Shown here one piece after another: positions 1 through 64,000 of a stretch of DNA of 64,000 bases. A model generated the notes under the pieces. The model saw only the letters and a program-made list of their open reading frames with translations. It did no database searches and was not told where the DNA came from. Within the stretch, counting starts at the first letter, position 1, and every line of letters starts with the position of its first letter. A program made the translations under genes and the position numbers. This DNA is from Alphaproteobacteria bacterium (lineage in GTDB: Bacteria; Pseudomonadota; Alphaproteobacteria; UBA8366; Aestuariispiraceae), in NCBI GenBank assembly GCA_030065235.1, contig JASJDC010000003.1:1-64000 (forward strand), read 5' to 3'.

Positions 1-249
1 AGATCGACATGCGGCGTCATCGCCGCAACCCGCGCGCGCCAGACATCCAGGTCCGGCTCGACATTGGTGCGCACATTCGGGTCCAGCGACACGAACCTGA
101 CGCTGATCCCGCGCCAGCGCCTTCGCGGCGCTGGTGCGGGATCAGCGTCACAGGTTCGTGTCGCTGGACCCGAATGTGCGCACCAATGTCGAGCCGGACC
201 TGGATGTCTGGCGCGCGCGGGTTGCGGCGATGACGCCGCATGTCGATCT
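1..249. repeat. Near-perfect palindrome at window start
   Basis: Bases 1-112 are the reverse complement of about 136-249: base 1 pairs with 249 and base 81 with 169. The only departures seen are a 2-nt insertion near 150-151 and a mismatch near the centre, and the loop is only a few bases around 121-127. The right arm reads naturally into the PfkB kinase, so the left arm is the inverted copy. A fold-back at a contig or read end is the simplest explanation; a true chromosomal palindrome of this size would be unstable. Confidence 0.9.
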
Positions 250-640
250 GATCAAGGCCAGCGCTGAGGATCTCGCGCTAATCTATCCCGACCGCGCGCA
301 CGAGGCGATCGCCGCCGATTGGCTTTCCGCCGGCGCCTCGGTCGTCGTCGTCACCGACGGCGAGGCCGACGTGCGCGCCTGGACCAGCGGCGGCCGGACC
401 CACCGCGTGACGCCGCGAATCGGCGCCATCGTCGACACGGTGGGCGCCGGCGATAGTTTCCAGGCGGCCATGATCCATCAGCTCTGCGCGCTGGGCGGCG
501 GCGATCCGGGCCGCGGCCTATCCGTCATGGCCCCCGAGCAATTCGACGCCGCACTCAAATTCGCCGTTCGCGCCGCCGGGATCACCTGCACCCGCCGCGG
601 CGCCGACCTCCCCCGCGCCGCTGAGCTGGGGCTCTCCTGA
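113..640 (+). CDS. PfkB-family carbohydrate kinase, C-terminal part
   Basis: Sugar kinase of the ribokinase/PfkB superfamily, most like fructokinases; it would phosphorylate a sugar with ATP in the cytoplasm. The visible part contains the conserved SLDPNVR stretch and the PfkB signature VDTVGAGDSFQAA, whose Asp is the catalytic base. About 175 residues remain of a family norm near 300. The N-terminal half is missing because the reading frame runs into the palindrome at 1-249, so no start codon can be given; a GTG at 134 is only an internal codon. The substrate cannot be read from this fragment. Confidence 0.85.
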   Translation, partial: ASAFAALVRDQRHRFVSLDPNVRTNVEPDLDVWRARVAAMTPHVDLIKASAEDLALIYPDRAHEAIAADWLSAGASVVVVTDGEADVRAWTSGGRTHRVTPRIGAIVDTVGAGDSFQAAMIHQLCALGGGDPGRGLSVMAPEQFDAALKFAVRAAGITCTRRGADLPRAAELGLS

Positions 641-656
641 AGCGCAGGCGCGCCCG

Positions 657-785
657 ATGAGCCGCAGTCTCGGTGATGGACCGTTCAAGAATGAATGGGT
701 TCCCAAAGGAGAGAGCTTAACCACACTGTTCCAGGAACGCGCTCAGCGTTGGAACAAGGACGACTGGCGCGATCCAGCGGCGTAA
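657..785 (+). CDS. Small or truncated ORF after the kinase (42 aa)
   Basis: An ATG 17 nt after the PfkB stop opens a 42-codon frame beginning MSRSLGDGPFKNEW and ending WRDPAA. It has mixed, protein-like composition with four Trp and balanced charges, unlike the Arg/Pro-rich shadow frames nearby. It overlaps the 3' end of the convergent large gene by 43 bp. It could be a genuine small protein or the N-terminal stub of a gene cut when the neighbouring lower-GC cassette arrived. I do not recognise the family, and the ribosome-binding site is weak. Confidence 0.3.
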   Translation: MSRSLGDGPFKNEWVPKGESLTTLFQERAQRWNKDDWRDPAA

Positions 786-3700
786 CAAGGCTGATCGTCA
801 GAGCCGCGCGACCTCCAGGGGTGTACGTTAACCATCACTGCGTTCGTTCGCCCTTCTGCGGTCCAAACGCGGAGCGGTGCGCTGGGTATCTGTGTTCTCC
901 CGCCAACCAGCGGCTCCACACATTGGAAATATGCGACAATACCGCGCATGTCGGGCAAAACTTCCACGCGAGTCGCGGTTTGGCCGGCCAGGCTGACGAC
1001 CGTACCGCGCCAGAGCCGTTCGCCCACAAGCACAAGGCTGCCCCGTCGCCCGGATTCGAGCTCAAGCGCAGCGTCCGTGCTCGCCTGCAAGTCGTTCTGC
1101 CAACCCCAATCGAAGTAAGGCGTCTTGATCACGTCGAGATGAAAGCGCGATGCGATCTCTACCGCACGTCGTGGCAACTTAAGATGAAATTCCTGATTGA
1201 AGGTGGCGTCATCCTTCTCACCACAGAGTTCGGTGAAAAGCCTTGCCGCCCCTTCCTCTTCGATTGACTCTTGCAGCGTCTCCGCGTCGGCCCAGCAAGC
1301 GCGCGCCTCAACGTCGACCGCGCCCCACCAACTTGGGACGGAGACGATGGCGGAAAGACGCTCGGTCCTCCGCCCGTCCGAGCCCTCCTGGAGGAAAGCC
1401 CAGCCGAAACGCACCGTGCGACGCGGCGTTTCTTTTGGCAGGTCACCGTCGAGCGTGCTGAATCCGATCAGGGTTGGAATATTGCGGCGCTCAATCAGGT
1501 CCCGGGTCCTTCCGACGCCCGCGTTTACTGAACCAAATGCCGCCAAGGCGTCCGCCGCTATACTGGCAGCGATATCCAACTGCTGATCAATATCCCGAAC
1601 GGCGCCGAGGATGCGCGGCGCGACACTATAGACCGACATGTCCCCCGTTTGCTGATTGAGCCAACGACCGAGCCGACAGGCGGTGTAGCGTTCGACGACG
1701 GCCATCGAGAGCGCTTTCGCCGGCTCGTCGGCGCGGCGGACCGCCGGCCAGGCGGCAGCCTTAACCGCTAAGAAGGCCCTGGCGGCGCATTCTTTAAGAT
1801 CACTGTGTTCGTAAGAATTGTTCCTGTCTTCTTCTTTGCGGCCAGTATTCTCTTTGTTGTCTCCGTCGAATGCCCCGCAGTCGTCATCGCGAAAATCGTC
1901 GCTGCAAAACTGCTGAAGGATCTTTTGCTCATCGGGATCGAGATCCGCGATCGGCAAGGGTTCAAGATGTATGCGGCACGTTCCGCTGTCGCAATCGTCA
2001 CGCGAAACACGGAAGAAACGGCTTAATGGGTTGGCGTTACTCCGGTTGTCGCTCAGGCGCTTCTCGATATGCTTCGACACCAACTCGTGCGCAAGGCGCT
2101 GCGGCGGCGGGCAGAAAAACGCTTCGACCAACTGCGGAGTATCTTTCCTAGTTTTTGTCCTGTCACCGAAATCGGCATCGGGGTCGCCTTCACAGATCGG
2201 CGGGCCGCGCATCAACTTCGCGGCTAGCTTGGCGCGTATTTTCTCGGCCTTGTGTTCGGGACTCCCTTCTCTGTTTGTCGGAGGGGCGGCTGTCCCGCCA
2301 TTATCTTCCGAATTTCCCGCTCCGTGTGTCTGCGTGGCCCCACTCTTATCCTTGACTCCGAAATCCTCCAATCCGGTTGTCTGCGAGGAGCCATTCTTGT
2401 CGTCGAATTTGGAAGTCCCCGCTCCGCTTGCCGGCGTGGCGGGTGCCGAGGCCTTGGTACTTTCCTCTTCGCGATTAGTATTAACCTTTCGTAGATTCGA
2501 GTAGGGATCTTCCTCGCTCGAATCCAGGTCGACGCTCCCAGACTCAATAAAGGATGCCAATCGGCCGTCGAACCTCTTGAGGAATTTGTCGATTACCGGC
2601 CGGTTGGGCGTTTGTTTAGCGAATTCTTCTGCGATCTCTTGGATTGCTTCCTCGGCGGTCGAGGCGTCCTCGCCGGGCGACCAACGACAAGGCCAAAAAT
2701 TCGGGTTTTCATAGGGACATATCTTGCCCTCGGGAAGCAACGAAGCGCGAAGCGCCTCTAAGACCATGATCAAATTATACGTGGCTCGCTGGCCAGTCGG
2801 GTCACGGTCGAGGGGAGTACAGTTCGGGTCGTTTGGATCATAGGTCCCCTTGCAAAATGGGTTGAGCAGTACCTGCAATAGGTTGTATGATATTTCGGTT
2901 GTTACATTGGCAGTCGCAAGGGCGGGAGCCAAGGTTCTAGCTACTAAGTTCTCGCTGCGATCGTTGTCGCTTTGTTCACCATCCGGCAACCCAAGTGCGC
3001 CGCGCACGAATTTCTCTGCAGCTTTCCTGTTCCGAGGAGCATCTCCGTGCTCGCTAAATCCGATTGTCTTGCAAGCCTCGCTGACCGGCTCGTCGCGACA
3101 GGTTGAGGTATCCATGGCCTCAAGAATAAAGGCGACGAAACGCTGCTCAATCTCTTTTCGCAGTAGGACGCTAAAGTCGACCGCCTCCGCAGGGTTGGTC
3201 GCGTTCTCGAAAGTGCCGTCCCGTCCCAACGATTCGACGCGCCCTTCCATCGAGTGATGAAGCAGAGTGCCCATCTCACCGCGTAGGTCACGCAGCAACT
3301 CTAAATCTTGGTCGTTGGTCGAGGCGATGTGTTTCCATGCAGCATCGTGCTTTTTATCAATTTTCTTAGGGTTTTCGTGAATAGCCTCCCTCAATGCCGC
3401 CACAGATACTGGCTCGTTCAATGTAGGTTCACGTACCTCGAACAGAAATAGCCCCGCTGAACGTCGGCTGTTATGAGGCCAGGGCAACGCAGTCACATCG
3501 AAGTTCAGGCGGTAGAGCGTGCTCTGCGCCAAGTCATGGCCATCGTCTAACTGGGAGTTCATCAACTCCGTCCGCAACCGGTTTCGATGCGCTATGCGAC
3601 GCTCCAGGACATCGAATGGATCGAGCTCGACCGAGACCGCGCCGCTCGATTCGGTATCATTCCGCGTGGGCGACTCGACTGCGTCCTGTCCGCCGACGGC

Positions 3701-4090
3701 GACCAGAGTCCAAAGACGTTCCATATCGCGACTACCGGCGTTTGCAAAACGTTGATAGTCCTCTTCTTTTCTGGTTTGGGTTAGTTCGGCGTTCAGCCAC
3801 TGAGCTTCCTTAAGCCTGTCGTTGACGAGCCGCTCACGGGTAAAAACTTGAGGTGTTTCTATATAGAGCAGCCCGGCAGGTTCGTCGTCCCAGATATAGA
3901 TCAATAAAAATACCACCAACGCTACAAATACGATTGCGACGGCAGAAAGTATCAGCCGTTCTAGGCCAACCCACTTGAGCAAGAAGTTCCAAGTCTTTGC
4001 TAAATATGGTTGAACTAAGCCTGTCCACTTGAGTAAAAACGTCCAACTCCTAGCCAGGATCGGTCGAGGCAGTTCTTCGGTCTCAGCCAT
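743..4090 (-). CDS. Large membrane-anchored protein of the Grr-like RiPP cassette
   Basis: Unrecognised protein of about 1115 residues. The ATG at 4090 is chosen because it overlaps the radical SAM stop by 8 bp, implying translational coupling; an in-frame start at 4111 would lie deeper in the upstream gene. The N-terminus carries two similar Trp-rich segments (SWTFLLKWTG and TWNFLLKWVG, about residues 15-43), then one hydrophobic helix at about 47-68. The rest, roughly 1040 residues, lacks further clear membrane spans and has many scattered Cys, which suits an N-in, periplasmic C-out topology with disulfides. A Ser/Thr/Gly/Asn-rich linker near residues 548-615 is built of four 17-residue repeats. 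Known GrrM loci often carry a periplasmic binding-like protein (GrrP); this gene holds a comparable place but is far larger. A role as receptor, export partner or target of the modified peptide is inference only. Confidence 0.75.
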   Translation of the reverse strand: MAETEELPRPILARSWTFLLKWTGLVQPYLAKTWNFLLKWVGLERLILSAVAIVFVALVVFLLIYIWDDEPAGLLYIETPQVFTRERLVNDRLKEAQWLNAELTQTRKEEDYQRFANAGSRDMERLWTLVAVGGQDAVESPTRNDTESSGAVSVELDPFDVLERRIAHRNRLRTELMNSQLDDGHDLAQSTLYRLNFDVTALPWPHNSRRSAGLFLFEVREPTLNEPVSVAALREAIHENPKKIDKKHDAAWKHIASTNDQDLELLRDLRGEMGTLLHHSMEGRVESLGRDGTFENATNPAEAVDFSVLLRKEIEQRFVAFILEAMDTSTCRDEPVSEACKTIGFSEHGDAPRNRKAAEKFVRGALGLPDGEQSDNDRSENLVARTLAPALATANVTTEISYNLLQVLLNPFCKGTYDPNDPNCTPLDRDPTGQRATYNLIMVLEALRASLLPEGKICPYENPNFWPCRWSPGEDASTAEEAIQEIAEEFAKQTPNRPVIDKFLKRFDGRLASFIESGSVDLDSSEEDPYSNLRKVNTNREEESTKASAPATPASGAGTSKFDDKNGSSQTTGLEDFGVKDKSGATQTHGAGNSEDNGGTAAPPTNREGSPEHKAEKIRAKLAAKLMRGPPICEGDPDADFGDRTKTRKDTPQLVEAFFCPPPQRLAHELVSKHIEKRLSDNRSNANPLSRFFRVSRDDCDSGTCRIHLEPLPIADLDPDEQKILQQFCSDDFRDDDCGAFDGDNKENTGRKEEDRNNSYEHSDLKECAARAFLAVKAAAWPAVRRADEPAKALSMAVVERYTACRLGRWLNQQTGDMSVYSVAPRILGAVRDIDQQLDIAASIAADALAAFGSVNAGVGRTRDLIERRNIPTLIGFSTLDGDLPKETPRRTVRFGWAFLQEGSDGRRTERLSAIVSVPSWWGAVDVEARACWADAETLQESIEEEGAARLFTELCGEKDDATFNQEFHLKLPRRAVEIASRFHLDVIKTPYFDWGWQNDLQASTDAALELESGRRGSLVLVGERLWRGTVVSLAGQTATRVEVLPDMRGIVAYFQCVEPLVGGRTQIPSAPLRVWTAEGRTNAVMVNVHPWRSRGSDDQPCYAAGSRQSSLFQR
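2255..2458 (-). repeat. Four tandem 51-bp degenerate repeats inside the large gene
   Basis: Units lie at 2255-2305, 2306-2356, 2357-2407 and 2408-2458. Each is exactly 51 bp (17 codons), so the frame is kept. On the plus strand each unit carries a core resembling tccgtttgtctgcgtggc. In the minus-strand protein they encode a low-complexity Gly/Ser/Thr/Asp linker. The units have drifted apart, so the expansion is old. Confidence 0.75.
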
Positions 4091-5195
4091 TTGCGGTCTC
4101 CCAGGCCTCAAGGACGGCGTCCAACGTCGCTTTGCGGGTGAGGCGGCAGTAGAGTGTTTCGGCGCCGGCGAAATCCCCGAGTTCGAACCACTTGTTGGCC
4201 GGCGCGCCGCCGCCGCAGACCGTGAAGTAGCCGCATGACTGGGCGCAGGCGACGACGCCCCGCTCGATATCGGCGCGAAGCTTCATGAAGACGGGGTTTT
4301 CGAGGATCGCCTCGGGCCCTTCGCGATGCACGTCCGCGAAGGCGAAGTCGTCCCAACGCGTTGTCGGGGTTCCGAGAAGTTCCGGAGAATAGGTTGACAT
4401 CTTGCCATCGACTGAGACGGAGACGATCGCGAGGGGGCTGACCTGTGGATTGGAAGCGCGGACTTCCGGCGGCGCCGATAGCAGCCACCGAACGCCCTCC
4501 ACCTCGCGAAGTCTGAGCCCTGGGTCCGCGCGCTCAATCGCTCGACTCAAAAACCGCTTGTAGAGCCGCTCGATATCGTCGCCCGCGAGACTGCTCTCAC
4601 CATGGACCCCTTCAATTTCCTCGACATTGAGCCCGACCTCGACGGCCCCCAATCCCGCGAAGAAATCGAGCACCTCGTCGGGTTCGCGAAGCGCGTCCGC
4701 CGTCAAAACGGCGATCACGTGAAACGCTTGACCGGCGTCGCGGAGGGCGTCGACCCCTCTCATCACAAGCGCGTGGCTGCCGCCCCCGGCGCGGGTCCGC
4801 CGGCGCGCGTCATGCAGTCGGGCCGGTCCGTCAATGCTGACTCCCACCCGAACATTATAAGCGCGCCACAACTCGATCCAAGTTGGGTCGATATGAATGC
4901 CGTTTGTCTGGAAACCGTGGCGAAGTGTTTTGTCCGGAGCGTTGGCGGCGAGCTTTTCGAAGGCGTCGCGATACCACTCTGGCGGCACGGTCATCGGTTC
5001 CCCCGCATGCCACGCGATGTCGATCTCGGAGGCGACCAACGGACTGGCGAGAAGATTACGCCCGATCGCATCCAATGTGTCCAACGTCATGCGGCGTCGG
5101 TCATTGCGAAACGGAAGGTAGCAGTACGCGCAGTCCAAACTGCAATAAGGGGTCGGCTGGACAACCACCAGCCGAACAGGGGCCCCTTCGTTCAC
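4083..5195 (-). CDS. grrM: GrrM-type cyclophane-forming radical SAM/SPASM maturase
   Basis: Peptide maturase expected to install C-C crosslinks between aromatic side chains and nearby residues of the small protein encoded just upstream. The radical SAM motif is CSLDCAYC (CxxxCxxC, about residues 18-25). It is followed by the family-typical segments IAWHAGEPMTVPPEWY, HGFQTNGIHID and VSIDGPARLHD. The C-terminal SPASM-type part has CAQSCGYFTVCGGGAPANKW and a later YCRLTRKATLD, giving Cys ligands for auxiliary Fe-S clusters; CGGGAPANK and ETLYCRLTR are hallmarks of the GrrM branch as I know it. The GTG at 5195 overlaps the precursor stop as GTGA; a TTG at 5216 would add seven residues. The stop overlaps the next gene by 8 bp, so all three genes look like one operon. 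Confidence 0.88.
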   Translation of the reverse strand: MNEGAPVRLVVVQPTPYCSLDCAYCYLPFRNDRRRMTLDTLDAIGRNLLASPLVASEIDIAWHAGEPMTVPPEWYRDAFEKLAANAPDKTLRHGFQTNGIHIDPTWIELWRAYNVRVGVSIDGPARLHDARRRTRAGGGSHALVMRGVDALRDAGQAFHVIAVLTADALREPDEVLDFFAGLGAVEVGLNVEEIEGVHGESSLAGDDIERLYKRFLSRAIERADPGLRLREVEGVRWLLSAPPEVRASNPQVSPLAIVSVSVDGKMSTYSPELLGTPTTRWDDFAFADVHREGPEAILENPVFMKLRADIERGVVACAQSCGYFTVCGGGAPANKWFELGDFAGAETLYCRLTRKATLDAVLEAWETANG

Positions 5196-5401
5196 CAATT
5201 GCGCCAATTGGGCCAATTCTGAAAGCCATTATACCAATTATTCCACTGCGCGACGCGTTCGCCCGCATCAGAAACGCCGCGCTCCTGGAGAGCCGCCATA
5301 CGCTCTTCAAGCGCTGTGCGCTCCGCAACCGCGCTTGGTTCAATGAGGCCGGAATTGGCGGGAGATCCAGCGATAATCAGGGCGAAGAGGAGAGGGTTCA
5401 T
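5192..5401 (-). CDS. GrrA-like RiPP precursor with aromatic-x-Asn core
   Basis: A 69-residue peptide starting MNPLLFALIIAG, a short hydrophobic N-terminus that could be a secretion signal. A charged middle part (about residues 21-50, EERMAALQERG) looks like a leader helix. The C-terminus, residues 53-69, reads WNNWYNGFQNWPNWRNW. It parses as five aromatic-x-Asn triplets (WNN, WYN, FQN, WPN, WRN) with one Gly insertion and a terminal Trp. Three-residue cyclophane formation joins an aromatic residue to the residue two positions on, so each triplet is a possible ring. Classical GrrA proteins are Gly-rich; this core is compact and nearly Gly-free. The frame is open up to 5479, but the hydrophobic start and length favour 5401. 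Confidence 0.8.
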   Translation of the reverse strand: MNPLLFALIIAGSPANSGLIEPSAVAERTALEERMAALQERGVSDAGERVAQWNNWYNGFQNWPNWRNW

Positions 5402-6240
5402 GCGATGGGATCCAATGCTATCAGCGCAACGTTGGCGGCACAGTTCAGATCGGATGGCGCGACACGGCGCTCTTTTCAAGAGAAGGCGTCAAAAAACCTT
5501 GTCCGTTATCAGGTTGCCCGGCCGAACGGTATTCCTACCACAAATTATATGTATCGTACTTTCGTTGATGGCGATATACAAGAAAAATCGCATCCTTTCC
5601 GCGCTAAGGCGCATTTGAATGCAGCCGGTAAACTCTCTCGAGTTAATGCAAGTCTTTGAGTGGTTTGAAGACGTGGTTAACCGGTTTCAGCACTTTTTCT
5701 GGAAATGGGCGTAGTTTTTGCCTCTTTGGCTCACGCCGAGGTTTCGCCTGACTTCCCTCTATAAGACTTCTCGGCAATCCGAGCTTTCGTTGCACCGTCA
5801 ACCCGACCGCCCGGCGGCTGATCTCTCGGTCTGAAACCGTTGACAGAGCGTGTGCATCAATTGAACGCTGTCGCCCTCCACGTGGCGGGCGAATGTCGAC
5901 GATCATGAGAGTGCGCAAATAGCGGCGCGCCACTGTGCCGAGGGTCGCGTCGGCGGCTGGAGACGATGGCGCCGTATTGGCCGGTACATCGTGCGCGACG
6001 CGGATTCTACTTCGGTATAGGTATCGTGAGTCGTTGGCGGGCGGCGCGGTGGAGCTTGGTGGCGCGTATCGGATTGGGCGGCTTCTTCGCCAAAGCGGCC
6101 GCACGGGCGTCGCGGGGGATGTTGGCTTGGTCGACGTCCCGGCTGCTCACCGAAGTACGGGTTCTCGACGGTAACGCGCGAGTTTCTCCGAATTTCAGAA
6201 AAACCTGCATTTCGTACATGCGGTAAGTGATTGTTTTTAA
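5402..6240. other. Intergenic region upstream of the RiPP cassette
   Basis: About 840 bp without a supported gene. The part next to the precursor (about 5470-5650) is clearly AT-richer than the window average. Open frames at 5643-6104 (minus) and shorter ones on the plus strand have Arg/Pro/Ser-rich translations typical of shadow frames and no recognisable domain. The stretch may hold decayed sequence from the arrival of the cassette, but no insertion-sequence ends or integrase were seen. Confidence 0.5.
5544..5549 (-). promoter_or_regulatory. Candidate -10 box of the RiPP operon
   Basis: A perfect TATAAT on the minus strand lies in the AT-rich stretch about 140 bp upstream of the precursor start. 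No good -35 hexamer sits 16-18 bp upstream (TTGTAT is about 26 bp away), so the site may need an activator or may be chance. Confidence 0.3.
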
Positions 6241-6315
<75 letters not shown>

Positions 6316-6620
6316 GTTGCGCGGTTTGGCGCGGGGCTTTTGTGGGGCGGTCGGGCCGCCCTCACGAAGCGGCGCGGTGTATGCCATAGGGTCCGGCGGG
6401 CTGCAAGCCGGGCGGGGCGAATAAACGCCGCTTTGGCGCGTGCGGCGGGAGCCGCGTCCTGGGCGGGCTGGGTCGGCTTGCGGCCGCGATTGGGGCGGGA
6501 TAGAAGGCGGCGTCGTGGAAAGGGTCCTCAGCGCTGGGTTTCGCGCTCCGGCCCCACGCATTCGCGGCTTTCGCTTCAGGGCGAATCAGCCGCCAAGATT
6601 GCTGGACGCAGGGACTTCGC
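6316..6620. other. Non-coding stretch between tRNA-Thr and the next gene
   Basis: About 305 bp of GC-rich sequence without a convincing gene, terminator or repeat. The long minus-strand frame across it (6868-6362) is an Ala/Arg/Ser-rich shadow of the small gene and dcd start. It presumably contains the promoter of the small gene and dcd. Confidence 0.5.
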
Positions 6621-6779
6621 ATGGCGCGGGACCAAGAAGACAAAGACGCGCGCCTGGCCGCGGCCCTGCGTGAGAATCTGCGCAAGCGGAAACAACAGGC
6701 GCGCGGCCGCGCCGCAGAGGCGGAGCGCGCCGCGCCGGGGACGGTCGACGGGTCTTCGAAGCTCGGACCCAAAGACTGA
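6621..6779 (+). CDS. Small basic protein upstream of dcd (52 aa)
   Basis: A 52-codon frame starting MARDQEDKDARLAAALRENLRKRKQQARGRAAE and ending SSKLGPKD. It is a charged, helix-forming peptide of a type I recall being common in alphaproteobacteria, with an Ala/Arg/Lys N-terminal half and no membrane segment. The ATG follows GGACTTCGC, a weak ribosome-binding site. It ends 36 bp before dcd and could share its transcript. Function is unknown. Confidence 0.6.
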   Translation: MARDQEDKDARLAAALRENLRKRKQQARGRAAEAERAAPGTVDGSSKLGPKD

Positions 6780-6815
6780 ACGGCGCGACGGAGACGCAAC
6801 GGAAGAGTATCGCCC

Positions 6816-7370
6816 ATGGGCATCCTACCCGACACATGGATTCGCGCCCAGGCGCATGAGAACGGCATGATCGAGCCGTTCGTCGACGGCCAACGGCGCG
6901 AAGGGACGATCAGCTACGGCGTCTCCTCCTACGGCTATGACGCGCGCGTGGCCGACGAGTTTCGCATCTTCACCAATGTCGACAACGCGATCGTCGATCC
7001 GAAAGAGTTTTCCGACGCCAGTTTCGTGAAGCGGACCCAGGATGTCTGCGTTATTCCGCCGAATTCTTTCGCCTTGGCCCGGACGGTTGAGTATTTCCGC
7101 ATTCCCCGCGACGTGCTCGTGATTTGCCTCGGCAAATCCACCTACGCCCGCTGCGGCATCATCGTGAATGTGACGCCGCTGGAGCCGGAATGGGAAGGAC
7201 ATGTCACGCTGGAATTCTCCAACACCACACCGCTGCCCGCCAAGATTTACGCCAATGAAGGCGCCTGTCAGTTTCTGTTCCTGAAAGGCGAAGGGCCGCC
7301 CGAGGTCAGCTACGCCGACCGGGCGGGCAAGTATATGGGCCAAACCGGCGTGACCTTGCCGAAACTTTAA
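6816..7370 (+). CDS. dcd: dCTP deaminase
   Basis: Converts dCTP to dUTP plus ammonia, the main bacterial supply of dUMP for thymidylate synthesis. The 184-residue length is typical. The conserved block [23 protein letters not shown] and then VTLEFSN, with the catalytic Glu at about residue 133, are clear. The C-terminus [13 protein letters not shown] matches the nucleotide-binding tail. The enzyme is cytoplasmic and works as a homotrimer. No bifunctional dUTPase features are evident. Confidence 0.97.
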
Positions 7371-7589
7371 GGCCCCGGCTTCCGCATATCGGTCGCAATT
7401 CAGCCATGATCCTGTGGTGAATTGGAAATCGCCCGACCGCTCCTTTCACATCCATCCACGCATTGATAAGAGAGTTCGATTACGATGGCCCCGGAAGATA
7501 GCCGCCTCGCTGAGCCGTTCCACAGCCCGCTATCGGAGTCTGCGAACGTCATTGAGTCGGCGAGTGACCGCGCTGCGAGAGGAGCCGGC

Positions 7590-8867
7590 ATGGACAAGAT
7601 CGTCATCAAGGGCGGCAAGCGGCTCGAAGGGTCGATACCGATCGCCGGGGCCAAGAACGCGGCCCTGCCTCTGATGTGCGCCGGCATCCTGACCGATGAG
7701 GTGCTGACGCTCGAGAATCTGCCGCTGCTCGCCGATATCGACACGATGCAGAATCTGTTGGTCCAGCATGGCGTCGAACTGACCATGCGGCATGCCGGTG
7801 GGAACGGCCGCCGCACCCGGACCTTCGCTCTGTCGACGCCGGACCTCGCCTCAAGCTTGGCGCCCTACGATCTGGTGCGGAAGATGCGCGCCAGCGTTTT
7901 GGTGCTGGGACCGCTGGTCGCCCGGTTCGGCGTGGCGCGCGTGTCCTTGCCCGGCGGCTGCGCAATCGGGGCGCGGCCGATCGATCTGCATCTAAAAGGG
8001 CTTGAGGCTCTGGGGGCTGAGATCGAGCTCGACAAGGGTTATGTGCAGGCCTCGGCGCCGAACGGTCTCAGGGGCGGCGATGTCGTCTTTCCCTTCGTCT
8101 CAGTTGGCGCGACCGAAAATCTGCTGATGGCGGCGGTCTTGGCCAGGGGCGAGACGCGCCTGATCAACGCGGCGCGCGAGCCCGAAGTCGTCGATCTGGC
8201 GAATTGTCTCAACGCGATGGGCGCGCATATTGAGGGCGCTGGAACGGACGTGATCACGATCAAAGGCGTTGAGGGCCTGCATGGCGCGGTGCATCCGGTC
8301 ATCGCCGACCGGATCGAGACCGGCACCTATGCAATGGCCGCCGCCGCAACGCGCGGATCGGTGGAGCTGCAGGGCGCGGAGCTGGATGCGCTGCCTAGCG
8401 TTATCGATCATCTGATGCGGGCTGGCGTCGAGGTCGAAGCAACCGACGGCGGCGTCAAGGTCTCCGCCGACCGGATCGTCGGCGTCGATGTGATGACCGA
8501 GCCTTTCCCCGGTTTTCCGACGGACTTGCAGGCCCAGATGATGGCGCTGCTCGCCACCGCAGAAGGCGCGTCAATGGTGACCGAGACGATCTTCGAAAAC
8601 CGTTTCATGCATGTGCCCGAACTGACCCGGCTCGGCGCGAACATCAATCTGCATGGCCGTTCCGCGATGGTGCGCGGAACGCAAGACCTGACCGGCGCTG
8701 CGGTCATGGCGACCGATTTGCGCGCAAGCGTCAGTCTGGTGGTCGCGGCGCTCGCCGCCCAAGGCCAGACCGAGGTCAACCGGGTCTATCACCTCGATCG
8801 TGGATATGAGCGTCTTGAAGAGAAGCTCGCCGCCTGCGGGGCTGACATCGAACGGATATCCGGCTAA
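7590..8867 (+). CDS. murA: UDP-N-acetylglucosamine 1-carboxyvinyltransferase
   Basis: First committed step of peptidoglycan synthesis: transfer of enolpyruvate from PEP to UDP-GlcNAc. The ATG at 7590 follows GAGAGGAG at good spacing and begins [14 protein letters not shown], so the 35 extra in-frame codons back to 7485 are discarded, giving 425 residues. Lys22 lies in AGAKNAALP. The fosfomycin-sensitive Cys124 lies in [16 protein letters not shown], where fosfomycin-resistant forms have Asp. The two EPT domains cover the whole length. Confidence 0.98.
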
Positions 8868-8972
8868 GTCTGCTCTTGATCACGGGGCCGACCCGGCTCC
8901 GGCGTGACGGGCGCAGGACGCGCGCAATGAAGGAACGGACGACCTCGGCAAACGAGGCGCCGCAGCGATCGA

Positions 8973-9485
8973 GTGGACGAATACGGAACCAATCTGGCGG
9001 GCGCGCCGGTAAGCTTGCGTGCGCATGACGTCGAGGACCTGTCGATCATCGGCGGCTTAGTCCAGGACGCCTTGGCGCCGGCTGGCGACCTGCGTTTCGA
9101 CAAGCATCAAAATCAATTCATTGCGCTGATCAATCGGTTCCGCTGGGAAGCGCCGCCGATCGAGGGCGCGCTGGGTGTCGCAGCGGGCGGCGCCTACTCC
9201 CGCACTCATGCGGGTTTGCGCTTCGACGGAGTCCGCCGCGCGCAGTTCAGAGGCTTTGATTGGTCGGATCCGGAGAAGATCCACGCCCTGCTGACGATCG
9301 CCTATGACCCGGAGGGCGGAGCGGGCGCGGAGGATCCCGGCGTAGGGGTCGTGGCCCTGCATTTTTCGGGCGGCGCCGCCGTGCGCCTGATCGTCGACGA
9401 TCTGCGCTGCATCTTGAGCGATCTGGGCGAGCCTTGGCCGACCCAGTGGAAGCCTGGACACGCACCGCCCGAAGACCCGGCCTGA
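8973..9485 (+). CDS. DUF2948 family protein
   Basis: A 170-residue protein with a GTG start, containing SIIGGLVQDAL, RFRWE and a C-terminal LRCILSDLGEPWPTQWKPGH. These are features of the alphaproteobacterial DUF2948 family, which in this class commonly follows murA, as here (105 bp gap). It has no signal peptide or membrane segment and is predicted cytoplasmic. Its function is not established; the conserved linkage to murA is the only hint. Confidence 0.85.
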   Translation: MDEYGTNLAGAPVSLRAHDVEDLSIIGGLVQDALAPAGDLRFDKHQNQFIALINRFRWEAPPIEGALGVAAGGAYSRTHAGLRFDGVRRAQFRGFDWSDPEKIHALLTIAYDPEGGAGAEDPGVGVVALHFSGGAAVRLIVDDLRCILSDLGEPWPTQWKPGHAPPEDPA

Positions 9486-9588
9486 CGCGCCCGCCGCGCT
9501 GCTGACCAGCCCGCCTAAACTCGTTGAAAAGCCCGGCGTCTTTCCCACATAGGCGGGACGGACAGGCTGACACTAGGGATGCGCGATC

Positions 9589-10380
9589 GTGGATATCGGT
9601 AACTTGTTGAACGGGTTTCTCGGACAGAATCAGGGAGCGGCCGGTCAGGCGCCTCAGGGCGCTGCTGGATCATCCGGCGGTTCTTCCGGCGGCCTTGGCT
9701 CGATCGCTCAGGCCTTGCCCGGCGGATTCGCCGGCGGCGCCGCGGCCGGCGGGCTGGTTGCGCTGATGCTCGGCAATAAGAAGGCCCGCAAGATGGGCGG
9801 CAAGGCGCTGAAATATGGCGGCATGGCGGTGCTCGGCGGCATGGCCTATCGCGCCTATCAGAACCATCAAGCGACCAAGACGGCCAGCCCGGGCGGCGCG
9901 GGCATGGCGCACGGCCAGCCGCAGGCCGCCCCTGCCGCAGCGCCGGTATCGGGCGACGCGCCCTTCGCCCCGGCGCCGGCCGCGTCCGGGTTCGACCCGG
10001 CGCAGTTGCAGGACGCCACAGGCGCCGACATGCGTCTGGCCCTGATCAAGGCGATGATCCACGCGGCGAAGTCGGATGGCCATATCGACGCCGCGGAAAA
10101 TCAAGTCATCCGCGAGCAGATCAACGCCGCCAACCTGGCGGCCGACGAGAAGGCCTTTCTTTTCGATCAGTTGGACGGACCGGCCGACCCGTTGATGATC
10201 GCAGGGCTCGCGCGGGATGAGGTCCAGTCGAGCGAGCTCTATCTGGCGTCCTTGCTGACCATTGATCTCGATACGGCCGAGGAGGCGCGTTATATGGAGC
10301 GTCTGGGTGACGCCCTGCGCCTGCCTGTCGGTCTGCGCGCCGAACTGGACGCCCAGGCCGCCGCCGCCCGCGCTGCGTAG
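9589..10380 (+). CDS. DUF533 / TerB-like inner membrane protein
   Basis: 263 residues from a GTG start. Order: Gly/Gln/Ser-rich N-terminus (MDIGNLLNGFLGQNQ), a Gly/Ala hydrophobic segment near residues 40-65, a second short hydrophobic stretch, an Ala/Pro linker, then a helical TerB-like domain from about residue 140. That domain includes DMRLALIKAMIHAAKSDGHIDAAENQVI with an acidic metal-binding-like loop. The family resembles E. coli YebE, whose role is unclear. It ends 10 bp from the convergent ATPase gene. Confidence 0.85.
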   Translation: MDIGNLLNGFLGQNQGAAGQAPQGAAGSSGGSSGGLGSIAQALPGGFAGGAAAGGLVALMLGNKKARKMGGKALKYGGMAVLGGMAYRAYQNHQATKTASPGGAGMAHGQPQAAPAAAPVSGDAPFAPAPAASGFDPAQLQDATGADMRLALIKAMIHAAKSDGHIDAAENQVIREQINAANLAADEKAFLFDQLDGPADPLMIAGLARDEVQSSELYLASLLTIDLDTAEEARYMERLGDALRLPVGLRAELDAQAAAARAA

Positions 10381-10390
10381 TCGATCCTTC

Positions 10391-13117
10391 TCAAGGACCG
10401 TCGCGCGCCGCTTCCAGCCGGCGCACGACCAGTTTAAATAGGTCCATCACAACGATCAGCGACAAGGCGATCGCCGCGACCACGATCCATTCGACCAAGG
10501 CGACCGGCTGCGCCCGTAGGACGTCGGACAGCCCCGGCGTGAACAGGGCGGCGATATGCAGACCATGGGCGCCGACAACCGATAGGATCAGGAACGGGTT
10601 CGAGGTGAGTGGTATCCGGAAGACCGAGATCCGCTCGGACCGCGCGTTCAACGCTTGGGCGTTTTCGAATAGGACCATAAGCAGCAGGATCAGGTTCCGG
10701 GCCTCGTCGACCGGGACGCCTTGGTTCAGAAGCCAGATGTAAGCCGCCGCGCCGACCGTTCCCATATAACATCCCGCCGTCAGGACCTGAGAGGTCATCA
10801 GCCGATCGAACAGCGCGTCATCCTTGCCGCGCGGTCGCCTTTCCAGAACGCCTTTCTCGCCGGGCTCCAAGGCGAGGGCGATATGCTGAATGCCGTTGGT
10901 GACCAAGTTGAGCCAGAGAAGTTGAACGGCGAAAAGCGGCGCCGGATAGCCCGCCAGCACCGTAATCAGGAACAGCACGATTTCGGCGAGACCCGTCGAG
11001 ATCAGCAGATGCACCAGCTTGCGGATATTGTCGTAGGCGATGCGGCCTTCTTCGACGCCGCGTACGATTGAGGCGAAATTGTCGTCGGTCAGGATCAGAT
11101 CCGCCTGGCCGCGCGCGACATCGGTGCCGCTGACGCCCATGGCGACGCCAATATCGGCGGCGTTCAGGGCCGGTGCGTCATTCACGCCGTCGCCGGTCAC
11201 CGCAACCACATGGCCGCGCCGCTGCAGCGCCTCGACGATGCGCAGTTTTTGGACCGGCTCGACCCGGGCGAAGACCGTCGCGCTTTCGACGAAGGAGTCG
11301 AACTGGTCCGGATCGTCCTCGACTGCGGCGAGGTCTTTCTGAGTCGCCACCGCATCGTCGCTCGCTGACTCGTCGATCAGGTGAAGCTGGCGGGCGATGG
11401 CGCGCGCCGTTTCCGGATGATCGCCGGTAATCATGCGCACCGAAACCCCGGCGGAGCGGCACTTGGCGATCGCCTCCGTCGCTTCCGGCCGGATCGGGTC
11501 GATCAGTCCGACCAGACCCAACAGGCGCAGGCCGGAAGGCGGGCGCTCTCCGACCGGCGCCCCGTCCGCCGGTCCGCTGGCGACGGCGATCACCCGATAG
11601 CCGTCCGAGGCGAGTGAGTCGATCCAACCTGACAGGGCGGCTTGGTCGACGCCGTCGCACATCGTCGCCAGGGTTTCGCCGGCCCCTTTGACATGGATCG
11701 CCACGTCCGACTGGGGGCTATTGCGCACCGTTGCGCTGGCGTAGCGGCGGGCGGGCTCGTAGGGTGTGGTCTCGATCACCTGGGCGGCGTCACGGGTCGC
11801 GCCGATATCGACGCCCAACTGCGCCGCCAGGATCAGGAAGGCGATATCCACGGGGTCGCCTTGGGTGCGGACGCCGTCCTCCGAGATCGTTAGCGCGGCC
11901 TCGTTGCAATGGACGGCGCTGACGCTCAACGCCTTCAACGCGGCGATCGCCTCGGCGCCCGCCGGACCGCCTTCCTGGACCACGCGGCAGGGCGTTTGCG
12001 GGCCGTCGCCTTCCACATCGACCTCGGTCACCGCGCCGTCAGGGCCTACCAGCATGGCGCGCCGGATCGTCAAACGGTTCCGCGTTAAGGTCCCCGTCTT
12101 GTCGCTGGCGATCAGGGTACAGGCTCCGAGACCTTCGACGGCCGGCAGCGATCGGATGATGACATTGCGCCGCTGCATGCGGTTCGTCGCCACAGCCAGG
12201 GCGACGGTGATGGCGATCGGCAGGCCTTCCGGGATCGCTGAAACCGCCAAAGCCACGGCCACATGGAAGACATCGACCAGATTGGCGCCCTGCAGCGCCT
12301 CCATTGTCGCCACCACGGCGATCAGCAGAATGGTGAAGACGCCAATCACCCGGCTGAATTTCTCCAGTCGGCGCAGAAGCGGCGGGGCTGTGGCCTCGCC
12401 GGCGCTCAAGGCCGTGGCGATCTGGCCGATCTGGCTGTTGACTCCGGTCTGGACCACGACGCCTTGCGCCCGGCCTGAGAGCGCGGTCGTGCCGGCGAAG
12501 AGCATGTTCGTGCGGTCGGGCGGCGGTGTGGAGGCCGGCAGAACGCCGGCCGCGTCCTTCTCGACCGGGGTCGATTCCCCTGTCAACAGCGACTCGTCGA
12601 CGATCAGGCCCTGGCCGTCCGTTAGGCGGATATCGGCGCTGATCCGGTCGCCGCTTTCAAAGGCCGTCAGATCGCCGGGCGCCAGGGTCTCCGCATTGAT
12701 CTCGATCCAGCGCCCATCACGCTTGACCCGGACCCGCTGCGGCAACAACCGATCCAACTCCTCCGCTTTCCTCTGCGCGTGCCATTCCTGGGCTGCGCCG
12801 ATCACTGCGTTCAGCAGAAGCACGCCGAAGATGAAGACGGCGTCCAAAGGCTCCTGCACGGCGATCGACACCACAGAGGCCGCCAGCAGCACATAGACCA
12901 GCGGGTTCTTGAATTGTCGTAGGAACAGGATGAGGAGGCCGGGTTTCGGCGGCTTCGGCAGAATGTTGCGGCCCGCCGCCGCCAACCGACTTTCCGCGTC
13001 GGCCGTCGCCAGGCCGTCGGCGGTGACGCCGAGCGCCGACAAGCACCCGTCCGCCGTTAAGGCGTGACAGTCCGCGACGGCGATTCCTTGTTTCTCTGTG
13101 ACGTCAGTCAACGGCAT
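10391..13117 (-). CDS. P2-type cation-transporting ATPase
   Basis: 908-residue ATP-driven cation pump of the inner membrane. N-terminal cation ATPase domain, actuator loop with LLTGES (about 177-182), transmembrane motif PEGLP (296-300), phosphorylation motif DKTGTLT with Asp339, hinge TGDGVNDAPAL, and C-terminal membrane helices. PEGLP in helix 4 is typical of P2 (SERCA/PMR1-like) Ca2+ or Mn2+ pumps; heavy-metal pumps have CPx there. A C-terminal NLVTNGIQHIALALEPGE stretch fits this group. The gene stands alone, so the ion is unassigned. Confidence 0.93.
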   Translation of the reverse strand: MPLTDVTEKQGIAVADCHALTADGCLSALGVTADGLATADAESRLAAAGRNILPKPPKPGLLILFLRQFKNPLVYVLLAASVVSIAVQEPLDAVFIFGVLLLNAVIGAAQEWHAQRKAEELDRLLPQRVRVKRDGRWIEINAETLAPGDLTAFESGDRISADIRLTDGQGLIVDESLLTGESTPVEKDAAGVLPASTPPPDRTNMLFAGTTALSGRAQGVVVQTGVNSQIGQIATALSAGEATAPPLLRRLEKFSRVIGVFTILLIAVVATMEALQGANLVDVFHVAVALAVSAIPEGLPIAITVALAVATNRMQRRNVIIRSLPAVEGLGACTLIASDKTGTLTRNRLTIRRAMLVGPDGAVTEVDVEGDGPQTPCRVVQEGGPAGAEAIAALKALSVSAVHCNEAALTISEDGVRTQGDPVDIAFLILAAQLGVDIGATRDAAQVIETTPYEPARRYASATVRNSPQSDVAIHVKGAGETLATMCDGVDQAALSGWIDSLASDGYRVIAVASGPADGAPVGERPPSGLRLLGLVGLIDPIRPEATEAIAKCRSAGVSVRMITGDHPETARAIARQLHLIDESASDDAVATQKDLAAVEDDPDQFDSFVESATVFARVEPVQKLRIVEALQRRGHVVAVTGDGVNDAPALNAADIGVAMGVSGTDVARGQADLILTDDNFASIVRGVEEGRIAYDNIRKLVHLLISTGLAEIVLFLITVLAGYPAPLFAVQLLWLNLVTNGIQHIALALEPGEKGVLERRPRGKDDALFDRLMTSQVLTAGCYMGTVGAAAYIWLLNQGVPVDEARNLILLLMVLFENAQALNARSERISVFRIPLTSNPFLILSVVGAHGLHIAALFTPGLSDVLRAQPVALVEWIVVAAIALSLIVVMDLFKLVVRRLEAARDGP

Positions 13118-13259
13118 GGGTTCCCTCTATTGAGCGCGAGTGTTTCACAAGAGCCGGGCCGGTCCTAGGGGCGTTGCGGCCTGTCTTCGAGATTTCATCG
13201 CGGTGCGTCGGGCGGTCGCAGAACACGGATCGGAAGCATCCCCAATCCAAGTACGAATT

Positions 13260-13277
13260 TAGTTTCACTTGAAACTA
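13260..13277. promoter_or_regulatory. Operator-like palindrome upstream of homogentisate operon
   Basis: TAGTTTCACTTGAAACTA is a perfect 8-bp inverted repeat around CT, 56 bp before the hmgA start. The size and symmetry suit a dimeric winged-helix repressor (MarR or similar). No regulator gene is adjacent, so the cognate protein must be encoded elsewhere. Confidence 0.6.
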
Positions 13278-13333
13278 TATGCCTCACGCTTTAGGTTCCG
13301 GCGTCAACCATGTCGACCGCAGGAGCCGCGCGT

Positions 13334-14479
13334 ATGAAGAATCCGATTTCCTTTTCCCTGATCGAGGGCGTCGCCAGCCGTCAGGCTCACGCGGCGATTC
13401 CCGCCGGGACCTTCGAGCGGGAGTTGGGCAAGGAAGGGTTCTTCGGACCCGCGACCCATATGTATCACGCGCACCCGCCGACCGGTTGGACCAGCTTCGA
13501 GGGGGCGTTGCAGCCGCGGGCTTTCGATCTGAACCGGCTGAATTCCGAACAGGCGTCGCCCTTCGCGGCGCAGACCGTGCTGTTCAACGCCCATTGCCGG
13601 ATGCGGCATTGGCGCGCGCCCAATCGGATGGATCATCTGGTGCGGAATTCGGATGGGGACGAGTTGATCTTTATCCATACCGGCGCCGGAGATCTTTACA
13701 GCGATTACGGGCATATGGCGGTCGAGGCCGGGGACTATATCGTTCTGCCGCGCGGCACGATGTGGCGGTTGGATTCGCGCGAGCCCGTCACGGCGCTGCT
13801 GATCGAAGCGACGAACGGCTCGTATCAATTGCCGGACAAGGGCATGGTCGGCCGGCACGCAATCTTCGATCCGGCGATGCTGGACACGCCGAAGCTGAAC
13901 GAAGCGTTCGAAGCGCAGAAAATCGACCCGGACTGGGCCGAAACGCGGGTGGTGGTCAAGCGCGGCGAGAAACAGGCGGTATTGACCTATCCCTTCAACC
14001 CCTTGGATGCGGTCGGATGGAAAGGCGATCTGGCGCCGGTGCGGATCAATGTGAAAGATATTCGGCCCTTGATGAGCCACCGGTACCATCTGCCGCCTTC
14101 GGCGCACACGACCTTCGTCGCCAACCGCTTCGTGGTCTGCACCTTTACGCCGCGCCCGTTCGAAATGGACGAAGACGCGCTGAAGGTGCCGTTCTATCAC
14201 GCCAACGACGATTACGACGAAGTGCTGTTCTATCACGCCGGTGATTTCTTCAGCCGCGACAATATCGACGCCGGCATGATGACCTTCCACCCCTGCGGCT
14301 TCACCCACGGCCCGCACCCGAAAGCGCTAAAGGGCGCGTTCACGCCGAAGAAAAAGGCGACCGATGAATATGCGGTGATGGTCGATACACGGGACGCGCT
14401 TGAATTGGGCGACCTGCCGACGGGCGTGGAGAACATGGAATACGCCAAATCCTGGATGGGCGGCGGCTCCTACGACTGA
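13334..14479 (+). CDS. hmgA: Homogentisate 1,2-dioxygenase
   Basis: Non-haem Fe(II) enzyme that opens the homogentisate ring to maleylacetoacetate in tyrosine and phenylalanine catabolism. The ATG at 13334 follows AGGAG by 8 nt; an upstream in-frame ATG at 13310 lacks such a site. At 381 residues it is of the shorter bacterial type. The cupin-like C-terminal half holds the metal-ligand region FYHANDDYDEVLFYHAG and FHPCGFTHGPHP. It is followed by the fumarylacetoacetate hydrolase gene, but maleylacetoacetate isomerase is not in the window. Confidence 0.93.
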   Translation: MKNPISFSLIEGVASRQAHAAIPAGTFERELGKEGFFGPATHMYHAHPPTGWTSFEGALQPRAFDLNRLNSEQASPFAAQTVLFNAHCRMRHWRAPNRMDHLVRNSDGDELIFIHTGAGDLYSDYGHMAVEAGDYIVLPRGTMWRLDSREPVTALLIEATNGSYQLPDKGMVGRHAIFDPAMLDTPKLNEAFEAQKIDPDWAETRVVVKRGEKQAVLTYPFNPLDAVGWKGDLAPVRINVKDIRPLMSHRYHLPPSAHTTFVANRFVVCTFTPRPFEMDEDALKVPFYHANDDYDEVLFYHAGDFFSRDNIDAGMMTFHPCGFTHGPHPKALKGAFTPKKKATDEYAVMVDTRDALELGDLPTGVENMEYAKSWMGGGSYD

Positions 14480-14526
14480 TCTGCGTTGCGCGTGCGCGCG
14501 CCGGCCGAGCGGATGGGAAAAACAGG

Positions 14527-15558
14527 ATGAAACTGGGAACGCTGCGCGACGGAAGCCGCGACGGGGCGCTGGCGGTGGTCAGCCGCGACCTGAGCCGGGC
14601 CGTCTCGGCGCAAGAGATCGCGCCGACCCTGCAGGCCGCCTTAGACGATTGGGACAGGGTCGCGCCTGACTTGGCTGCGTTGTCCGACGCATTGAATACA
14701 GGGAAGTTGAATACAGGGAAGGGGGCGGATGCGTTCCCCTTCGATCCGGCGCGGATGGAATCGCCGTTGCCGCGCGCCTATCAATGGGCGGACGGCTCGG
14801 CCTTCGTAAACCATGTGGAACTGGTGCGGCGGGCGCGCGGCGCGGAAATGCCGGCGAGTTTCTGGACCGACCCGTTGATGTATCAGGGCGGGTCGGACGC
14901 GTTCCTCGGTCCGCGCGATCCGATCCCGTTGATCGACGACGCCCATGGCTGCGATTTCGAGGGGGAAGTGGCGGTGATCACCGGTGACGTGCCGATGGGG
15001 GCGACGCCGGAGCAGGCGGGCGAACAGATCCGGCTGCTGATGCTGGTCAACGATGTGTCATTGCGAGGCCTGATCCCGGGCGAGTTGGCCAAAGGCTTTG
15101 GCTTCTTCCATGCGAAACCCTCCAGCGCCTTTTCGCCGGTCGCTGTCACGCTGGACGAGCTAGGCGACGCCTGGTCCGACGGCAAGCTGTCCTTGCCGCT
15201 GGAATGCCGCCTCAACGGGGACCTGTTCGGCAAACCCAACGCGGGCGCGGACATGACCTTCTCTTTCCCGCGCCTGATCGCGCACGCGGCGGCGACGCGG
15301 CCGTTGGGTGCCGGCGCGGTGATCGGCTCCGGCACCGTCTCGAACAAGCAAGACACGGCGCACGGGTCAGCCATATCAGAAGGCGGGGTCGGCTACGCCT
15401 GCATCGCCGAGCTGCGCATGATCGAGACAATCAATGACGGTGCGCCGAAAGCCGCCTTCATGACGCCCGGCGACCGGATTCGGATCGAGATGATCGGCGC
15501 CGATGGCGGCTCAATCTTTGGCGCGATCGAGCAAGAGGTGGTGCGGCAGGTTGTCTAA
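14527..15558 (+). CDS. Fumarylacetoacetate hydrolase family protein
   Basis: 343 residues. Next to hmgA, it probably cleaves fumarylacetoacetate to fumarate and acetoacetate, ending tyrosine degradation. The FAH-fold signature includes DDAHGCDFEGEVAVI, carrying the acidic metal ligands, then VNDVSLRGLIPGELAKGFGF and VIGSGTVSNKQD. The start follows GGGAAAAACAGG. An exact 15-bp duplication at 14692-14721 adds a LNTGK repeat in the N-terminal domain (about residues 56-65), away from the catalytic part. The 47-bp gap to hmgA implies cotranscription. Confidence 0.9.
   Translation: MKLGTLRDGSRDGALAVVSRDLSRAVSAQEIAPTLQAALDDWDRVAPDLAALSDALNTGKLNTGKGADAFPFDPARMESPLPRAYQWADGSAFVNHVELVRRARGAEMPASFWTDPLMYQGGSDAFLGPRDPIPLIDDAHGCDFEGEVAVITGDVPMGATPEQAGEQIRLLMLVNDVSLRGLIPGELAKGFGFFHAKPSSAFSPVAVTLDELGDAWSDGKLSLPLECRLNGDLFGKPNAGADMTFSFPRLIAHAAATRPLGAGAVIGSGTVSNKQDTAHGSAISEGGVGYACIAELRMIETINDGAPKAAFMTPGDRIRIEMIGADGGSIFGAIEQEVVRQVV
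14692..14721 (+). repeat. Exact 15-bp tandem duplication in the FAH gene
   Basis: TTGAATACAGGGAAG occurs twice in direct succession (14692-14706 and 14707-14721), preserving frame and duplicating LNTGK. The perfect identity points to recent replication slippage. Confidence 0.9.
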
Positions 15559-15644
15559 TCCCGGCCCTCTTGATACCCCTCCTCGCGCCCTGCGCTGAAC
15601 CGGCGGGGCGGATTGACGAGGAAGCTTGGAAAGAGGGAACCGCG

Positions 15645-16085
15645 ATGCCGTTTGTCGATCGGACGACATTCATCGAACTGTTGGACAAACTGCGGTCCGA
15701 GGACGAGGCGGAGGTCGTCGCCGCCGCGCGCGACATTAACCGTCGGATGGACGAGGCGGAACTCTCTTGGCGGGATGTCCTGGCGCCGGAACAGTCTGAT
15801 CAAGACGACCTCGAAGACGACGATGAAGCGGACGATTTCGAGGATAATGACGACGACGATGAGGACGATTTCGACGAAGATGACGAGGTCGCCTTCGAGG
15901 GCGAAGACGCAAAACAGGCCGCGGCCCAAATCGAACGTATCCTGGCGCGCTATGAACTGTCCGATACGACGGAAGAGGATCTGCGCGACTATCTGACCGA
16001 CATCGCCGAGGGCGAATTCACCGAGGCGGACAATCGATACGTGCAAGCGTTGCACAAGCGATTGAAAGCGCAACAAGGCGACTGA
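15645..16085 (+). CDS. Highly acidic protein of unknown function (146 aa)
   Basis: The start at 15645 (MPFVDRTTFIELLDKL) is chosen for the GAGGG site just upstream; the frame is open back to 15570. A predicted helical N-terminus is followed by an extreme Asp/Glu run (about residues 47-85, with stretches such as EDNDDDDEDDFDEDDE). A second helical domain follows (QAAAQIERILARYELS and EADNRYVQALHKRL). No membrane span or signal is seen. The acidic block could bind metal or basic partners, which is inference. It lies 17 bp before speE and is probably cotranscribed. Confidence 0.75.
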   Translation: MPFVDRTTFIELLDKLRSEDEAEVVAAARDINRRMDEAELSWRDVLAPEQSDQDDLEDDDEADDFEDNDDDDEDDFDEDDEVAFEGEDAKQAAAQIERILARYELSDTTEEDLRDYLTDIAEGEFTEADNRYVQALHKRLKAQQGD

Positions 16086-16102
16086 GCGACCGGACGGTTC
16101 GC

Positions 16103-16984
16103 ATGACGGCCTGGAATGAAGAGCGCGACCGGCATTCGGACGCTTGGCGGATGCAAACCCGGATGAACCGGGTTCTGTATCAAAGCGACAGCGACTTCCA
16201 ATCGATCACGCTGTTTCAGAACGATCTATACGGCAAGGTCCTGGCGCTCGACGGCGTCATTCAGACGACCGAGCGCGACGAGTTCTTCTACCATGAGATG
16301 TTGGTGCATCCGGCGCTGTTTCAGCATGGCGCGGCGCAGGATGTCCTGATCATCGGCGGCGGCGACGGCGGAACGCTGGAGGAAGTCCTGAAGCACCGGA
16401 CCGTTCGGCGGGCGACGATGGTGGAAATCGATCCGGCGGTGGTCTCGTTCTCGAAACAGCATCTGACGGCGATCTGCGGCGTAGCCTTTGAGGATCCGCG
16501 CACCGATCTGGTCTTCGCCGACGGCGCGGCCTGGGCGGCGGCGGCCCAGTCGGATCTGGATCGGCGCTACGACGTCATCCTGATCGATTCCACCGACAAT
16601 TTCGGGCCGGGGGCCGCGTTGTTCGCCGAGAGTTTCTTCGCCGATTGCGCGGCGTTGCTCAAATCGGGCGGGCTGATCGCGTCTCATAATTCCGTGCCAT
16701 TCACAGAGCCGGACGGTTTCGCCGACCCCGCTCTCGCCCTAAAGCGCGCCGTCGGCGCGACCGCGCATTACCGCGTCGCCGTGCCGAGCTATTGGGGCGG
16801 CGACATGGTGATGGCGATGGCGGCGCGGCGCGCGGAGGATCTGACGATCGATCCACAGGCCATCGCGGACCGGCACGCCCAGGCCGGGATCGCCACCCAG
16901 TACTATACGCCCGACATCCATAGAGGCGCCTTCGCCCTGCCGCCCTATCTGGAAGCGTTGCTGGTCCAAGGGGCGGACAAGTAG
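16103..16984 (+). CDS. speE: Spermidine synthase (polyamine aminopropyltransferase)
   Basis: Transfers an aminopropyl group from decarboxylated SAM to putrescine. 293 residues. The N-terminal beta part contains YQSDSDFQSITLFQN and LALDGVIQTTERDEFFYHEML. The Rossmann core has IIGGGDGGTLEEVLKH, then VEIDPAVVSF and DVILIDSTDNFGPG, which carries the catalytic Asp of the family (usually DxTDP; here DSTDN). No S-adenosylmethionine decarboxylase gene is adjacent, so the aminopropyl donor is made elsewhere. It fits the later polyamine island. Confidence 0.93.
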   Translation: MTAWNEERDRHSDAWRMQTRMNRVLYQSDSDFQSITLFQNDLYGKVLALDGVIQTTERDEFFYHEMLVHPALFQHGAAQDVLIIGGGDGGTLEEVLKHRTVRRATMVEIDPAVVSFSKQHLTAICGVAFEDPRTDLVFADGAAWAAAAQSDLDRRYDVILIDSTDNFGPGAALFAESFFADCAALLKSGGLIASHNSVPFTEPDGFADPALALKRAVGATAHYRVAVPSYWGGDMVMAMAARRAEDLTIDPQAIADRHAQAGIATQYYTPDIHRGAFALPPYLEALLVQGADK

Positions 16985-17028
16985 ATTGGTCGCACAATGA
17001 TCGGCCCCATGACGACGCCTGGACCGGG

Positions 17029-17046
17029 AACCAACCATGGTTGGTT
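17029..17046. terminator. Palindrome between convergent genes
   Basis: AACCAACCATGGTTGGTT is a perfect 18-bp palindrome in the 75-bp gap between the convergent speE and FAD oxidoreductase genes. It could form a hairpin in either transcript, but the loop would be tight and no T-run follows. A protein-binding site is equally possible. Confidence 0.35.
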
Positions 17047-17059
17047 TCCGCGCCTCGCC

Positions 17060-18253
17060 TCAGACTACCGCCTCTTCGACGAAGGGCTTATTCTCCGCGA
17101 TACGTTCGACACGAAAGGCGCTAAGATCGAGGCTCTCATATCCGCCGGTTGCAATCAGTTCGGCGACGCCGCGGCCGACCGCTGGGCTTTGCTGGATGCC
17201 GTGACCGGAGAAGCCGGTCGCGTGGATCAGGTTAGGGACGTCCGGATGGGGGCCGAGTATGGCGTTATGGTCGAACAGGTTCATGTCATAGTGACCGGCC
17301 CAGGCGTTGACGACCTTCACCGCTTCAAACATTAGGGCGCGTGCGGCTAGGGTCTCCCAAATACGGGTCTCGAACCAATCGTGATCGACCTCGAAATCCG
17401 CCGGATCGGCGTCGGAGTCCTCGCTTTCCTCCGGCGAGACGCCGCAGAGAAAGTAGCGGCCTTCCGGGCGGATATAGACACCGTTGAGATCGATCAGCAG
17501 CGGCCAGTGCGGCGCCGGGCGGCGATTGTCGATGACGAAGACCATGCGTTTGCGCGGTTTGACCGGCATATCCAACCCAGCCCAGGCGGCGACCGACCCG
17601 GACATATAGCCCGCCGCGTTGACGGCGATTCCGCAGCCGATCCGGATGCCTGATCGAAGTTGAACCTCTGAAACCCGACCCTTGTCCAGCGTCAGTCCGA
17701 CGGCCTCTTCATTCAGGAAGGCGACGCCCAGGGACTGCGCCTTCTTACGGAACCCCTGGACCAGGGCGAAGGCGTCGATCCAGCCTTCATGCTCCGTCCC
17801 GAAACTGCCGAGCGTGACTCCGTCTAGGCGCATTTCCGGAAATCGCGCGCCGATCTCGTCCGGCGTCAGCAAGGCGACCGGCGCGCCTTCTCGGGTCTGT
17901 GTGGCATGGATGCGCCGCATCGCCGTTTCACTCTCTGACGAGGCGAGGAAGAGATAACCGTTTTGCCGGAAGGACAGGTCCGGCGTCTCGCCCTCGACCG
18001 CTAGGTAGTCGGGCAGGTTGCGCAAGAATTCTGCGGTGAATTGCGAAATGCGGATATTTTCCGGTGTCGTGAATTGTTGCCGGACGCCGCCCATCGAGCG
18101 CGGCGTCGAGGCGAACTCATAAGTTCGATCGCGCTCGATGACCGCAATGGAGCCGTTGAAATCCTCCCGACGCGCCAGGAAGGTCGCAGTGGCCCCGCCG
18201 ATGACCCCGCCGCCGATGATGACGATATCGAAATTCTGCTGAAACTCAGACAT
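17060..18253 (-). CDS. FAD-dependent oxidoreductase (DAO/FOXRED1-like)
   Basis: 397 residues with the N-terminal dinucleotide-binding motif IVIIGGGVIGGATATFL and a C-terminal HATGFSGHGIQQSPAVGRGVAELI, which contacts FAD in the D-amino-acid oxidase/glycine oxidase superfamily. Residues near 35-60 (ERDRTYEFASTPRSMGGVRQQF) and the C-terminal block resemble FOXRED1-like members. Amine or amino-acid oxidation is likely, but the substrate is not determinable. It has no signal peptide. It is a single gene on the minus strand, with the GntP permease upstream at a 77-bp gap. Confidence 0.85.
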   Translation of the reverse strand: MSEFQQNFDIVIIGGGVIGGATATFLARREDFNGSIAVIERDRTYEFASTPRSMGGVRQQFTTPENIRISQFTAEFLRNLPDYLAVEGETPDLSFRQNGYLFLASSESETAMRRIHATQTREGAPVALLTPDEIGARFPEMRLDGVTLGSFGTEHEGWIDAFALVQGFRKKAQSLGVAFLNEEAVGLTLDKGRVSEVQLRSGIRIGCGIAVNAAGYMSGSVAAWAGLDMPVKPRKRMVFVIDNRRPAPHWPLLIDLNGVYIRPEGRYFLCGVSPEESEDSDADPADFEVDHDWFETRIWETLAARALMFEAVKVVNAWAGHYDMNLFDHNAILGPHPDVPNLIHATGFSGHGIQQSPAVGRGVAELIATGGYESLDLSAFRVERIAENKPFVEEAVV

Positions 18254-18329
18254 GCGACAGCTTCGCCCATCGGCGGCGCGAAGGACAGAGCAATATCGCC
18301 GCGCGTCGGCGTGAAAAAGGCGGCCGTCT

Positions 18330-19784
18330 CTAAAACGCGCCGAAGAGGGTGGCCAGCAGGATCAGAGCGACGAGCGAGATCATCGGCGCGACAACGGCGA
18401 CCATGAAAATGTCGCCATAGGATTCGCGGTGCCCAAGTTTGCAGATCCCAAGCACGGTGATTACCGCGCCGTTATGCGGCAGCGCGTCGAGGGCCCCGGA
18501 CGCGACCGCGGTCACCCGATGCATCGCCTCTAGCGAGACGCCGGTCTCCATGGCGAGGCGGACATAGGTGTCCCCAAGCGCTTCGAGGGCGATGCTCATG
18601 CCGCCGGAGGCTGATCCCGTCATGGCCGACAGTAGGTTCACCGCCACGGCGAGGGACACCAGCGGGTTGCCGCCGCCGATCGACAGCACCGCCTCGCTGA
18701 TTGCGACAAAGGCCGGCAGGGCGGCGATGACGCCGCCGAAACCGACCAAGCTGGCGGTGTTGAAGATCGGCAGAACCGACGCGCTCGCGCCCTTGTCGAT
18801 GGTCGCCCGCAGGTCGGTCAGGCGGCGCAGATTGAAGACGATCAGGAACAGGATCGCGAGCGTCAGCGACACGATGATCGACCAGACGCCGCGGACGCTT
18901 TCGATGGTCGTCGGTCCGAAGCGCGCCTCCGACAGGTACGACGTGTCGAGCATCGGAACCACGATCTCGACGAAAATCAGGTTCACGACGATCACCATGA
19001 CGACGGGCGCGATCGCCAGCGCAAAGGCCGGGTCCGCCCCCGCCGGGCTCGGTTTGTCCGAAAGCTCGGCGACGTCGAACCCTTCCTGCTGCGACTTTTC
19101 CCGCATCACGACGTCCGGCACCGGCAGGCTGTCCTCATGCGCGCCATAACCTTCGCCGGCGGCGCGGGCCTTTTTCGCCCGACGCGTTAGCCAAGCTGTG
19201 CCGAGCAAAAACATGATCAGTCCGGAGATGATACCGAGACCCGGCGCCGCGAAGGAGGTGGTGCCGAAGAACGGCATTGGGATGGCGTTCTGAATCGCCG
19301 GCGTGCCGGGCAGCGCCGACATGGTGAAAGTGAAGGCGCCCAGCGCGATCGTGCCAGGGATCAGGCGCTTCGGGATCGCCGCGTCTCGGAACAGCGCCGC
19401 CGCCACCGGAAAGATCGCAAAGGCGACGACGAAAAGCGACACCCCGCCATAGGTCAGCACGCCGCAACAGAGCACGACCGAGACGATGGCGCGCTCCGGG
19501 CCGAGCTTGGCGATGACATATTGGGCGATGGACCGCGCCGAGCCGCTGTCATCCATTAGCTTGCCGAAAATCGCGCCGAGCAGGAACAGCGGGAAGAAGG
19601 CGACGATGAACCCGCCCGTCGTCACCATGAAGATCTGCGTCAGCGCCGCAAGAATCGGCGCGCCGCCGGTCAAGGCCGCCGCCAACAGCGCCATCAGGGG
19701 CGCCAGGATCAACAGCGTCACGCCCCGAAAGGCGAAATACATCAGCAGGCCAAGCGCCAGGATGATCGCAAGAATGTCAATCAT
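18330..19784 (-). CDS. GntP-family permease
   Basis: About 484 residues with a dozen hydrophobic segments covering most of its length, starting MIDILAIILALGLLMYFAFRG. Family-typical segments include FFPLFLLGAIFGKLMDDSG and SGGMSIALEALGD. GntP proteins are inner-membrane H+ symporters for gluconate and other hydroxy acids; the substrate is open here. The ATG at 19784 overlaps the patatin stop by 8 bp (ATGATTGA), so the two are translationally coupled. Nine extra codons back to 19811 are dropped for that reason. Confidence 0.88.
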   Translation of the reverse strand: MIDILAIILALGLLMYFAFRGVTLLILAPLMALLAAALTGGAPILAALTQIFMVTTGGFIVAFFPLFLLGAIFGKLMDDSGSARSIAQYVIAKLGPERAIVSVVLCCGVLTYGGVSLFVVAFAIFPVAAALFRDAAIPKRLIPGTIALGAFTFTMSALPGTPAIQNAIPMPFFGTTSFAAPGLGIISGLIMFLLGTAWLTRRAKKARAAGEGYGAHEDSLPVPDVVMREKSQQEGFDVAELSDKPSPAGADPAFALAIAPVVMVIVVNLIFVEIVVPMLDTSYLSEARFGPTTIESVRGVWSIIVSLTLAILFLIVFNLRRLTDLRATIDKGASASVLPIFNTASLVGFGGVIAALPAFVAISEAVLSIGGGNPLVSLAVAVNLLSAMTGSASGGMSIALEALGDTYVRLAMETGVSLEAMHRVTAVASGALDALPHNGAVITVLGICKLGHRESYGDIFMVAVVAPMISLVALILLATLFGAF

Positions 19785-20856
19785 GGGCGTAGCCCCGCTT
19801 GTCGTCCTCATCGAGATGGGCGGGTTTCAGACTCTCCTCGAAAATGAAGCCGGGCCGCCAGGTCCCACGCTCGCCGATATCCTCAAAATGCGCCTCCAGC
19901 CAGGCGTCCGCGGTTTCCCAACCGACTTTCCAAAGATGATCCAGAAAGGCCCGCTCGGCGTTGAGTTTGCTCGAGACGCTCAGTTTCAGCATTTCCTCTT
20001 CGGCCCCGATCAGGTGAAGTTTTCCGTCGCGATAGGCTTCGCGGTCGAGCTTCTCGTGGTGGATCAGCTCCCAGAGAAACCCGATCGCGCGCAGCTCTTT
20101 CATCAGACTGGCGTTGAAGGTGATCTCGTTCAGGCGATTCTCGATCTCATAGGCGGTCCGGGGAATTTCATCGCGCACAAAAGGATTGACCTGGATGACG
20201 ACGATGTCGCGGGCTTCTGTCTCGTCGATCAGCGGGAAGAGCGGCGGGTTTCCCATAAAGCCGCCGTCCCAATAGGCCTCGCCATCAATCTCCACCGCTT
20301 TGAACAGGAACGGCAGACAGGCCGAGGCCATTGCGGCGTCGGCGGAAATCTCGGGCTGCCGGAAAATCTTTGTTCGGCCGGTCCGGACATTGGTCGCCGA
20401 CAGGAAGAGTTTGGGGTTCTTCGATCGATTGATGATGTCGAAATCGAAGAAGTCTGCGACGATGTCGCGAAGCGGATTGATGTTGAACGGGTTCAATTCA
20501 TAGGGTGAGAACATCCGCGTGAGATGTTGAGACATGATGAAGGTCGGCGAGAGGTCCAGGCTCCACCGTCCCATGAACCTGTCAAAAACCGACCGTTGGA
20601 TCGGCCCCGTCGCCGCAATCTCGCTCACCTTGGTCCAGAATTCCGCCAGCAGTTCCCGGGCGCGCTCGGGGCCGCCCTCCGCCAAACCCTGGGTGACGGC
20701 GACGGCGTTCATGGCGCCGGCGCTGGTCCCGCTGACGCCCTCAATCTCAAGCTCGTCATGTTGCAGAAGGCGATCCAACACGCCCCATGTAAAGGCGCCG
20801 TGAGACCCGCCGCCTTGCAGCGCAATGTCGATCGCCTTTTTCCGCTTTTTGCCCAT
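19777..20856 (-). CDS. Patatin-like phospholipase
   Basis: Lipid acyl hydrolase of the patatin fold, about 359 residues. The start at 20856 (MGKKRKKAIDIALQGGG) has AAGGGGG just upstream; an in-frame start at 20889 lacks one. The oxyanion loop is GGGSHGAF (about 15-22), the nucleophile elbow GTSAG has Ser45, and the catalytic Asp is in YWDGGFMGNP. No signal peptide is seen, so it is probably cytoplasmic or membrane-peripheral. It shares an operon with the GntP permease downstream, an unusual pairing. Confidence 0.92.
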   Translation of the reverse strand: MGKKRKKAIDIALQGGGSHGAFTWGVLDRLLQHDELEIEGVSGTSAGAMNAVAVTQGLAEGGPERARELLAEFWTKVSEIAATGPIQRSVFDRFMGRWSLDLSPTFIMSQHLTRMFSPYELNPFNINPLRDIVADFFDFDIINRSKNPKLFLSATNVRTGRTKIFRQPEISADAAMASACLPFLFKAVEIDGEAYWDGGFMGNPPLFPLIDETEARDIVVIQVNPFVRDEIPRTAYEIENRLNEITFNASLMKELRAIGFLWELIHHEKLDREAYRDGKLHLIGAEEEMLKLSVSSKLNAERAFLDHLWKVGWETADAWLEAHFEDIGERGTWRPGFIFEESLKPAHLDEDDKRGYAHD

Positions 20857-21075
20857 AGGGACCCCCTTAGCGTGACCATTCAGAACCACGCTACACGCCT
20901 AGCAAGTCTATGTGTCTGTTCCATGTCAATTAAGACGCAGGGCGATGTGTTTTTGCCCGGCCCAGGCCCGCCCGCCGTCGCGTGGCATGTGCCGCGCCGC
21001 CTATTGACCTGACAGTGGCAAGCCAACAGACTTCAATCTGGTGAGGGATCAAGACGGGCGGGGGCGGTCGACCGA

Positions 21076-21501
21076 ATGTTCGAGAAGCTGAAAGAGACGA
21101 TCGGCGAAGTCACCAAACGTCACGCGAATCGGCCGTTTCTGGAAGCTGCGATGGCGACTTGCGCCTATGTCGCCTCGGCTGACGGCGCCGTCAGTTTCAG
21201 CGAACGCGGTCGTGTCGACGACATCCTCGAGCATTTGGAGCAGTTGAGGGTCTACGATCCGCATGACGGGGTCGACCTGTTCAACGACTATACCGACGCC
21301 CTTGCCGCTGATCGCGCCAAGGCGCGGGCCCGGGTCTTCCAGGCGGTCGCCAAGGTGGCCAAGCAGGAAGAGTCCGCTAAGCTGATCGCGCGCATGGTTT
21401 TCGCCATCAGCAACGCCGATGGCGACTTCTCCGAAGATGAACGCAGGGCGGGGGTCGAGATCGTCGAGGTCCTAAAGCAGGGCGGCGCGCTTATCGGCTA
21501 G
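21076..21501 (+). CDS. TerB-family protein
   Basis: 141 all-helical residues: MFEKLKETIGEVTKRH, then AAMATCAYVASADGAVSFSERGRV and a matching second half ARMVFAISNADGDFSEDERRAG. The two Asp-rich loops (SADGAVS and NADGDFSEDE) are the metal-binding pattern of tellurite-resistance TerB proteins. It has no membrane segment. The other Ter genes are absent, so a tellurite role should not be assumed. Its 3' end overlaps the convergent EamA gene by 11 bp. Confidence 0.88.
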   Translation: MFEKLKETIGEVTKRHANRPFLEAAMATCAYVASADGAVSFSERGRVDDILEHLEQLRVYDPHDGVDLFNDYTDALAADRAKARARVFQAVAKVAKQEESAKLIARMVFAISNADGDFSEDERRAGVEIVEVLKQGGALIG

Positions 21502-22480
21502 CGCGGCGTGCGTCGCCGATGCGCCTGATCTTCACTACCGCGGCTCTTGGCGCGCGCCCGTCGACAAAGGCCAGGCCGAGCCCGATCAAGGCGACGCCGG
21601 CCAGCGCGTTGAGGGTGAGGCTCTCGCCCAGGAACGCCACGCCGAGGGCCGTCGCGCTGACCGGAACGAGTAGAGTGACCAGCAGCAGGTTGGTCGCGCC
21701 GGCGGTCGCCAGGATCCGGAAATACAGCAAATAGGCGACGCTGGTGCAGAGGAGGGCGATGCCGATCACCGACAGGATCGGGACCAAGGTCCAGCTTGCG
21801 GTGCGGATCGGATCTTCGACCAGGAGCGCGGCCGGCGTCAGGATCAGGCCGCCGCCGGTCAGCATCCCGGCAGAGGCCACAATTGGCGAGAGGGTGCGAA
21901 ATCGTCGGCCGAATATCCCGGCCAAGGCGTACGAGACCGTCGCCCCGATCACGGCCGCCTGGCCTAAGGCGATCGCGCTGCTTGAGAAGGCGTTTTCCGC
22001 CTCGACCCCATTCTCCGAAACCTGACCGGCAAGCGCGCTCGGGCCGAAGAGGACGGCGACGCCTAGGAAGCCCAGCGCTACGCCGGCGAGTTTACTCGGC
22101 GTCATCTTCTCGTCGCGGGTCAGGAAATGCGCGAAGATGACGCCGAAAAGCGGCGTCGCGCCGTTCAAGATGCTCGCCAAGGAACTGTCGATCCGCACCT
22201 GACCCCAGGCGATCAGCGAGAAAGGGATCGCATTGTTCAACAAGCCCATGAGCCCAAGCGCAGCGAAAGTCCCGGCGCCAAGCCGGAGCGGCAGCCCGAA
22301 AGCGACGGCGACGACCCACAACGCCGCGGCGGCCAAGATCACCCGACCGGCGGCGAAGCTCAATGGCCCGAACCCCGCCAATCCGGTTTCGGTCAAGAAA
22401 AACGACCCGCCCCAGATGATGGCGAGAAGAATCAACAGCCCCCATTCCAGGCCGGTCATCGGTTTCGCGGATTGGCTCAT
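21491..22480 (-). CDS. EamA-family (DMT) transporter
   Basis: 329 residues with ten hydrophobic segments in two homologous halves. The first EamA repeat starts WGLLILLAIIWGGSFFLTE and the second begins near ALGQAAVIGATVSYALAGIFGR. Such inner-membrane proteins export amino acids and other metabolites. It lies 97 bp downstream of the PuuB-like oxidase on the same strand, so it could export a by-product of polyamine breakdown, but this is speculation. Confidence 0.9.
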   Translation of the reverse strand: MSQSAKPMTGLEWGLLILLAIIWGGSFFLTETGLAGFGPLSFAAGRVILAAAALWVVAVAFGLPLRLGAGTFAALGLMGLLNNAIPFSLIAWGQVRIDSSLASILNGATPLFGVIFAHFLTRDEKMTPSKLAGVALGFLGVAVLFGPSALAGQVSENGVEAENAFSSSAIALGQAAVIGATVSYALAGIFGRRFRTLSPIVASAGMLTGGGLILTPAALLVEDPIRTASWTLVPILSVIGIALLCTSVAYLLYFRILATAGATNLLLVTLLVPVSATALGVAFLGESLTLNALAGVALIGLGLAFVDGRAPRAAVVKIRRIGDARRASR

Positions 22481-22577
22481 GGACGCAAGCTCTCCTGTTG
22501 CCCGATCGCCTGGAGCCTAGTCATGGCGGTCTTCTGCTGCGACCCGTTTCTTGCGCTGGCCCTGGCGCCGGCCGCGG

Positions 22578-23840
22578 CTAGAGCGCGTCGCGCAGCCGGT
22601 AATAGAGCATCGCCAGCACCAGGGCCGGGGTCCGCAGGGGACCGCCCGGGAAGGGCGGATGGTCCAGATTGCTCAGCACATCAAACCGTTCCGCTTGCCC
22701 GCGTACGGCCTCGGCCAGCAGTCGGCCGCACATGCCCGATAGCGCCACGCCCTGCCCGGAGAAGCCCTGCGCGTAAAGCGTGCTGGGTCCGAGCCGCCCG
22801 ATATCCGGCATTCGGTCCACGGTGATTCCAATATAACCGCCCCAGCAGTATTCGAGCGCGACGTCCTCCAGTTGCGGAAAGACAGCCAGCATGCGCGGCC
22901 GCATGAAGCCGAAGAGGTCTTGCGGGTCGCGTCCGGAGTAGGTGGCGCGGCCGCCGAACAGCAATCGATCATCTTCACTGCGGCGGAAATAGTTGACGAT
23001 GAAATTGACGTCGCAGACCGCGTCATTCTCGCGGATCAATCCTTGAGCGCGGTTTTCCCCGAGAGGCTCGGTCGCGAGGATATAACTTCCGACCGGCATC
23101 AGGCGCCGATAGAGTTGCGGGACCGTGTCTTGCAAATAGGCGTTTCCGGCCAGGATCATATGTTGGGCGCGCACCTGGCCTGACGCAGTCTTGGCGCTGG
23201 GTTCCGCGCCGGTATCGACGGACAGCACGCGCGATTGTTCGAAGATTTCAACACCTGCCGCGACCGCTGCGTCAGCGAGGCCAAGGCAATAATTCAGAGG
23301 ATGGAAATGCCCGGCGCGCGGCTCCCAAAGGCCGCCGTGATAGCCGGGCGCGTCCAACCGGTCCCGCAACGCCTCTTTGTCCAGAAGCTGCAACCCGTCA
23401 TAGCCGTATCGGGCGGCTTCGTCGCGATTGTGCGCCAGTTCCGCCATCTGCCGCGGCTTGTCCGCGACATGCAGGTAGCCCCAGGTCAGGCCGCAATCGA
23501 TCGTGTGATCGGCGACACGCCGGCCGATAAGATCAACCGCGTCTTTGGCGATTTCCCAGGCCCGCTTGGCGTTCTCGGCGCCTAGACGCTTCTCAAGCCG
23601 CGCCATGCTATTGGTGAAGCCTGTGCAGATTTGTCCGCCATTGCGGCCCGAGGCGCCGTACCCGACGCGCTCCGCCTCCAGCACGATGACCAAATAGCCC
23701 GCCTGCGCCAGGTCGAGGGCGGCGGAGAGGCCGGTGAACCCGGCGCCCACAATGCAGACATCGGCCGTCCGCGCGCCGGACAAGGCCGGATAGGCGGGAT
23801 GCGGATTGGCGCTTGCACGGTAGTAATTCGCTTCACTCAC
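22578..23840 (-). CDS. puuB: PuuB-like gamma-glutamylputrescine oxidoreductase
   Basis: FAD enzyme expected to oxidise gamma-glutamylputrescine to the aldehyde. The GTG at 23840 (MSEANYYRASANPHPAYP) matches the usual PuuB N-terminus; the frame is open to 23960 but that extension looks spurious. It has the FAD motif DVCIVGAGFTGLSAALDLA, then GYGASGRNGGQICTGF, typical of PuuB-type DAO proteins, and the C-terminal YAQGFSGQGVALSGMCGRLLAEAV. 420 residues. It follows the PuuA-like gene by 70 bp on the same strand and forms the second enzyme of the pathway. Confidence 0.88.
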   Translation of the reverse strand: MSEANYYRASANPHPAYPALSGARTADVCIVGAGFTGLSAALDLAQAGYLVIVLEAERVGYGASGRNGGQICTGFTNSMARLEKRLGAENAKRAWEIAKDAVDLIGRRVADHTIDCGLTWGYLHVADKPRQMAELAHNRDEAARYGYDGLQLLDKEALRDRLDAPGYHGGLWEPRAGHFHPLNYCLGLADAAVAAGVEIFEQSRVLSVDTGAEPSAKTASGQVRAQHMILAGNAYLQDTVPQLYRRLMPVGSYILATEPLGENRAQGLIRENDAVCDVNFIVNYFRRSEDDRLLFGGRATYSGRDPQDLFGFMRPRMLAVFPQLEDVALEYCWGGYIGITVDRMPDIGRLGPSTLYAQGFSGQGVALSGMCGRLLAEAVRGQAERFDVLSNLDHPPFPGGPLRTPALVLAMLYYRLRDAL

Positions 23841-23910
23841 GGCTTCTGCTGATCCCGGCGTTTCAAATAGGTCCGAGGAACGAGACGGCTCGGCTATAGC
23901 GCTCGCCTCT

Positions 23911-25305
23911 CTAGACGGTTCGCATATACCACTCGTAATCATGGCGCGGGATGACCGCATGATGCTGCTCTGAATCCCACTGTTTCGCGCCCAGATAGGC
24001 GGCGTGATACTGCGCGCCGAGCGTCGATTTCAGGATCGCGCCGTCTTCGAACGCGTCCAGCGCGCGTTCCCAGCGCAAAGGCAAGCGGCCCGGCGGCCTC
24101 TCATAGGCATTGCCGATCTCCATCGGCCCTGGGTCGATCTTGTTCGTGAGGCCATAGTGCACCCCGGCGAGGATCGCGGCGAGGGCGAGATAGGGATTGG
24201 CGTCGGCGCCCGCGGCCCGGTGTTCGATCCGCAGGGCGTCCGGGTCGGATCGCGGAATGCGTAGGGACACGGTTCGGTTGTCGACGCCCCAGGCGCGGTT
24301 GATCGGCGCAAAGGAGTCATTGCGGAAGCGGCGGTAGGAGTTTGCGTTCGGCGCCATGATCGCGATCGACTCCGCCATCGTCTCGCGCAGCCCGCCGATC
24401 GCATGTCTCAGCCTTGCGTCGATCGGCAAGCCACAGTCTGGATCAATCGCGCCGTCGGGATGGGCGAAGATATTGCGTCCCTCGGTGTCGATCAGGCTGA
24501 GATGAACATGCAGACCGGATCCGGCGTGTTCGGCGAAGGGTTTCGCCATGAAGCTGGCGACCACGCCGTGTTTGCGGGCGACCGATTTAACCAGACGTTT
24601 GAACAGGACGGCGCGGTCGCAGGCGGAGACCGGATCGGCGACATGGGTCAGATTGATCTCGAACTGGCCGGGCCCGTATTCCGCGGTCGTCACATCCGCC
24701 TTCAGGCCCTGCGCGTTGCACGCCGCCGCGATATCCGCCAGCAGCGCGTCATAGTCGCCGACATCCTCCATCGAGAGGACCTGCACCTGTCCCGGCGTTA
24801 TTTTCAGGTCCGCCATCCGGGCCGGACGCGCGGCGCCGTCACGGGACAGGCGCGGGGAGAGCAAGTAGAACTCCAATTCGATCGCCGCGACCGGCGTCAG
24901 GCCCATCGCTTGGAGCGGCGCGGCCGCAGCGCTGAGAATATGGCGCGGATCGGCGAACCAGGGCGCGCCATCCTCCAGGACCATAGAACCGAGTACTTGA
25001 GCGGTCGGTCGCGCGGCCCAAGGGACCATGCTCAGCGTTCCGGCGGCGCCGAACACCGCGAAATCGGGATCGCCGTCGGCGCTGCCATAGGGAAGGGTCA
25101 TCGCGTTCTGACCCTGACTGTCCAGCAGATAGATCGAGCCCGGCATGCGCACGCCTTCGGACAGCAGTTTCGGAAAAGCCTCCCGCTGCAGCCGCTTGCC
25201 GCGCAAGAGGCCGTTCATGTCCGGGGCCAGAAGCTCGATGGCCTCCACCTCCGGATGGGCGTCCAGAAAGGCGGTCGTTTCGGGCTCGGTCAGGCGTGAC
25301 AGCAT
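23911..25305 (-). CDS. puuA: Glutamine-synthetase-like gamma-glutamylpolyamine ligase
   Basis: 464-residue member of the glutamine synthetase superfamily. Conserved parts include IELEFYLLSP (metal Glu), YGPGQFEINLTH, GSGLHVHLSLID (catalytic loop), APNANSYRRF and SLRIPRSDPDALRIEHRAAGADANPYL. Together with the PuuB-like oxidase this supports gamma-glutamylputrescine synthetase activity rather than ammonia assimilation. It is divergently transcribed from a second ligase at 25399, and the roughly 90 bp between them should contain both promoters. Confidence 0.9.
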   Translation of the reverse strand: MLSRLTEPETTAFLDAHPEVEAIELLAPDMNGLLRGKRLQREAFPKLLSEGVRMPGSIYLLDSQGQNAMTLPYGSADGDPDFAVFGAAGTLSMVPWAARPTAQVLGSMVLEDGAPWFADPRHILSAAAAPLQAMGLTPVAAIELEFYLLSPRLSRDGAARPARMADLKITPGQVQVLSMEDVGDYDALLADIAAACNAQGLKADVTTAEYGPGQFEINLTHVADPVSACDRAVLFKRLVKSVARKHGVVASFMAKPFAEHAGSGLHVHLSLIDTEGRNIFAHPDGAIDPDCGLPIDARLRHAIGGLRETMAESIAIMAPNANSYRRFRNDSFAPINRAWGVDNRTVSLRIPRSDPDALRIEHRAAGADANPYLALAAILAGVHYGLTNKIDPGPMEIGNAYERPPGRLPLRWERALDAFEDGAILKSTLGAQYHAAYLGAKQWDSEQHHAVIPRHDYEWYMRTV

Positions 25306-25398
25306 CGACGGGTCATAGCCGTTGCGTTTGCCGCGTCAAGCCCCCCAAGATACAGAACGAGGAGATTGGCGCGTTTCGGCGAGCCGACATCTGACATC

Positions 25399-26757
25399 AT
25401 GGGCGAGACGATGAGCGAAATGCTGGACTGGTTGCGCGACAACAGGATCGACGAGGTCGAATGCCTCGTGCCCGATCTCAGCGGCATCGCGCGCGGCAAG
25501 ATCGTGCCGACCAACCGCTTCATCGACGCGTTGGAGGAGCGCGGGTTGCGCATCCCCGAGGCGGTGTTCCTGCAAACGGTCACCGGCGATTTCGTGCCGG
25601 GTCGGTCGGAGATCGTTCATGAATCAAATCGCGACATCTACATGCAGCCGGATCCCAGCAGCTTGCGATCGGTGCCCTGGTATGCGGAGCCGGTCGCTCA
25701 GGCGGTCTGCGACGCGCATTTCCTGAACGGCGATCCGGTCGACTTTGCGCCGAGACAGGTCTTGAAGCGCGTCCTGGCGGCCTATGCGAAGCGCGGCTTG
25801 CGCCCCGTGGTCGCGCCGGAGCTTGAATTCTATTTGATCAATAAAAATCTCGATCCGGACTATCCGTTGGAGCCGGCGGCCGGCCTGTCGGGCCGGCAAG
25901 AGAGCGGTCGGCAAGCCTATGGCATCGAGGCGGCGAACGAATTCGATCCGGTCATCGAGGATATCTATGATTTTTGCGAGGACAGCCGCATCGATATCGG
26001 CACCATGGCGCATGAGGCCGGCGCGGCGCAGATCGAGATCAATTTCAACCATGGCGACCCGCTGGATCTGGCCGATCAGGTCTTCCTGTTCAAACGCACG
26101 GTCCGCCAAGCGGCCCTGAAACACGATATGTATGCGACCTTCATGGCGCGCCCGCATCAGTTCCAGCCTGGCAGCAGCATGCATATTCACCAGTCGGTCT
26201 TGGAGGCGGCGACCGGGCGGAACATCTTCGCGACGCATAAGGGCAAGACGTCGCGCAAGCTGCTGAATTTCATCGGCGGTCTGCAGAAATACACGCCGGC
26301 GGCCATGCCGCTTCTGGCGCCCAACGTGAACTCCTATCGCCGGATCACGCCCTATTCCGATGCGCCGATCAACACCCATTGGGGCCGCGACAACCGCACC
26401 GTGGGCCTCCGCGTGCCCGACGCAAAGCCCGAAGCGTTCCGGGTCGAGAATAGGGTCGGCGGGGCCGACGCGAACCCGTATCTCGCCATGGCCGGCAGTC
26501 TGGCCTGCGGCCTGATCGGGTTGAAAGAGAAGATCGATCCCGGCAAGCCGGTCGAGGGCGACGCCTATCGCTTCGCCTTCACCTTGCCGCGCCATCTCGG
26601 CGAGTCGCTGTCGAAGTTGAATTACAGCCGGCCTTTGCGCGCGTTGCTCGGGGAACGGTTCGTCAGGTTGTTGACCGAGGTGAAGAACTACGAGACCGAC
26701 CTCTATCAACAGGTGATCTCAAGCTGGGAGCGGGAAAACCTGCTCCTGAATGTTTAG
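25399..26757 (+). CDS. Second glutamine-synthetase-like gamma-glutamylpolyamine ligase
   Basis: About 452 residues; the start is uncertain between the ATGs at 25399 and 25411. It begins MSEMLDWLRDNRIDEVECLVPDLSGIARGK, a common start in PuuA/SpuI-type ligases. It has APELEFYLIN, GAAQIEINFNHGD, GSSMHIHQSV, APNVNSYRR and NRVGGADANPYLAMA. Its sequence is clearly different from the divergent paralogue, so the pair probably differs in substrate (putrescine against another amine) or regulation. It heads the long plus-strand operon of aminotransferase, RidA, ABC transporter and ureohydrolase. Confidence 0.9.
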   Translation: MGETMSEMLDWLRDNRIDEVECLVPDLSGIARGKIVPTNRFIDALEERGLRIPEAVFLQTVTGDFVPGRSEIVHESNRDIYMQPDPSSLRSVPWYAEPVAQAVCDAHFLNGDPVDFAPRQVLKRVLAAYAKRGLRPVVAPELEFYLINKNLDPDYPLEPAAGLSGRQESGRQAYGIEAANEFDPVIEDIYDFCEDSRIDIGTMAHEAGAAQIEINFNHGDPLDLADQVFLFKRTVRQAALKHDMYATFMARPHQFQPGSSMHIHQSVLEAATGRNIFATHKGKTSRKLLNFIGGLQKYTPAAMPLLAPNVNSYRRITPYSDAPINTHWGRDNRTVGLRVPDAKPEAFRVENRVGGADANPYLAMAGSLACGLIGLKEKIDPGKPVEGDAYRFAFTLPRHLGESLSKLNYSRPLRALLGERFVRLLTEVKNYETDLYQQVISSWERENLLLNV

Positions 26758-26784
26758 CCGATTGTATTCGGGGAAGGCCGCGCC

Positions 26785-28194
26785 ATGACCGACAGTATCG
26801 TTGAAACGCCCCAGGGCGCCCCGGGCCGCAATTACGATATAGACGCGTTGCGGGCGATGGACGCGGCGCACCACCTGCATCCCTTCACCGACACCAAGAA
26901 GCTGAGTGAAGAAGGCGGCAGCCGGATCATCACCCGCGCCGAGGGTTGCTGGCTGTGGGACGGCGATGGCGCGCGCATCCTCGATGGGATGGCGGGCCTG
27001 TGGTGCGTGAATGTCGGCTATGGCCGCGCCGAACTGGCCGAGGCCGCGCGGCGCCAGATGCTGGAACTGCCCTATTACAACACCTTCTTCAAAACCGCCT
27101 CGCCGCCGGGCATCGAACTGGCGACCAAGATCAGCGACCTGCTCGGGCCGCGTTTCGAGCATGTGTTTTTCTCGAACTCCGGGTCAGAGGCGAATGACAC
27201 CGCCCTGCGCCTGGTCCGCCATTTCTGGAACCTGCAAGGCAAGCCCAAGAAGAAGCATATCATCAGCCGCTGGAACGCCTACCATGGCTCAACCGTCGCC
27301 GGCGCCAGCCTGGGCGGCATGAAGCCAATGCACAAACAGGCCGACCTGCCGATCCCGGGCGTCAGCCACATCATGCAGCCCTATTGGTTCGAACAGGCGC
27401 ATCCCGGCGAGGACCCCACTGACTTCGGGAAACGCGCCGCTCAGGCGTTGGAGGAGCGGATCCTGGAATTGGGGCCGGAGACCGTCGCCGCCTTCATCGG
27501 CGAGCCGGTCCAAGGCGCGGGCGGTGTGATCATTCCGCCCGAGGGCTATTGGGCCGAGATCCAGGCGATCTGCAAACGCCACGACATCCTGTTGATCGCC
27601 GATGAGGTGATTTGCGGCTTCGGCCGGACCGGCTCCTGGTTTGGTCATCAGACGCTGGGAATTGAGCCGGACCTGATCCCGATGGCGAAGGGCCTGTCGT
27701 CCGGCTATTTGCCGATCTCCGCCCTGGCGGTCGGCGGCCGCGTCGCCGAGACCCTGATCGACGAAGGCGGCGAGTTCTATCACGGCTATACCTATTCCGG
27801 GCATCCCGCCGCCTGCGCGGTCGCCTTGGCGAATATCGATATCATTGAACGGGAAAGGCTGGTCGAGCGGGTGCGCGACGATGTCGGACCGTATCTGGCC
27901 GAACGTCTGCAGGGTCTGGCCGATCACCCGATCGTCGGCGAGGTTCGGTCATTGGGGCTGTTGGGCGCGGTGGAGATTTGCGCCGACAAAGAGAGCCGCG
28001 CCCGGTTCCCTGGCGACGGCCGCGCCGGAACCCTGTGCCGCGACCATATTTTCAAGCGCAACGTCATTGCGCGCGCCTGCGGCGACGCCATGGTCATGTC
28101 GCCGCCCCTGATCGTCAGCCACGACGAAATCGACATCCTGATCGAGGGCCTGCGCGCCGCGCTGGACGCGACGGCTCGTGATCTTCTGACATAG
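26785..28194 (+). CDS. spuC: Class III aminotransferase (putrescine/omega-amino acid type)
   Basis: 469-residue PLP enzyme of aminotransferase class III. Key segments: WCVNVGYGRAELAEAA, FFSNSGSEANDTALRL (PLP phosphate contact), ADEVICGFGRTGSWFG (Asp for the PLP ring N), and MAKGLSSGYLPISA with the Schiff-base Lys. It starts 27 bp after the ligase. SpuC/YgjG-like activity on putrescine with pyruvate or 2-oxoglutarate is the best reading from context; beta-alanine:pyruvate transaminases look similar. Confidence 0.9.
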   Translation: MTDSIVETPQGAPGRNYDIDALRAMDAAHHLHPFTDTKKLSEEGGSRIITRAEGCWLWDGDGARILDGMAGLWCVNVGYGRAELAEAARRQMLELPYYNTFFKTASPPGIELATKISDLLGPRFEHVFFSNSGSEANDTALRLVRHFWNLQGKPKKKHIISRWNAYHGSTVAGASLGGMKPMHKQADLPIPGVSHIMQPYWFEQAHPGEDPTDFGKRAAQALEERILELGPETVAAFIGEPVQGAGGVIIPPEGYWAEIQAICKRHDILLIADEVICGFGRTGSWFGHQTLGIEPDLIPMAKGLSSGYLPISALAVGGRVAETLIDEGGEFYHGYTYSGHPAACAVALANIDIIERERLVERVRDDVGPYLAERLQGLADHPIVGEVRSLGLLGAVEICADKESRARFPGDGRAGTLCRDHIFKRNVIARACGDAMVMSPPLIVSHDEIDILIEGLRAALDATARDLLT

Positions 28195-28204
28195 GGAGGC
28201 CGGC

Positions 28205-28585
28205 TTGGAACGGAGGCTGATCGGTTCGGGCTATGCGTCCGAGCAGGAATACGGCTATTCCCGCGCGGTGCGGGTCGGGCCGATGATCGCTGTTTCCGGC
28301 ACGACAGCGCGGGGCGAAGCCCTGGCGCTGGACGCCTATGGCCAGGGCAAAGCGGCGCTGGCGCTGATTGAGGCCGCCTTGCAGGAGGCGGGCGCCGAGC
28401 TTCGCCACGTCGTCCGCACCGTCGCCTATGTCACCGATTTCGAGCAATTGGATGGGGTCTCGCGCGCGCATGCTGAGGCTTTCGCCGATATCCGTCCCGC
28501 CAGCACGGTGGTGCAGGTCGTCTCGCTCTCCCCGCCGAGCGCCATTGTCGAGTTCGAGGTCACCGCCTTTCTTCACGATGATTGA
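28205..28585 (+). CDS. RidA-family protein
   Basis: 126 residues of the YjgF/YER057c/UK114 fold. RidA proteins hydrolyse reactive enamine/imine intermediates released by PLP enzymes. A TTG start at 28205 follows AGGGAGGCCGGC at good distance. It has the family's ISGT-like motif (AVSGTTAR) and the C-terminal ASTVVQVVSLSPPSAIVEFEVTAF, but the usual catalytic Arg context reads VRTVAYVTDFEQL. Placed straight after an aminotransferase, it probably clears imines made there or by the oxidases of the pathway. Confidence 0.87.
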   Translation: MERRLIGSGYASEQEYGYSRAVRVGPMIAVSGTTARGEALALDAYGQGKAALALIEAALQEAGAELRHVVRTVAYVTDFEQLDGVSRAHAEAFADIRPASTVVQVVSLSPPSAIVEFEVTAFLHDD

Positions 28586-28675
28586 CGGGCGCCGGATAAG
28601 ATGGCCTGATTTTGTTTGGAGGCTCGCCCGTTCGTCTTTGCAGGAAGAGGACGGCGTTTGAACAGGAGGCACAGA

Positions 28676-29764
28676 ATGAAATCGCGCAGCGCACGGTCAC
28701 TCACGCGTCGCCAGGCTTTGAAAACGGGGATCGCCGGGCTGGGCGCGGTCGCCGCCGGAATCAGTTTCGGCCGGTCGGCCCATGCGGCGGAGGACCCCGA
28801 GCTCAATTTCTACAATTGGGATACTTATATCGGCGAGACGACGCTGGACGATTTCAAGGGCGTCAGCGGCATCGAGGTGAATATGTCGCTGTTCGCCGAC
28901 AATGACGAACTTTTTGCGAAGCTGAAGGAAGGCAATCCGGGCTTCGATCTGATCGTGCCCACCAACGATTTCGTCGAACGCATGGCTCAGGCTGAGATGA
29001 TCGTGCCGCTCGATCATTCGAAGATCCCGAATTTTGAGAAGAATATCTCTTCGCTGTTTAAGGACCCGGCCTTCGATCCGGGGCGCAAATTCTCGATGCC
29101 CTATATGTGGGGCACGATGGGGATCGGCTATCGCAAGAGTCGCGTGAAAGAACCGATCACGAGCTGGAAGACGATGTTCGATTCGGACGAGTATTCTGGC
29201 CGCATCTCTTGGTTGTCGGAAAGCCGGACCATGCTGGGCATCGCCGGCATGTATATGGGGCATGGCATGAACGCCGTGGATCCGGTCCTGGTCAACAGCG
29301 CCGCTGATATGCTGATCGCGCAGAAGCCGCATGTCCGGGTGATCGCCGAGGATAACGGTCAGGACCTGTTGCTCTCGGGCGAGGTCGATCTGGCCATCGA
29401 ATGGAATGGCGACATCCTGCAGGTGATGGAGGAGGATGACGATATCGGCTATGTCATCCCGCAGGAAGGCTCGCTGGTCTGGGAAGATACGTTGTGCATT
29501 CCGAAAGACGCGCCGCATCCGCTGAACGCGCACGCGTTTATCAATTATATCCTGGAGCCGGAAGCGGGCGCCAAGATCGCCGAGTTTATCTTCTACGCGT
29601 CGCCCAATACGGCGGCGCGCGCGCTGTTGGGCGATGATTACAACAAGAACCCGGCGATTTTCCCGCCGGACGAGATCATCGCGAAATGCGAACCGTCTAT
29701 CTATCTGGGCGAGGATCTGCAACGCGCCTATGAGGAGGCCTGGACCCGGATGCAGGCGGCGTAG
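28676..29764 (+). CDS. Polyamine ABC transporter substrate-binding protein (PotD/PotF type)
   Basis: 362-residue periplasmic binding protein. The ATG at 28676 follows CAGGAGG. The N-terminus is a Tat-type signal (TRRQALKTGIAGLGAVAAG, cleavage after AHA). The mature part opens with ELNFYNWDTYIGETTLDDF, the usual PotD/PotF beginning, and continues with VDLAIEWNGDILQV and FINYILEPE. It should bind putrescine or spermidine in the periplasm and hand it to the two permeases encoded next. Confidence 0.93.
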   Translation: MKSRSARSLTRRQALKTGIAGLGAVAAGISFGRSAHAAEDPELNFYNWDTYIGETTLDDFKGVSGIEVNMSLFADNDELFAKLKEGNPGFDLIVPTNDFVERMAQAEMIVPLDHSKIPNFEKNISSLFKDPAFDPGRKFSMPYMWGTMGIGYRKSRVKEPITSWKTMFDSDEYSGRISWLSESRTMLGIAGMYMGHGMNAVDPVLVNSAADMLIAQKPHVRVIAEDNGQDLLLSGEVDLAIEWNGDILQVMEEDDDIGYVIPQEGSLVWEDTLCIPKDAPHPLNAHAFINYILEPEAGAKIAEFIFYASPNTAARALLGDDYNKNPAIFPPDEIIAKCEPSIYLGEDLQRAYEEAWTRMQAA

Positions 29765-29812
29765 GGCCGGGCTGAAGGCGGCGCGGCCGCTAATCCCGGC
29801 GGGGGGCGCGGG

Positions 29813-30739
29813 ATGGAATCTTGGCGGTCGACGCCGCGTGTCTTTTGGGCCGTCTTTTCGGCCCCCAGCTTTTGGCTGGTCGCCTTTTTCCTGATCCCGC
29901 TGTCGCTGATCTGGGCCTACAGTTTCGGCGAGAAGACCGGGATCATCGACATCGCGGTCACAGGCACGCTGGACAACTACATCCGGGCGTTCGAGCCGGT
30001 TTATCTGCAGATCTTCACCAAGTCTCTTTGGATCGCGACGCTATCGACGCTGATATGCCTCGCCGTCGGCCTGCCGGTCGCCTTGACCATCGTCTACGCC
30101 CCGCCCAAGGCGAAACCCTGGCTGCTCTTGTTGGTGATCCTGCCCTTTTGGACCAACCTGCTGATCCGAACCTACGCGCTGATCGCGGTCTTGCGCACCC
30201 GCGGCTATGTGAATTTCGGCCTTGAGTGGCTGTACGATCAGGCGAGTTGGCTATTCCAGATCGTCGGGTTGGGCGGGCTCGGCGCGGCGATCCTGGGCGA
30301 GCGGTTCGAGCCTGTGGAAATCCTTTACAACAACGGCGCGGTCCTGATCGGGCTGGTTTATGTGCATCTGCCGTTCATGGTGTTGCCGCTCTACGCCGCC
30401 TTGGAACGGCTCGACCGCAGCTATCTCGAGGCGAGCCTCGATCTCGGCGCCGGACAGTTTCAGACCTTTTGGCGTGTGATCGTTCCGTTGGCCATGCCGG
30501 GGATTGTCTCAGGCCTGATCATCACCTTCATCCCGACCCTGGGCTCGTTCCTGACGCCGGACCTGTTGGGCGGGCCGGACAGCACCATGATCGCCAATAT
30601 CATCGAGCGTCAGTTCAAATCCGCGAATGACTGGCCCTTCGGGTCGGCGCTCAGCTTCATGCTGATGTATCTGACCTTCGGCGCGCTGGCGCTGCGCGCG
30701 TTCCTCGGCCGCGGACGGTCGAGCGGTCTGGAGGCGTGA
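29813..30739 (+). CDS. Polyamine ABC transporter permease (PotB/PotH type)
   Basis: 308 residues with about six membrane helices. The EAA loop that contacts the ATPase reads LEASLDLGAGQFQTFWRVIVPLAMPGI (about 205-231). The N-terminal SFWLVAFFLIPLSLIWAYSF is the first helix. It starts 49 bp after the binding protein and ends 5 bp before the second permease, so expression is coupled. Confidence 0.93.
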   Translation: MESWRSTPRVFWAVFSAPSFWLVAFFLIPLSLIWAYSFGEKTGIIDIAVTGTLDNYIRAFEPVYLQIFTKSLWIATLSTLICLAVGLPVALTIVYAPPKAKPWLLLLVILPFWTNLLIRTYALIAVLRTRGYVNFGLEWLYDQASWLFQIVGLGGLGAAILGERFEPVEILYNNGAVLIGLVYVHLPFMVLPLYAALERLDRSYLEASLDLGAGQFQTFWRVIVPLAMPGIVSGLIITFIPTLGSFLTPDLLGGPDSTMIANIIERQFKSANDWPFGSALSFMLMYLTFGALALRAFLGRGRSSGLEA

Positions 30740-30743
30740 GACG

Positions 30744-31595
30744 ATGATCGCCGCCTATCGCCGCTGGAAACGTCTGCACCCGGCCGGTCCGTTGGACTAC
30801 ACGCGCAAATGGCCGATGCAACTGACCCTCGCGGCGACCTTCATCTTCCTCTACGCGCCGATCCTGATCCTGATCCTGTTCAGCTTCAATGACAGCCGCC
30901 GCAACATCGTTTGGCGCGGCTTCACCACGAAATATTACGAGAAGGCCTTGGGTAATGAGAGCCTGATCGAAGCTTTCGTCAATTCGCTGACCATCGCCTT
31001 CGTCTCAACCATCGTCTCAACGATCCTGGGCGCGATGGTGGCGATCCTGCTCTGGCGCTTCCGCTTTCCCGGCAAGGCGGGCTATGAGGGCGGCATGGCC
31101 TTGCCGATTGTGATCCCGGAGATTTGCCTCGGCGTCGCGATGCTGGCCTTCTTCGCCCGGATCGGCTGGCCGACCGACCTGCCCTGGCCGCTTAATCTGG
31201 GGAATATCATCATCGCCCATATCTCCTTTTCCTTCCCCTTCGCCGCCGTCGTGATCCGGGCGCGGCTGGCCGGGTTCAACCGGGAGTTGGAGGAAGCGGC
31301 GCGCGATCTCGGCGCGTCCGAATGGGAGACCTATCGCGATGTCGTGTTGCCCTATTTGAAGCCGGGCCTGGTCGCCGGCGCGCTGCTGGCCTTCACCCTG
31401 TCGCTCGATGATTTTGTCATCACCTTCTTTACCTCCGGGCCGGATACGGTGACCTTTCCGGTAAAGGTCTATTCGATGGTCCGATTCTCGGTGACGCCAG
31501 AGGTCAACGCCGCTTCCACCGTGCTGATCGTCATAACGCTGTTCCTGACCGCCATCGCCATGCGGGTGCAGAATCGGAGCGCCAAGCGTGACTGA
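30744..31595 (+). CDS. Polyamine ABC transporter permease (PotC/PotI type)
   Basis: 283 residues, six predicted helices. Its first helix contains FIFLYAPILILILFSFNDS, a very typical PotC/PotI sequence, and the EAA motif is LEEAARDLGASEWETYRDVVLPYLKPG. FTLSLDDFVITFFTSGP near residue 215 is another family hallmark. It overlaps the following ATPase gene by 8 bp. It pairs with the permease upstream to form the membrane channel. Confidence 0.94.
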   Translation: MIAAYRRWKRLHPAGPLDYTRKWPMQLTLAATFIFLYAPILILILFSFNDSRRNIVWRGFTTKYYEKALGNESLIEAFVNSLTIAFVSTIVSTILGAMVAILLWRFRFPGKAGYEGGMALPIVIPEICLGVAMLAFFARIGWPTDLPWPLNLGNIIIAHISFSFPFAAVVIRARLAGFNRELEEAARDLGASEWETYRDVVLPYLKPGLVAGALLAFTLSLDDFVITFFTSGPDTVTFPVKVYSMVRFSVTPEVNAASTVLIVITLFLTAIAMRVQNRSAKRD

Positions 31596-32664
31596 CGCCA
31601 TCATCGAGATCGCCGATATCAGCAAGGCGTTCCCAGGCGGCGTGCGCGCCGTCGACGCCGTCTCGCTGTCGATCCGGGAAGGCGAGTTCTTCGCGCTTCT
31701 GGGCCCCAGCGGCTGCGGCAAGACCACCTTGCTGCGCATGATCGCCGGGTTCGAAACGCCGACCGAGGGCGCCATTCGCATTGACGGCGTCGATATGGCG
31801 GGGACGGCGCCGAACCGGCGACCGGTCAATATGGTGTTCCAGTCCTACGCCGTCTTCCCGCATATGAGCGTCGCCGAGAATGTCGCCTACGGCCTGAAAA
31901 TGGACGGCGTCGCCAAGCCGGAAATGGCGCGCCGGGTCGAGGACGCTCTGGCGCTGGTGCGCTTGGACGGGTTCGACGGCCGCAAACCCGACCAGCTCTC
32001 GGGCGGTCAGCGACAGCGGGTCGCCTTGGCGCGGGCGTTGGTGAAGCGGCCGCGGGTGCTGTTGCTGGACGAGCCGCTTTCGGCGCTCGACGCCAAGCTG
32101 CGAGAGGCGATGCAATTGGAACTCGTAAATCTACAAAAATCGGTTGGGATCACCTTTGTGGTCGTCACCCATGATCAGGACGAGGCGTTGAGCATGGCCG
32201 ACCGGATCGCCGTGATGGAGACCGGCCAGGTCCGGCAATTGGCGCCGCCGGCCGAGCTCTACGAACATCCCAACAGCCGGTTCGTCGCCGAGTTCATCGG
32301 CAAGATGAACGTGATCGAGGCGACGGCGTCGGACGGGGTCTTGACCGGGCCGGGTCTCGGCGTCATCGCCCGCGCGCCGGACCTCGGCGACGGGCCGGCC
32401 TCGGTCGCGTTGCGCCCGGAGAAAATCCGCCTGAACATGGCGCCCACACCGGCGCTAGGGAAGGACGAGGCCGAGATCGAAGGAACGGTCACGACGGTTT
32501 CCTATCATGGCGCTGAAAGCCATATCTATGTCGATGCGGGCGAGGGGGTGCTGTTATCGGCGACGGTGCAAAACGCAGAGCGCGACGCCGCGCATCGCGT
32601 CAAACGCGGCGACAGGGCGCGCCTATGCTGGCGGCTCGCCGACGCGTTGGTCTTGAAGGAATAG
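31588..32664 (+). CDS. Polyamine ABC transporter ATP-binding protein (PotA/PotG type)
   Basis: 358 residues. Walker [11 protein letters not shown]-loop VFQSYAVFPHM, signature LSGGQRQRVALARAL, Walker B VLLLDEPLSALD and switch His in VVVTHDQDEAL, in that order. The C-terminal TOBE domain (about 280-358) is the regulatory part of PotA-like ATPases. The GTG start overlaps the permease end. It energises import of the amine used by the enzymes of this operon. Confidence 0.95.
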   Translation: MTDAIIEIADISKAFPGGVRAVDAVSLSIREGEFFALLGPSGCGKTTLLRMIAGFETPTEGAIRIDGVDMAGTAPNRRPVNMVFQSYAVFPHMSVAENVAYGLKMDGVAKPEMARRVEDALALVRLDGFDGRKPDQLSGGQRQRVALARALVKRPRVLLLDEPLSALDAKLREAMQLELVNLQKSVGITFVVVTHDQDEALSMADRIAVMETGQVRQLAPPAELYEHPNSRFVAEFIGKMNVIEATASDGVLTGPGLGVIARAPDLGDGPASVALRPEKIRLNMAPTPALGKDEAEIEGTVTTVSYHGAESHIYVDAGEGVLLSATVQNAERDAAHRVKRGDRARLCWRLADALVLKE

Positions 32665-32668
32665 GACG

Positions 32669-33622
32669 ATGCCAAGCGATCAAACAACGCCGGGCGATCA
32701 GGCCTTTCGCGCCACAGCGTTAAAGGGGCGTCAGCCTGAGGCGACTTTCGCCGGCGCGCTCAGCTTCCTGCGCCGGAAATACACGCGGGATCTAACCGGC
32801 GCCGACATCGCCGTCACCGGCATCCCGTTCGATCAGGCGACGACGTTTCGGCCCGGCGCAAGGCTCGGGCCGGCCGCGATCCGCGCCGCGTCGGTCCAAT
32901 TGGCGGAGCTTCCCGCCTTTCCCTGGGGCTTCGACCCGCTCGAGCGCCTCGCCGTGGTGGATTATGGCGACTGCTTTCTCGATATCGGCCACCCGCAGCG
33001 CGTTCCGGCGGCGGTGAAGGCGCATAGCGCGGAAATCCTGGCGGCTGGCGTCAAACCCCTCTCTTTCGGCGGCGATCATTTCGTCTCTTATCCGATCCTG
33101 GAGGCGGTGGCCGAGCGTCACGGGCCGGTCGCGCTGGTGCATTTCGACGCCCATCCCGATACCTGGGACGATGATGGCGAGCCGCTCAATCACGGCACCA
33201 TGTTTACCCGCGCGGTCAATCGCGGTCTGATCGATCCGGCCCGCTCGATCCAGATCGGCATCCGCACCATCACCGACGACACGCGCGGGCTGGAAATCGT
33301 CGACGCGCCTTTCGTGCATGCGCGCGGGCCCGAGGCGGTGATCGACCGCGTCCTGGCGCGGGTCGGAACGAGCAAGGCCTACCTCACCTTCGATATCGAT
33401 TGCCTCGACCCGGCCTATGCGCCGGGTACGGGCACGCCGGTGGCGGGCGGCCTGTCGACGGCGCAAGCCTTGGCTATCCTGCGCGGGCTCGGCGCGATCG
33501 ATTGGGTCGGGATGGATGTGGTCGAAGTCTCGCCGCCCTTCGACCACGCCGAGATCACGGCCCTCGCAGCGGCCACCCTGGCCCATGACTGGATCTGCCT
33601 GGAAGCCGCCAAGCACGGTTGA
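32669..33622 (+). CDS. speB: Agmatinase-family ureohydrolase
   Basis: 317 residues of the arginase/agmatinase fold. The binuclear Mn2+ ligands are visible in SFGGDHFVSYP, HFDAHPDTWDD and TFDIDCLDPAYAPGTGTP. Five base pairs separate it from the ATPase gene. Agmatinase would convert agmatine to putrescine plus urea and feed the gamma-glutamyl route; guanidinobutyrase activity cannot be excluded. The N-terminal 20 residues are poorly conserved-looking and rich in Gln/Thr. Confidence 0.9.
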   Translation: MPSDQTTPGDQAFRATALKGRQPEATFAGALSFLRRKYTRDLTGADIAVTGIPFDQATTFRPGARLGPAAIRAASVQLAELPAFPWGFDPLERLAVVDYGDCFLDIGHPQRVPAAVKAHSAEILAAGVKPLSFGGDHFVSYPILEAVAERHGPVALVHFDAHPDTWDDDGEPLNHGTMFTRAVNRGLIDPARSIQIGIRTITDDTRGLEIVDAPFVHARGPEAVIDRVLARVGTSKAYLTFDIDCLDPAYAPGTGTPVAGGLSTAQALAILRGLGAIDWVGMDVVEVSPPFDHAEITALAAATLAHDWICLEAAKHG

Positions 33623-33632
33623 GACAAGGATG

Positions 33633-33662
33633 GTTCCTCCAAATACTGCGGTATGGAGGAAC
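33633..33662. promoter_or_regulatory. Inverted-repeat operator upstream of vapBC
   Basis: GTTCCTCCA (33633-33641) is the exact reverse complement of TGGAGGAAC (33654-33662), with an inner ATAC/GTAT pair. The element ends 4 bp before the vapB ATG and covers its GGAGGAA ribosome-binding region. VapB-VapC complexes repress by binding such repeats at their own promoter, so this is the probable autoregulatory operator. Confidence 0.7.
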
Positions 33663-33666
33663 TGGT

Positions 33667-33927
33667 ATGCCGCCGAATATCAAAGACGTTGAAACCCACG
33701 CCCTGGCCAAGAGATTAGCGACATTGCAAGGGCAAAGCATCGCCGCCGCCGTGAAGCAGGCGGTGAAGGCGGAGCTGTCCCGGATTGAGCGGCGCGATTT
33801 GGCGAAACGCGCCGCACGGCGGCAGGCGATAGAGGGCATTGTCCAAGAATGCGCGACCCTGCCGGTCCTGGATGACCGAAGCGCGGACGAGATCTTAGGC
33901 TATGACGACAAGGGCCTGCCCACGTGA
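33667..33927 (+). CDS. vapB: VapB-type antitoxin
   Basis: 86 residues starting MPPNIKDVETHALAKRLATLQGQS, the ribbon-helix-helix-like N-terminus of Rv0623-family antitoxins, with AVKQAVKAELSR as a DNA-contacting helix. The C-terminal RSADEILGYDDKGLPT is the usual toxin-binding tail of this subgroup. An open frame back to 33619 is ignored because it would cross the operator. The stop overlaps the vapC start as GTGA. Confidence 0.88.
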   Translation: MPPNIKDVETHALAKRLATLQGQSIAAAVKQAVKAELSRIERRDLAKRAARRQAIEGIVQECATLPVLDDRSADEILGYDDKGLPT

Positions 33928-34316
33928 TCGTCCTCGATAGTTCGGCGCTGATCGCAGTTTTCAGCGGCGAGCCGGAAGGCGAACGATTTCGTGAAATCTT
34001 GGTCGAATCCGATGAGACGGTGATTGGCGTCGCGACCCTATTGGAAACCCGGATGGTTATCGCAAGCCGATATGGCGAAGCCGGGGCGGCCGCGCTTCAT
34101 CGCCTGTTGGATGTCGCCGCGGTGAGTCAGGCGCCGCTGGGCCGGCGCCAGGGCGACTTAGCCTATCGCGCGTTCCTCGCTTTCGGACGCGGTTCCGGCC
34201 ATCCGGCGCGATTGAATTTCAGTGATTGCCTGTCCTACGCCTTGGCCAAGTCCTTGGAGGCCCCGCTCCTGTTCAAAGGCGACGATTTCCGCCGTACGGA
34301 TATTGCGGTCGCCTGA
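33924..34316 (+). CDS. vapC: VapC-type PIN-domain ribonuclease toxin
   Basis: 130 residues, GTG start. PIN-domain acidic residues are visible: Asp4 in VLDSSALIAVF, Glu in ATLLETRMVI, and the C-terminal NFSDCLSYALAKSLEAPLLFKGDDF with its acidic pair. VapC toxins are Mg2+-dependent endoribonucleases, often cutting tRNA or rRNA loops. All expected acidic residues are present, so the toxin appears intact. Confidence 0.9.
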   Translation: MIVLDSSALIAVFSGEPEGERFREILVESDETVIGVATLLETRMVIASRYGEAGAAALHRLLDVAAVSQAPLGRRQGDLAYRAFLAFGRGSGHPARLNFSDCLSYALAKSLEAPLLFKGDDFRRTDIAVA

Positions 34317-34331
34317 CCCTCGGCGCCCTGT

Positions 34332-34904
34332 TTAGGCCGCTTCGGTCCAGACTTCGGTGAAATCCTTGTGGTCTGGACGCGGTTTGACGGTTTGTTCGCT
34401 CTCCGGCGTGCCGAGATAGATGAAGCCGACAATCTCGTCCTTATCCATGAAGCCAAGCGCCGCCTTGACATGGTTGTCATGCGCCGGCCAGCCGCTGAGG
34501 ATGATCGCGCCATAGCCTATGGCGTGCGCAGCGGTCAGAATATTCTGCGCGGCGCAGGCGGCGGCGACCACCTGTTCGACGCGAGGCACTTTCGGGTGTT
34601 CCATCGTTTTCGCCACGACCGCGACGATCAGCGGCGAGCGCAGCGGCTTTGATCGGATCAGCGCCACCGCTTCATTGGTCGCCTCCGGATCGCGCTTTTT
34701 GAGGGCGTCGGCGAAGACATCGCCCAAGGCCTCGCGTGCGTCGCCATCGATGATGCGAAAGCGCCAGGGCCGGCAGGCGCCGTGATCCGGCGCGCTCATC
34801 GCCGCCTGCAGGATCGCCGCCAGGTCCTCCCCGCGTGGGGCGGGCTCCGTCAGCATCACGGCGCGCGTGGATTGACGGCTGGCGATGGCGTCGATGGCGT
34901 TCAT
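34332..34904 (-). CDS. Nitroreductase-family protein
   Basis: 190-residue FMN enzyme. It starts MNAIDAIASRQSTRAV, with the FMN-phosphate-binding Arg/Ser near the N-terminus, followed by ILQAAMSAPDHGACRPWRF. Later GAIILSGWPAHDNHVKAALGF and IVGFIYLGTPE match the YdjA-like branch of small nitroreductases. It probably acts as a soluble homodimer using NAD(P)H; the substrate is unknown. It is convergent with vapC at a 15-bp gap. Confidence 0.88.
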   Translation of the reverse strand: MNAIDAIASRQSTRAVMLTEPAPRGEDLAAILQAAMSAPDHGACRPWRFRIIDGDAREALGDVFADALKKRDPEATNEAVALIRSKPLRSPLIVAVVAKTMEHPKVPRVEQVVAAACAAQNILTAAHAIGYGAIILSGWPAHDNHVKAALGFMDKDEIVGFIYLGTPESEQTVKPRPDHKDFTEVWTEAA

Positions 34905-34990
34905 GAATAGGGTCCTCGGTTGTCTTGCAGCGTGGGTGATATACGGACGCCGCTACGATCTTTCCAGGGCCGCGCCCGACGAATCTCGCC

Positions 34991-35737
34991 TCAGGCCATG
35001 CCGGGCGGCGGGCCCTTTCGAAAGAAGAAGGGCGACAGGACGACGCCGGCCAGAAATCCACCCAGATGCGCCTGCCAGGCGATCTGGCCTTCGACGCCGA
35101 GCAACTCGCCAGGAATCACGCCGAACAGGACCGTGATGACCAGCCAGGTGAGGACGAAGAAGCGTGCGGTCCTTGGGTTGGCCAGCGGACCGGGCGGCGG
35201 CGCGCCGCCGAAACGGAAAAAACTGGTGATCGCTACCGCGCCGACCATAGCGGAGACCGCGCCGCTGGCGCCGATCAGCGGGCCGACCGACTGCGGGTCG
35301 GTAAGATGATAGCCGAGCGCGCCGGCGACCGCCCCCAGCGCATAGAACACCAGAAACCCTTTCGGCGTCATACGGCGCGCAATCACGCTGCCGAAAGCGA
35401 GCAGAAAAGCCATATTGACGAAAAGATGCAGCAGATTGGCGTGCAGCAGCGCGTAGCCGACCGGTGATAGGATCGTCGCCCAGAGATCGTAGTCCAGCCC
35501 GCCGGGCGTTGTGTAGCGCGCCGGGATATAGGCGAGCTTCAGGACGATCCAGCCGTCGGCGCGCATGGAGAGCAATTGCCGCAGGACGTGCATCGCGATT
35601 GTCACGTAAAGGATCCAGCGTATGACGCCGGGCGCGTTCAGCAGCGGCTGGCCAGGCGCCCCGCCGAAGCGCCCGCCGAATCCGCCGAATCGGCCTGGGC
35701 CGCCGCCTTCGATCTCCCGTCGCAATGCAATTGTCAT
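34991..35737 (-). CDS. Rhomboid-family intramembrane serine protease
   Basis: 248 residues with about six membrane helices. The catalytic dyad is Ser158 in LIGASGAVSAMVG and His224 in WQAHLGGFLAG. The first-loop and helix-2 motif HANLLHLFVNMAFLLAFG (about 99-116) carries the conserved His/Asn. The start MTIALRREIEGGG at 35737 is chosen; the frame is open to 35833 but the extension is Arg-rich and unlike the family. A Gly/Arg/Phe-rich cytoplasmic N-terminus (GRFGGFGGRFGG) is unusual. Targets are unknown. Confidence 0.9.
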   Translation of the reverse strand: MTIALRREIEGGGPGRFGGFGGRFGGAPGQPLLNAPGVIRWILYVTIAMHVLRQLLSMRADGWIVLKLAYIPARYTTPGGLDYDLWATILSPVGYALLHANLLHLFVNMAFLLAFGSVIARRMTPKGFLVFYALGAVAGALGYHLTDPQSVGPLIGASGAVSAMVGAVAITSFFRFGGAPPPGPLANPRTARFFVLTWLVITVLFGVIPGELLGVEGQIAWQAHLGGFLAGVVLSPFFFRKGPPPGMA

Positions 35738-35977
35738 AGCTTCGCGCCTTGCAGGAATGCGGCCAGTCCATGCGCCGGTCCGGCGCTTGTCTCGCCCGTC
35801 TTGTCGAAACGAACGACGCCGGCGCATTGGCAAGGGACACTATCCCTCTCGGCCTATGCGGCCAAGGTTCCCGCGTGTCCTGTTGCTGGGCCAATACGGA
35901 TCGGTGCGCGCTTGAAAAGGCCCGACGAACGCTCTGTACTGCTTCTATTCGAACCTGGGCGAGAGGAATCGGCGCGC

Positions 35978-37507
35978 ATGAATCTGTCGGCTTGGTTGGA
36001 CCGCGCGGGACGCAGCCGGGGCGATTTAACCGCCGTCGCCTATGGGGACTCTCCTTTTCAGTCCTATCGCGTCTTGGCGCGCCGCGCAGCGCAGCTCGCA
36101 GCTGGCTTTCAAACCCGGCTTGGACTCGCGCCAGGCGACCGGGTCGCGCTATGCATGAAAAACCGGCCGGAATATCTGGAGTGCTTTTGGGGCGCGCTTT
36201 GGGGCGGCTTCGCGGCGACGCCGGTGAACGCCAAACTGCACGGCAAGGAATTCGCATTCATTCTGGAGGATTCGGGGGCCAAGCTCGCTCTGACGACGCC
36301 GGACCTGACCGAGGTGATCGAGGCCCATAAGCCGGACAGCGTTGCACATGTGATCGAGGTCGGCTCCGCGGATTACGAAGCCTTGTTCGCCGGAGAGACG
36401 CGCCCCTATCAGCCGGCCGGCCCCGACGATCTGGCCTGGCTGTTCTACACCAGCGGCACGACCGGCCGGCCGAAGGGCGCGATGATCACCCATCGCAACA
36501 TCGCCGCCATGACCCTTGGCTATCTGTCGGATATCGAATGGATCGAGCCCGGCGAGCAGATTTTGCACGCCGCCCCGCTCAGTCATGGTTCGGGCATGTA
36601 TATGATCCCGCATCTCTGCAAATCGGGGGTGAACATCATCCCCGAATCCGGCGGTTTCGATCCGGCCGAGATTGCATCGCTCTGCGCCCGTTGGGGCGCG
36701 GTCAGCATGTTCGCCGCGCCGACCATGGTCAAACGCCTGACAGAGCATCCCGGAGACTTCGACCCCACTACATTGCGCACCATCACCTATGGCGGTGCGC
36801 CGATGTATGTGGAGGACGCGGCGGCGGCCGTCGATCGTTTCGGCCCACGTTTTGCGCAGCTCTTCGGCCAAGGCGAGAGCCCGATGACCGGCACGATCCT
36901 GAGCAAGGCGATGATCGCCGACAAACGCCATCCCGACTGGCGCTATCGGCTGGGGACGATCGGCGTCGCCAATTCGACCGTCGAGTGTCTCGTCGCCGAC
37001 GATACCGGCGCGCCGTCGCCGCCGGGCGAGACGGGCGAGGTGGTGATCCGCGGCGACAGCGTCGTGCCCGGCTATTGGCGCAATCCCGAGGCGACGGCGC
37101 AGGCGCTGCGCCACGGCTGGCTTTATACCGGCGATGTCGGGACCATCGACGCTCAAGGCTTCATCACGCTGAAAGACCGGTCCAAGGACATGATCATTTC
37201 CGGCGGCAGCAACATCTATCCGCGGGAAATCGAAGAAGTTCTGCTGACCCATGAGCGTGTCGCCGAAGTCTCGGTGATCGGCCGCTCGGACCCGGATTGG
37301 GGCGAGATCGCAGTCGCCTATGTCGTCGCGGTCGGCGCGGCTCCGGACCCCGGTGAGCTCGATGCATTGTGCTTGGCCAATATCGCCCGCTTCAAGCGGC
37401 CGAAACACTATGTCTTTGTGGATCGACTGCCGAAAAGCAATTACGGAAAGATCCTGAAAACCACGCTTCGGGAATGGGATGCGCGCTCGGCCAAAAACCC
37501 CGGCTGA
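35978..37507 (+). CDS. AMP-dependent acyl-CoA synthetase/ligase
   Basis: 509 residues of the ANL superfamily: activates a carboxylate as acyl-AMP and then forms the CoA thioester. The ATG at 35978 follows GAGAGGAA; the open frame back to 35576 is an artefact. P-loop-like motif FYTSGTTGRPKGAM (about 152-165), then TYGGAPMYVED, the A8-type hinge YTGDVGTIDAQGFITLKDRSKDMI and C-terminal PKSNYGKILK with the catalytic Lys. Medium-chain or aromatic acids are plausible substrates. It is followed 23 bp later by the AhpD-like gene. Confidence 0.92.
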   Translation: MNLSAWLDRAGRSRGDLTAVAYGDSPFQSYRVLARRAAQLAAGFQTRLGLAPGDRVALCMKNRPEYLECFWGALWGGFAATPVNAKLHGKEFAFILEDSGAKLALTTPDLTEVIEAHKPDSVAHVIEVGSADYEALFAGETRPYQPAGPDDLAWLFYTSGTTGRPKGAMITHRNIAAMTLGYLSDIEWIEPGEQILHAAPLSHGSGMYMIPHLCKSGVNIIPESGGFDPAEIASLCARWGAVSMFAAPTMVKRLTEHPGDFDPTTLRTITYGGAPMYVEDAAAAVDRFGPRFAQLFGQGESPMTGTILSKAMIADKRHPDWRYRLGTIGVANSTVECLVADDTGAPSPPGETGEVVIRGDSVVPGYWRNPEATAQALRHGWLYTGDVGTIDAQGFITLKDRSKDMIISGGSNIYPREIEEVLLTHERVAEVSVIGRSDPDWGEIAVAYVVAVGAAPDPGELDALCLANIARFKRPKHYVFVDRLPKSNYGKILKTTLREWDARSAKNPG

Positions 37508-37530
37508 GCCCCGCTGCAAAAGGATAAGCC

Positions 37531-38133
37531 ATGTTCATCGACACCATCGCCTATGAGGACGCGGAAGGCCGCCTGAAGAAGCTCTATGACCGTGTGAAAG
37601 GGCCGGGCGATGTGGTCGACAATATCATGCTGGCCCATTCGCTGCGGCCGCATACGATGGAAGGCCATATGGCGCTCTACAAAAACGTGCTGCATCATTC
37701 CGGCAATGCGGTTCCGAAATGGTTTCTCGAGGCGTTGGGCGTACTCGTCAGTTCTCTGAACCGGTGCGCCTATTGCGTCGAGCACCACTTCGCCGGTTTG
37801 ACGCGCCTGCTCGGCGACCCGATGCGCGCCAACGCGATGCGCGCCTTTATCGATGGGCGCGGCGCGCCGGATATCTTCGACGCGGCACAACGGGCGGCGC
37901 TGGATTATGGCCGGAAGTTGACCGAGGCGCCGATGGAGATGACGGCGGCCGATATCGACGCCTTGCGGCGGGCAGGGTGGAACGATGGCGAGATCCTCGA
38001 GATCAATCAGGTTTGCGCCTATTTCGCCTACGCCAACCGCACGGTGTTGGGACTCGGCGTCACGACCGATGGTGACATTCTAGGGCTGTCGCCCAACAAC
38101 TCGGACGACCCGAACGATTGGGGCCATAGCTAG
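37531..38133 (+). CDS. AhpD/carboxymuconolactone decarboxylase-like peroxidase-related protein
   Basis: 200 residues, helical CMD fold. The redox motif is CAYCVEHH (Cys79, Cys82, His86), as in AhpD-like alkylhydroperoxidases, preceded by EALGVLVSSLNR. The C-terminal half (MTAADIDALRRAGWNDGEILEINQVCAYF) is the second part typical of the peroxidase-related (Atu0492-type) family. Location after the acyl-CoA ligase suggests cotranscription, but a metabolic link is not clear. It overlaps the convergent AbrB-like gene by 4 bp. Confidence 0.88.
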   Translation: MFIDTIAYEDAEGRLKKLYDRVKGPGDVVDNIMLAHSLRPHTMEGHMALYKNVLHHSGNAVPKWFLEALGVLVSSLNRCAYCVEHHFAGLTRLLGDPMRANAMRAFIDGRGAPDIFDAAQRAALDYGRKLTEAPMEMTAADIDALRRAGWNDGEILEINQVCAYFAYANRTVLGLGVTTDGDILGLSPNNSDDPNDWGHS

Positions 38134-39185
38134 TCCGAAGGCGCCGCCGTCCGCTTCAGCCCGGTCCGGCGAAAGATGATGGGCGCGGCGACGACCACCA
38201 CGCTGATTCGGATAATATGATGAGTGGCGACGAAGGCGACATCCGCGCCCAGCGCCAAGGCGACCAGTGACATTTCCGCCAGGCCGCCCGGCGCATAGGC
38301 CAGGATGACTTGGCGTGGGTCGAGATCGGTCGCGAGATGCAGCGCGGCGGCGAATAGGACCGAGAGCGCGATCAGGATGACCGTCGCGCCCAGCGCGATC
38401 GCCATGATTCGCAGGATCTCGCGGCGCGCCACGCCGCTGAAGCGGCAACCGATGGTGGTCCCGATCACCCATTGGGCGACGTTCAATACCTCGATCGGCG
38501 GCGGCGCGCTGGTCATGCCGGACAGATGCGTGGCGGCGCTGAGCAGCATCGGACCGAGCAAGGCGCCCGCCGGCAGCTTGAGCCATTTCCCAAGAGGCCA
38601 GCCAAGAACGGCGCAGGCCGTCAGGATCGCCAGGTCGGAACCGGCCATATCGAGGATCGAGATTTCGTAGGCGCCGCGGTCGCTGGTGTCGACCCCTTCG
38701 AGAAAACGGAACGCGATGGGGATGATCATCACCGCCAGCAGGACGCGACTGGCGTGGGTGAGCGCGATCACGCGGTCGTCGCCGCCCATCGCCCCGCCGA
38801 CGATCATCATTTCGTTTAGCCCGCCGGGCATGCCGGAGAAATACGCGGTCACCGGATCGTATCCCGCGACCTTCCGGAAATAGGGATAGATCACGGCTCC
38901 CGCGACCGCGACATAGACCAGGAGCAGCGCCAAGCTCGCCGCCCAGTCTCCGACCCTGTCCACCATGTCCGGCGTGAAGCCGCTGCCCAGCATCACGCCC
39001 AGAACCAAGACCATCATCGGGCGGATCTTGATCGGACCTTTGATCGGCGCGCCCGCCATCACCGCCAGCAGGCAGAAGATCATCGGCCCCAGCATCCAGG
39101 GCAGCGGCAGGGTCGCCCACTCGGCGACAACCCCGCCCAGGGCGCCGATTGCGAGAGCGGCGAGGATCGGTCCAAGGAAGCTCAT
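38130..39185 (-). CDS. AbrB-family membrane protein (AbrB duplication type)
   Basis: About 351 residues, roughly ten membrane helices in two repeats, starting MSFLGPILAALAIGALGGVV. Repeated family segments include LPLPWMLGPMIFCLL and LPAGALLGPMLLSAA, and GMPGGLNEMMIVG matches LAPGGLAEMSLVALALG in the second half. This family is named after an E. coli regulator of aidB expression, but the sequence is that of a membrane transporter-like protein, with no DNA-binding domain. The start at 39185 is preferred over 39227. Confidence 0.87.
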   Translation of the reverse strand: MSFLGPILAALAIGALGGVVAEWATLPLPWMLGPMIFCLLAVMAGAPIKGPIKIRPMMVLVLGVMLGSGFTPDMVDRVGDWAASLALLLVYVAVAGAVIYPYFRKVAGYDPVTAYFSGMPGGLNEMMIVGGAMGGDDRVIALTHASRVLLAVMIIPIAFRFLEGVDTSDRGAYEISILDMAGSDLAILTACAVLGWPLGKWLKLPAGALLGPMLLSAATHLSGMTSAPPPIEVLNVAQWVIGTTIGCRFSGVARREILRIMAIALGATVILIALSVLFAAALHLATDLDPRQVILAYAPGGLAEMSLVALALGADVAFVATHHIIRISVVVVAAPIIFRRTGLKRTAAPSD

Positions 39186-39315
39186 GGCCGGGAGCATAGG
39201 CGCCGGCGCCAAAAGCGTGTCAACCAATCGGCGCTAGGAATGCGCGCCGAGTTCGGGCCAAATCGAGAAAGGCGGCCCCAGCGGATCGCCGGGGCCGAGT
39301 CATAGGGAGCACCGT

Positions 39316-39338
39316 GCCGGGAATGAGGAATTCCCGGC
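39316..39338 (-). terminator. nrdJ: Hairpin immediately after nrdJ
   Basis: GCCGGGAAT (39316-39324) pairs with ATTCCCGGC (39330-39338) around a 5-nt loop, starting 2 bp after the nrdJ stop. The stem is stable, but no T-run follows, so it may be a 3'-end-stabilising hairpin or Rho-assisted stop rather than a classical intrinsic terminator. Confidence 0.6.
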
Positions 39339-39339
39339 C

Positions 39340-42300
39340 CTACGAACACCCGCTGGTCGCGCCACAAGTGACGCATTTCATGCAGGTGCCGTTGCGAACG
39401 AGGGTGAAGTTCCCGCACTCGCCGCAGGAGTCGCCCTCATATCCTTTCGCCTTGGCCATGCGCACCTGTTCGGCGCGCTCATTGACCAGGGTCATAACCG
39501 TCTCTTCTTCGGCGATCTCGACGGCGAAGGCCTGTTGCGCCTCGACCGCTTCCGCGGCCGCCGTGGCCTGCGTCGGCGCGCCGGTTGACGCCGCTGTCGG
39601 GCTCGCTGTGGGCGACTTGCCCGCGCCGCCTTCGAAGACCGCCAGTTTCGATTTCCGCACGAAGCCGCGCGAGGTGACTCTCTGGATGGCCTCCATCGCC
39701 TGGCCGATCTCCATCGGCAGTTCGCCCTCGCGCTCGCCGCCGCCCAGGGCGTCGGGGATCACGTCGTCGGGGCGGACATGGGCCAGATCGTCTCGCGCCA
39801 AGTAACTGATCGCCAGCTCGCGGAAGATATAGTCCAGCACCGAGGTCGCCATCTTGATCGCTTCGTTGCCTTCGACCATCCCCTGCGGTTCGAACCGGGT
39901 GAAGGTATAGGCCTCGACAAATTCCTCCAGCGGCACGCCATATTGCAGGCCGATCGAAACGGCGATGGCGAAATTGTTCATCAGGGAGCGGAAGGCGGCG
40001 CCCTCTTTATGCATGTCGATGAAGATTTCGCCGATGGAGCCGTCTTCGTACTCGCCGGTGCGCAGATAAACCTTGTGCCCGCCGACTACGGCCTTTTGCG
40101 TGTAGCCCTTCCGACGGTCCGGCAGGCGTTTTCGCTCGACGATTTTTTCGACTATGCGCTCGACGATCCGCTCGGCGATGACCGGGGCTGCGGCGGCGGC
40201 CGGCGCCGCGCGCACCTCTTCCAACGCCTCTTCCGCATCCTCGTCGTCGACATCGTCATCCAGCAAGGCGCTCGACAAGGGCTGGCTGAGTTTGGAGCCG
40301 TCGCGATAGAGCGCGTTCGCCTTCAGACCCAGGCGCCAGGATAGGAGATAGGCGTCCTTGCACGCCTCCACCGTCGCGCTGTTCGGCATGTTGATGGTCT
40401 TGGATATGGCGCCGGAGATAAAGGGCTGGGCCGCGGCCATCATCCGGATATGCGATTCCGCCGAGAGATACCGCGTGCCCAGCTTGCCGCACAGATTGGC
40501 GCAATCGAAGACCGGCAGATGCGCGTCTTTCAAATGCGGCGCGCCCTCGAGCGTCATCGCGCCGCAGCAGTAAATGTTGGCCGCCTCGATATCCTTCTTC
40601 GAGAAACCCAATTCGGCCAGCATGTCGAAGCCGATATCGTCAAGCTGGGCGTCTGTGAAGCCGAGCCCCGTCTTGCAAAGATCGTCGCCCAGCGTCCAGC
40701 GGTTGAAGGCGAATTTGATATCGAAGGCGCTGGCCAGCGCCTCCTCCAGCTTCGCCAGATCGGCGTCGCCGAAGCCTTTCTCTCGCAAAGCCGCATGGTT
40801 GACGCCAGGCGCGTCGGTCAGCGTGCCCATGCCCACGGCGTAGCGGATGATCGCCTCGCGCTGATCGTCGCTATAACCGAGCGTCGCGAGCGCTTCCGGG
40901 ACCGTGCGGTTGATAATCTTAAAATAGCCGCCGCCGGCCAGCTTCTTGAACTTGACGAGCGCGAAGTCGGGTTCGATGCCGGTCGTATCGCAATCCATCA
41001 CCAGCCCGATCGTGCCGGTCGGCGCGATCACGGTCGCTTGGGCGTTGCGATAGCCGTGCTCTTCGCCAAGCCGGACCGCGTCCGTCCAGGCGCGGCCCGC
41101 CGCCTCGGCAACGTCCGGCTGCGGGCAACTGGCCAAGTCCAGGGGCAGCGGCGTCGTGCTCAGCCCCTCATAGCCGTCCGCATTGCCGAGCGCCGCGTTG
41201 CGATGGTTGCGCATCACCCGCAGCATCGGTTCGCGATTGTCGGAATAGCCGGGAAACGGCCCCAACTCGCCGGCCATCTCGGCGCTGGTCGCATAGGACG
41301 CGCCGGTCATCAGCGCGGTGATGGCGCCGCAGAGAGCGCGCCCTTCTTCGGAATCGTAGCTCAGGCCGCGCGCCATCAACAGGCCGCCGATATTGGCGTA
41401 GCCCAGGCCCAACGTGCGATAGCGATAGGAGAGTTCGGCGATTTGCTTGCTGGGGAACTGCGCCATCAGGACGCTGACTTCCAGCGTGACCGTCCACAGA
41501 CGCACCGCATGCTCGAAGGCCGGGACATCGAAGGCTCCGTCTTCCGTGCGGAAGTTCATCAGATTCAGCGAAGCCAGATTGCACGCCGTGTCGTCAAGGA
41601 ACATATATTCCGAACAGGGATTGGACGCGTTGATCCGGCCGGAATTCGGACAGGTGTGCCAATCGTTGATGGTCGTGTCGTACTGCGTGCCCGGATCGGC
41701 GCTGGCCCAGGCGGCGTGCGCGATCTTCTCCCACAATTCGCGGGCCTTGAGCGTTTTCGCGACGCCGCCGCCCAGCCGGTTGACCAAGTTCCAGTCGCCG
41801 TCCGCCTCGACCGCGTTCAGGAAGTCATCGGTCAGCCGCACCGTGTTGTTGGCGTTCTGGCCCGAGACGGTTAGATAGGCCTCTGAATCCCAGTCCGTGT
41901 CATAGGTCGGGAAGTCGATGCTGGTATAGCCTTGTTTCGCGAACTGGATGACCCGCTGGATATAGTTTTCCGGGATCAGGTGTTTGCGGGCGGCCCGAAT
42001 TTCGCTTTTCAGCGCCGCGTTCTCTTTCGGATCATAGGCGGCGTCGCCCTGCTTCATCGCACCCGTACAGGCCGCCATAATCGCGTTCAGATGTTTGGCG
42101 TGCAGTTTGGAGCCGGTGACCAGCGCCGCGACCTTCTGCTCTTCGACGACTTTCCAATCGATGAAATTCTCGACATCCGGATGGTCGATATCGACCACCA
42201 CCATCTTGGCGGCGCGGCGGGTCGTGCCGCCCGACTTGATGGCCCCGGCGGCGCGGTCGCCAATTTTCAGGAACGACATCAGGCCGCTGGATTTGCCGCC

Positions 42301-43041
42301 GCCCGACAAGCTCTCGCCTTCGCCTCGGATCGAGGAGAAATTGGCGCCGGTGCCAGACCCGTACTTGAACAGCCGCGCCTCGCGGATCCACAGATCCATA
42401 ATGCCGTTCTCACCCACCAGATCGTCCTCGACGGACTGGATAAAACAGGCGTGCGGCTGCGGATGCTCGTAGGCCGATTTCGATTTCACCAGTTTCCCGG
42501 TGCGGTAGTCCACATAGTGATGGCCCTGGCCCGGACCGTCGATCCCATAGGCCCAATGCAGGCCGGTATTGAACCATTGCGGCGAGTTCGGCGCTGACAT
42601 CTGCGTCGCCAGCATGTAGCGCATCTCGTCATAATAGGCGCGCGCATCCGATTCGGCGTCAAAATAGCCGCCCTTCCAGCCCCAATAGGTCCAAGCGCCC
42701 GCCAGCCGATCGAAAACCTGGGTCGCCGAGCGTTCCGACCCGGTCCGTTCTTCCGGGGCCAGACCAGCCATCGCCTTCGCATCGGGGACGCGGCGCCACA
42801 GCCAATCGGGCGTATCGGCCTCTTTCACCGGTTTCAGGGCGGCGGGCACGCCGGCCTTGCGGAAATATTTCTGGGCCAACACGTCAGAGGCCACTTGGCT
42901 CCAAGAGTCAGGAACCTCGACATCCTCTAGCTTGAAGACGATCCCGCCGTCGGGGTTGCGAATCTCGCTCTTGGTCAGGCGAAAGGCGATATCCTGATAG
43001 GGAGACTGACCGGATTTGGTGAAACGCCGTTCGATACGCAT
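39340..43041 (-). CDS. nrdJ: Adenosylcobalamin-dependent ribonucleoside-diphosphate reductase (class II)
   Basis: 1233 residues. Makes deoxyribonucleotides with B12 radical chemistry, independent of oxygen. The active-site loop is [21 protein letters not shown], with the Cys/Glu pair that generates the thiyl radical. Upstream segments [16 protein letters not shown] and [27 protein letters not shown] are typical. The C-terminal half contains an Ala/Glu linker (about 930-965) and ends in a Cys-rich tail, CGECGNF and [14 protein letters not shown], probably a Zn ribbon or redox tail. The ATG at 43041 gives [15 protein letters not shown], the usual N-terminus. It is the only RNR in the window and carries a paired NrdR-like site upstream. 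Confidence 0.97.
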
Positions 43042-43621
43042 TGCCGCTGTAACCCCTTACTGACTAACGCGCGGCGTTCTCTGCGCCGCCGCTGTTTTCC
43101 CCAAAGCCGCCGCGCCTCGCCTGAGTCGCGGCGGCCCATATCCTTTCGGTCCGCCCGCAGGCGTCGCCCGCGTCGCTGCGTCGCGCGCGCCAATCGTTGG
43201 ATCGGACTTTGCGCTTTCGTTTTGCGATGGGTCGCTATATCTTGTGCGGACCAGCGACGAGCCTACTTCATTTAGGGTTCAGCGAGCAAGTTAAATCCGG
43301 AGTTTTTATTTGGTTATTGCGCTGCGCTATTTATAGGGCGGCCCGTTTACTGGTGTTTGCTAAGTATAGTGAAGTAATTGGTCAGTAATCATGCACTAGG
43401 GACGTGCTTGTTCGCAGCCAAACTTACCGGTGCGCCGCCGTTTCGCCCCGTCATTGTCTCGGCATTGTCCTATCCTGGCCGCATCCGCGCCATGGGCGGC
43501 GCGGAGCTTGAGGTCGAACTGGAGGCGCGGCGGCTTGTCTGGACAGCCCGCACGGCCTCGGCCATAGTCCGCGCTACGAGACATCCGCCTCGGGGAAGGG
43601 GCGATCTTTGAGGGCTCAAGC
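43042..43621. other. Regulatory intergenic region between nrdJ and the NDUFA12 gene
   Basis: About 580 bp without a supported gene. It separates two divergent genes. Positions about 43255-43395 are markedly AT-rich (for example gtttttatttggttattgc and atttataggg) and contain the paired NrdR-like boxes. I see no B12-riboswitch core. Frames at 43378-43611 and 43692-43396 are short and unlike proteins. Confidence 0.55.
43232..43278. promoter_or_regulatory. nrdJ: Tandem NrdR-box-like pair upstream of nrdJ
   Basis: TCGCTATATCTTGTGC (43232-43247) matches the NrdR consensus ACACWATATMTWGTGT at 13 of 16 positions. A weaker copy, CTACTTCATTTAGGGT (43263-43278), matches at 11 of 16. The starts are 31 bp apart, about three helical turns, as in known NrdR targets where two boxes are needed. 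This implies repression of nrdJ by the dATP/ATP-sensing regulator NrdR, encoded elsewhere. Confidence 0.7.
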
Positions 43622-43984
43622 ATGGCGAATGCGATCACGCGCTGGACTACTTGGCTGTATGGCGAGCGCGTCGGTGAGGATAGCCAAGGCAATATCTACT
43701 ACCGGTCAAAGTCCGCCCCTGCCGGCGGGCGCCGTCGCCGCTGGGTCGTCTACGCCAAGGGCGGCGACGAGGCGAGCCGCGTCCCGCCGGAGTTCCATGC
43801 TTGGCTGCATTACACGACCGACGAACTGCCGTCGAAGGACGCGGGCGTGCGCTACGTTTGGCAGCAGGAACATGAAGCGAATCAGACCGGTGCGCCCGGC
43901 GCATATCGACCGCCAGGGCACACCTTGCGCGGCGGCGCACGCGATAAAGCGACAGGCGACTATGAGGCTTGGACGCCTGAGTAA
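43622..43984 (+). CDS. NADH:ubiquinone oxidoreductase subunit NDUFA12-like
   Basis: 120 residues of the NDUFA12/B17.2 family, an accessory subunit of respiratory complex I found in alphaproteobacteria and mitochondria. The conserved parts are YGERVGEDSQGNIYYRSK, RRRRWVVYAKGG, RVPPEFHAWLHYTTD and the C-terminal YEAWTPE. It has no membrane span and should sit on the peripheral arm. As usual in this class it stands apart from the nuo operon and precedes mlaD and DUF2155 genes. Confidence 0.94.
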   Translation: MANAITRWTTWLYGERVGEDSQGNIYYRSKSAPAGGRRRRWVVYAKGGDEASRVPPEFHAWLHYTTDELPSKDAGVRYVWQQEHEANQTGAPGAYRPPGHTLRGGARDKATGDYEAWTPE

Positions 43985-44047
43985 TCTGGCTGCGGCGCGA
44001 GGCGATGGGCCTTCAGGCAATAGGCCAAAGGGAACGGATAAACGAGG

Positions 44048-44548
44048 ATGCAGCGCGAATCGGAGAATTTCCACATTCTGGTCGGCGCGGTCGCGACGGT
44101 CCTGGTGGCGGCCTACTTGATCTACGGCTACGCCAGCGATCGCCCGGGCCAGGTGTCCGGCGCCGGCTACACCGTGCATGCGCGGTTTCAATCCATTGAC
44201 GGCATTTCCGACGGCAGTGACGTCCTGCTGGCCGGATTGCCAATCGGAAAAGTAACGGCGGATACGTTCGATCCCAGCACCAACAGCGCGGTCGTGAGCA
44301 TGCGCATCCGAGACGATATCGAATTGCCGATCGATTCGGTCGCTCTCATCCTCTCTCACGGGATGATGGGCGGCAAATATATCAAGGTCGATCCGGGCGG
44401 CGATCTCGAAACCTTCGCCGATGGGGATGAGTTCGAATATGTTCAGAATTCCGTGATCCTTGGGGAGCTTCTGGAGAAAGTGATCTTGGCGGCGGAAGCG
44501 AACCGGCGCAGAGAAAATGCGGAAGCCGCCGCGTCCGGGAATGAATAA
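44048..44548 (+). CDS. mlaD: MlaD-family lipid transport protein (first copy)
   Basis: 166 residues: an N-terminal membrane helix (FHILVGAVATVLVAAYLIYG) then one MCE domain of about 100 residues (GYTVHARFQSIDGISDGSDVLLAGLPIGKV). MlaD hexamers bridge the Mla ABC transporter and periplasmic carriers for phospholipid transport between membranes. The distal part GGDLETFADGDEFEYVQNSVILGELLEKVIL is the usual hydrophobic-channel end. A second, related copy follows after 36 bp. Confidence 0.9.
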   Translation: MQRESENFHILVGAVATVLVAAYLIYGYASDRPGQVSGAGYTVHARFQSIDGISDGSDVLLAGLPIGKVTADTFDPSTNSAVVSMRIRDDIELPIDSVALILSHGMMGGKYIKVDPGGDLETFADGDEFEYVQNSVILGELLEKVILAAEANRRRENAEAAASGNE

Positions 44549-44584
44549 CCGTCGACCGATGCCGGTCGCAGAAGGAGACGCGTC

Positions 44585-45040
44585 ATGAGGCGTAGTGTGA
44601 TTGAGACCGTCTTGGGCGCGGTCGTGCTGCTGGTGGCGCTTGTGTTTCTGGCGCTGGCCTATAGCTCGACAAACCTGCGCCCGACCGGCGGCTATTCGGT
44701 GACCGGCAAGTTTTACGCGGTGGACGGCTTATCCGTGGGCGCCGACGTGCGCATCGCCGGCGTTAAGGTCGGCGCGGTGACCCGTCAGAGCATCGATTCG
44801 GAGATGTTCCAGGCGGTGGTCGAAATGTCGATCAACCCGGAAGTACGCTTGCCTGAAGACTCCTTGGCCTCGATCAGCAGCGCCGGGCTGCTTGGCGGCT
44901 CCTATGTGAAGATCGAGCCCGGCGTGTCGGACACGTTGCTGGGGAACGGCGACGAGTTCAACAACACGAAGGATATCGTGGCGCTTGAGGAATTGCTCGG
45001 CAAAGTCATCTTCCTGGTGACAGACGAAGACGTTCAATAG
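44585..45040 (+). CDS. mlaD: MlaD-family lipid transport protein (second copy)
   Basis: 151 residues with the same plan: N-terminal helix VIETVLGAVVLLVALVFLALAYSST, then the MCE domain YSVTGKFYAVDGLSVGADVRIAGVKVGAVT. The C-terminus EFNNTKDIVALEELLGKVIFLV parallels the first copy. Start after AAGGAG. The pair probably arose by duplication and then diverged, since identity seems moderate. Other Mla genes (mlaE, mlaF) are not in the window. Confidence 0.92.
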   Translation: MRRSVIETVLGAVVLLVALVFLALAYSSTNLRPTGGYSVTGKFYAVDGLSVGADVRIAGVKVGAVTRQSIDSEMFQAVVEMSINPEVRLPEDSLASISSAGLLGGSYVKIEPGVSDTLLGNGDEFNNTKDIVALEELLGKVIFLVTDEDVQ

Positions 45041-45104
45041 CGCCGCCTTCGGCTTGATCCCGTTCGGCCCGCGGCGGCACTTCGAATCTTTCCATTCAGC
45101 ACAT

Positions 45105-45530
45105 ATGCAATTTGATCTCAGAAGATTCGGCGCCGTTTGCTTGACGGCGCTGGCGTTGGTCGCCCCGAACGCCGCTTTGGCCTTTCCGACCGATGCGGCG
45201 GTGCTGCAAGGGTTGGACAAGGTGACGGCGCGGATCTCCACCTTCACCGTCCCGCTCAATCAAGAGGCCCGATTCGGCGGCCTGAGCATCATCCTGCGCC
45301 ATTGCGACCGCGCGCCGCCGGAAGAGCCGCCGGAAGCCAAGGCCTTCCTGGAAATTGTCGAACTGCGCGCAGGCGAACCGGCGAAACGTCTGTTTAGCGG
45401 CTGGATGTTCGCCTCCAGTCCCGCGCTGTCGGCGCTGCAACACCCGGTCTATGACATCTGGGTCAAAGAATGCGTGACCATCGCGCCTGCAAGCGAAGCG
45501 CCGGGGGCGGAAGATCCTCAGGCTGAATAG
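45105..45530 (+). CDS. DUF2155 periplasmic protein
   Basis: 141 residues from the ATG at 45105, giving a clear Sec signal peptide (GAVCLTALALVAPNAALA) missed by longer starts. The mature part is a DUF2155 domain: LDKVTARISTFTVPLNQEARFGGLSIILRHC, RLFSGWMFASSPALSALQHPVYDIWVKEC. Two conserved Cys (in LRHC and VKEC) may form a disulfide. The family is nearly restricted to alphaproteobacteria and is of unknown function; its constant neighbours are NDUFA12, accBC and aat genes. Confidence 0.9.
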   Translation: MQFDLRRFGAVCLTALALVAPNAALAFPTDAAVLQGLDKVTARISTFTVPLNQEARFGGLSIILRHCDRAPPEEPPEAKAFLEIVELRAGEPAKRLFSGWMFASSPALSALQHPVYDIWVKECVTIAPASEAPGAEDPQAE

Positions 45531-45643
45531 CCGCCGTATCTTGCCGCCGCGCCGCAATCGGCGGTACAAGCCCGCAAGAGCGCTGGCCGTCGGATGACTG
45601 TTCGATTGCGGCGCGTGCGAGGCGAAAAAAGGGCGGCGGTGGA

Positions 45644-46084
45644 ATGAGCGGCGCGACGATATTGGTCTTGAACGGACCTAATCTGAACATGCTGGGATTG
45701 CGGCAGCCGGAGATCTATGGGTCCGCAACCTTGGCCAACCTCGAGCGCTTGTGCCGCGAGGCGGCGGATGCGGCGGGCGTGGCCGTCGAGTGCCGCCAGT
45801 CCAACCATGAGGGCGATCTGATCGGTTGGATTCAAGAGGCGCGGACTGATTTCGACGGGCTCGTGCTGAACGCCGGCGCCTACACCCACACATCTGTCGC
45901 GTTGTATGACGCGATCGTCGCTTGCGAGACGCCGGTGATCGAGGTGCATGTCTCCAACATCTACGCCCGTGAACCGTTCCGGCATCATTCCTATATCTCG
46001 CCGGTCGCGGCGGGCGGCGTGTTCGGCATGGGCTTGCAGGGCTATGCGATGGCGATTCAGGCGCTGGCCAGGAGAACAGCGTGA
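45644..46084 (+). CDS. aroQ: Type II 3-dehydroquinate dehydratase
   Basis: Third step of the shikimate pathway: dehydration of 3-dehydroquinate. 146 residues, family length. The lid GPNLNMLGLRQPEIYG carries the catalytic Arg and Tyr; CRQSNHEGDLIGWI and NAGAYTHTSVAL form the substrate pocket, and EVHVSNIYAREPFRHHS contains the catalytic His. It is a cytoplasmic dodecamer. It precedes accB by about 160 bp, a common alphaproteobacterial order. Confidence 0.97.
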   Translation: MSGATILVLNGPNLNMLGLRQPEIYGSATLANLERLCREAADAAGVAVECRQSNHEGDLIGWIQEARTDFDGLVLNAGAYTHTSVALYDAIVACETPVIEVHVSNIYAREPFRHHSYISPVAAGGVFGMGLQGYAMAIQALARRTA

Positions 46085-46242
46085 GGCGCGCCGGTCGTCT
46101 TTCCCGAAAGACCCGATTTTGATTGGCGGAACCGCCGCCCCGGTCTAGACAGAAGACCGTCGCAGCCGGCGTCTCCTGATGGCGATGCGCGCAATCGAAA
46201 GCGGGCGGCGATGAATGGACAAGACTGAGGGCTGCACTCGGA

Positions 46243-46698
46243 ATGGCGAAATTATCGGTGGATTTGGATCTGGTCGGCGCGCTCGCCGATCTGATGGACG
46301 ACAAAGGCCTGACCGAGGTTGAGTATAGCCAAGGCGAACAGACGCTGAGATTGGCGCGCGGCGGGGCAGTCGCGGCTGGCGCTGTCTATGCCGCAGCCCC
46401 GGCGCCGATGGGCGCGCCGGCGCCGGCCGTCGCCGAATCGCCTTCGGCCGAGCCGGCCGCGCATCCCGGCGCCGTACCGTCGCCGATGGTCGGGACCGCC
46501 TATCTTAGCGCCCAGCCCGGCGCGCCGACATTTGTCTCGGTCGGTGACACGGTTGCAGAGGATCAGACCCTGCTGATCGTCGAGGCGATGAAGGTGATGA
46601 ACCCAATCACCGCGCCGAAAGCCGGCAAGATCGTCGCCGTCTATGTCGCCGACGGCGAACCGGTCGAATTCGGCCAGCCCCTGGTTGCGATCGAATAA
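46243..46698 (+). CDS. accB: Biotin carboxyl carrier protein of acetyl-CoA carboxylase
   Basis: 151 residues. The N-terminal dimer part (VDLDLVGALADLMDDKGLTEVEYSQGEQTLRLAR) is followed by an Ala/Pro linker, then the biotinyl domain from about residue 78. The biotinylated Lys117 lies in EAMKVMN. It carries the carboxyl group between AccC and the carboxyltransferase for malonyl-CoA synthesis. It is followed by accC after 11 bp. Confidence 0.97.
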   Translation: MAKLSVDLDLVGALADLMDDKGLTEVEYSQGEQTLRLARGGAVAAGAVYAAAPAPMGAPAPAVAESPSAEPAAHPGAVPSPMVGTAYLSAQPGAPTFVSVGDTVAEDQTLLIVEAMKVMNPITAPKAGKIVAVYVADGEPVEFGQPLVAIE

Positions 46699-46709
46699 AG
46701 AGGCGCCGC

Positions 46710-48053
46710 GTGTTTGAAAAGGTCCTGATCGCGAATAGGGGCGAGATCGCCCTGCGCATTCACCGCGCCTGCAAGGAAATGGGCATTCAGACTGTTGCGG
46801 TGCATTCGACCGCGGATTCGGACGCCATGCATGTTCGGCTGGCGGACGAGGCGGTCTGTATCGGCCCGCCGGCGCCGCGCGACAGTTATTTGAACATCCC
46901 GACAATCCTGAGCGCCGCCAACATCACCCGCGCCGACGCGATCCATCCCGGCGTCGGTTTCCTGGCCGAGAACGCCGATTTCGCACAGATGGTCGAGGAA
47001 CACGGCCATGTCTTCATCGGTCCGACGCCGGAGCATATCCGGATCATGGGCGACAAGATCGCGGCCAAGGAGAAGGCGGTCGAGATTGGGCTGCCCGTCG
47101 TGCCTGGGTCCGAAGGCGGCATCGAGGATGAGGGCGAGGCGATCGCGGTGGCGAAGGAAATCGGCTTCCCGCTGATCATCAAGGCGGCGGCCGGCGGCGG
47201 CGGGCGCGGCATGAAGGTCGCCGAGTCCGAGGCCGACTTGCCCGAAGCGCTGTCGCTCTGCCGGGCGGAAGCCAAGGCGGCTTTCGGGAATGACGCGGTG
47301 TATCTCGAGCGCTATCTCTCGCATCCAAGGCATATCGAGGTGCAGATCCTGGCGGACGGCCAGGGCGGCTGCATCCATATGGGCGAGCGGGATTGTTCGC
47401 TGCAGCGCCGGCATCAGAAGGTCGTCGAGGAAGCGCCCTCGCCGGCGCTAAATACCGAAGAGCGCGATCAGATCGGCGGTGTCGTGACCGACGCCCTGAA
47501 GGAGATGGGCTATCGCAGCGCCGGTACGGTCGAGTTTCTCTATCAGGACGGTGAGTTTTACTTCATCGAAATGAATACGCGCCTTCAGGTTGAGCATCCG
47601 ATTAGCGAGATGATTTGCGGGCTCGATTTGGTGCGTGAGCAGATCCGGGTCGCCGCCGGCGCGCCGTTAGGCTTCGACCAGGACGACCTGACCTTCTTCG
47701 GCCACGCGATCGAATGCCGTGTGACTGCGGAAGACCCGGAGACCTTTGCGCCCTCTCCGGGCCGGATCAAGGACTACCATGCGCCGGGCGGCTTGGGCGT
47801 CCGCGTCGACAGCCACCTCTATAGCGGGTATTCGATCCCGCCCTTCTATGACAGTCTGGTCTCAAAACTGGTTGTGCATGGCGCGAACCGGAACGAATGT
47901 CTGATGCGGCTGCGTCGGGCGTTGGAGGAATATGTCATTGGCGGGATCAAGACCACCATTCCGCTGCATGAACGGGTGATCTCGGATCCGGCTTTCATCG
48001 ACGGCGCTTATGACATTCATTGGCTGGAGCGCTTCCTGGGCCTAAAGGACTAG
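46710..48053 (+). CDS. accC: Biotin carboxylase subunit of acetyl-CoA carboxylase
   Basis: 447 residues, GTG start (MFEKVLIANRGEIALRIHRAC). ATP-grasp enzyme that carboxylates the biotin of AccB using bicarbonate. The Gly-rich loop is AAAGGGGRGMKV, metal and ATP contacts lie in VEFLYQDGEFYFIEMNTRLQVEHPISE, and the C-terminal domain covers about 335-447. Normal length and intact motifs. Confidence 0.98.
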   Translation: MFEKVLIANRGEIALRIHRACKEMGIQTVAVHSTADSDAMHVRLADEAVCIGPPAPRDSYLNIPTILSAANITRADAIHPGVGFLAENADFAQMVEEHGHVFIGPTPEHIRIMGDKIAAKEKAVEIGLPVVPGSEGGIEDEGEAIAVAKEIGFPLIIKAAAGGGGRGMKVAESEADLPEALSLCRAEAKAAFGNDAVYLERYLSHPRHIEVQILADGQGGCIHMGERDCSLQRRHQKVVEEAPSPALNTEERDQIGGVVTDALKEMGYRSAGTVEFLYQDGEFYFIEMNTRLQVEHPISEMICGLDLVREQIRVAAGAPLGFDQDDLTFFGHAIECRVTAEDPETFAPSPGRIKDYHAPGGLGVRVDSHLYSGYSIPPFYDSLVSKLVVHGANRNECLMRLRRALEEYVIGGIKTTIPLHERVISDPAFIDGAYDIHWLERFLGLKD

Positions 48054-48125
48054 CGCGGGGCCATCGGTTTCGATACCGTTTTACAGCGTCGTCAGCCGGG
48101 CGGCGCGCCTGCGTGATAGAGCGAT

Positions 48126-48773
48126 ATGGAGCCACTCGACCTTACCCCCGACATGGTCCTGCGCGCCTACGCCATCGGCGTGTTTCCGATGGCGGAGGAT
48201 CGCGACGACCCGGACCTTTTCTGGATCGATCCCCGCATGCGGGGCGTCTTGCCGCTCGAACGGTTCCATGTCCCGAAACGCCTGCGCCGCACAATACGAA
48301 GCGGCCGGTTCCAGGTCACTTTCAATACCTGTTTCGAAGACGTGATCGAGGGCTGCGCCGAAGCGACAGAGCGGCGCCCGCGCACCTGGATCAACGATAA
48401 GATCCTGACCCTCTACACCTCTCTTTATCGCATGAACCACGCCCATTCGGTCGAAGTCTGGGAGGGCGGGAACTTGGTCGGCGGACTCTATGGCGTTTCC
48501 CTCGGCGCCGCGTTTTTTGGCGAAAGCATGTTCAGCCGGGCGCGCGACGCCAGCAAGGTCGGTTTGATCCATTTGGCGGCTCGGCTGGCGCGCGGTGGAT
48601 TCACGCTCTTGGACAGCCAGTTCGTGACTCGCCATCTGCAGACGTTCGGCGCAATCGAAGTGCCCCGCGCCGAATACCGTGCGATGCTGGCGGATGCGGT
48701 GAATGGCGACGCCGATTTCTCCCGTGACATCACGTCCGACGAGGTCGAACAGTTCCTTCGGGCTCAGTCCTGA
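48126..48773 (+). CDS. aat: Leucyl/phenylalanyl-tRNA-protein transferase
   Basis: 215 residues. Attaches Leu or Phe from aminoacyl-tRNA to N-terminal Arg or Lys of proteins, marking them for ClpAP (N-degron pathway). Starts [36 protein letters not shown], and contains [32 protein letters not shown] and [21 protein letters not shown]. It follows accC by 72 bp, the usual neighbourhood. Confidence 0.96.
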
Positions 48774-48898
48774 TCCAAGCCCTTCGCACCGGGTGAAATC
48801 CCGCCCGGAGCGTCTGGCGCGCGCCGTCCAATAGGCCTAAGTTGACAGATGTTGCGGCGCGGTTCCGCGCCGTTCTCTATTCCGTTTGAGGAGCACCC

Positions 48899-50809
48899 GT
48901 GGAAAAAGTCCTGCCCTATGGCGCTTGGGAATCGCCCCTGACGCCTGAGCTGCTGACGCGGGGCGCCGTCTCGCTGGGCGGACCTGTCGTTGACGGGGCC
49001 GATGTCTATTGGACAGAGCTGCGCCCTTGGGAGGCGGGGCGGACCGCCCTGGTCAAAGCGGGGCCGGACGGCCGGCCCGTCGACCTGACGCCTGAGCCGT
49101 TCAATGTGCGCAGCCGGGTTCATGAATATGGCGGCGCCGCCTTCACCGCCTATGGCGGGACGGCCTGGTTCGTCGATGGCGGCGACAATCGCCTCTACAA
49201 AGTGCGGCAAGGCGAAGCGGCCCAGCCGGTCACCCTGTCATCCAGCCGAGCCTTCGCCGATTTCCGCTACGATCCGCTGCAGGACCGCCTGATCGCGGTT
49301 TGTGAGGATCACGGCGGGCCCGGAGAGCCGGAGAACAGCCTGGTCGCCATCACGCCGAACGGCAGGGTGACGACGCTGGCTTCAGGCGCAGATTTCTACG
49401 CCGCGCCGCGGCTCTCCCCGGATGGGACGAAACTCGCCTGGATCGAATGGCGTCATCCGAACATGCCTTGGGATGGGACGACCCTGATGGTCGCGTCCGT
49501 CGGTGAAGACGGGGCTCTTAGCGCGCCGCGTGCGGTGGCCGGCGGTGACCGCGAGTCGGTTTTTCAGCCGAGCTGGGGGCCGGATGGCGCGCTCTATTTT
49601 ATCTCGGACCGCAGCGGCTATTGGAACCTGTATCGCGCCGGCGCACCGGAGCGCCATTACGCCGTCGAAGCGGAATTCGGCTTGCCGCTCTGGCAATTCG
49701 GGATGGCGACCTACGCGCTGTTGGGGCCGGATCGGGCGGTCTGTTGCCATGCGGTTGATGGCGATTGGCGCCTGGCGCTGATGGATCTCGACGCCGGGAC
49801 GCTCACGCCTGTCGACGGGCGCTGGGTTTCGTTCAATGGGATCGTCGCCGCCGGCGAGAAAGTCCTGTTTATCGGCGGTCCGCCGGATGCGCCGGAGGAA
49901 CTGGTCGAACTTGACCCCACGACCGGCGCGCATCGCGTCTTGCGCAAATCCTCAGATATCGCATTCGAGCCCGACGGCGTTTCAGTCAGCCGGACGATCA
50001 AGTTTCCGACCGAAGACGGCCACGTCGCCTATGCCAATCTGTATCTGCCGGCGAACGCGCTCTATGAGGCGCCGGAGGGCGAGAAGCCGCCGCTGATCGT
50101 CAAGAGCCATGGCGGGCCGACCGGGCAGGCCGGCCGCGGTTTATCGCTGAAAGTGCAATATTGGACCAGCCGCGGTTTCGCGGTCGCAGACGTGAATTAC
50201 AGCGGCAGCACCGGTTATGGCCGGGCTTATCGCGATCGTCTGAAAGGCGCGTGGGGCGTCGCCGATGTCGCCGATTGCGTCAGCGCCGCGCGCTGGTTGG
50301 CCGAGCAAGGTCTGGTCGATCCCGACCGGATGGCGATCAGCGGCGGCAGCGCCGGCGGCTACACGACGCTCTGCGCCCTGACCTTTCACGATGTCTTCAA
50401 GGCCGGCTGCAGCGCCTATGGCATCGGCGATCTGGAGGCTTTGACCCGCGACACGCATAAGTTCGAGAGCCGGTACCTTGATCGCCTGGTCGGGCCCTGG
50501 CCGGAAAAGGCCGACCTGTACCGTGAGCGCTCGCCGATCCACCATACCGACCAGCTGAATTGCCCGGTCATCTTCCTGCAAGGCGCCGATGACAAGGTGG
50601 TCCCGCCCAACCAGGCCGAAGCGATGGTCCAGGCGCTGAAAGAGAAGGGTTTGCCGGTCTCCTACCTGCTGTTCGAAGGCGAGGGCCATGGCTTTCGCCG
50701 GGCCGAGAATGTCAAACGCGCGCTGGAGGCGGAACTGTCCTTCTATGGCCAGGTCTTCGGCTTCCATCCTGCGGGCCGGATCGCGCCGGTCGAAATCATC
50801 AATGGCTGA
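48899..50809 (+). CDS. S9-family peptidase (prolyl oligopeptidase type)
   Basis: 636 residues, GTG start after GAGGAGC. The N-terminal two-thirds is a beta-propeller with WD40-like repeats (for example YAAPRLSPDGTKLAWIEWRHPN). The C-terminal alpha/beta-hydrolase domain (from about 380) holds the nucleophile in ISGGSAGGYTT, the Asp in LQGADDKVVPPNQ and the His in FEGEGHGFR. No signal peptide, so cytoplasmic oligopeptide cleavage is likely. Dipeptidyl or acylaminoacyl peptidase activity cannot be distinguished. Confidence 0.93.
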   Translation: MEKVLPYGAWESPLTPELLTRGAVSLGGPVVDGADVYWTELRPWEAGRTALVKAGPDGRPVDLTPEPFNVRSRVHEYGGAAFTAYGGTAWFVDGGDNRLYKVRQGEAAQPVTLSSSRAFADFRYDPLQDRLIAVCEDHGGPGEPENSLVAITPNGRVTTLASGADFYAAPRLSPDGTKLAWIEWRHPNMPWDGTTLMVASVGEDGALSAPRAVAGGDRESVFQPSWGPDGALYFISDRSGYWNLYRAGAPERHYAVEAEFGLPLWQFGMATYALLGPDRAVCCHAVDGDWRLALMDLDAGTLTPVDGRWVSFNGIVAAGEKVLFIGGPPDAPEELVELDPTTGAHRVLRKSSDIAFEPDGVSVSRTIKFPTEDGHVAYANLYLPANALYEAPEGEKPPLIVKSHGGPTGQAGRGLSLKVQYWTSRGFAVADVNYSGSTGYGRAYRDRLKGAWGVADVADCVSAARWLAEQGLVDPDRMAISGGSAGGYTTLCALTFHDVFKAGCSAYGIGDLEALTRDTHKFESRYLDRLVGPWPEKADLYRERSPIHHTDQLNCPVIFLQGADDKVVPPNQAEAMVQALKEKGLPVSYLLFEGEGHGFRRAENVKRALEAELSFYGQVFGFHPAGRIAPVEIING

Positions 50810-50842
50810 CCATCATCTGTCGGGCGTGGCGTGGTGAGCGGG

Positions 50843-51595
50843 ATGGAGAGAGAGCCGGCGACGGCGGCGCTGCTGATCATCGGCAACGAGATCCTAAGCG
50901 GCCGCACCCATGACAAGAACATCCCATATATCGCCGAGCGTCTGACCGGCGTCGGCGTCAATCTGCGTGAGATTCGCGTTGTTCCCGATATCGAGGCGGA
51001 GATTGTCTCCGCCGTCCAAGCCTTGAGCGCCCGCTACGCCTATCTTTTCACAACCGGCGGGATCGGGCCGACCCATGACGACATCACCGCCGAATGCGTA
51101 GCCAAGGCGGTCGACCGCCCGCTGATTCGAAACCCGGAGGCGATGCGGCTTCTGACCGCCCATTATGATCGGTTGGGAGTCCCGTTCAACGAGATGCGCC
51201 AGCGCATGGCGATGACGCCGGAGGGGGCCGCGCTGATCCCAAATCCGATCTCCGCGGCGCCCGGCTTTATCATCGACAATGTCCATGTCATGGCGGGTGT
51301 GCCTAAGATCATGCAGGCGATGCTGGATGCGGTGCTGCCGGATCTGGTCGGCGGCCCGCCGATGAGGGCCAAGACCATCATGTGCAACACCGGCGAGGGG
51401 ACCGTCGCCGCAGCCCTGGCCGAGATCCAGGCGCGGTTCGAGACTGTCGATATCGGCTCCTACCCCGGCCAAACGGCGACGGGATTTCACACCCAGCTCG
51501 TCCTGCGCTCCGCCGATCCGGACGCGCTGGACGCCGCGTCCGACGCGGTTTTCGAAGAGGTCGCGGCGCTGGGCGGCGCGCCGCACTATCTCTGA
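50843..51595 (+). CDS. CinA-like molybdopterin-binding domain protein
   Basis: About 250 residues. The N-terminal MoCF-type domain begins ATAALLIIGNEILSGRTHDKN, with the signature TTGGIGPTHDDITAE at about 70-85. It lacks the C-terminal deamidase domain (CinA proper, PncC), so it matches short stand-alone competence/damage-inducible protein A homologues. ATG at 50843 is preferred over the GTG at 50831. Its exact reaction is not known from sequence. Confidence 0.88.
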   Translation: MEREPATAALLIIGNEILSGRTHDKNIPYIAERLTGVGVNLREIRVVPDIEAEIVSAVQALSARYAYLFTTGGIGPTHDDITAECVAKAVDRPLIRNPEAMRLLTAHYDRLGVPFNEMRQRMAMTPEGAALIPNPISAAPGFIIDNVHVMAGVPKIMQAMLDAVLPDLVGGPPMRAKTIMCNTGEGTVAAALAEIQARFETVDIGSYPGQTATGFHTQLVLRSADPDALDAASDAVFEEVAALGGAPHYL

Positions 51596-51623
51596 TCGGG
51601 CTGGAGGGCGGTGCGACGCGGGT

Positions 51624-51827
51624 CTAAAGCTCGGGCCCGAAGAAGAAGACGGTGAGCGCCATGACCAGCGCGGCCGCGACGATCACCATCAGATGGCCGA
51701 TGAAGGGCGCGGCGCGGCGCGCGGTTGCGCCACCCGAGGCCTTGCGCCGCCGATGCGCGATCCAGACGAAGACGCCAAACACGGCGATCGCCAAGAATGT
51801 CCAGATTAGTCGGGACTGGTCGTCCAT
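51624..51827 (-). CDS. Small two-helix membrane protein (67 aa)
   Basis: Starts MDDQSRLIWTFLAIAVFGVFVWIAHRRRK; a second helix is HLMVIVAAALVMALTVFFFGP. A basic loop (HRRRKASGGATARRAAP) lies between, favouring a cytoplasmic loop and both ends outside. No family is recognised. It is convergent with the CinA-like gene and divergent from the next small membrane protein. Confidence 0.6.
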   Translation of the reverse strand: MDDQSRLIWTFLAIAVFGVFVWIAHRRRKASGGATARRAAPFIGHLMVIVAAALVMALTVFFFGPEL

Positions 51828-52001
51828 GCCTGTCCACCGTCAGGATACAACGTCGCGGCCCGCGCCAATTCTCACAGGATTGTGACCGACCCAATCCGCC
51901 TGCCGCAGTTTCGCCCTAAACCCGCCACTTTCCAATGCCACGATTATCGACCATCGGCGCTGGGCCGAGATGAGAACGGGCGCGAGGAGCGTGCGACCCC
52001 G

Positions 52002-52373
52002 ATGAGTCTGTTTGGGAGCCTGTTTGGAACCCGCCGCCGGTTCGGTCGTATTGAACTGGGGCGGGGCGAGACATTGGGCGGCGACGCGCCGCTCTTGCTG
52101 ATGGGGCAATTGACCCGCGCCAAACAGCGCGGGCGCGCGTCTTTCCGGCGCCGTCGGCGGGGTTCGTGGCTGGTTTCGGCGTTCTTGACGGTTCTGACCG
52201 CGCTGTTCTTGGCCGTCGCGATCATCGCCGTGGCTGCCTTGGCCTGGCCGGAATTCCCGATTGAGGCGGTGGACCGGGTCTTCTCGGAAGTCCTCCGCTG
52301 GTTGGGCGGCTTGGCCGAGGCCCTGCAGGCGTTGTATAACGGATCGGCTGGCGGCGACCCGGCCGAACCCTAA
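52002..52373 (+). CDS. Single-span membrane protein of unknown function (123 aa)
   Basis: The ATG at 52002 (MSLFGSLFGTRRRFG) has GAGGAGCG upstream; the frame runs open back to 51882. A basic N-terminal half (KQRGRASFRRRRRGS) precedes one strong helix (VSAFLTVLTALFLAVAIIAVAALAW) and a short C-terminal helix (VFSEVLRWLGGLAEALQALY). The positive-inside rule places the N-terminus in the cytoplasm. It is followed after 34 bp by another small membrane protein. Confidence 0.65.
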   Translation: MSLFGSLFGTRRRFGRIELGRGETLGGDAPLLLMGQLTRAKQRGRASFRRRRRGSWLVSAFLTVLTALFLAVAIIAVAALAWPEFPIEAVDRVFSEVLRWLGGLAEALQALYNGSAGGDPAEP

Positions 52374-52407
52374 GACAAGAATATTGGACAGGAAGGCGCG
52401 ATCCCGG

Positions 52408-52704
52408 ATGGCTCTGTTCAGACGCGTGCAGGATCTTTTCGTCGATCTGTATCTCTGGCTTTGCGGCGGCTCGCTCTATCGCGACGGCGGCGCGCCGGGA
52501 GCGGACGGCGCGCCCCGGAATAAGGCGATGCAGTTCCCGGCCCTGGTCCTGTTGACCGTGCCGTTCTACGTCGTGGCCTGGTTCATCGAGCCCTTCATCA
52601 GCAAATATTATCGGATCGTGCTGCTGGCCTATATCCTGGGTGTCCTGTTTTTCGTGGCCTCGGTCGATATGCGCGCCCGTGCGCGCGGCGTCCCCCGCGC
52701 CTGA
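52408..52704 (+). CDS. Small two-helix membrane protein (98 aa)
   Basis: Starts MALFRRVQDLFVDLYLWLCGG after GGAAGG. Helices: FPALVLLTVPFYVVAWFIEPF and YRIVLLAYILGVLFFVASVDM, with the ends cytoplasmic by charge. No family recognised. It probably shares a transcript with the preceding gene; the stop abuts the convergent pstB stop without a gap. Confidence 0.65.
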   Translation: MALFRRVQDLFVDLYLWLCGGSLYRDGGAPGADGAPRNKAMQFPALVLLTVPFYVVAWFIEPFISKYYRIVLLAYILGVLFFVASVDMRARARGVPRA

Positions 52705-53625
52705 TCAGCCGAACCGGCCGGTGATGTAGCGCCGGCAGAGTTCATTGTCCGGGCCGAGAAAGACTTTCTCCGTCGTCCCGGCCTCCAACATCTCCCCCAG
52801 ATGCATGAAAGCCACCCGCTGGGCGATCCGCGCGGCCTGTTGCATATTGTGGGTGACGATGACGATGGTGAAATCCTCGCGCAATTCGGCGATCAACTCC
52901 TCAATGATCAGGGTCGCGCGCGGATCGAGCGCCGAACAGGGCTCGTCCATCAGCAAGACATCCGGGTTCGCGGCGATGGCGCGCGCGATACACAGGCGCT
53001 GTTGCTGACCGCCGCTCAGGTCGATGCCTGAATCGCCGAGCCGGTCGCAGACCTCCTCCCACAATCCGACGCGGCGCAGGGCCCGCTCGACCACCGCGTC
53101 GCACTCGTCCCGGCCGGCGACCTGACCGTGGATGCGCGGTCCGTAGGCGACATTGTCATAGACGCTCTTGGGGAAGGGGTTGGGTTTCTGCGCCACCCAG
53201 CCAAAGCGCGCGCGCAGCTCCACTGGATCGTCATAATCGTGATAGACGTCGCGTTCGCCCAGCCGGATGCGCCCGCTGACCCGGACCCCGGGGATGTCGT
53301 CATTCATCCGGTTGAAACAGCGCAACAGGGTGGTCTTGCCGCAGCCGCTGGGACCGATCAGGGCCGTGACCTCTTGGCCATGGATGTCGAGTTCGACCTC
53401 GGTCAGCGCCTGTTTGTCGCCGTACCAGAGATTGACGGCGCTGCAGGCGATCTGGATCGGCGAGTCGGCGCGGTGCGGCGAAGCGCCGAAATGCACGTCC
53501 CAATCGACCAGCGCCCCGGACTGGTCCGGATGTTCGGGGATCGGCCTGTAGTCGCGCGGATGCGCGGCGGGATCGGTCGGGTCCTTGGGCGCGTCGATCG
53601 GCACGGTCGCGGGGTCGATGGGCAT
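52705..53625 (-). CDS. pstB: Phosphate ABC transporter ATP-binding protein
   Basis: 306 residues. Walker [10 protein letters not shown], the PstB-typical [18 protein letters not shown]-loop [25 protein letters not shown], signature [15 protein letters not shown] and Walker [17 protein letters not shown]. PstB would power high-affinity phosphate uptake. An Asp/Pro-rich N-terminal extension of about 55 residues precedes the ATPase domain, longer than usual. pstS, pstC, pstA and phoU are not neighbours, so this is an orphan gene. Confidence 0.93.
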
Positions 53626-53807
53626 CGCTGTCTCCTGATGGGCAGGCGGGTCGATCCGGTCGCGTTTGATCTAGCCGACGGCGCCGAAGCGCGCCTTGCG
53701 ATGCGTCAACGCACGCTGTGCGCCTGTGGCGGCGAGTCTCCGGTTCCGGTCCGATTGACAGCTTTGCTGCGTGTTATAGAACTGATCGAGCCGCGCTTGT
53801 GCGGCCT

Positions 53808-54124
53808 GCGGACGTGGCGGAATTGGTAGACGCCCGAGACTTGAAAAACTTGAGTGCCCCAGGGGAAACGCTGGGTGTAGAACCGCTCAAATTCGGGGAA
53901 CCCTGTCAAATGGCGATCCCGAGCCAAGCCTGACCTCCGGCGCGCCCGGCGGCGGGAAGGTGTAGAGACTAGACGGGCGGCGCCTACAGCCGAAAGGCCA
54001 GGGCGAAGGGATAGTCCAGACCACAAACGCCCCTCACGCGACGGGCGGCGGCGAAAGCCGTGGTTGGTACGAAAATCTCGTGTTCTTTATGAGCGTGCGG
54101 GTTCGAGTCCCGCCGTCCGCACCA
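53808..54124 (+). tRNA. tRNA-Leu (UAA) interrupted by a group I intron
   Basis: Exon 1 is 53808-53842 and exon 2 is 54072-54124. Joined, they give an 88-nt class II tRNA. Acceptor GCGGACG/CGTCCGC, D arm with GGCGGAATTGGTAGACGC, anticodon stem CGAGA/TCTCG around loop CTTAAAA (anticodon TAA), variable stem GTTC/GAGC, T arm GCGGGTTCGAGTCCCGC, then ACCA. The interruption lies between anticodon bases U34 and A35. Read without splicing, no sensible anticodon arm forms. Confidence 0.95.
53843..54071 (+). ncRNA. Group I intron (IC3-like) in tRNA-Leu(UAA)
   Basis: 229 nt. It follows a U of the 5' exon and ends in G, as group I introns do. The exon ACUU can pair with GAGU (53852-53855) to form P1 with a U-G splice site. 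Core elements in order: tcaaattcggggaaccc (P), ggcgatcccgagccaagcc (Q), gtgtagagactagacggg (R) and ggatagtccagacc (S). GACTA in R pairs with TAGTC in S as P7. These closely resemble the cyanobacterial tRNA-Leu(UAA) introns in sequence and position. No homing endonuclease frame is present. Confidence 0.93.
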
Positions 54125-54228
54125 TCTCTCCCACTGATCGTCACCCTGTTGCCGCACCTGATGGCGGGCGCGCGCAAAACGGGCTATGCTGCCCGCCGTG
54201 CGAGAGGCTGCGTAGTGGGGAGCAAGGT

Positions 54229-55674
54229 GTGGAACTGCTAGACACGGATGACGCAATTGAACTATGGCGAGAGGGCCGAGAGGTCTGGAACGCCTGGGTC
54301 TTGGACAACCCTGAGGCGAGCGTTAGTTTCGCGGGTGCTGACTTCTCGAAGTTCGGTAAAGTAGATTTCTCGAGCTTCAGGTTTCCAAACGGCAGTGTCA
54401 TCTTCGACAGCGTACGTTTCGGTGATGGCAAGGTTTTCTTCAACAATGTCCAATTTGGCAACGGCGACGTCTCTTTCCGTTTTGCGAAATTCGGCGACGG
54501 CGACGTTTCGTTCTCTGAGGCGATCTTTGGCAAAGGCGAAGTGTCGTTTGCAGAGGCGAAATTCGGCGATGGTGGAATCTCATTCTACCGCGTGAAATTC
54601 GGGGATGGAGACGTCTCCTTCCATTCTACTCAATTCGGCGATGGCGCAGTTTCGTTCTACTACGCGCAATTCGGCGACGGCGACGTTTCTTTCCTAGATG
54701 CACAATTCGGCGACGGCGACGTTTCCTTCATCAACTCGCGATTCGGCCATGGCCCCGTTTCCTTCTCGGAGGCGCGATTTGGCGAGGGCTCCGTTTCCTT
54801 CGTGAACAGTCGATTTGGTGATGGCAACGTTGTATTTATCAACTCGCAATTCGGCGCCGGTAAGGTCTCTTTTTCGGGCGCGCACTTTGACGGCTCTATC
54901 GGCTTTGCCCCGGGCGATGGCTCAGAGAAGATAGACGAGCTGAGCTTCGCGAATTGCATGTTCCGGGAAGCGGTCACCTTTTTGGGGTCGTTCACCTGCA
55001 TTCCGGACCTTCGCGGCACGGCCTTGGCCGCCCATATCAACCTGGACTACTTAAGGATTGAACCGGCTGCGCCAAAAAATGACACGGACGTGATCACCCG
55101 GACGAATGCGGCTCCAAACGCCTATGAGACAAGGCGGCAGTTGGAAATCAACGAGGCCATTTCTCTTGTATTATCGGCTCTGCGGACGCTTGAGCCTTGG
55201 AATCGGGTTGATCGTACTAAGAAAGAAGACACCGGCAAATACCGGCGTTTGAAGGAACTGGCGGAGGGCGCCAAGCATCACGAGGCGGCACTACGTTTCT
55301 TTGCGCTGGAGCGGCGGGCGTTGCGCGCATCGGGTGAGATTGGGACGGCGGCGCGGGCGCTGGATTGGTGTTATGAAAAGCTGAGCAATTACGGGCAGTC
55401 GATCTGGCGGCCGGCTGTGGTGTTGGCCGCGTTGACGGTGCTTTCGGCCTTTGTGTTCTGGGCCTTCGCCGACGCCAAGCCGTCGGCTGCGGCGTTCGCC
55501 GCACTAGCGGACAGCGTGCCGTTTTTGCCCACCTCCCGGGCGATTAATGTCGATCAAGCGACCCAAGCCTTGGACGGCGGCTGGGTGCGCTCTTGGCGGT
55601 TGTTCCACCAATTTGCCTCCTTCGTCCTGCTGTTCTTGATCGGCGTTGGGTTGCGGAATCGGTTCCGGCTGTAG
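54229..55674 (+). CDS. Membrane protein with 12-residue FGDGxVSF repeats
   Basis: 481 residues from a GTG at 54229 that follows GGGGAGCAAG; an open frame back to 54064 would run into tRNA exon 2 and is rejected. A short N-terminal helix (ELWREGREVWNAWVLDNPEA) is followed by 14 consecutive 12-residue units (residues 52-219) of pattern F-G-x-G-x-V-S-F-x-x-A/S-x. Residues about 300-385 are helical and charged (EGAKHHEAALRFFALERRALR). Two membrane helices end the protein (IWRPAVVLAALTVLSAFVFWAF and a C-terminal FASFVLLFLIGVGL). Pentapeptide-repeat proteins share this C-terminal plan, but the repeat here has period 12. Function unknown. Confidence 0.8.
   Translation: MELLDTDDAIELWREGREVWNAWVLDNPEASVSFAGADFSKFGKVDFSSFRFPNGSVIFDSVRFGDGKVFFNNVQFGNGDVSFRFAKFGDGDVSFSEAIFGKGEVSFAEAKFGDGGISFYRVKFGDGDVSFHSTQFGDGAVSFYYAQFGDGDVSFLDAQFGDGDVSFINSRFGHGPVSFSEARFGEGSVSFVNSRFGDGNVVFINSQFGAGKVSFSGAHFDGSIGFAPGDGSEKIDELSFANCMFREAVTFLGSFTCIPDLRGTALAAHINLDYLRIEPAAPKNDTDVITRTNAAPNAYETRRQLEINEAISLVLSALRTLEPWNRVDRTKKEDTGKYRRLKELAEGAKHHEAALRFFALERRALRASGEIGTAARALDWCYEKLSNYGQSIWRPAVVLAALTVLSAFVFWAFADAKPSAAAFAALADSVPFLPTSRAINVDQATQALDGGWVRSWRLFHQFASFVLLFLIGVGLRNRFRL
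54382..54885 (+). repeat. Fourteen tandem 36-bp repeats
   Basis: 504 bp made of 14 in-phase 36-bp units, each encoding FGDGDVSFxxAx-type sequence. A frequent DNA core is ttcggcgacggcgacgtttc. Units at 54670-54741 are nearly identical at the 5' part, while the last unit and that before the start are degenerate. No unit breaks the frame. Confidence 0.92.
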
Positions 55675-55777
55675 CGGGGCGGTCGCTGGGCGCTGGACGC
55701 CGCCTTAGCGAGGGCTACACTCTCTCTGCGACGCGGCGCGCGGAGGCGGCGCGCTCGGATTTTTGGGAGACCGCACC

Positions 55778-56803
55778 ATGACCATCGATACCGACCTGCC
55801 TGACTTCCCCGCTTTGCTGCTGACGAAAGACGGCGACGCCACGAATGCGGCGTTCGGAACCATGAGGCACGCCGACCTGATGGCGAGTGAGGCGGGCGGC
55901 GATGTGCTGGTCGAGGTCAGTCATAGCAGCCTAAACTATAAGGACGGGTTGGCGATCACCGGCGCGGCGCCGGTGGTGCGGCGCTGGCCGATGGTCCCGG
56001 GCATTGATTTTGTCGGGACGGTATCGGCGTCGGACAGTCCCGACTACCAGCCCGGCGACAGTGTGATCGCGACCGGCTGGGGCATGGGCGAAACACATCT
56101 GGGCGCCTACGCCGCTTACGCCCGCGTGCCCGCCGGATTCCTGGTGCCCAAGCCCGACGGGTTGAGCGCGGCGGAATGTATGGCGATCGGCACCGCCGGC
56201 TATACGGCCATGCTCTGCGTCCAGGCCTTGGAAGGCGCCGGCGTGACGCCGGACAAGGGTCCGATCCTGGTCACCGGCGCGGCCGGCGGGGTCGGCAGCG
56301 TGGCCGTCTCGATATTGGCCAAGCTCGGCTACGCGGTCTGGGCCGCCTCGGGCCGGCCCGAACTGGCCGACTATCTAACCGGCTTGGGCGCCGCGCAGAT
56401 CCTGTCCCGCGAGGAGGTCGCCGCCGCCAAAGGGCCGATGGGTAAGGAGCGCTGGGCCGGCGCCGTCGATGTCGCCGGCGGCGACACGCTGGCCCAGGTC
56501 CTGGCGCAGACCCAATATGGCGGGGCCGTCGCCGCCTGCGGCCTGGCGGACAGTCTGGGGCTGAAGACGACTGTCGCGCCCTTCATCCTGCGGAACGTCT
56601 CGTTGCTGGGCGTGGACAGCGTGATGACGCCGTTCGAGACTCGGCGCACGGCCTGGGCGCGGCTGGCGACCGACTTGCCGAAGGAGGCTTTGGCGGCCGC
56701 GACCAACACGGTTCTGGTCAAGGACGTCCTGCCCCTGGCGGGCGCCATTCTGAAAGGTCAGGTCAAGGGACGCACGGTCGTGCAGATCAAGGACGGTTTC
56801 TAG
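55778..56803 (+). CDS. acuI: AcuI-like acrylyl-CoA reductase / MDR oxidoreductase
   Basis: 341 residues from the ATG at 55778 (MTIDTDLPDFPALLL; GGGAGA upstream). Medium-chain dehydrogenase/reductase without the structural Zn site. The N-terminal HSSLNYKDGLAITGAAPVVRRWPMVPGIDFVGTV is characteristic of the YhdH/AcuI group, and the Rossmann motif is VTGAAGGVGSVAVSILAKLGY. AcuI reduces acryloyl-CoA to propionyl-CoA with NADPH, used in DMSP and 3-hydroxypropionate metabolism. The broader YhdH assignment is safer than a single substrate. Confidence 0.88.
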   Translation: MTIDTDLPDFPALLLTKDGDATNAAFGTMRHADLMASEAGGDVLVEVSHSSLNYKDGLAITGAAPVVRRWPMVPGIDFVGTVSASDSPDYQPGDSVIATGWGMGETHLGAYAAYARVPAGFLVPKPDGLSAAECMAIGTAGYTAMLCVQALEGAGVTPDKGPILVTGAAGGVGSVAVSILAKLGYAVWAASGRPELADYLTGLGAAQILSREEVAAAKGPMGKERWAGAVDVAGGDTLAQVLAQTQYGGAVAACGLADSLGLKTTVAPFILRNVSLLGVDSVMTPFETRRTAWARLATDLPKEALAAATNTVLVKDVLPLAGAILKGQVKGRTVVQIKDGF

Positions 56804-56812
56804 CCGTCAGCG

Positions 56813-57343
56813 TCAAACGGCGCCGAGCGCGCGGAGTTTCTTCTCGGCGCGGCCCTTGATCGATTTCCTTCTATCGGAGGCCAGACGCTTCAGATGCGGC
56901 AGCAGCCACGTTCTGAGGTCCGGATCGTCCTGCGCCCAGGCGGACAGCGTCTCCATGGTCATGTTGAGTACGATCCAATCCTCATGCTCGGCCAGGTTGC
57001 GCTTCATGATCGCAAGCGCCGCCATGCGCTGGGCCGGATCCATGTCGCCGGCGAGTTCGCCGAAGAGTTGAGCGAGCGTCCATTGCGCTGAGGCCTGATC
57101 CAAGGCGCCGACCTCATCGATCAGACGGTCGATATACGGGACGAGCAGGTCGGGCCGCGCCGCCGCGAGACGCTTCATCGCGTTCGATGTGCGCAGCCGA
57201 ACCACCGCATCGTCGCTCCCGTAACAGGCGAACAGGTCGCCGAAACGATCCGGATCAGCCAGGACGACCTCAACAACCTTCAGTGTTCGACCTAGCGAGT
57301 TGGGATGCCCGCCCGTCAGCATCGTTTCGAAATCTTCCGCCAT
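56813..57343 (-). CDS. HEAT-repeat-like protein of unknown function (176 aa)
   Basis: Starts MAEDFETMLTGGHPNSLGRTLKVVEVVLADPDRF at 57343; the frame is open to 57424. It is almost all helices in an alpha-solenoid pattern: LFACYGSDDAVVRLRTSNAMKRLAAARPDLL, MAALAIMKRNLAEHEDWIVLNMTMETLSAWA, then a basic tail (RRKSIKGRAEKKL). Such proteins usually bind other proteins. It follows the WYL regulator gene by 22 bp on the same strand, so it may belong to that operon. Confidence 0.72.
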   Translation of the reverse strand: MAEDFETMLTGGHPNSLGRTLKVVEVVLADPDRFGDLFACYGSDDAVVRLRTSNAMKRLAAARPDLLVPYIDRLIDEVGALDQASAQWTLAQLFGELAGDMDPAQRMAALAIMKRNLAEHEDWIVLNMTMETLSAWAQDDPDLRTWLLPHLKRLASDRRKSIKGRAEKKLRALGAV

Positions 57344-57365
57344 CAATGCGCGTTCTCTTCCGCTT

Positions 57366-58103
57366 CTACCGGGGCTGGCCCGCTGATCGACAAGCGGCGG
57401 ACGCGCCGTTCGGCTCTCGCGCATCTTGCTGCGCCATCATGCGGTAGAAATCGCGCAGCGTCTTGCCCGGCTCCGGGCGATAGGGCTTGGGTTCCGGCGT
57501 CGCATCGCCGATCCGGTCGAGCCGGAACAGCCGGAAATCGCTGCGCAGCTCGCACCAAGCGACCAAGGTCCAGACCTTGCCCCAGAACCACAGCCCCAGC
57601 GGGCGCACCGTGCGCTCGGTCTGTGCCCCGGCCTCGTCGCGATAGCGCAGGGTCAGACGCGATCGCCGCTCGATGGCGGCTTCCATCTCGTCGATGCGGG
57701 CGCGCAGTTCCGGCGTCATTTCCGCCGCGATCGCATGGACTTCGACCTGACCCGCCCGCGCCCGCGCTTCCGGCGGCAGCACCGCCTCGATCTTCTGCAG
57801 CGCCTCCTCCGCCGCCTGCGCCATGTCCGCCCCGCCCCAGGCGCGGACCATGCGCGCGCCAGCGACCAGGGCGACGACTTCGTCATGGTTGAACATCAGC
57901 GGCGGCAGGTCAAAGCCTTCGCGCAACAGATAACCGACGCCGGCCTCGCCATCGATCGGCACGCCGCTCGCCTGCAAATCGGCGATGTCGCGATAGATCG
58001 TACGTTCGGACACTTCCAGCCGTTCGGCCAGTCTGGCGGCGGTCGATAGGCGACCGCCGCGCAGATACTGAACAATTTGGAACAGCCGATCGGCGCGGCG
58101 CAT
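57366..58103 (-). CDS. HTH/WYL-domain transcriptional regulator (YafY type)
   Basis: 245 residues. The N-terminal HTH is RLFQIVQYLRGGRLSTAARLAERLEVSERTIYRDIADLQASGVPI. The WYL ligand-sensing domain spans about 135-215 (LTLRYRDEAGAQTERTVRPLGLWFWGKVWTLVAWCELRSDFRLFRLDRI); the eponymous WYL triad reads WTL here. It starts 2 bp after the VOC gene and is probably cotranscribed with it. The palindrome at 58549-58576 is a likely target. Confidence 0.93.
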   Translation of the reverse strand: MRRADRLFQIVQYLRGGRLSTAARLAERLEVSERTIYRDIADLQASGVPIDGEAGVGYLLREGFDLPPLMFNHDEVVALVAGARMVRAWGGADMAQAAEEALQKIEAVLPPEARARAGQVEVHAIAAEMTPELRARIDEMEAAIERRSRLTLRYRDEAGAQTERTVRPLGLWFWGKVWTLVAWCELRSDFRLFRLDRIGDATPEPKPYRPEPGKTLRDFYRMMAQQDAREPNGASAACRSAGQPR

Positions 58104-58105
58104 GG

Positions 58106-58501
58106 TCAGGCGCCGCTCTGTTCCTGGGCGTGAAACTGAAACACGCCCAGCGAATTGCCGTCCGGGTCCAGGAAGTAGAAGAATCGGCCGAATTCGATCG
58201 GAATTGGCTCATGCGTTACGGTTCCGCCCGCGGCGGTCACACGCGCCATCGTCTCCTCCAGCGTGTCGGGACAGGCGAAATGCACGGTCGGGCCGCTCCC
58301 ATCCGCCGCCGGTTTGCCGGGATAGAGATGACCGGACACGCTGCCGTCATTCTCGCTCGGGAAGAAGGCGGAGGGGTTGGGTCCTATTTCAACGATCTGT
58401 AAATCGAGATTGAAGACGTGGTTGTAAAACGCAACGGCCTTTTCCAAGTCGCTGACCGGGACTTCGGCCCAGACGGTGAAGTTTGGCGGTGAGAATGTCA
58501 T
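58106..58501 (-). CDS. VOC-family (glyoxalase/bleomycin-resistance fold) protein
   Basis: 131 residues, two beta-alpha-beta-beta-beta modules: VWAEVPVSDLEKAVAFYNHVFNLDLQ and VHFACPDTLEETMARVTAAGGTV, ending RFFYFLDPDGNSLGVFQF. The metal-ligand Glu/His pattern is only partly recognisable. This VOC subgroup next to a YafY-like regulator is a frequent pairing. The substrate is unknown; detoxification of a small electrophile is possible. Confidence 0.9.
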   Translation of the reverse strand: MTFSPPNFTVWAEVPVSDLEKAVAFYNHVFNLDLQIVEIGPNPSAFFPSENDGSVSGHLYPGKPAADGSGPTVHFACPDTLEETMARVTAAGGTVTHEPIPIEFGRFFYFLDPDGNSLGVFQFHAQEQSGA

Positions 58502-58548
58502 GGCTTGGCTCCTTCAGCGTGGGTTACGAGAGGAACACTGTGTCATAC

Positions 58549-58576
58549 CCCTCCTGACAGCATTCTGTCAGGAGGG
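58549..58576. promoter_or_regulatory. Long palindromic operator upstream of VOC-WYL operon
   Basis: A perfect 12-bp inverted repeat, CCCTCCTGACAG (58549-58560) and CTGTCAGGAGGG (58565-58576), around CATT. Its core TGACAG-N4-CTGTCA is a typical dimeric repressor site. It lies 48 bp upstream of the VOC start, the position expected for self-regulation by the WYL protein. It could also act as a hairpin, but no T-run flanks it. Confidence 0.75.
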
Positions 58577-58618
58577 TCGCCGATCCAAGAAGGCCCGGCT
58601 GAGAGGCGGCGCGGAACG

Positions 58619-59914
58619 CTAATCCGACTCTTTTTGGATCTTCCGCCGATAGCGCCGCAGGACGGACCAGACCAATCCCATGATGATCGGCGTGGCCACG
58701 GCCAGCGCGACATCAGAGCCGAGCCCCGGCAGGAAGGCCTTGCCGCCTTTCACGATATAGCCCAGCAGACCGACGGCGTAGTAAGTGACGGCCGCTACCG
58801 ACAGGCCTTCAACGGTCTGCTGCAAGCGAAGCTGCAATCCGGCGCGGCGTTCCATCGAGGTCAGCAACTGCTGGTTCTGCTGCTGCAGCGCAAAGTCGAC
58901 ACGGGTGCGCATCAGGTTGGCGGTGCGCGTCGCCCGACGCGACAGGTCGTCAATTCTATTGTCTGTCGATTCACAGGTCCGGATCGCCGGGCTCAAACGC
59001 CGATCGACAAATTCCTCGATCGTCTGAAAGCCCTCGATCCGCTTTTCCCGCAGCTCCGCCACTCGCGCCTTGACCAGCGCGTAATAGGCGCGGCTGGCGC
59101 CGAATCGAAAGGCGGTGTCCGTCGCCAACTGCTCGATATCCGCCGACAGCCGGGTCAGGCTGCGCAGCGTGCCCGCGTCCCGTTCGGCCTGTTCCGGCTC
59201 GGTCATGCCCTGGGTCAATTCGGCCAAGGCGCTGTCGATTTCCGTGATCTTGGCGCTGGCCTCACGCGCCAAGGGCAGACCCAGCAGGGCCACCAGACGA
59301 TAGGTCTCGATCTCCAACAGGCGTTGCACGATACGCCCGGCTTTTCGGTCCGGCATGCTGCGATTGTGGATGAGGATTCGGCTGTGGCCGTCGGCGTGGA
59401 CGCGGAAATCGGTCCAGATTTGCGCCGAGTCGCCCGACACCACGCTAGTCGCGACACTTTCCATGAAGAAATTCTTGCCCAAGGTCTCGGCGCTCGGGGG
59501 CGGCGCCTCTTTCGGCAACAGGGTGACGGTCGAGGCGACCAGCAGCGCGCCCGGCGTCTCGTCCAGCCATTCCTTCGGCAGGAATTCCTCTAACGGTGCG
59601 CCAAACGGGGCGTCAAAGTCGCCGTGCAGAAAGAAGGTGAAGCTTGCGAACTCGGTATGCTGCTCCCATTTCAGCCGCATTTTGCCGAGATCCACTGCAT
59701 AGTGGTTGGCGTCCACCGGCGGCGGGGCGACGCCGTATCGGTCGCAGAGGGCCGTGACATGGCGGCGCGCGCGGGTGTCGCCTTGGCCGTCGAGCACCGC
59801 ATAGTGCCAAACCCGTTCTGGCGCGATGCATGTCTGAAAAGGCCGCGCATGCGTCTCATTGACCAACGCATAGCGCAGCGGATGTTCCGTCGACCCGACC
59901 ATTTCCCGGCTCAA
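58619..59914 (-). CDS. DUF3422 family protein
   Basis: 431 residues. Starts MSREMVGSTEHPLRYALVNETHARPFQTCIAPERVWHYAVLDG, the usual beginning of DUF3422 proteins. Helical middle (ITEIDSALAELTQGMTEPEQAERDAG, coiled-coil-like) and two C-terminal membrane helices (VAAVTYYAVGLLGYIVKGG and LAVATPIIMGLVWSVLRRY) like those of CorA-type proteins. The bulk is predicted cytoplasmic. Function unknown. Confidence 0.88.
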   Translation of the reverse strand: MSREMVGSTEHPLRYALVNETHARPFQTCIAPERVWHYAVLDGQGDTRARRHVTALCDRYGVAPPPVDANHYAVDLGKMRLKWEQHTEFASFTFFLHGDFDAPFGAPLEEFLPKEWLDETPGALLVASTVTLLPKEAPPPSAETLGKNFFMESVATSVVSGDSAQIWTDFRVHADGHSRILIHNRSMPDRKAGRIVQRLLEIETYRLVALLGLPLAREASAKITEIDSALAELTQGMTEPEQAERDAGTLRSLTRLSADIEQLATDTAFRFGASRAYYALVKARVAELREKRIEGFQTIEEFVDRRLSPAIRTCESTDNRIDDLSRRATRTANLMRTRVDFALQQQNQQLLTSMERRAGLQLRLQQTVEGLSVAAVTYYAVGLLGYIVKGGKAFLPGLGSDVALAVATPIIMGLVWSVLRRYRRKIQKESD

Positions 59915-60164
59915 AACTCCCTTCCGGCCGCCCGAAGCAGCCGCGCAACGGTGATCACACAGGGCGCGGGCGCTGACAACACGATTTCGTGTACGGCCAT
60001 GGCCGGGCTGCCGATCACGGATCGTGTCGGCCCGCCTGGGTCAGGTTCGGCGCGAAGTACCATAGCTAAATTAAGTATATATTCGGAAATAAGAGCTATA
60101 AACCGGCGGAAAGGCGGCGGGGGAAAAGGATCGAGACCGCCCAGCGATCGACCGAGGGAGCAAG

Positions 60165-60386
60165 ATGATGACCAGCTTTGATACCGAAATCTACTACGAT
60201 ACTAAGATGGATACAGCGGATTCGTGGGGTTCCACTGAAGACGGCCTGAAGGGATCGGCTGAAAACCGCTCACATCAGGCCAGCGAATCGCCCGCCAATG
60301 AAAACGGCGAGACCGAGTCAGAGCGCGCGCCGTTTGAGGACAACATTTTCTGGGTCTATGTTGAGGAATTGAAGAAGGGCGATTGA
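60165..60386 (+). CDS. Small acidic hydrophilic protein (73 aa)
   Basis: The ATG pair at 60165 follows a strong GAGGGAGCAAG site. It starts MMTSFDTEIYYDTKMDTADSW and ends EDNIFWVYVEELKKGD. The middle (about 20-60) is Ser/Glu/Asn-rich and probably disordered, while the ends are aromatic and could be the structured or binding parts. Upstream, 60060-60110 is AT-rich and probably holds its promoter. No family recognised. Confidence 0.6.
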   Translation: MMTSFDTEIYYDTKMDTADSWGSTEDGLKGSAENRSHQASESPANENGETESERAPFEDNIFWVYVEELKKGD

Positions 60387-60459
60387 TGCACCGTCGATCA
60401 AGGTTGATCCGCGCTTTTCGTCGTTCACCCCATGGCCCGGCGCGCTCTGTCGAAATCGC

Positions 60460-60675
60460 CTAGTAATGCGGCGGCGGTCGGTCATCGGGGCCGCGGGCCA
60501 AAACAGCGTCCGCCAGTTCCCTCTGACGCTCGGCCAAGGCCAGGATTTCCTTCCGCATCACATCGATCCGCCGCTCCTGCTCGGCGACGATATCGGACAA
60601 TTCGTCAATCTGACGTTCCTGATGCGCCGCCTTTTCCTGAAGCGCTGCGATGTCCGTTTCGGTTCGACCCGCCAC
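60460..60675 (-). CDS. slyX: SlyX-like coiled-coil protein
   Basis: 71 residues, one long heptad helix (IAALQEKAAHQERQIDELSDIVAEQERRIDVMRKE) and a C-terminal PDDRPPPHY, the SlyX hallmark. The role of SlyX is unknown. Confidence 0.88.
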   Translation of the reverse strand: MAGRTETDIAALQEKAAHQERQIDELSDIVAEQERRIDVMRKEILALAERQRELADAVLARGPDDRPPPHY

Positions 60676-61094
60676 CCTTGACTCCCTCTACCAGCCGTTC
60701 GCGCCCGGCCGGCCGTTGCGCTCACCCATGAGTTCAGGGAGTTAAAGAGAAGAAGCCGGTTTCTCAAGATCAACGCGCGCCCAATCGTCCTGCCGGTCGG
60801 TGTTGGAAGAATGAAGCAACAAGCGCGCTGGTCTCGGTTTCGCCCGTCTTCACCTGGCGCCATCTTCTAATGATACGCTCACCGGCGCCGCTTTCTTCGC
60901 GTGGAATGGTGAGGAATGCGTGGCGCCAATCCAACCGGCGAACTCGCTTTGCGCGTACTATGCAAACAAAAGAGGTTGAGAGCCAAATTTAGGGAGAGGG
61001 CAGGCCAGTCCCTTTCAAAGTCGGCCAAATGTGAATTCCTATTGACAAGGCGAAATATTTTTCAGACGCTATGAAAAAATACAAAGGTGGGAGG
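60676..61094. other. Intergenic region upstream of the SorC-type regulator
   Basis: About 420 bp without a supported gene. The last 60 bp is AT-rich and holds a perfect TTGACA at 61042-61047. A frame at 60863-60558 (minus) is a shadow of slyX. Confidence 0.5.
61042..61047 (+). promoter_or_regulatory. Candidate -35 box for the SorC-type regulator operon
   Basis: TTGACA matches the sigma-70 consensus exactly. The best -10 with 17-18 bp spacing (GACGCT/ACGCTA, about 61065-61071) is poor. If the box is real, transcription would begin near 61078, which excludes the ATG at 61071 and supports translation from 61095. Confidence 0.35.
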
Positions 61095-62051
61095 ATGCGG
61101 GTTAACGCGCAAAGAAACGGCGACGAAAGCCTCGCGGTTCGGGCGGCGTGGCTTCACTATTCCGGCGGGCTGACGCAAGCGGCGGTCGCCAAACGTTTGG
61201 GCATCGCCAGCGTCAAAGCGCATCGTTTGATCAGCCGCGCCAATCACGCCGGTCTGGTCAAGGTCACCATCGACGGCGATATCACAGAGTGCGTGGAGCT
61301 CGAGGACCGGCTGGCCCACAGGTACGGCCTGGACTATTGCGAGGTGGCGCCGGACCTTTTGGAGGAAGGGCTTCCGCTTAGAGCTCTCGGCGCGTCGGGT
61401 GCGTCATACCTCCGCCGCGAGTTGGACAGCGGCAGGAACGCCATCATCGGGTTCGGCCACGGACGCACTCTTGCCGCCATTGTCGACCAACTGCCGCATA
61501 GGGAGGCGGGGAACGCCGCCTTTGTCTCGTTGCTCGGCGGACTAAACCAGAATTTCGCAGCCAATCCACATGACGTGATGCACCGTCTGGCCAATAAAAC
61601 GGGTGCGGCGGCTTACTTTATGCCGGTTCCCATATTCGCCAACACCGCACGAGACCGCGAGGTTCTTCTGGCCCAGCGCGGCGTGCGGGACGTTCTTGAT
61701 ATGGGTCTGCGGTCAGAACTCAAGATTGTCGGCATCGGCACCGCCAAGCCGCACGCGTCACTGGTTTCCTCGGGAATGATCCAACTTGAGGAAATCGCCG
61801 ACGTCATCGTCAAGGGCGGCGTCGGAGAGTTGCTGGGAACCTTCTTTGACAAGCACGGAGAGCCGGTCGACACCGCCTTGACAGGGCGCGCTTTGTCGGT
61901 TGGTCCGGAAGTCCGAGAAGGGACGAGAATCGTCGGGATCGCCGGCGGCGCAGAGAAGATCGAAGCGATCCGCGCCGTGTTGGAAAGCGGCCGGCTGAGC
62001 GGCCTTATTACGGACGAGCGCACGGCGATGGCGCTTGCAAAACAAACCTAG
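61095..62051 (+). CDS. SorC-family sugar-responsive transcriptional regulator
   Basis: About 318 residues. N-terminal HTH in RAAWLHYSGGLTQAAVAKRLGIASVKAHRLISRA, then the SorC sugar-phosphate-binding domain (from about 55): IIGFGHGRTLAAIVDQL, VVGIGT-like IVGIGTAKPHASLVSSGMI, GELLGTFFDKHGEPVDT and VGIAGGAEKIEAIRAVLESGRLSGLITDE. The start at 61095 has AAAGGTGGGAGG before it, while 61071 has no site. It lies 31 bp before a sugar-type ABC operon and probably controls it. Confidence 0.92.
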   Translation: MRVNAQRNGDESLAVRAAWLHYSGGLTQAAVAKRLGIASVKAHRLISRANHAGLVKVTIDGDITECVELEDRLAHRYGLDYCEVAPDLLEEGLPLRALGASGASYLRRELDSGRNAIIGFGHGRTLAAIVDQLPHREAGNAAFVSLLGGLNQNFAANPHDVMHRLANKTGAAAYFMPVPIFANTARDREVLLAQRGVRDVLDMGLRSELKIVGIGTAKPHASLVSSGMIQLEEIADVIVKGGVGELLGTFFDKHGEPVDTALTGRALSVGPEVREGTRIVGIAGGAEKIEAIRAVLESGRLSGLITDERTAMALAKQT

Positions 62052-62082
62052 GCCAACTGGACAACAAAAGGGAGGATCCAGA

Positions 62083-63525
62083 ATGTACGAAAAAGAAAAG
62101 GACCTGATCGACGCCTACCTACGGGGTACTGTGAGCCGACGGAGTTTGATCCGGGGGCTTGGCGCCATGGGCGTCACCGCGGCGACGGCCGGGGTGCTGC
62201 TCAACGCCTCTGCGACCCGCGCGCTCGCGCAAAACGGATTCGATTGGAAAAGGCACTCAGGCACGACTGTCAATCTGCTCTTGAACAAGCATCCCTATGC
62301 CGACGCGCTGATCGCGAACCTTGATAATTTCAAGGAACTGACCGGGATGGATGTCCAATATGACGTGTTCCCGGAAGATGTCTATTTTGACAAGGTCACG
62401 GCCGCGCTGTCATCCGGCTCCAGCGAGTACGACGCCTTCATGACCGGCGCCTACATGACCTGGACCTATGGACCGGCGGGCTGGATCGACGACTTGAGCG
62501 AGTATATCCAGGACGAGTCGCGGACCAACCCAGATTATAATTGGGAAGACGTGCTGGAAGGGGTGCGCAAGTCCTGCGCCTGGAACGGCCAGCCCGGCGG
62601 GGCGCTGGGGTCGGACGACGCCAAGCAATGGTGCATCCCGCTTGCCTATGAGCAGAACAATCTGACCTATAATAAGCGTGTCTTCGATGCGGCCGGCCTG
62701 TCGGTGCCGACCAATATCGATGAGTTGGTCGATACGGCGGCGGCGGCCAAGGCGGCCATGAATGGCGGTTATGGCATCGGCGTGCGCGGCTCGCGCTCTT
62801 GGGCCACCATCCATCCGGGCTTCCTGTCGGGCTATGCAAGCTTCGGCCAGAAGGACCTCAACGTCTCGGACGACGGCCGTCTGTCCGCGGCGATGAATAC
62901 GGATGTCTCGAAGGACTACCACGCCAAGTGGGTGAAGATGATCCAGGATTCGGGCGCGCCCGACTGGTCGACTCACACCTGGTACCAGGTTGGCACCGAT
63001 GTCGGCGCCGGCAAGTCGGCCATGATGTTCGACGCCGACATTCTCGGCTACTTCATGAATGGCGGCACGGCGGAAGCCGGCAATCTCGCCTTCGCGCCGT
63101 TCGCCGCGAACCCGGCGGCCAGCGCGCCGTCCCCGAATATCTGGATTTGGGCGATGTCCATGTCGTCCTCTTCCCGGAATAAGGACGCCGCGTGGCACTT
63201 CCTGCAGTGGGTCACCGGGCCGGAGCATGGCCTGTTCGGCGCACGCGAAATGGATCTGGTGAACCCGGCGCGCTCCAGCGTCTGGGCCGACGGGGCGTTC
63301 CGTGACAAACTGGCGGGGTCCTATCCGGGTTATGTTGAGATGCATGACGTTTCGGCCCCGGGTGCGTCGATCAAATTCACCGCGCAGCCGTTGTTCTTCG
63401 ACCTCACCACCGAATGGGCGGCGACGCTTCAGAAGATGGTGGCGAATGAAGTGCCCGTCGACGAGGGTCTGGACCAACTGGCCGAGAGTGTCGACGCGCA
63501 GCTCAAGGATGCTGGGCTGGGTTGA
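62083..63525 (+). CDS. ABC transporter extracellular solute-binding protein (family 1, Tat-exported)
   Basis: 480 residues. The ATG at 62083 has GGGAGG upstream. N-terminus MYEKEKDLIDAYLRGTVSRRSLIRGLGAMGVTAATAG contains a twin-Arg signal; cleavage is likely after RALA. The mature part is a sugar-type binding protein: TVNLLLNKHPYADALIANLDNFKELTGMDVQYDVFPEDVYFDKV, AFMTGAYMTWTYGPAGWIDDLSEYI, and the C-terminal TTEWAATLQKMVANEVPVDEGLDQLAE. Sugar or sugar-alcohol uptake is likely; the ligand is not readable. Confidence 0.92.
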   Translation: MYEKEKDLIDAYLRGTVSRRSLIRGLGAMGVTAATAGVLLNASATRALAQNGFDWKRHSGTTVNLLLNKHPYADALIANLDNFKELTGMDVQYDVFPEDVYFDKVTAALSSGSSEYDAFMTGAYMTWTYGPAGWIDDLSEYIQDESRTNPDYNWEDVLEGVRKSCAWNGQPGGALGSDDAKQWCIPLAYEQNNLTYNKRVFDAAGLSVPTNIDELVDTAAAAKAAMNGGYGIGVRGSRSWATIHPGFLSGYASFGQKDLNVSDDGRLSAAMNTDVSKDYHAKWVKMIQDSGAPDWSTHTWYQVGTDVGAGKSAMMFDADILGYFMNGGTAEAGNLAFAPFAANPAASAPSPNIWIWAMSMSSSSRNKDAAWHFLQWVTGPEHGLFGAREMDLVNPARSSVWADGAFRDKLAGSYPGYVEMHDVSAPGASIKFTAQPLFFDLTTEWAATLQKMVANEVPVDEGLDQLAESVDAQLKDAGLG

Positions 63526-63536
63526 GTGCGATTATC

Positions 63537-63561
63537 GGGCGCCCGCCCCGTGCGGGCGCCC
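63537..63561 (+). terminator. Hairpin between binding-protein and permease genes
   Basis: GGGCGCCCGC (63537-63546) pairs with GCGGGCGCCC (63552-63561) around CCCGT, a perfect 10-bp stem starting 11 bp after the binding-protein stop. No T-run follows. Such hairpins after binding-protein genes commonly protect the upstream mRNA and lower expression of the permeases. Confidence 0.75.
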
Positions 63562-63631
63562 GCTTCGCTCTAAATTCTCGTAATACGTGTGACGCTGGGA
63601 CGCACCGCTTCGAACAAGCGGGACAGAGACC

Positions 63632-64000
63632 ATGTCTGACACCGCCATTCCCGCCAGGACGAGGCGCTTTCGCATCAGCCGGAAGGCGTTGCCCTATGTG
63701 CTCAGCCTGCCGGCGCTCTTGGTCTGCATCGCCATTCTGATCCCGTTCTTCACGGCGGTCGCCTACTCGTTGCAGCGATACCGGCTATCGCAACCATGGG
63801 CGCGGCGCTGGAACTGGGGCGAGAATTACTGGGACTTCCTCTTTGACCCGTCCTTCTGGAACACGCTTCAGGTCTCTTTGACCTACGCGTTCCTGACCGT
63901 CGGGATAGAGCTGTTATTGGGACTCGGCATAGCCCTGCTGCTGCAGAAACGCACGCGCTTCAACAACTTCGTGTCGATCATGCTGTTGATGCCGCTGATG
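63632..64000 (+). CDS. Sugar ABC transporter permease, N-terminal part
   Basis: 123 codons to the window end, starting MSDTAIPARTRRFRISRKALPYVLSLPALLVCIAILIPFF. Helix 1 is about 18-45, and further helices follow the periplasmic NYWDFLFDPSFWNTLQVSLTYAF, the normal beginning of the permease domain in MalF-type proteins. LGLGIALLLQKRTRFNNFVSIMLLMPLM continues past the end. It is truncated by the window, so the EAA loop is not visible. Confidence 0.92.
   Translation, partial: MSDTAIPARTRRFRISRKALPYVLSLPALLVCIAILIPFFTAVAYSLQRYRLSQPWARRWNWGENYWDFLFDPSFWNTLQVSLTYAFLTVGIELLLGLGIALLLQKRTRFNNFVSIMLLMPLM

Follow-up and report, generated by a model that had tools for sequence, protein, structure and literature searches.

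Three-residue cyclophanes (triceptides) are ring-bearing RiPPs made by related radical SAM/SPASM enzymes, among them the GrrM/OscB, AmcB, XyeB, FxsB and YhhB families. OscB forms a bond between C7 of Trp, or C4 of Phe, and the beta carbon of an Asn at position i+2, where with Trp it also accepts an Asp (PMC11002830). Antibiotics occur among the cyclophane RiPPs, dynobactin being one example (PMC11002830). The triceptide literature covered here describes the enzymes but gives no biological role for the products of GrrM.

Here we consider a cassette from an alphaproteobacterium of the Aestuariispiraceae, within a 64,000-nucleotide stretch of DNA (contig JASJDC010000003.1, positions 1 to 64,000; the window). 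Its three genes, on the minus strand between 743 and 5401, encode a 69-residue precursor peptide, a GrrM/OscB radical SAM enzyme and a protein of 1115 residues (Table 1). The usual triceptide partner has probably been replaced here by a recruited periplasmic protein of lipoprotein type, which may serve the ringed peptide, once exported, as a receptor or scaffold.

Table 1. Positions of the cassette features and the neighbouring tRNA gene in the window.
Feature	Position	Strand	Remarks
Large membrane-anchored protein, 1115 aa	743-4090	-	Overlaps enzyme gene by 8 bp; homologues in L008, L009, L088, L103
Conserved C-terminal region (SVPSWW ... LW.GTVV ... VLPDMRGI ... VWTAEG)	779-1660	-	Eight-sequence alignment A6
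Ig-like (IPT/TIG-type) C-terminal domain (suggested), about residues 1008-1095	806-1069	-	AlphaFold model and Foldseek, weak matches
Conserved N-terminal domain (TPQVFTRERLVNDR ... LDDGHDL..STLYRLNFDVT)	3263-3871	-	Eight-sequence alignment A7
One membrane helix near the N-terminus (residues ~45-67)	3890-3958	-	Hydropathy scan
GrrM/OscB-type radical SAM/SPASM maturase, 370 aa	4083-5195	-	GTG start overlapping precursor stop; TIGR04261; Pfam Radical_SAM
Radical SAM cluster motif CX3CX2C (CSLDCAYC)	5121-5144	-	Read from translation
Precursor peptide gene, 69 aa, ATG start	5192-5401	-	Hydrophobic signal-like N-terminus (MNPLLFALIIAGSPA); homologous precursors
Predicted core WNN WYN G FQN WPN WRN W	5195-5245	-	Five Omega1-X-Asn3 triplets; OscB substrate motif
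tRNA-Thr (GGT)	6241-6315	-	Cassette on 3' side of tRNA; site variable in relatives

Organisation and genomic setting

The genes are tightly coupled. The precursor and enzyme genes share the four bases GTGA (junction ...TTGGTGAAC...) and the enzyme and large-protein genes share eight, ATGGCTGA (junction ...AAATGGCTGAG...), both overlaps being exact, as an initial annotation of this DNA had stated. The same annotation had called the cassette AT-richer than its surroundings, which holds: its GC content is 58.3%, against 60.5-66.3% in equal-sized stretches across the rest of the window, with the large gene (56.8% GC) accounting for most of the difference. Its placement between core genes stands for one flank, where tRNA-Thr, dCTP deaminase and MurA follow, but on the other side the contig starts within a PfkB-type kinase gene, of which the C-terminal half is present. 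This kinase fragment begins within a 99-bp perfect hairpin, which looks like an assembly artefact.

The order of tRNA-Thr and dCTP deaminase is conserved in three genomes of the same family, while the genes across the tRNA differ every time, and the site is therefore variable. Horizontal arrival of the cassette fits this variable site, as it does the result that a search of 43 genomes of the order found no second GrrM of its type. No att-like direct repeat was found at the tRNA-Thr gene.

The precursor peptide and its enzyme

The C-terminal end of the precursor reads AQ-WNN-WYN-G-FQN-WPN-WRN-W, a core of five tandem Trp/Phe-X-Asn triplets that agrees with the definition of triceptide precursors by tandem aromatic-X-X3 motifs with Asn or Asp as X3. 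In a six-frame scan of the window (~97,000 residues) such a run occurs once, in this peptide, and the arrangement recurs in four other genomes, so the match is not a matter of chance. The peptide does not match the GrrA/OscA1 family TIGR04260 (cut-off 31 bits), and the precursor of locus L088 reaches 23.5 bits, also under that cut-off. All five precursors share a hydrophobic N-terminus, a variable middle and a core that opens with AQW and continues with five or six aromatic-X-Asn/Asp triplets. Signal peptides are clearer in the other four (L008, L009, L088, L103); if the ATG start is correct, the signal-like stretch of the window precursor lacks a basic n-region and is the weakest of the five. 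An alternative in-frame TTG start lies upstream at 5479.

The enzyme scores 369 bits against TIGR04261 (GrrM/OscB; residues 19-373, 2.4e-110), above the curated cut-off of 310, and matches Pfam Radical_SAM at 2e-17. This assignment and the tandem motif of the precursor both bear out the initial annotation. It falls far under the curated cut-offs of AmcB (297/425 bits), FxsB (90/370) and YhhB (119/445), and also of XyeB and the darobactin or dynobactin enzymes. Its C-terminal cysteines, read by eye, form a partial SPASM pattern, C-X3-C-X5-C plus a later Cys, with the same spacing in L008. Translation could alternatively begin at an in-frame TTG at 5216. In the enzyme tree the window sequence groups with that of Paracoccus halophilus (100/99), with no clear order at the deeper nodes, and a single origin of the five GrrM enzymes is compatible with the data but not demonstrated by them (p-AU 0.345). 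Since the precursor carries five triplets of OscB type beside an enzyme of that family, ring formation at these triplets is to be expected.

The large membrane-anchored protein

No family match above chance was obtained for the 1115-residue protein in Pfam, NCBIfam, PADLOC, PHROGs or PDB sequences. A hit to Pfam TSP_NTD (0.019) was far under the cut-off and absent from the homologues, and hints of viperin and cyclase in PADLOC were generic or very weak. Hydropathy scanning agrees with the membrane anchor described initially: the window protein has a single N-terminal membrane segment and each GrrM-linked homologue one N-terminal cluster, whereas none is seen in the lipoprotein homologues described below. 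Lys and Arg residues N-terminal of the helix suggest that the remainder of the protein would be periplasmic. The cysteine counts of the linked members (18, 12, 18, 12 and 10) are all even, which fits an oxidising periplasm.

Two regions are held in common by all five linked members, an N-terminal domain with the motif PQVFTRERLVNDR ... LDDGHD ... LYRLNFD and a C-terminal region with SVPSWW ... LPDMRGI ... VWTAEG; the middle of the protein is poorly conserved. The full-length AlphaFold model was unusable (pLDDT 42). When residues 811-1104 were modelled alone, only the end of the model was fair, with block pLDDT of 63-89 in the putative Ig-like stretch, for which Foldseek returned Ig-like domains including the IPT/TIG domain of EBF1 (TMt 0.61) at E-values of only about 1e-3 to 1e-2 and without a Pfam match. 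This modelling is no more than suggestive of a C-terminal Ig-like domain. Nor did the analysis reveal any domain in the protein for which a ligand is known.

Recurrence in other genomes

The enzyme as query led to Paracoccus halophilus (55% identity) and Chachezhania antarctica (43%), in which the precursor and enzyme genes are followed, in the same order as in the window, by a gene for a protein of 1058 or 1088 residues. A further locus (G228) came from 385 sampled genomes of the class, and then another (G426) from the family of G228. The precursor, the enzyme and a protein of ~930-1115 residues with one N-terminal membrane helix thus recur in five genomes, with genes that overlap or nearly abut, and the four other large proteins are 23-30% identical to the window protein over their full length. 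G228 and G426 carry an extra gene of 251 codons, coupled between the enzyme and large genes and 65% identical between the two. Their dN/dS values (large gene 0.39, enzyme 0.20, 251-aa gene 0.29, precursor 0.27) point to purifying selection and hence to maintenance of all four genes. The initial annotation knew of no locus with such a partner in place of the usual binding-like protein. It is right in so far as no GrrP-like substrate-binding gene was recognised in the open reading frames of the cassette and no NCBIfam model is matched by its large protein, but four more loci make the arrangement a recurrent one, and a unique orphan cassette is ruled out.

Profile searches of phylum samples gave two distant full-length relatives of the large protein, L115 (G784) and L116 (G805), and tblastn a third on a plasmid of Vibrio sp. 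MAO6 (BFG51036.1). These have lipoboxes (LSGC, LAGC and LYGC) and no membrane helix. No tandem-motif peptide was found in the 17-18 kb surrounding each, and tblastn found no GrrM near the first two; by annotation, the neighbours of the Vibrio protein are hypothetical proteins. Two further relatives without GrrM are truncated, L104 lying behind an IS21-type element and L105 being a remnant of 158 residues. No leads came from the large protein alone as query for related loci, from tblastn of P0004 on plasmids, from viral contigs, from the orders of G000 and G057, or from the order of G784 beyond G784 itself.

How firmly is the large protein tied to GrrM? In the class sample two of the 385 genomes encode it, and both belong to the five that have GrrM. 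Leaving out the window's own genome, which was chosen, it is found once, in one of four GrrM genomes among 384, and it is therefore the gene order and overlaps that carry the argument for linkage, not the statistic. The two linked loci reached by way of the enzyme also bias the set towards linkage, and the searches with the large protein are its unbiased part. Each full-length member found with a membrane helix, five in all, adjoins GrrM. Wide occurrence of homologues without a radical SAM or precursor gene was named initially as a refutation, and it was encountered in weak form only, as three rare, distant lipoproteins without GrrM besides two truncated copies. These relatives make the family broader than the cassette.

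A candidate partner for the ringed peptide

The operon is present in at least five bacteria, and its large protein may well be a partner dedicated to the ringed peptide, as its location and architecture suggest. We tentatively favour a triceptide cassette with a dedicated large periplasmic partner, at somewhat short of even confidence. As its family strongly indicates, GrrM would link Trp or Phe to the Asn beta carbon at i+2 in the cytoplasm, forming up to five tandem rings, and the signal-like N-terminus may then take the ringed peptide across the inner membrane. There an ectodomain of ~1050 residues, anchored by one helix and possibly Ig-like at its end, would receive, retain or present the peptide as a receptor or scaffold, a role to which the gene coupling, topology and cysteine content point. 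Judging from its relatives, the partner may have been recruited from rare free-standing large lipoproteins, the membrane helix replacing the lipid anchor. A bolder proposal, to which we give about one chance in four, is that the mature five-ring peptide, rather than being secreted as an antibiotic, belongs permanently or in a regulated way to an envelope complex: its export would stop at the periplasm, where it would dock in the large ectodomain as a ribosomally made, radical-stapled cofactor or ligand of a new receptor family.

The large protein would instead be a maturation or export accessory if it docked the ringed precursor at the inner membrane, aided removal of the signal or leader and handed on a product that is released and acts outside. 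Processing and export functions are usual in RiPP loci, and translational coupling to the enzyme and an inner-membrane anchor would suit such a role, but Pfam, NCBIfam and PDB gave no match to a peptidase, ATPase or transporter, the protein has a single membrane helix, and no peptide gene lies near its free-standing lipoprotein relatives. We consider this unlikely. Somewhat less probable is an antibacterial peptide from which the large protein, as an immunity or sequestering protein, shields the producer from the periplasmic side. The cassette is rare and patchily distributed and sits at a variable site next to a tRNA gene, as would suit conflict genes, and dynobactin provides an antibiotic precedent among cyclophane RiPPs (PMC11002830); against this, the cassette has no exporter, such a size is rare for immunity proteins, and the lipoprotein homologues occur without a peptide.

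The ectodomain with its putative Ig-like end, and the fourth gene coupled between the enzyme and large genes in G228 and G426, could also speak for an envelope sensor, with the peptide as a tethered or diffusible signal sensed by the large protein and the 251-aa product as a further component. Against this, the large protein has no cytoplasmic output domain and the cassette no regulator gene, and we rate this lower again. That the large gene is a mere passenger beside GrrM, sharing no function with it, is very improbable: distant homologues do occur without GrrM, but order and overlaps are kept in five loci despite protein identities down to about 23-30%.

A dedicated partner of the ringed peptide thus remains our preferred reading. 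The large protein, whose coupling to enzyme and peptide is kept in five genomes, is a candidate binding partner and offers a direct handle on the role of GrrM products. It also defines a new protein family that comes in two forms, one a free-standing lipoprotein, the other linked to a peptide and anchored by a membrane helix. With both at hand, one can ask what is gained when a ringed peptide is recruited.

Comparison with known systems

The cassette is a real and recurrent variant of the GrrM triceptide locus and, to judge by the literature covered here, one that is apparently undescribed. AmcB, XyeB, FxsB and YhhB are related radical SAM/SPASM enzymes that make three-residue cyclophanes, and the window enzyme is set apart from them by its scores. 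The lipoproteins L115, L116 and BFG51036.1 share the N-terminal motif and the C-terminal region, with its putative Ig-like end, with the window protein; they differ in having a lipobox for the membrane helix, in their low identity (roughly 17-25%) and in that, within about 7-8 kb, no W/F-X-N peptide was found and, for L115 and L116, no GrrM. Loci in which GrrM neighbours an nSTAND1 NTPase (L012 of Aestuariivirga, and L089 in G323) are alike in GrrM, in an aromatic-X-Asn precursor and in one large neighbour, but that neighbour is a STAND NTPase (PF20703), lies upstream of the precursor and is unrelated in sequence to the large protein described here. Closest are the GrrM/OscB triceptide (3-CyFE) loci, e.g. 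cyanobacterial OscA/OscB, which share the TIGR04261 enzyme, the C-terminal tandem aromatic-X-Asn core and the signal-like N-terminus of the precursor. The present locus differs from them in a precursor that falls under the GrrA (TIGR04260) cut-off, in having no recognised GrrP-like gene in the cassette, and in the conserved membrane-anchored protein of ~930-1115 residues that is coupled to its enzyme.

The large protein and its relatives

The large protein of the cassette carries a short internal repeat, ARSWTFLLKWTGLV / AKTWNFLLKWVGLE, in residues 14-42 (window about 3965-4051), which immediately precedes its membrane helix, was not seen in its homologues and is possibly an amphipathic element. 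The related free-standing lipoproteins of L115, L116 and L120 are very large, at 857-1246 aa, and form a rare family that lies outside any described one. In two genomes of one bacterial family (L088 and L103), a gene for a 251-aa protein is coupled to the enzyme gene on one side and the large gene on the other, and searches of Pfam and NCBIfam with this protein gave no match.

Features at related loci, each in the coordinates of its own locus
Feature	Locus	Coordinates	Remarks
Large free-standing lipoprotein gene	L115	7244-10072	related to cassette large protein
Large free-standing lipoprotein gene	L116	6603-10343	as L115
Large free-standing lipoprotein gene	L120	7893-10466	as L115
251-aa protein gene	L088	8613-9368	
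251-aa protein gene	L103	9970-10725	
GrrM cassette, aromatic-X-Asn precursor	L089	3570-8387	nSTAND1 NTPase gene (PF20703) directly upstream
GrrM cassette, aromatic-X-Asn precursor	L012	4282-9200	as L089
Region around a GrrM gene, Streptomyces plasmid	L093	4440-12540	neighbours: lanthionine synthetase C-like, lantibiotic dehydratase and thiopeptide-type genes

Surroundings of the cassette

Between the cassette and tRNA-Thr lie 760 bp (window 5480-6240) that are AT-richer (55% GC), hold no recognisable gene and may be the site of a promoter or integration remnants. At the contig start, a perfect 99-bp inverted repeat within the PfkB gene (window 1-99 / 151-249) is extended by 98-121 / 127-150, leaving the first 249 bases self-folding; this foldback is probably an assembly artefact of the contig end.

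Other GrrM loci

In alphaproteobacterial genomes from metagenomes (L010, L011, L019), the precursors encoded upstream of the GrrM gene carry W-X-D triplets in very long series, well in excess of five. An association of triceptide and STAND protein was seen at two GrrM cassettes (L089, L012); nSTAND1 NTPases are a class tied to biological conflict systems. The Streptomyces plasmid region (L093) is a possible hybrid RiPP locus.
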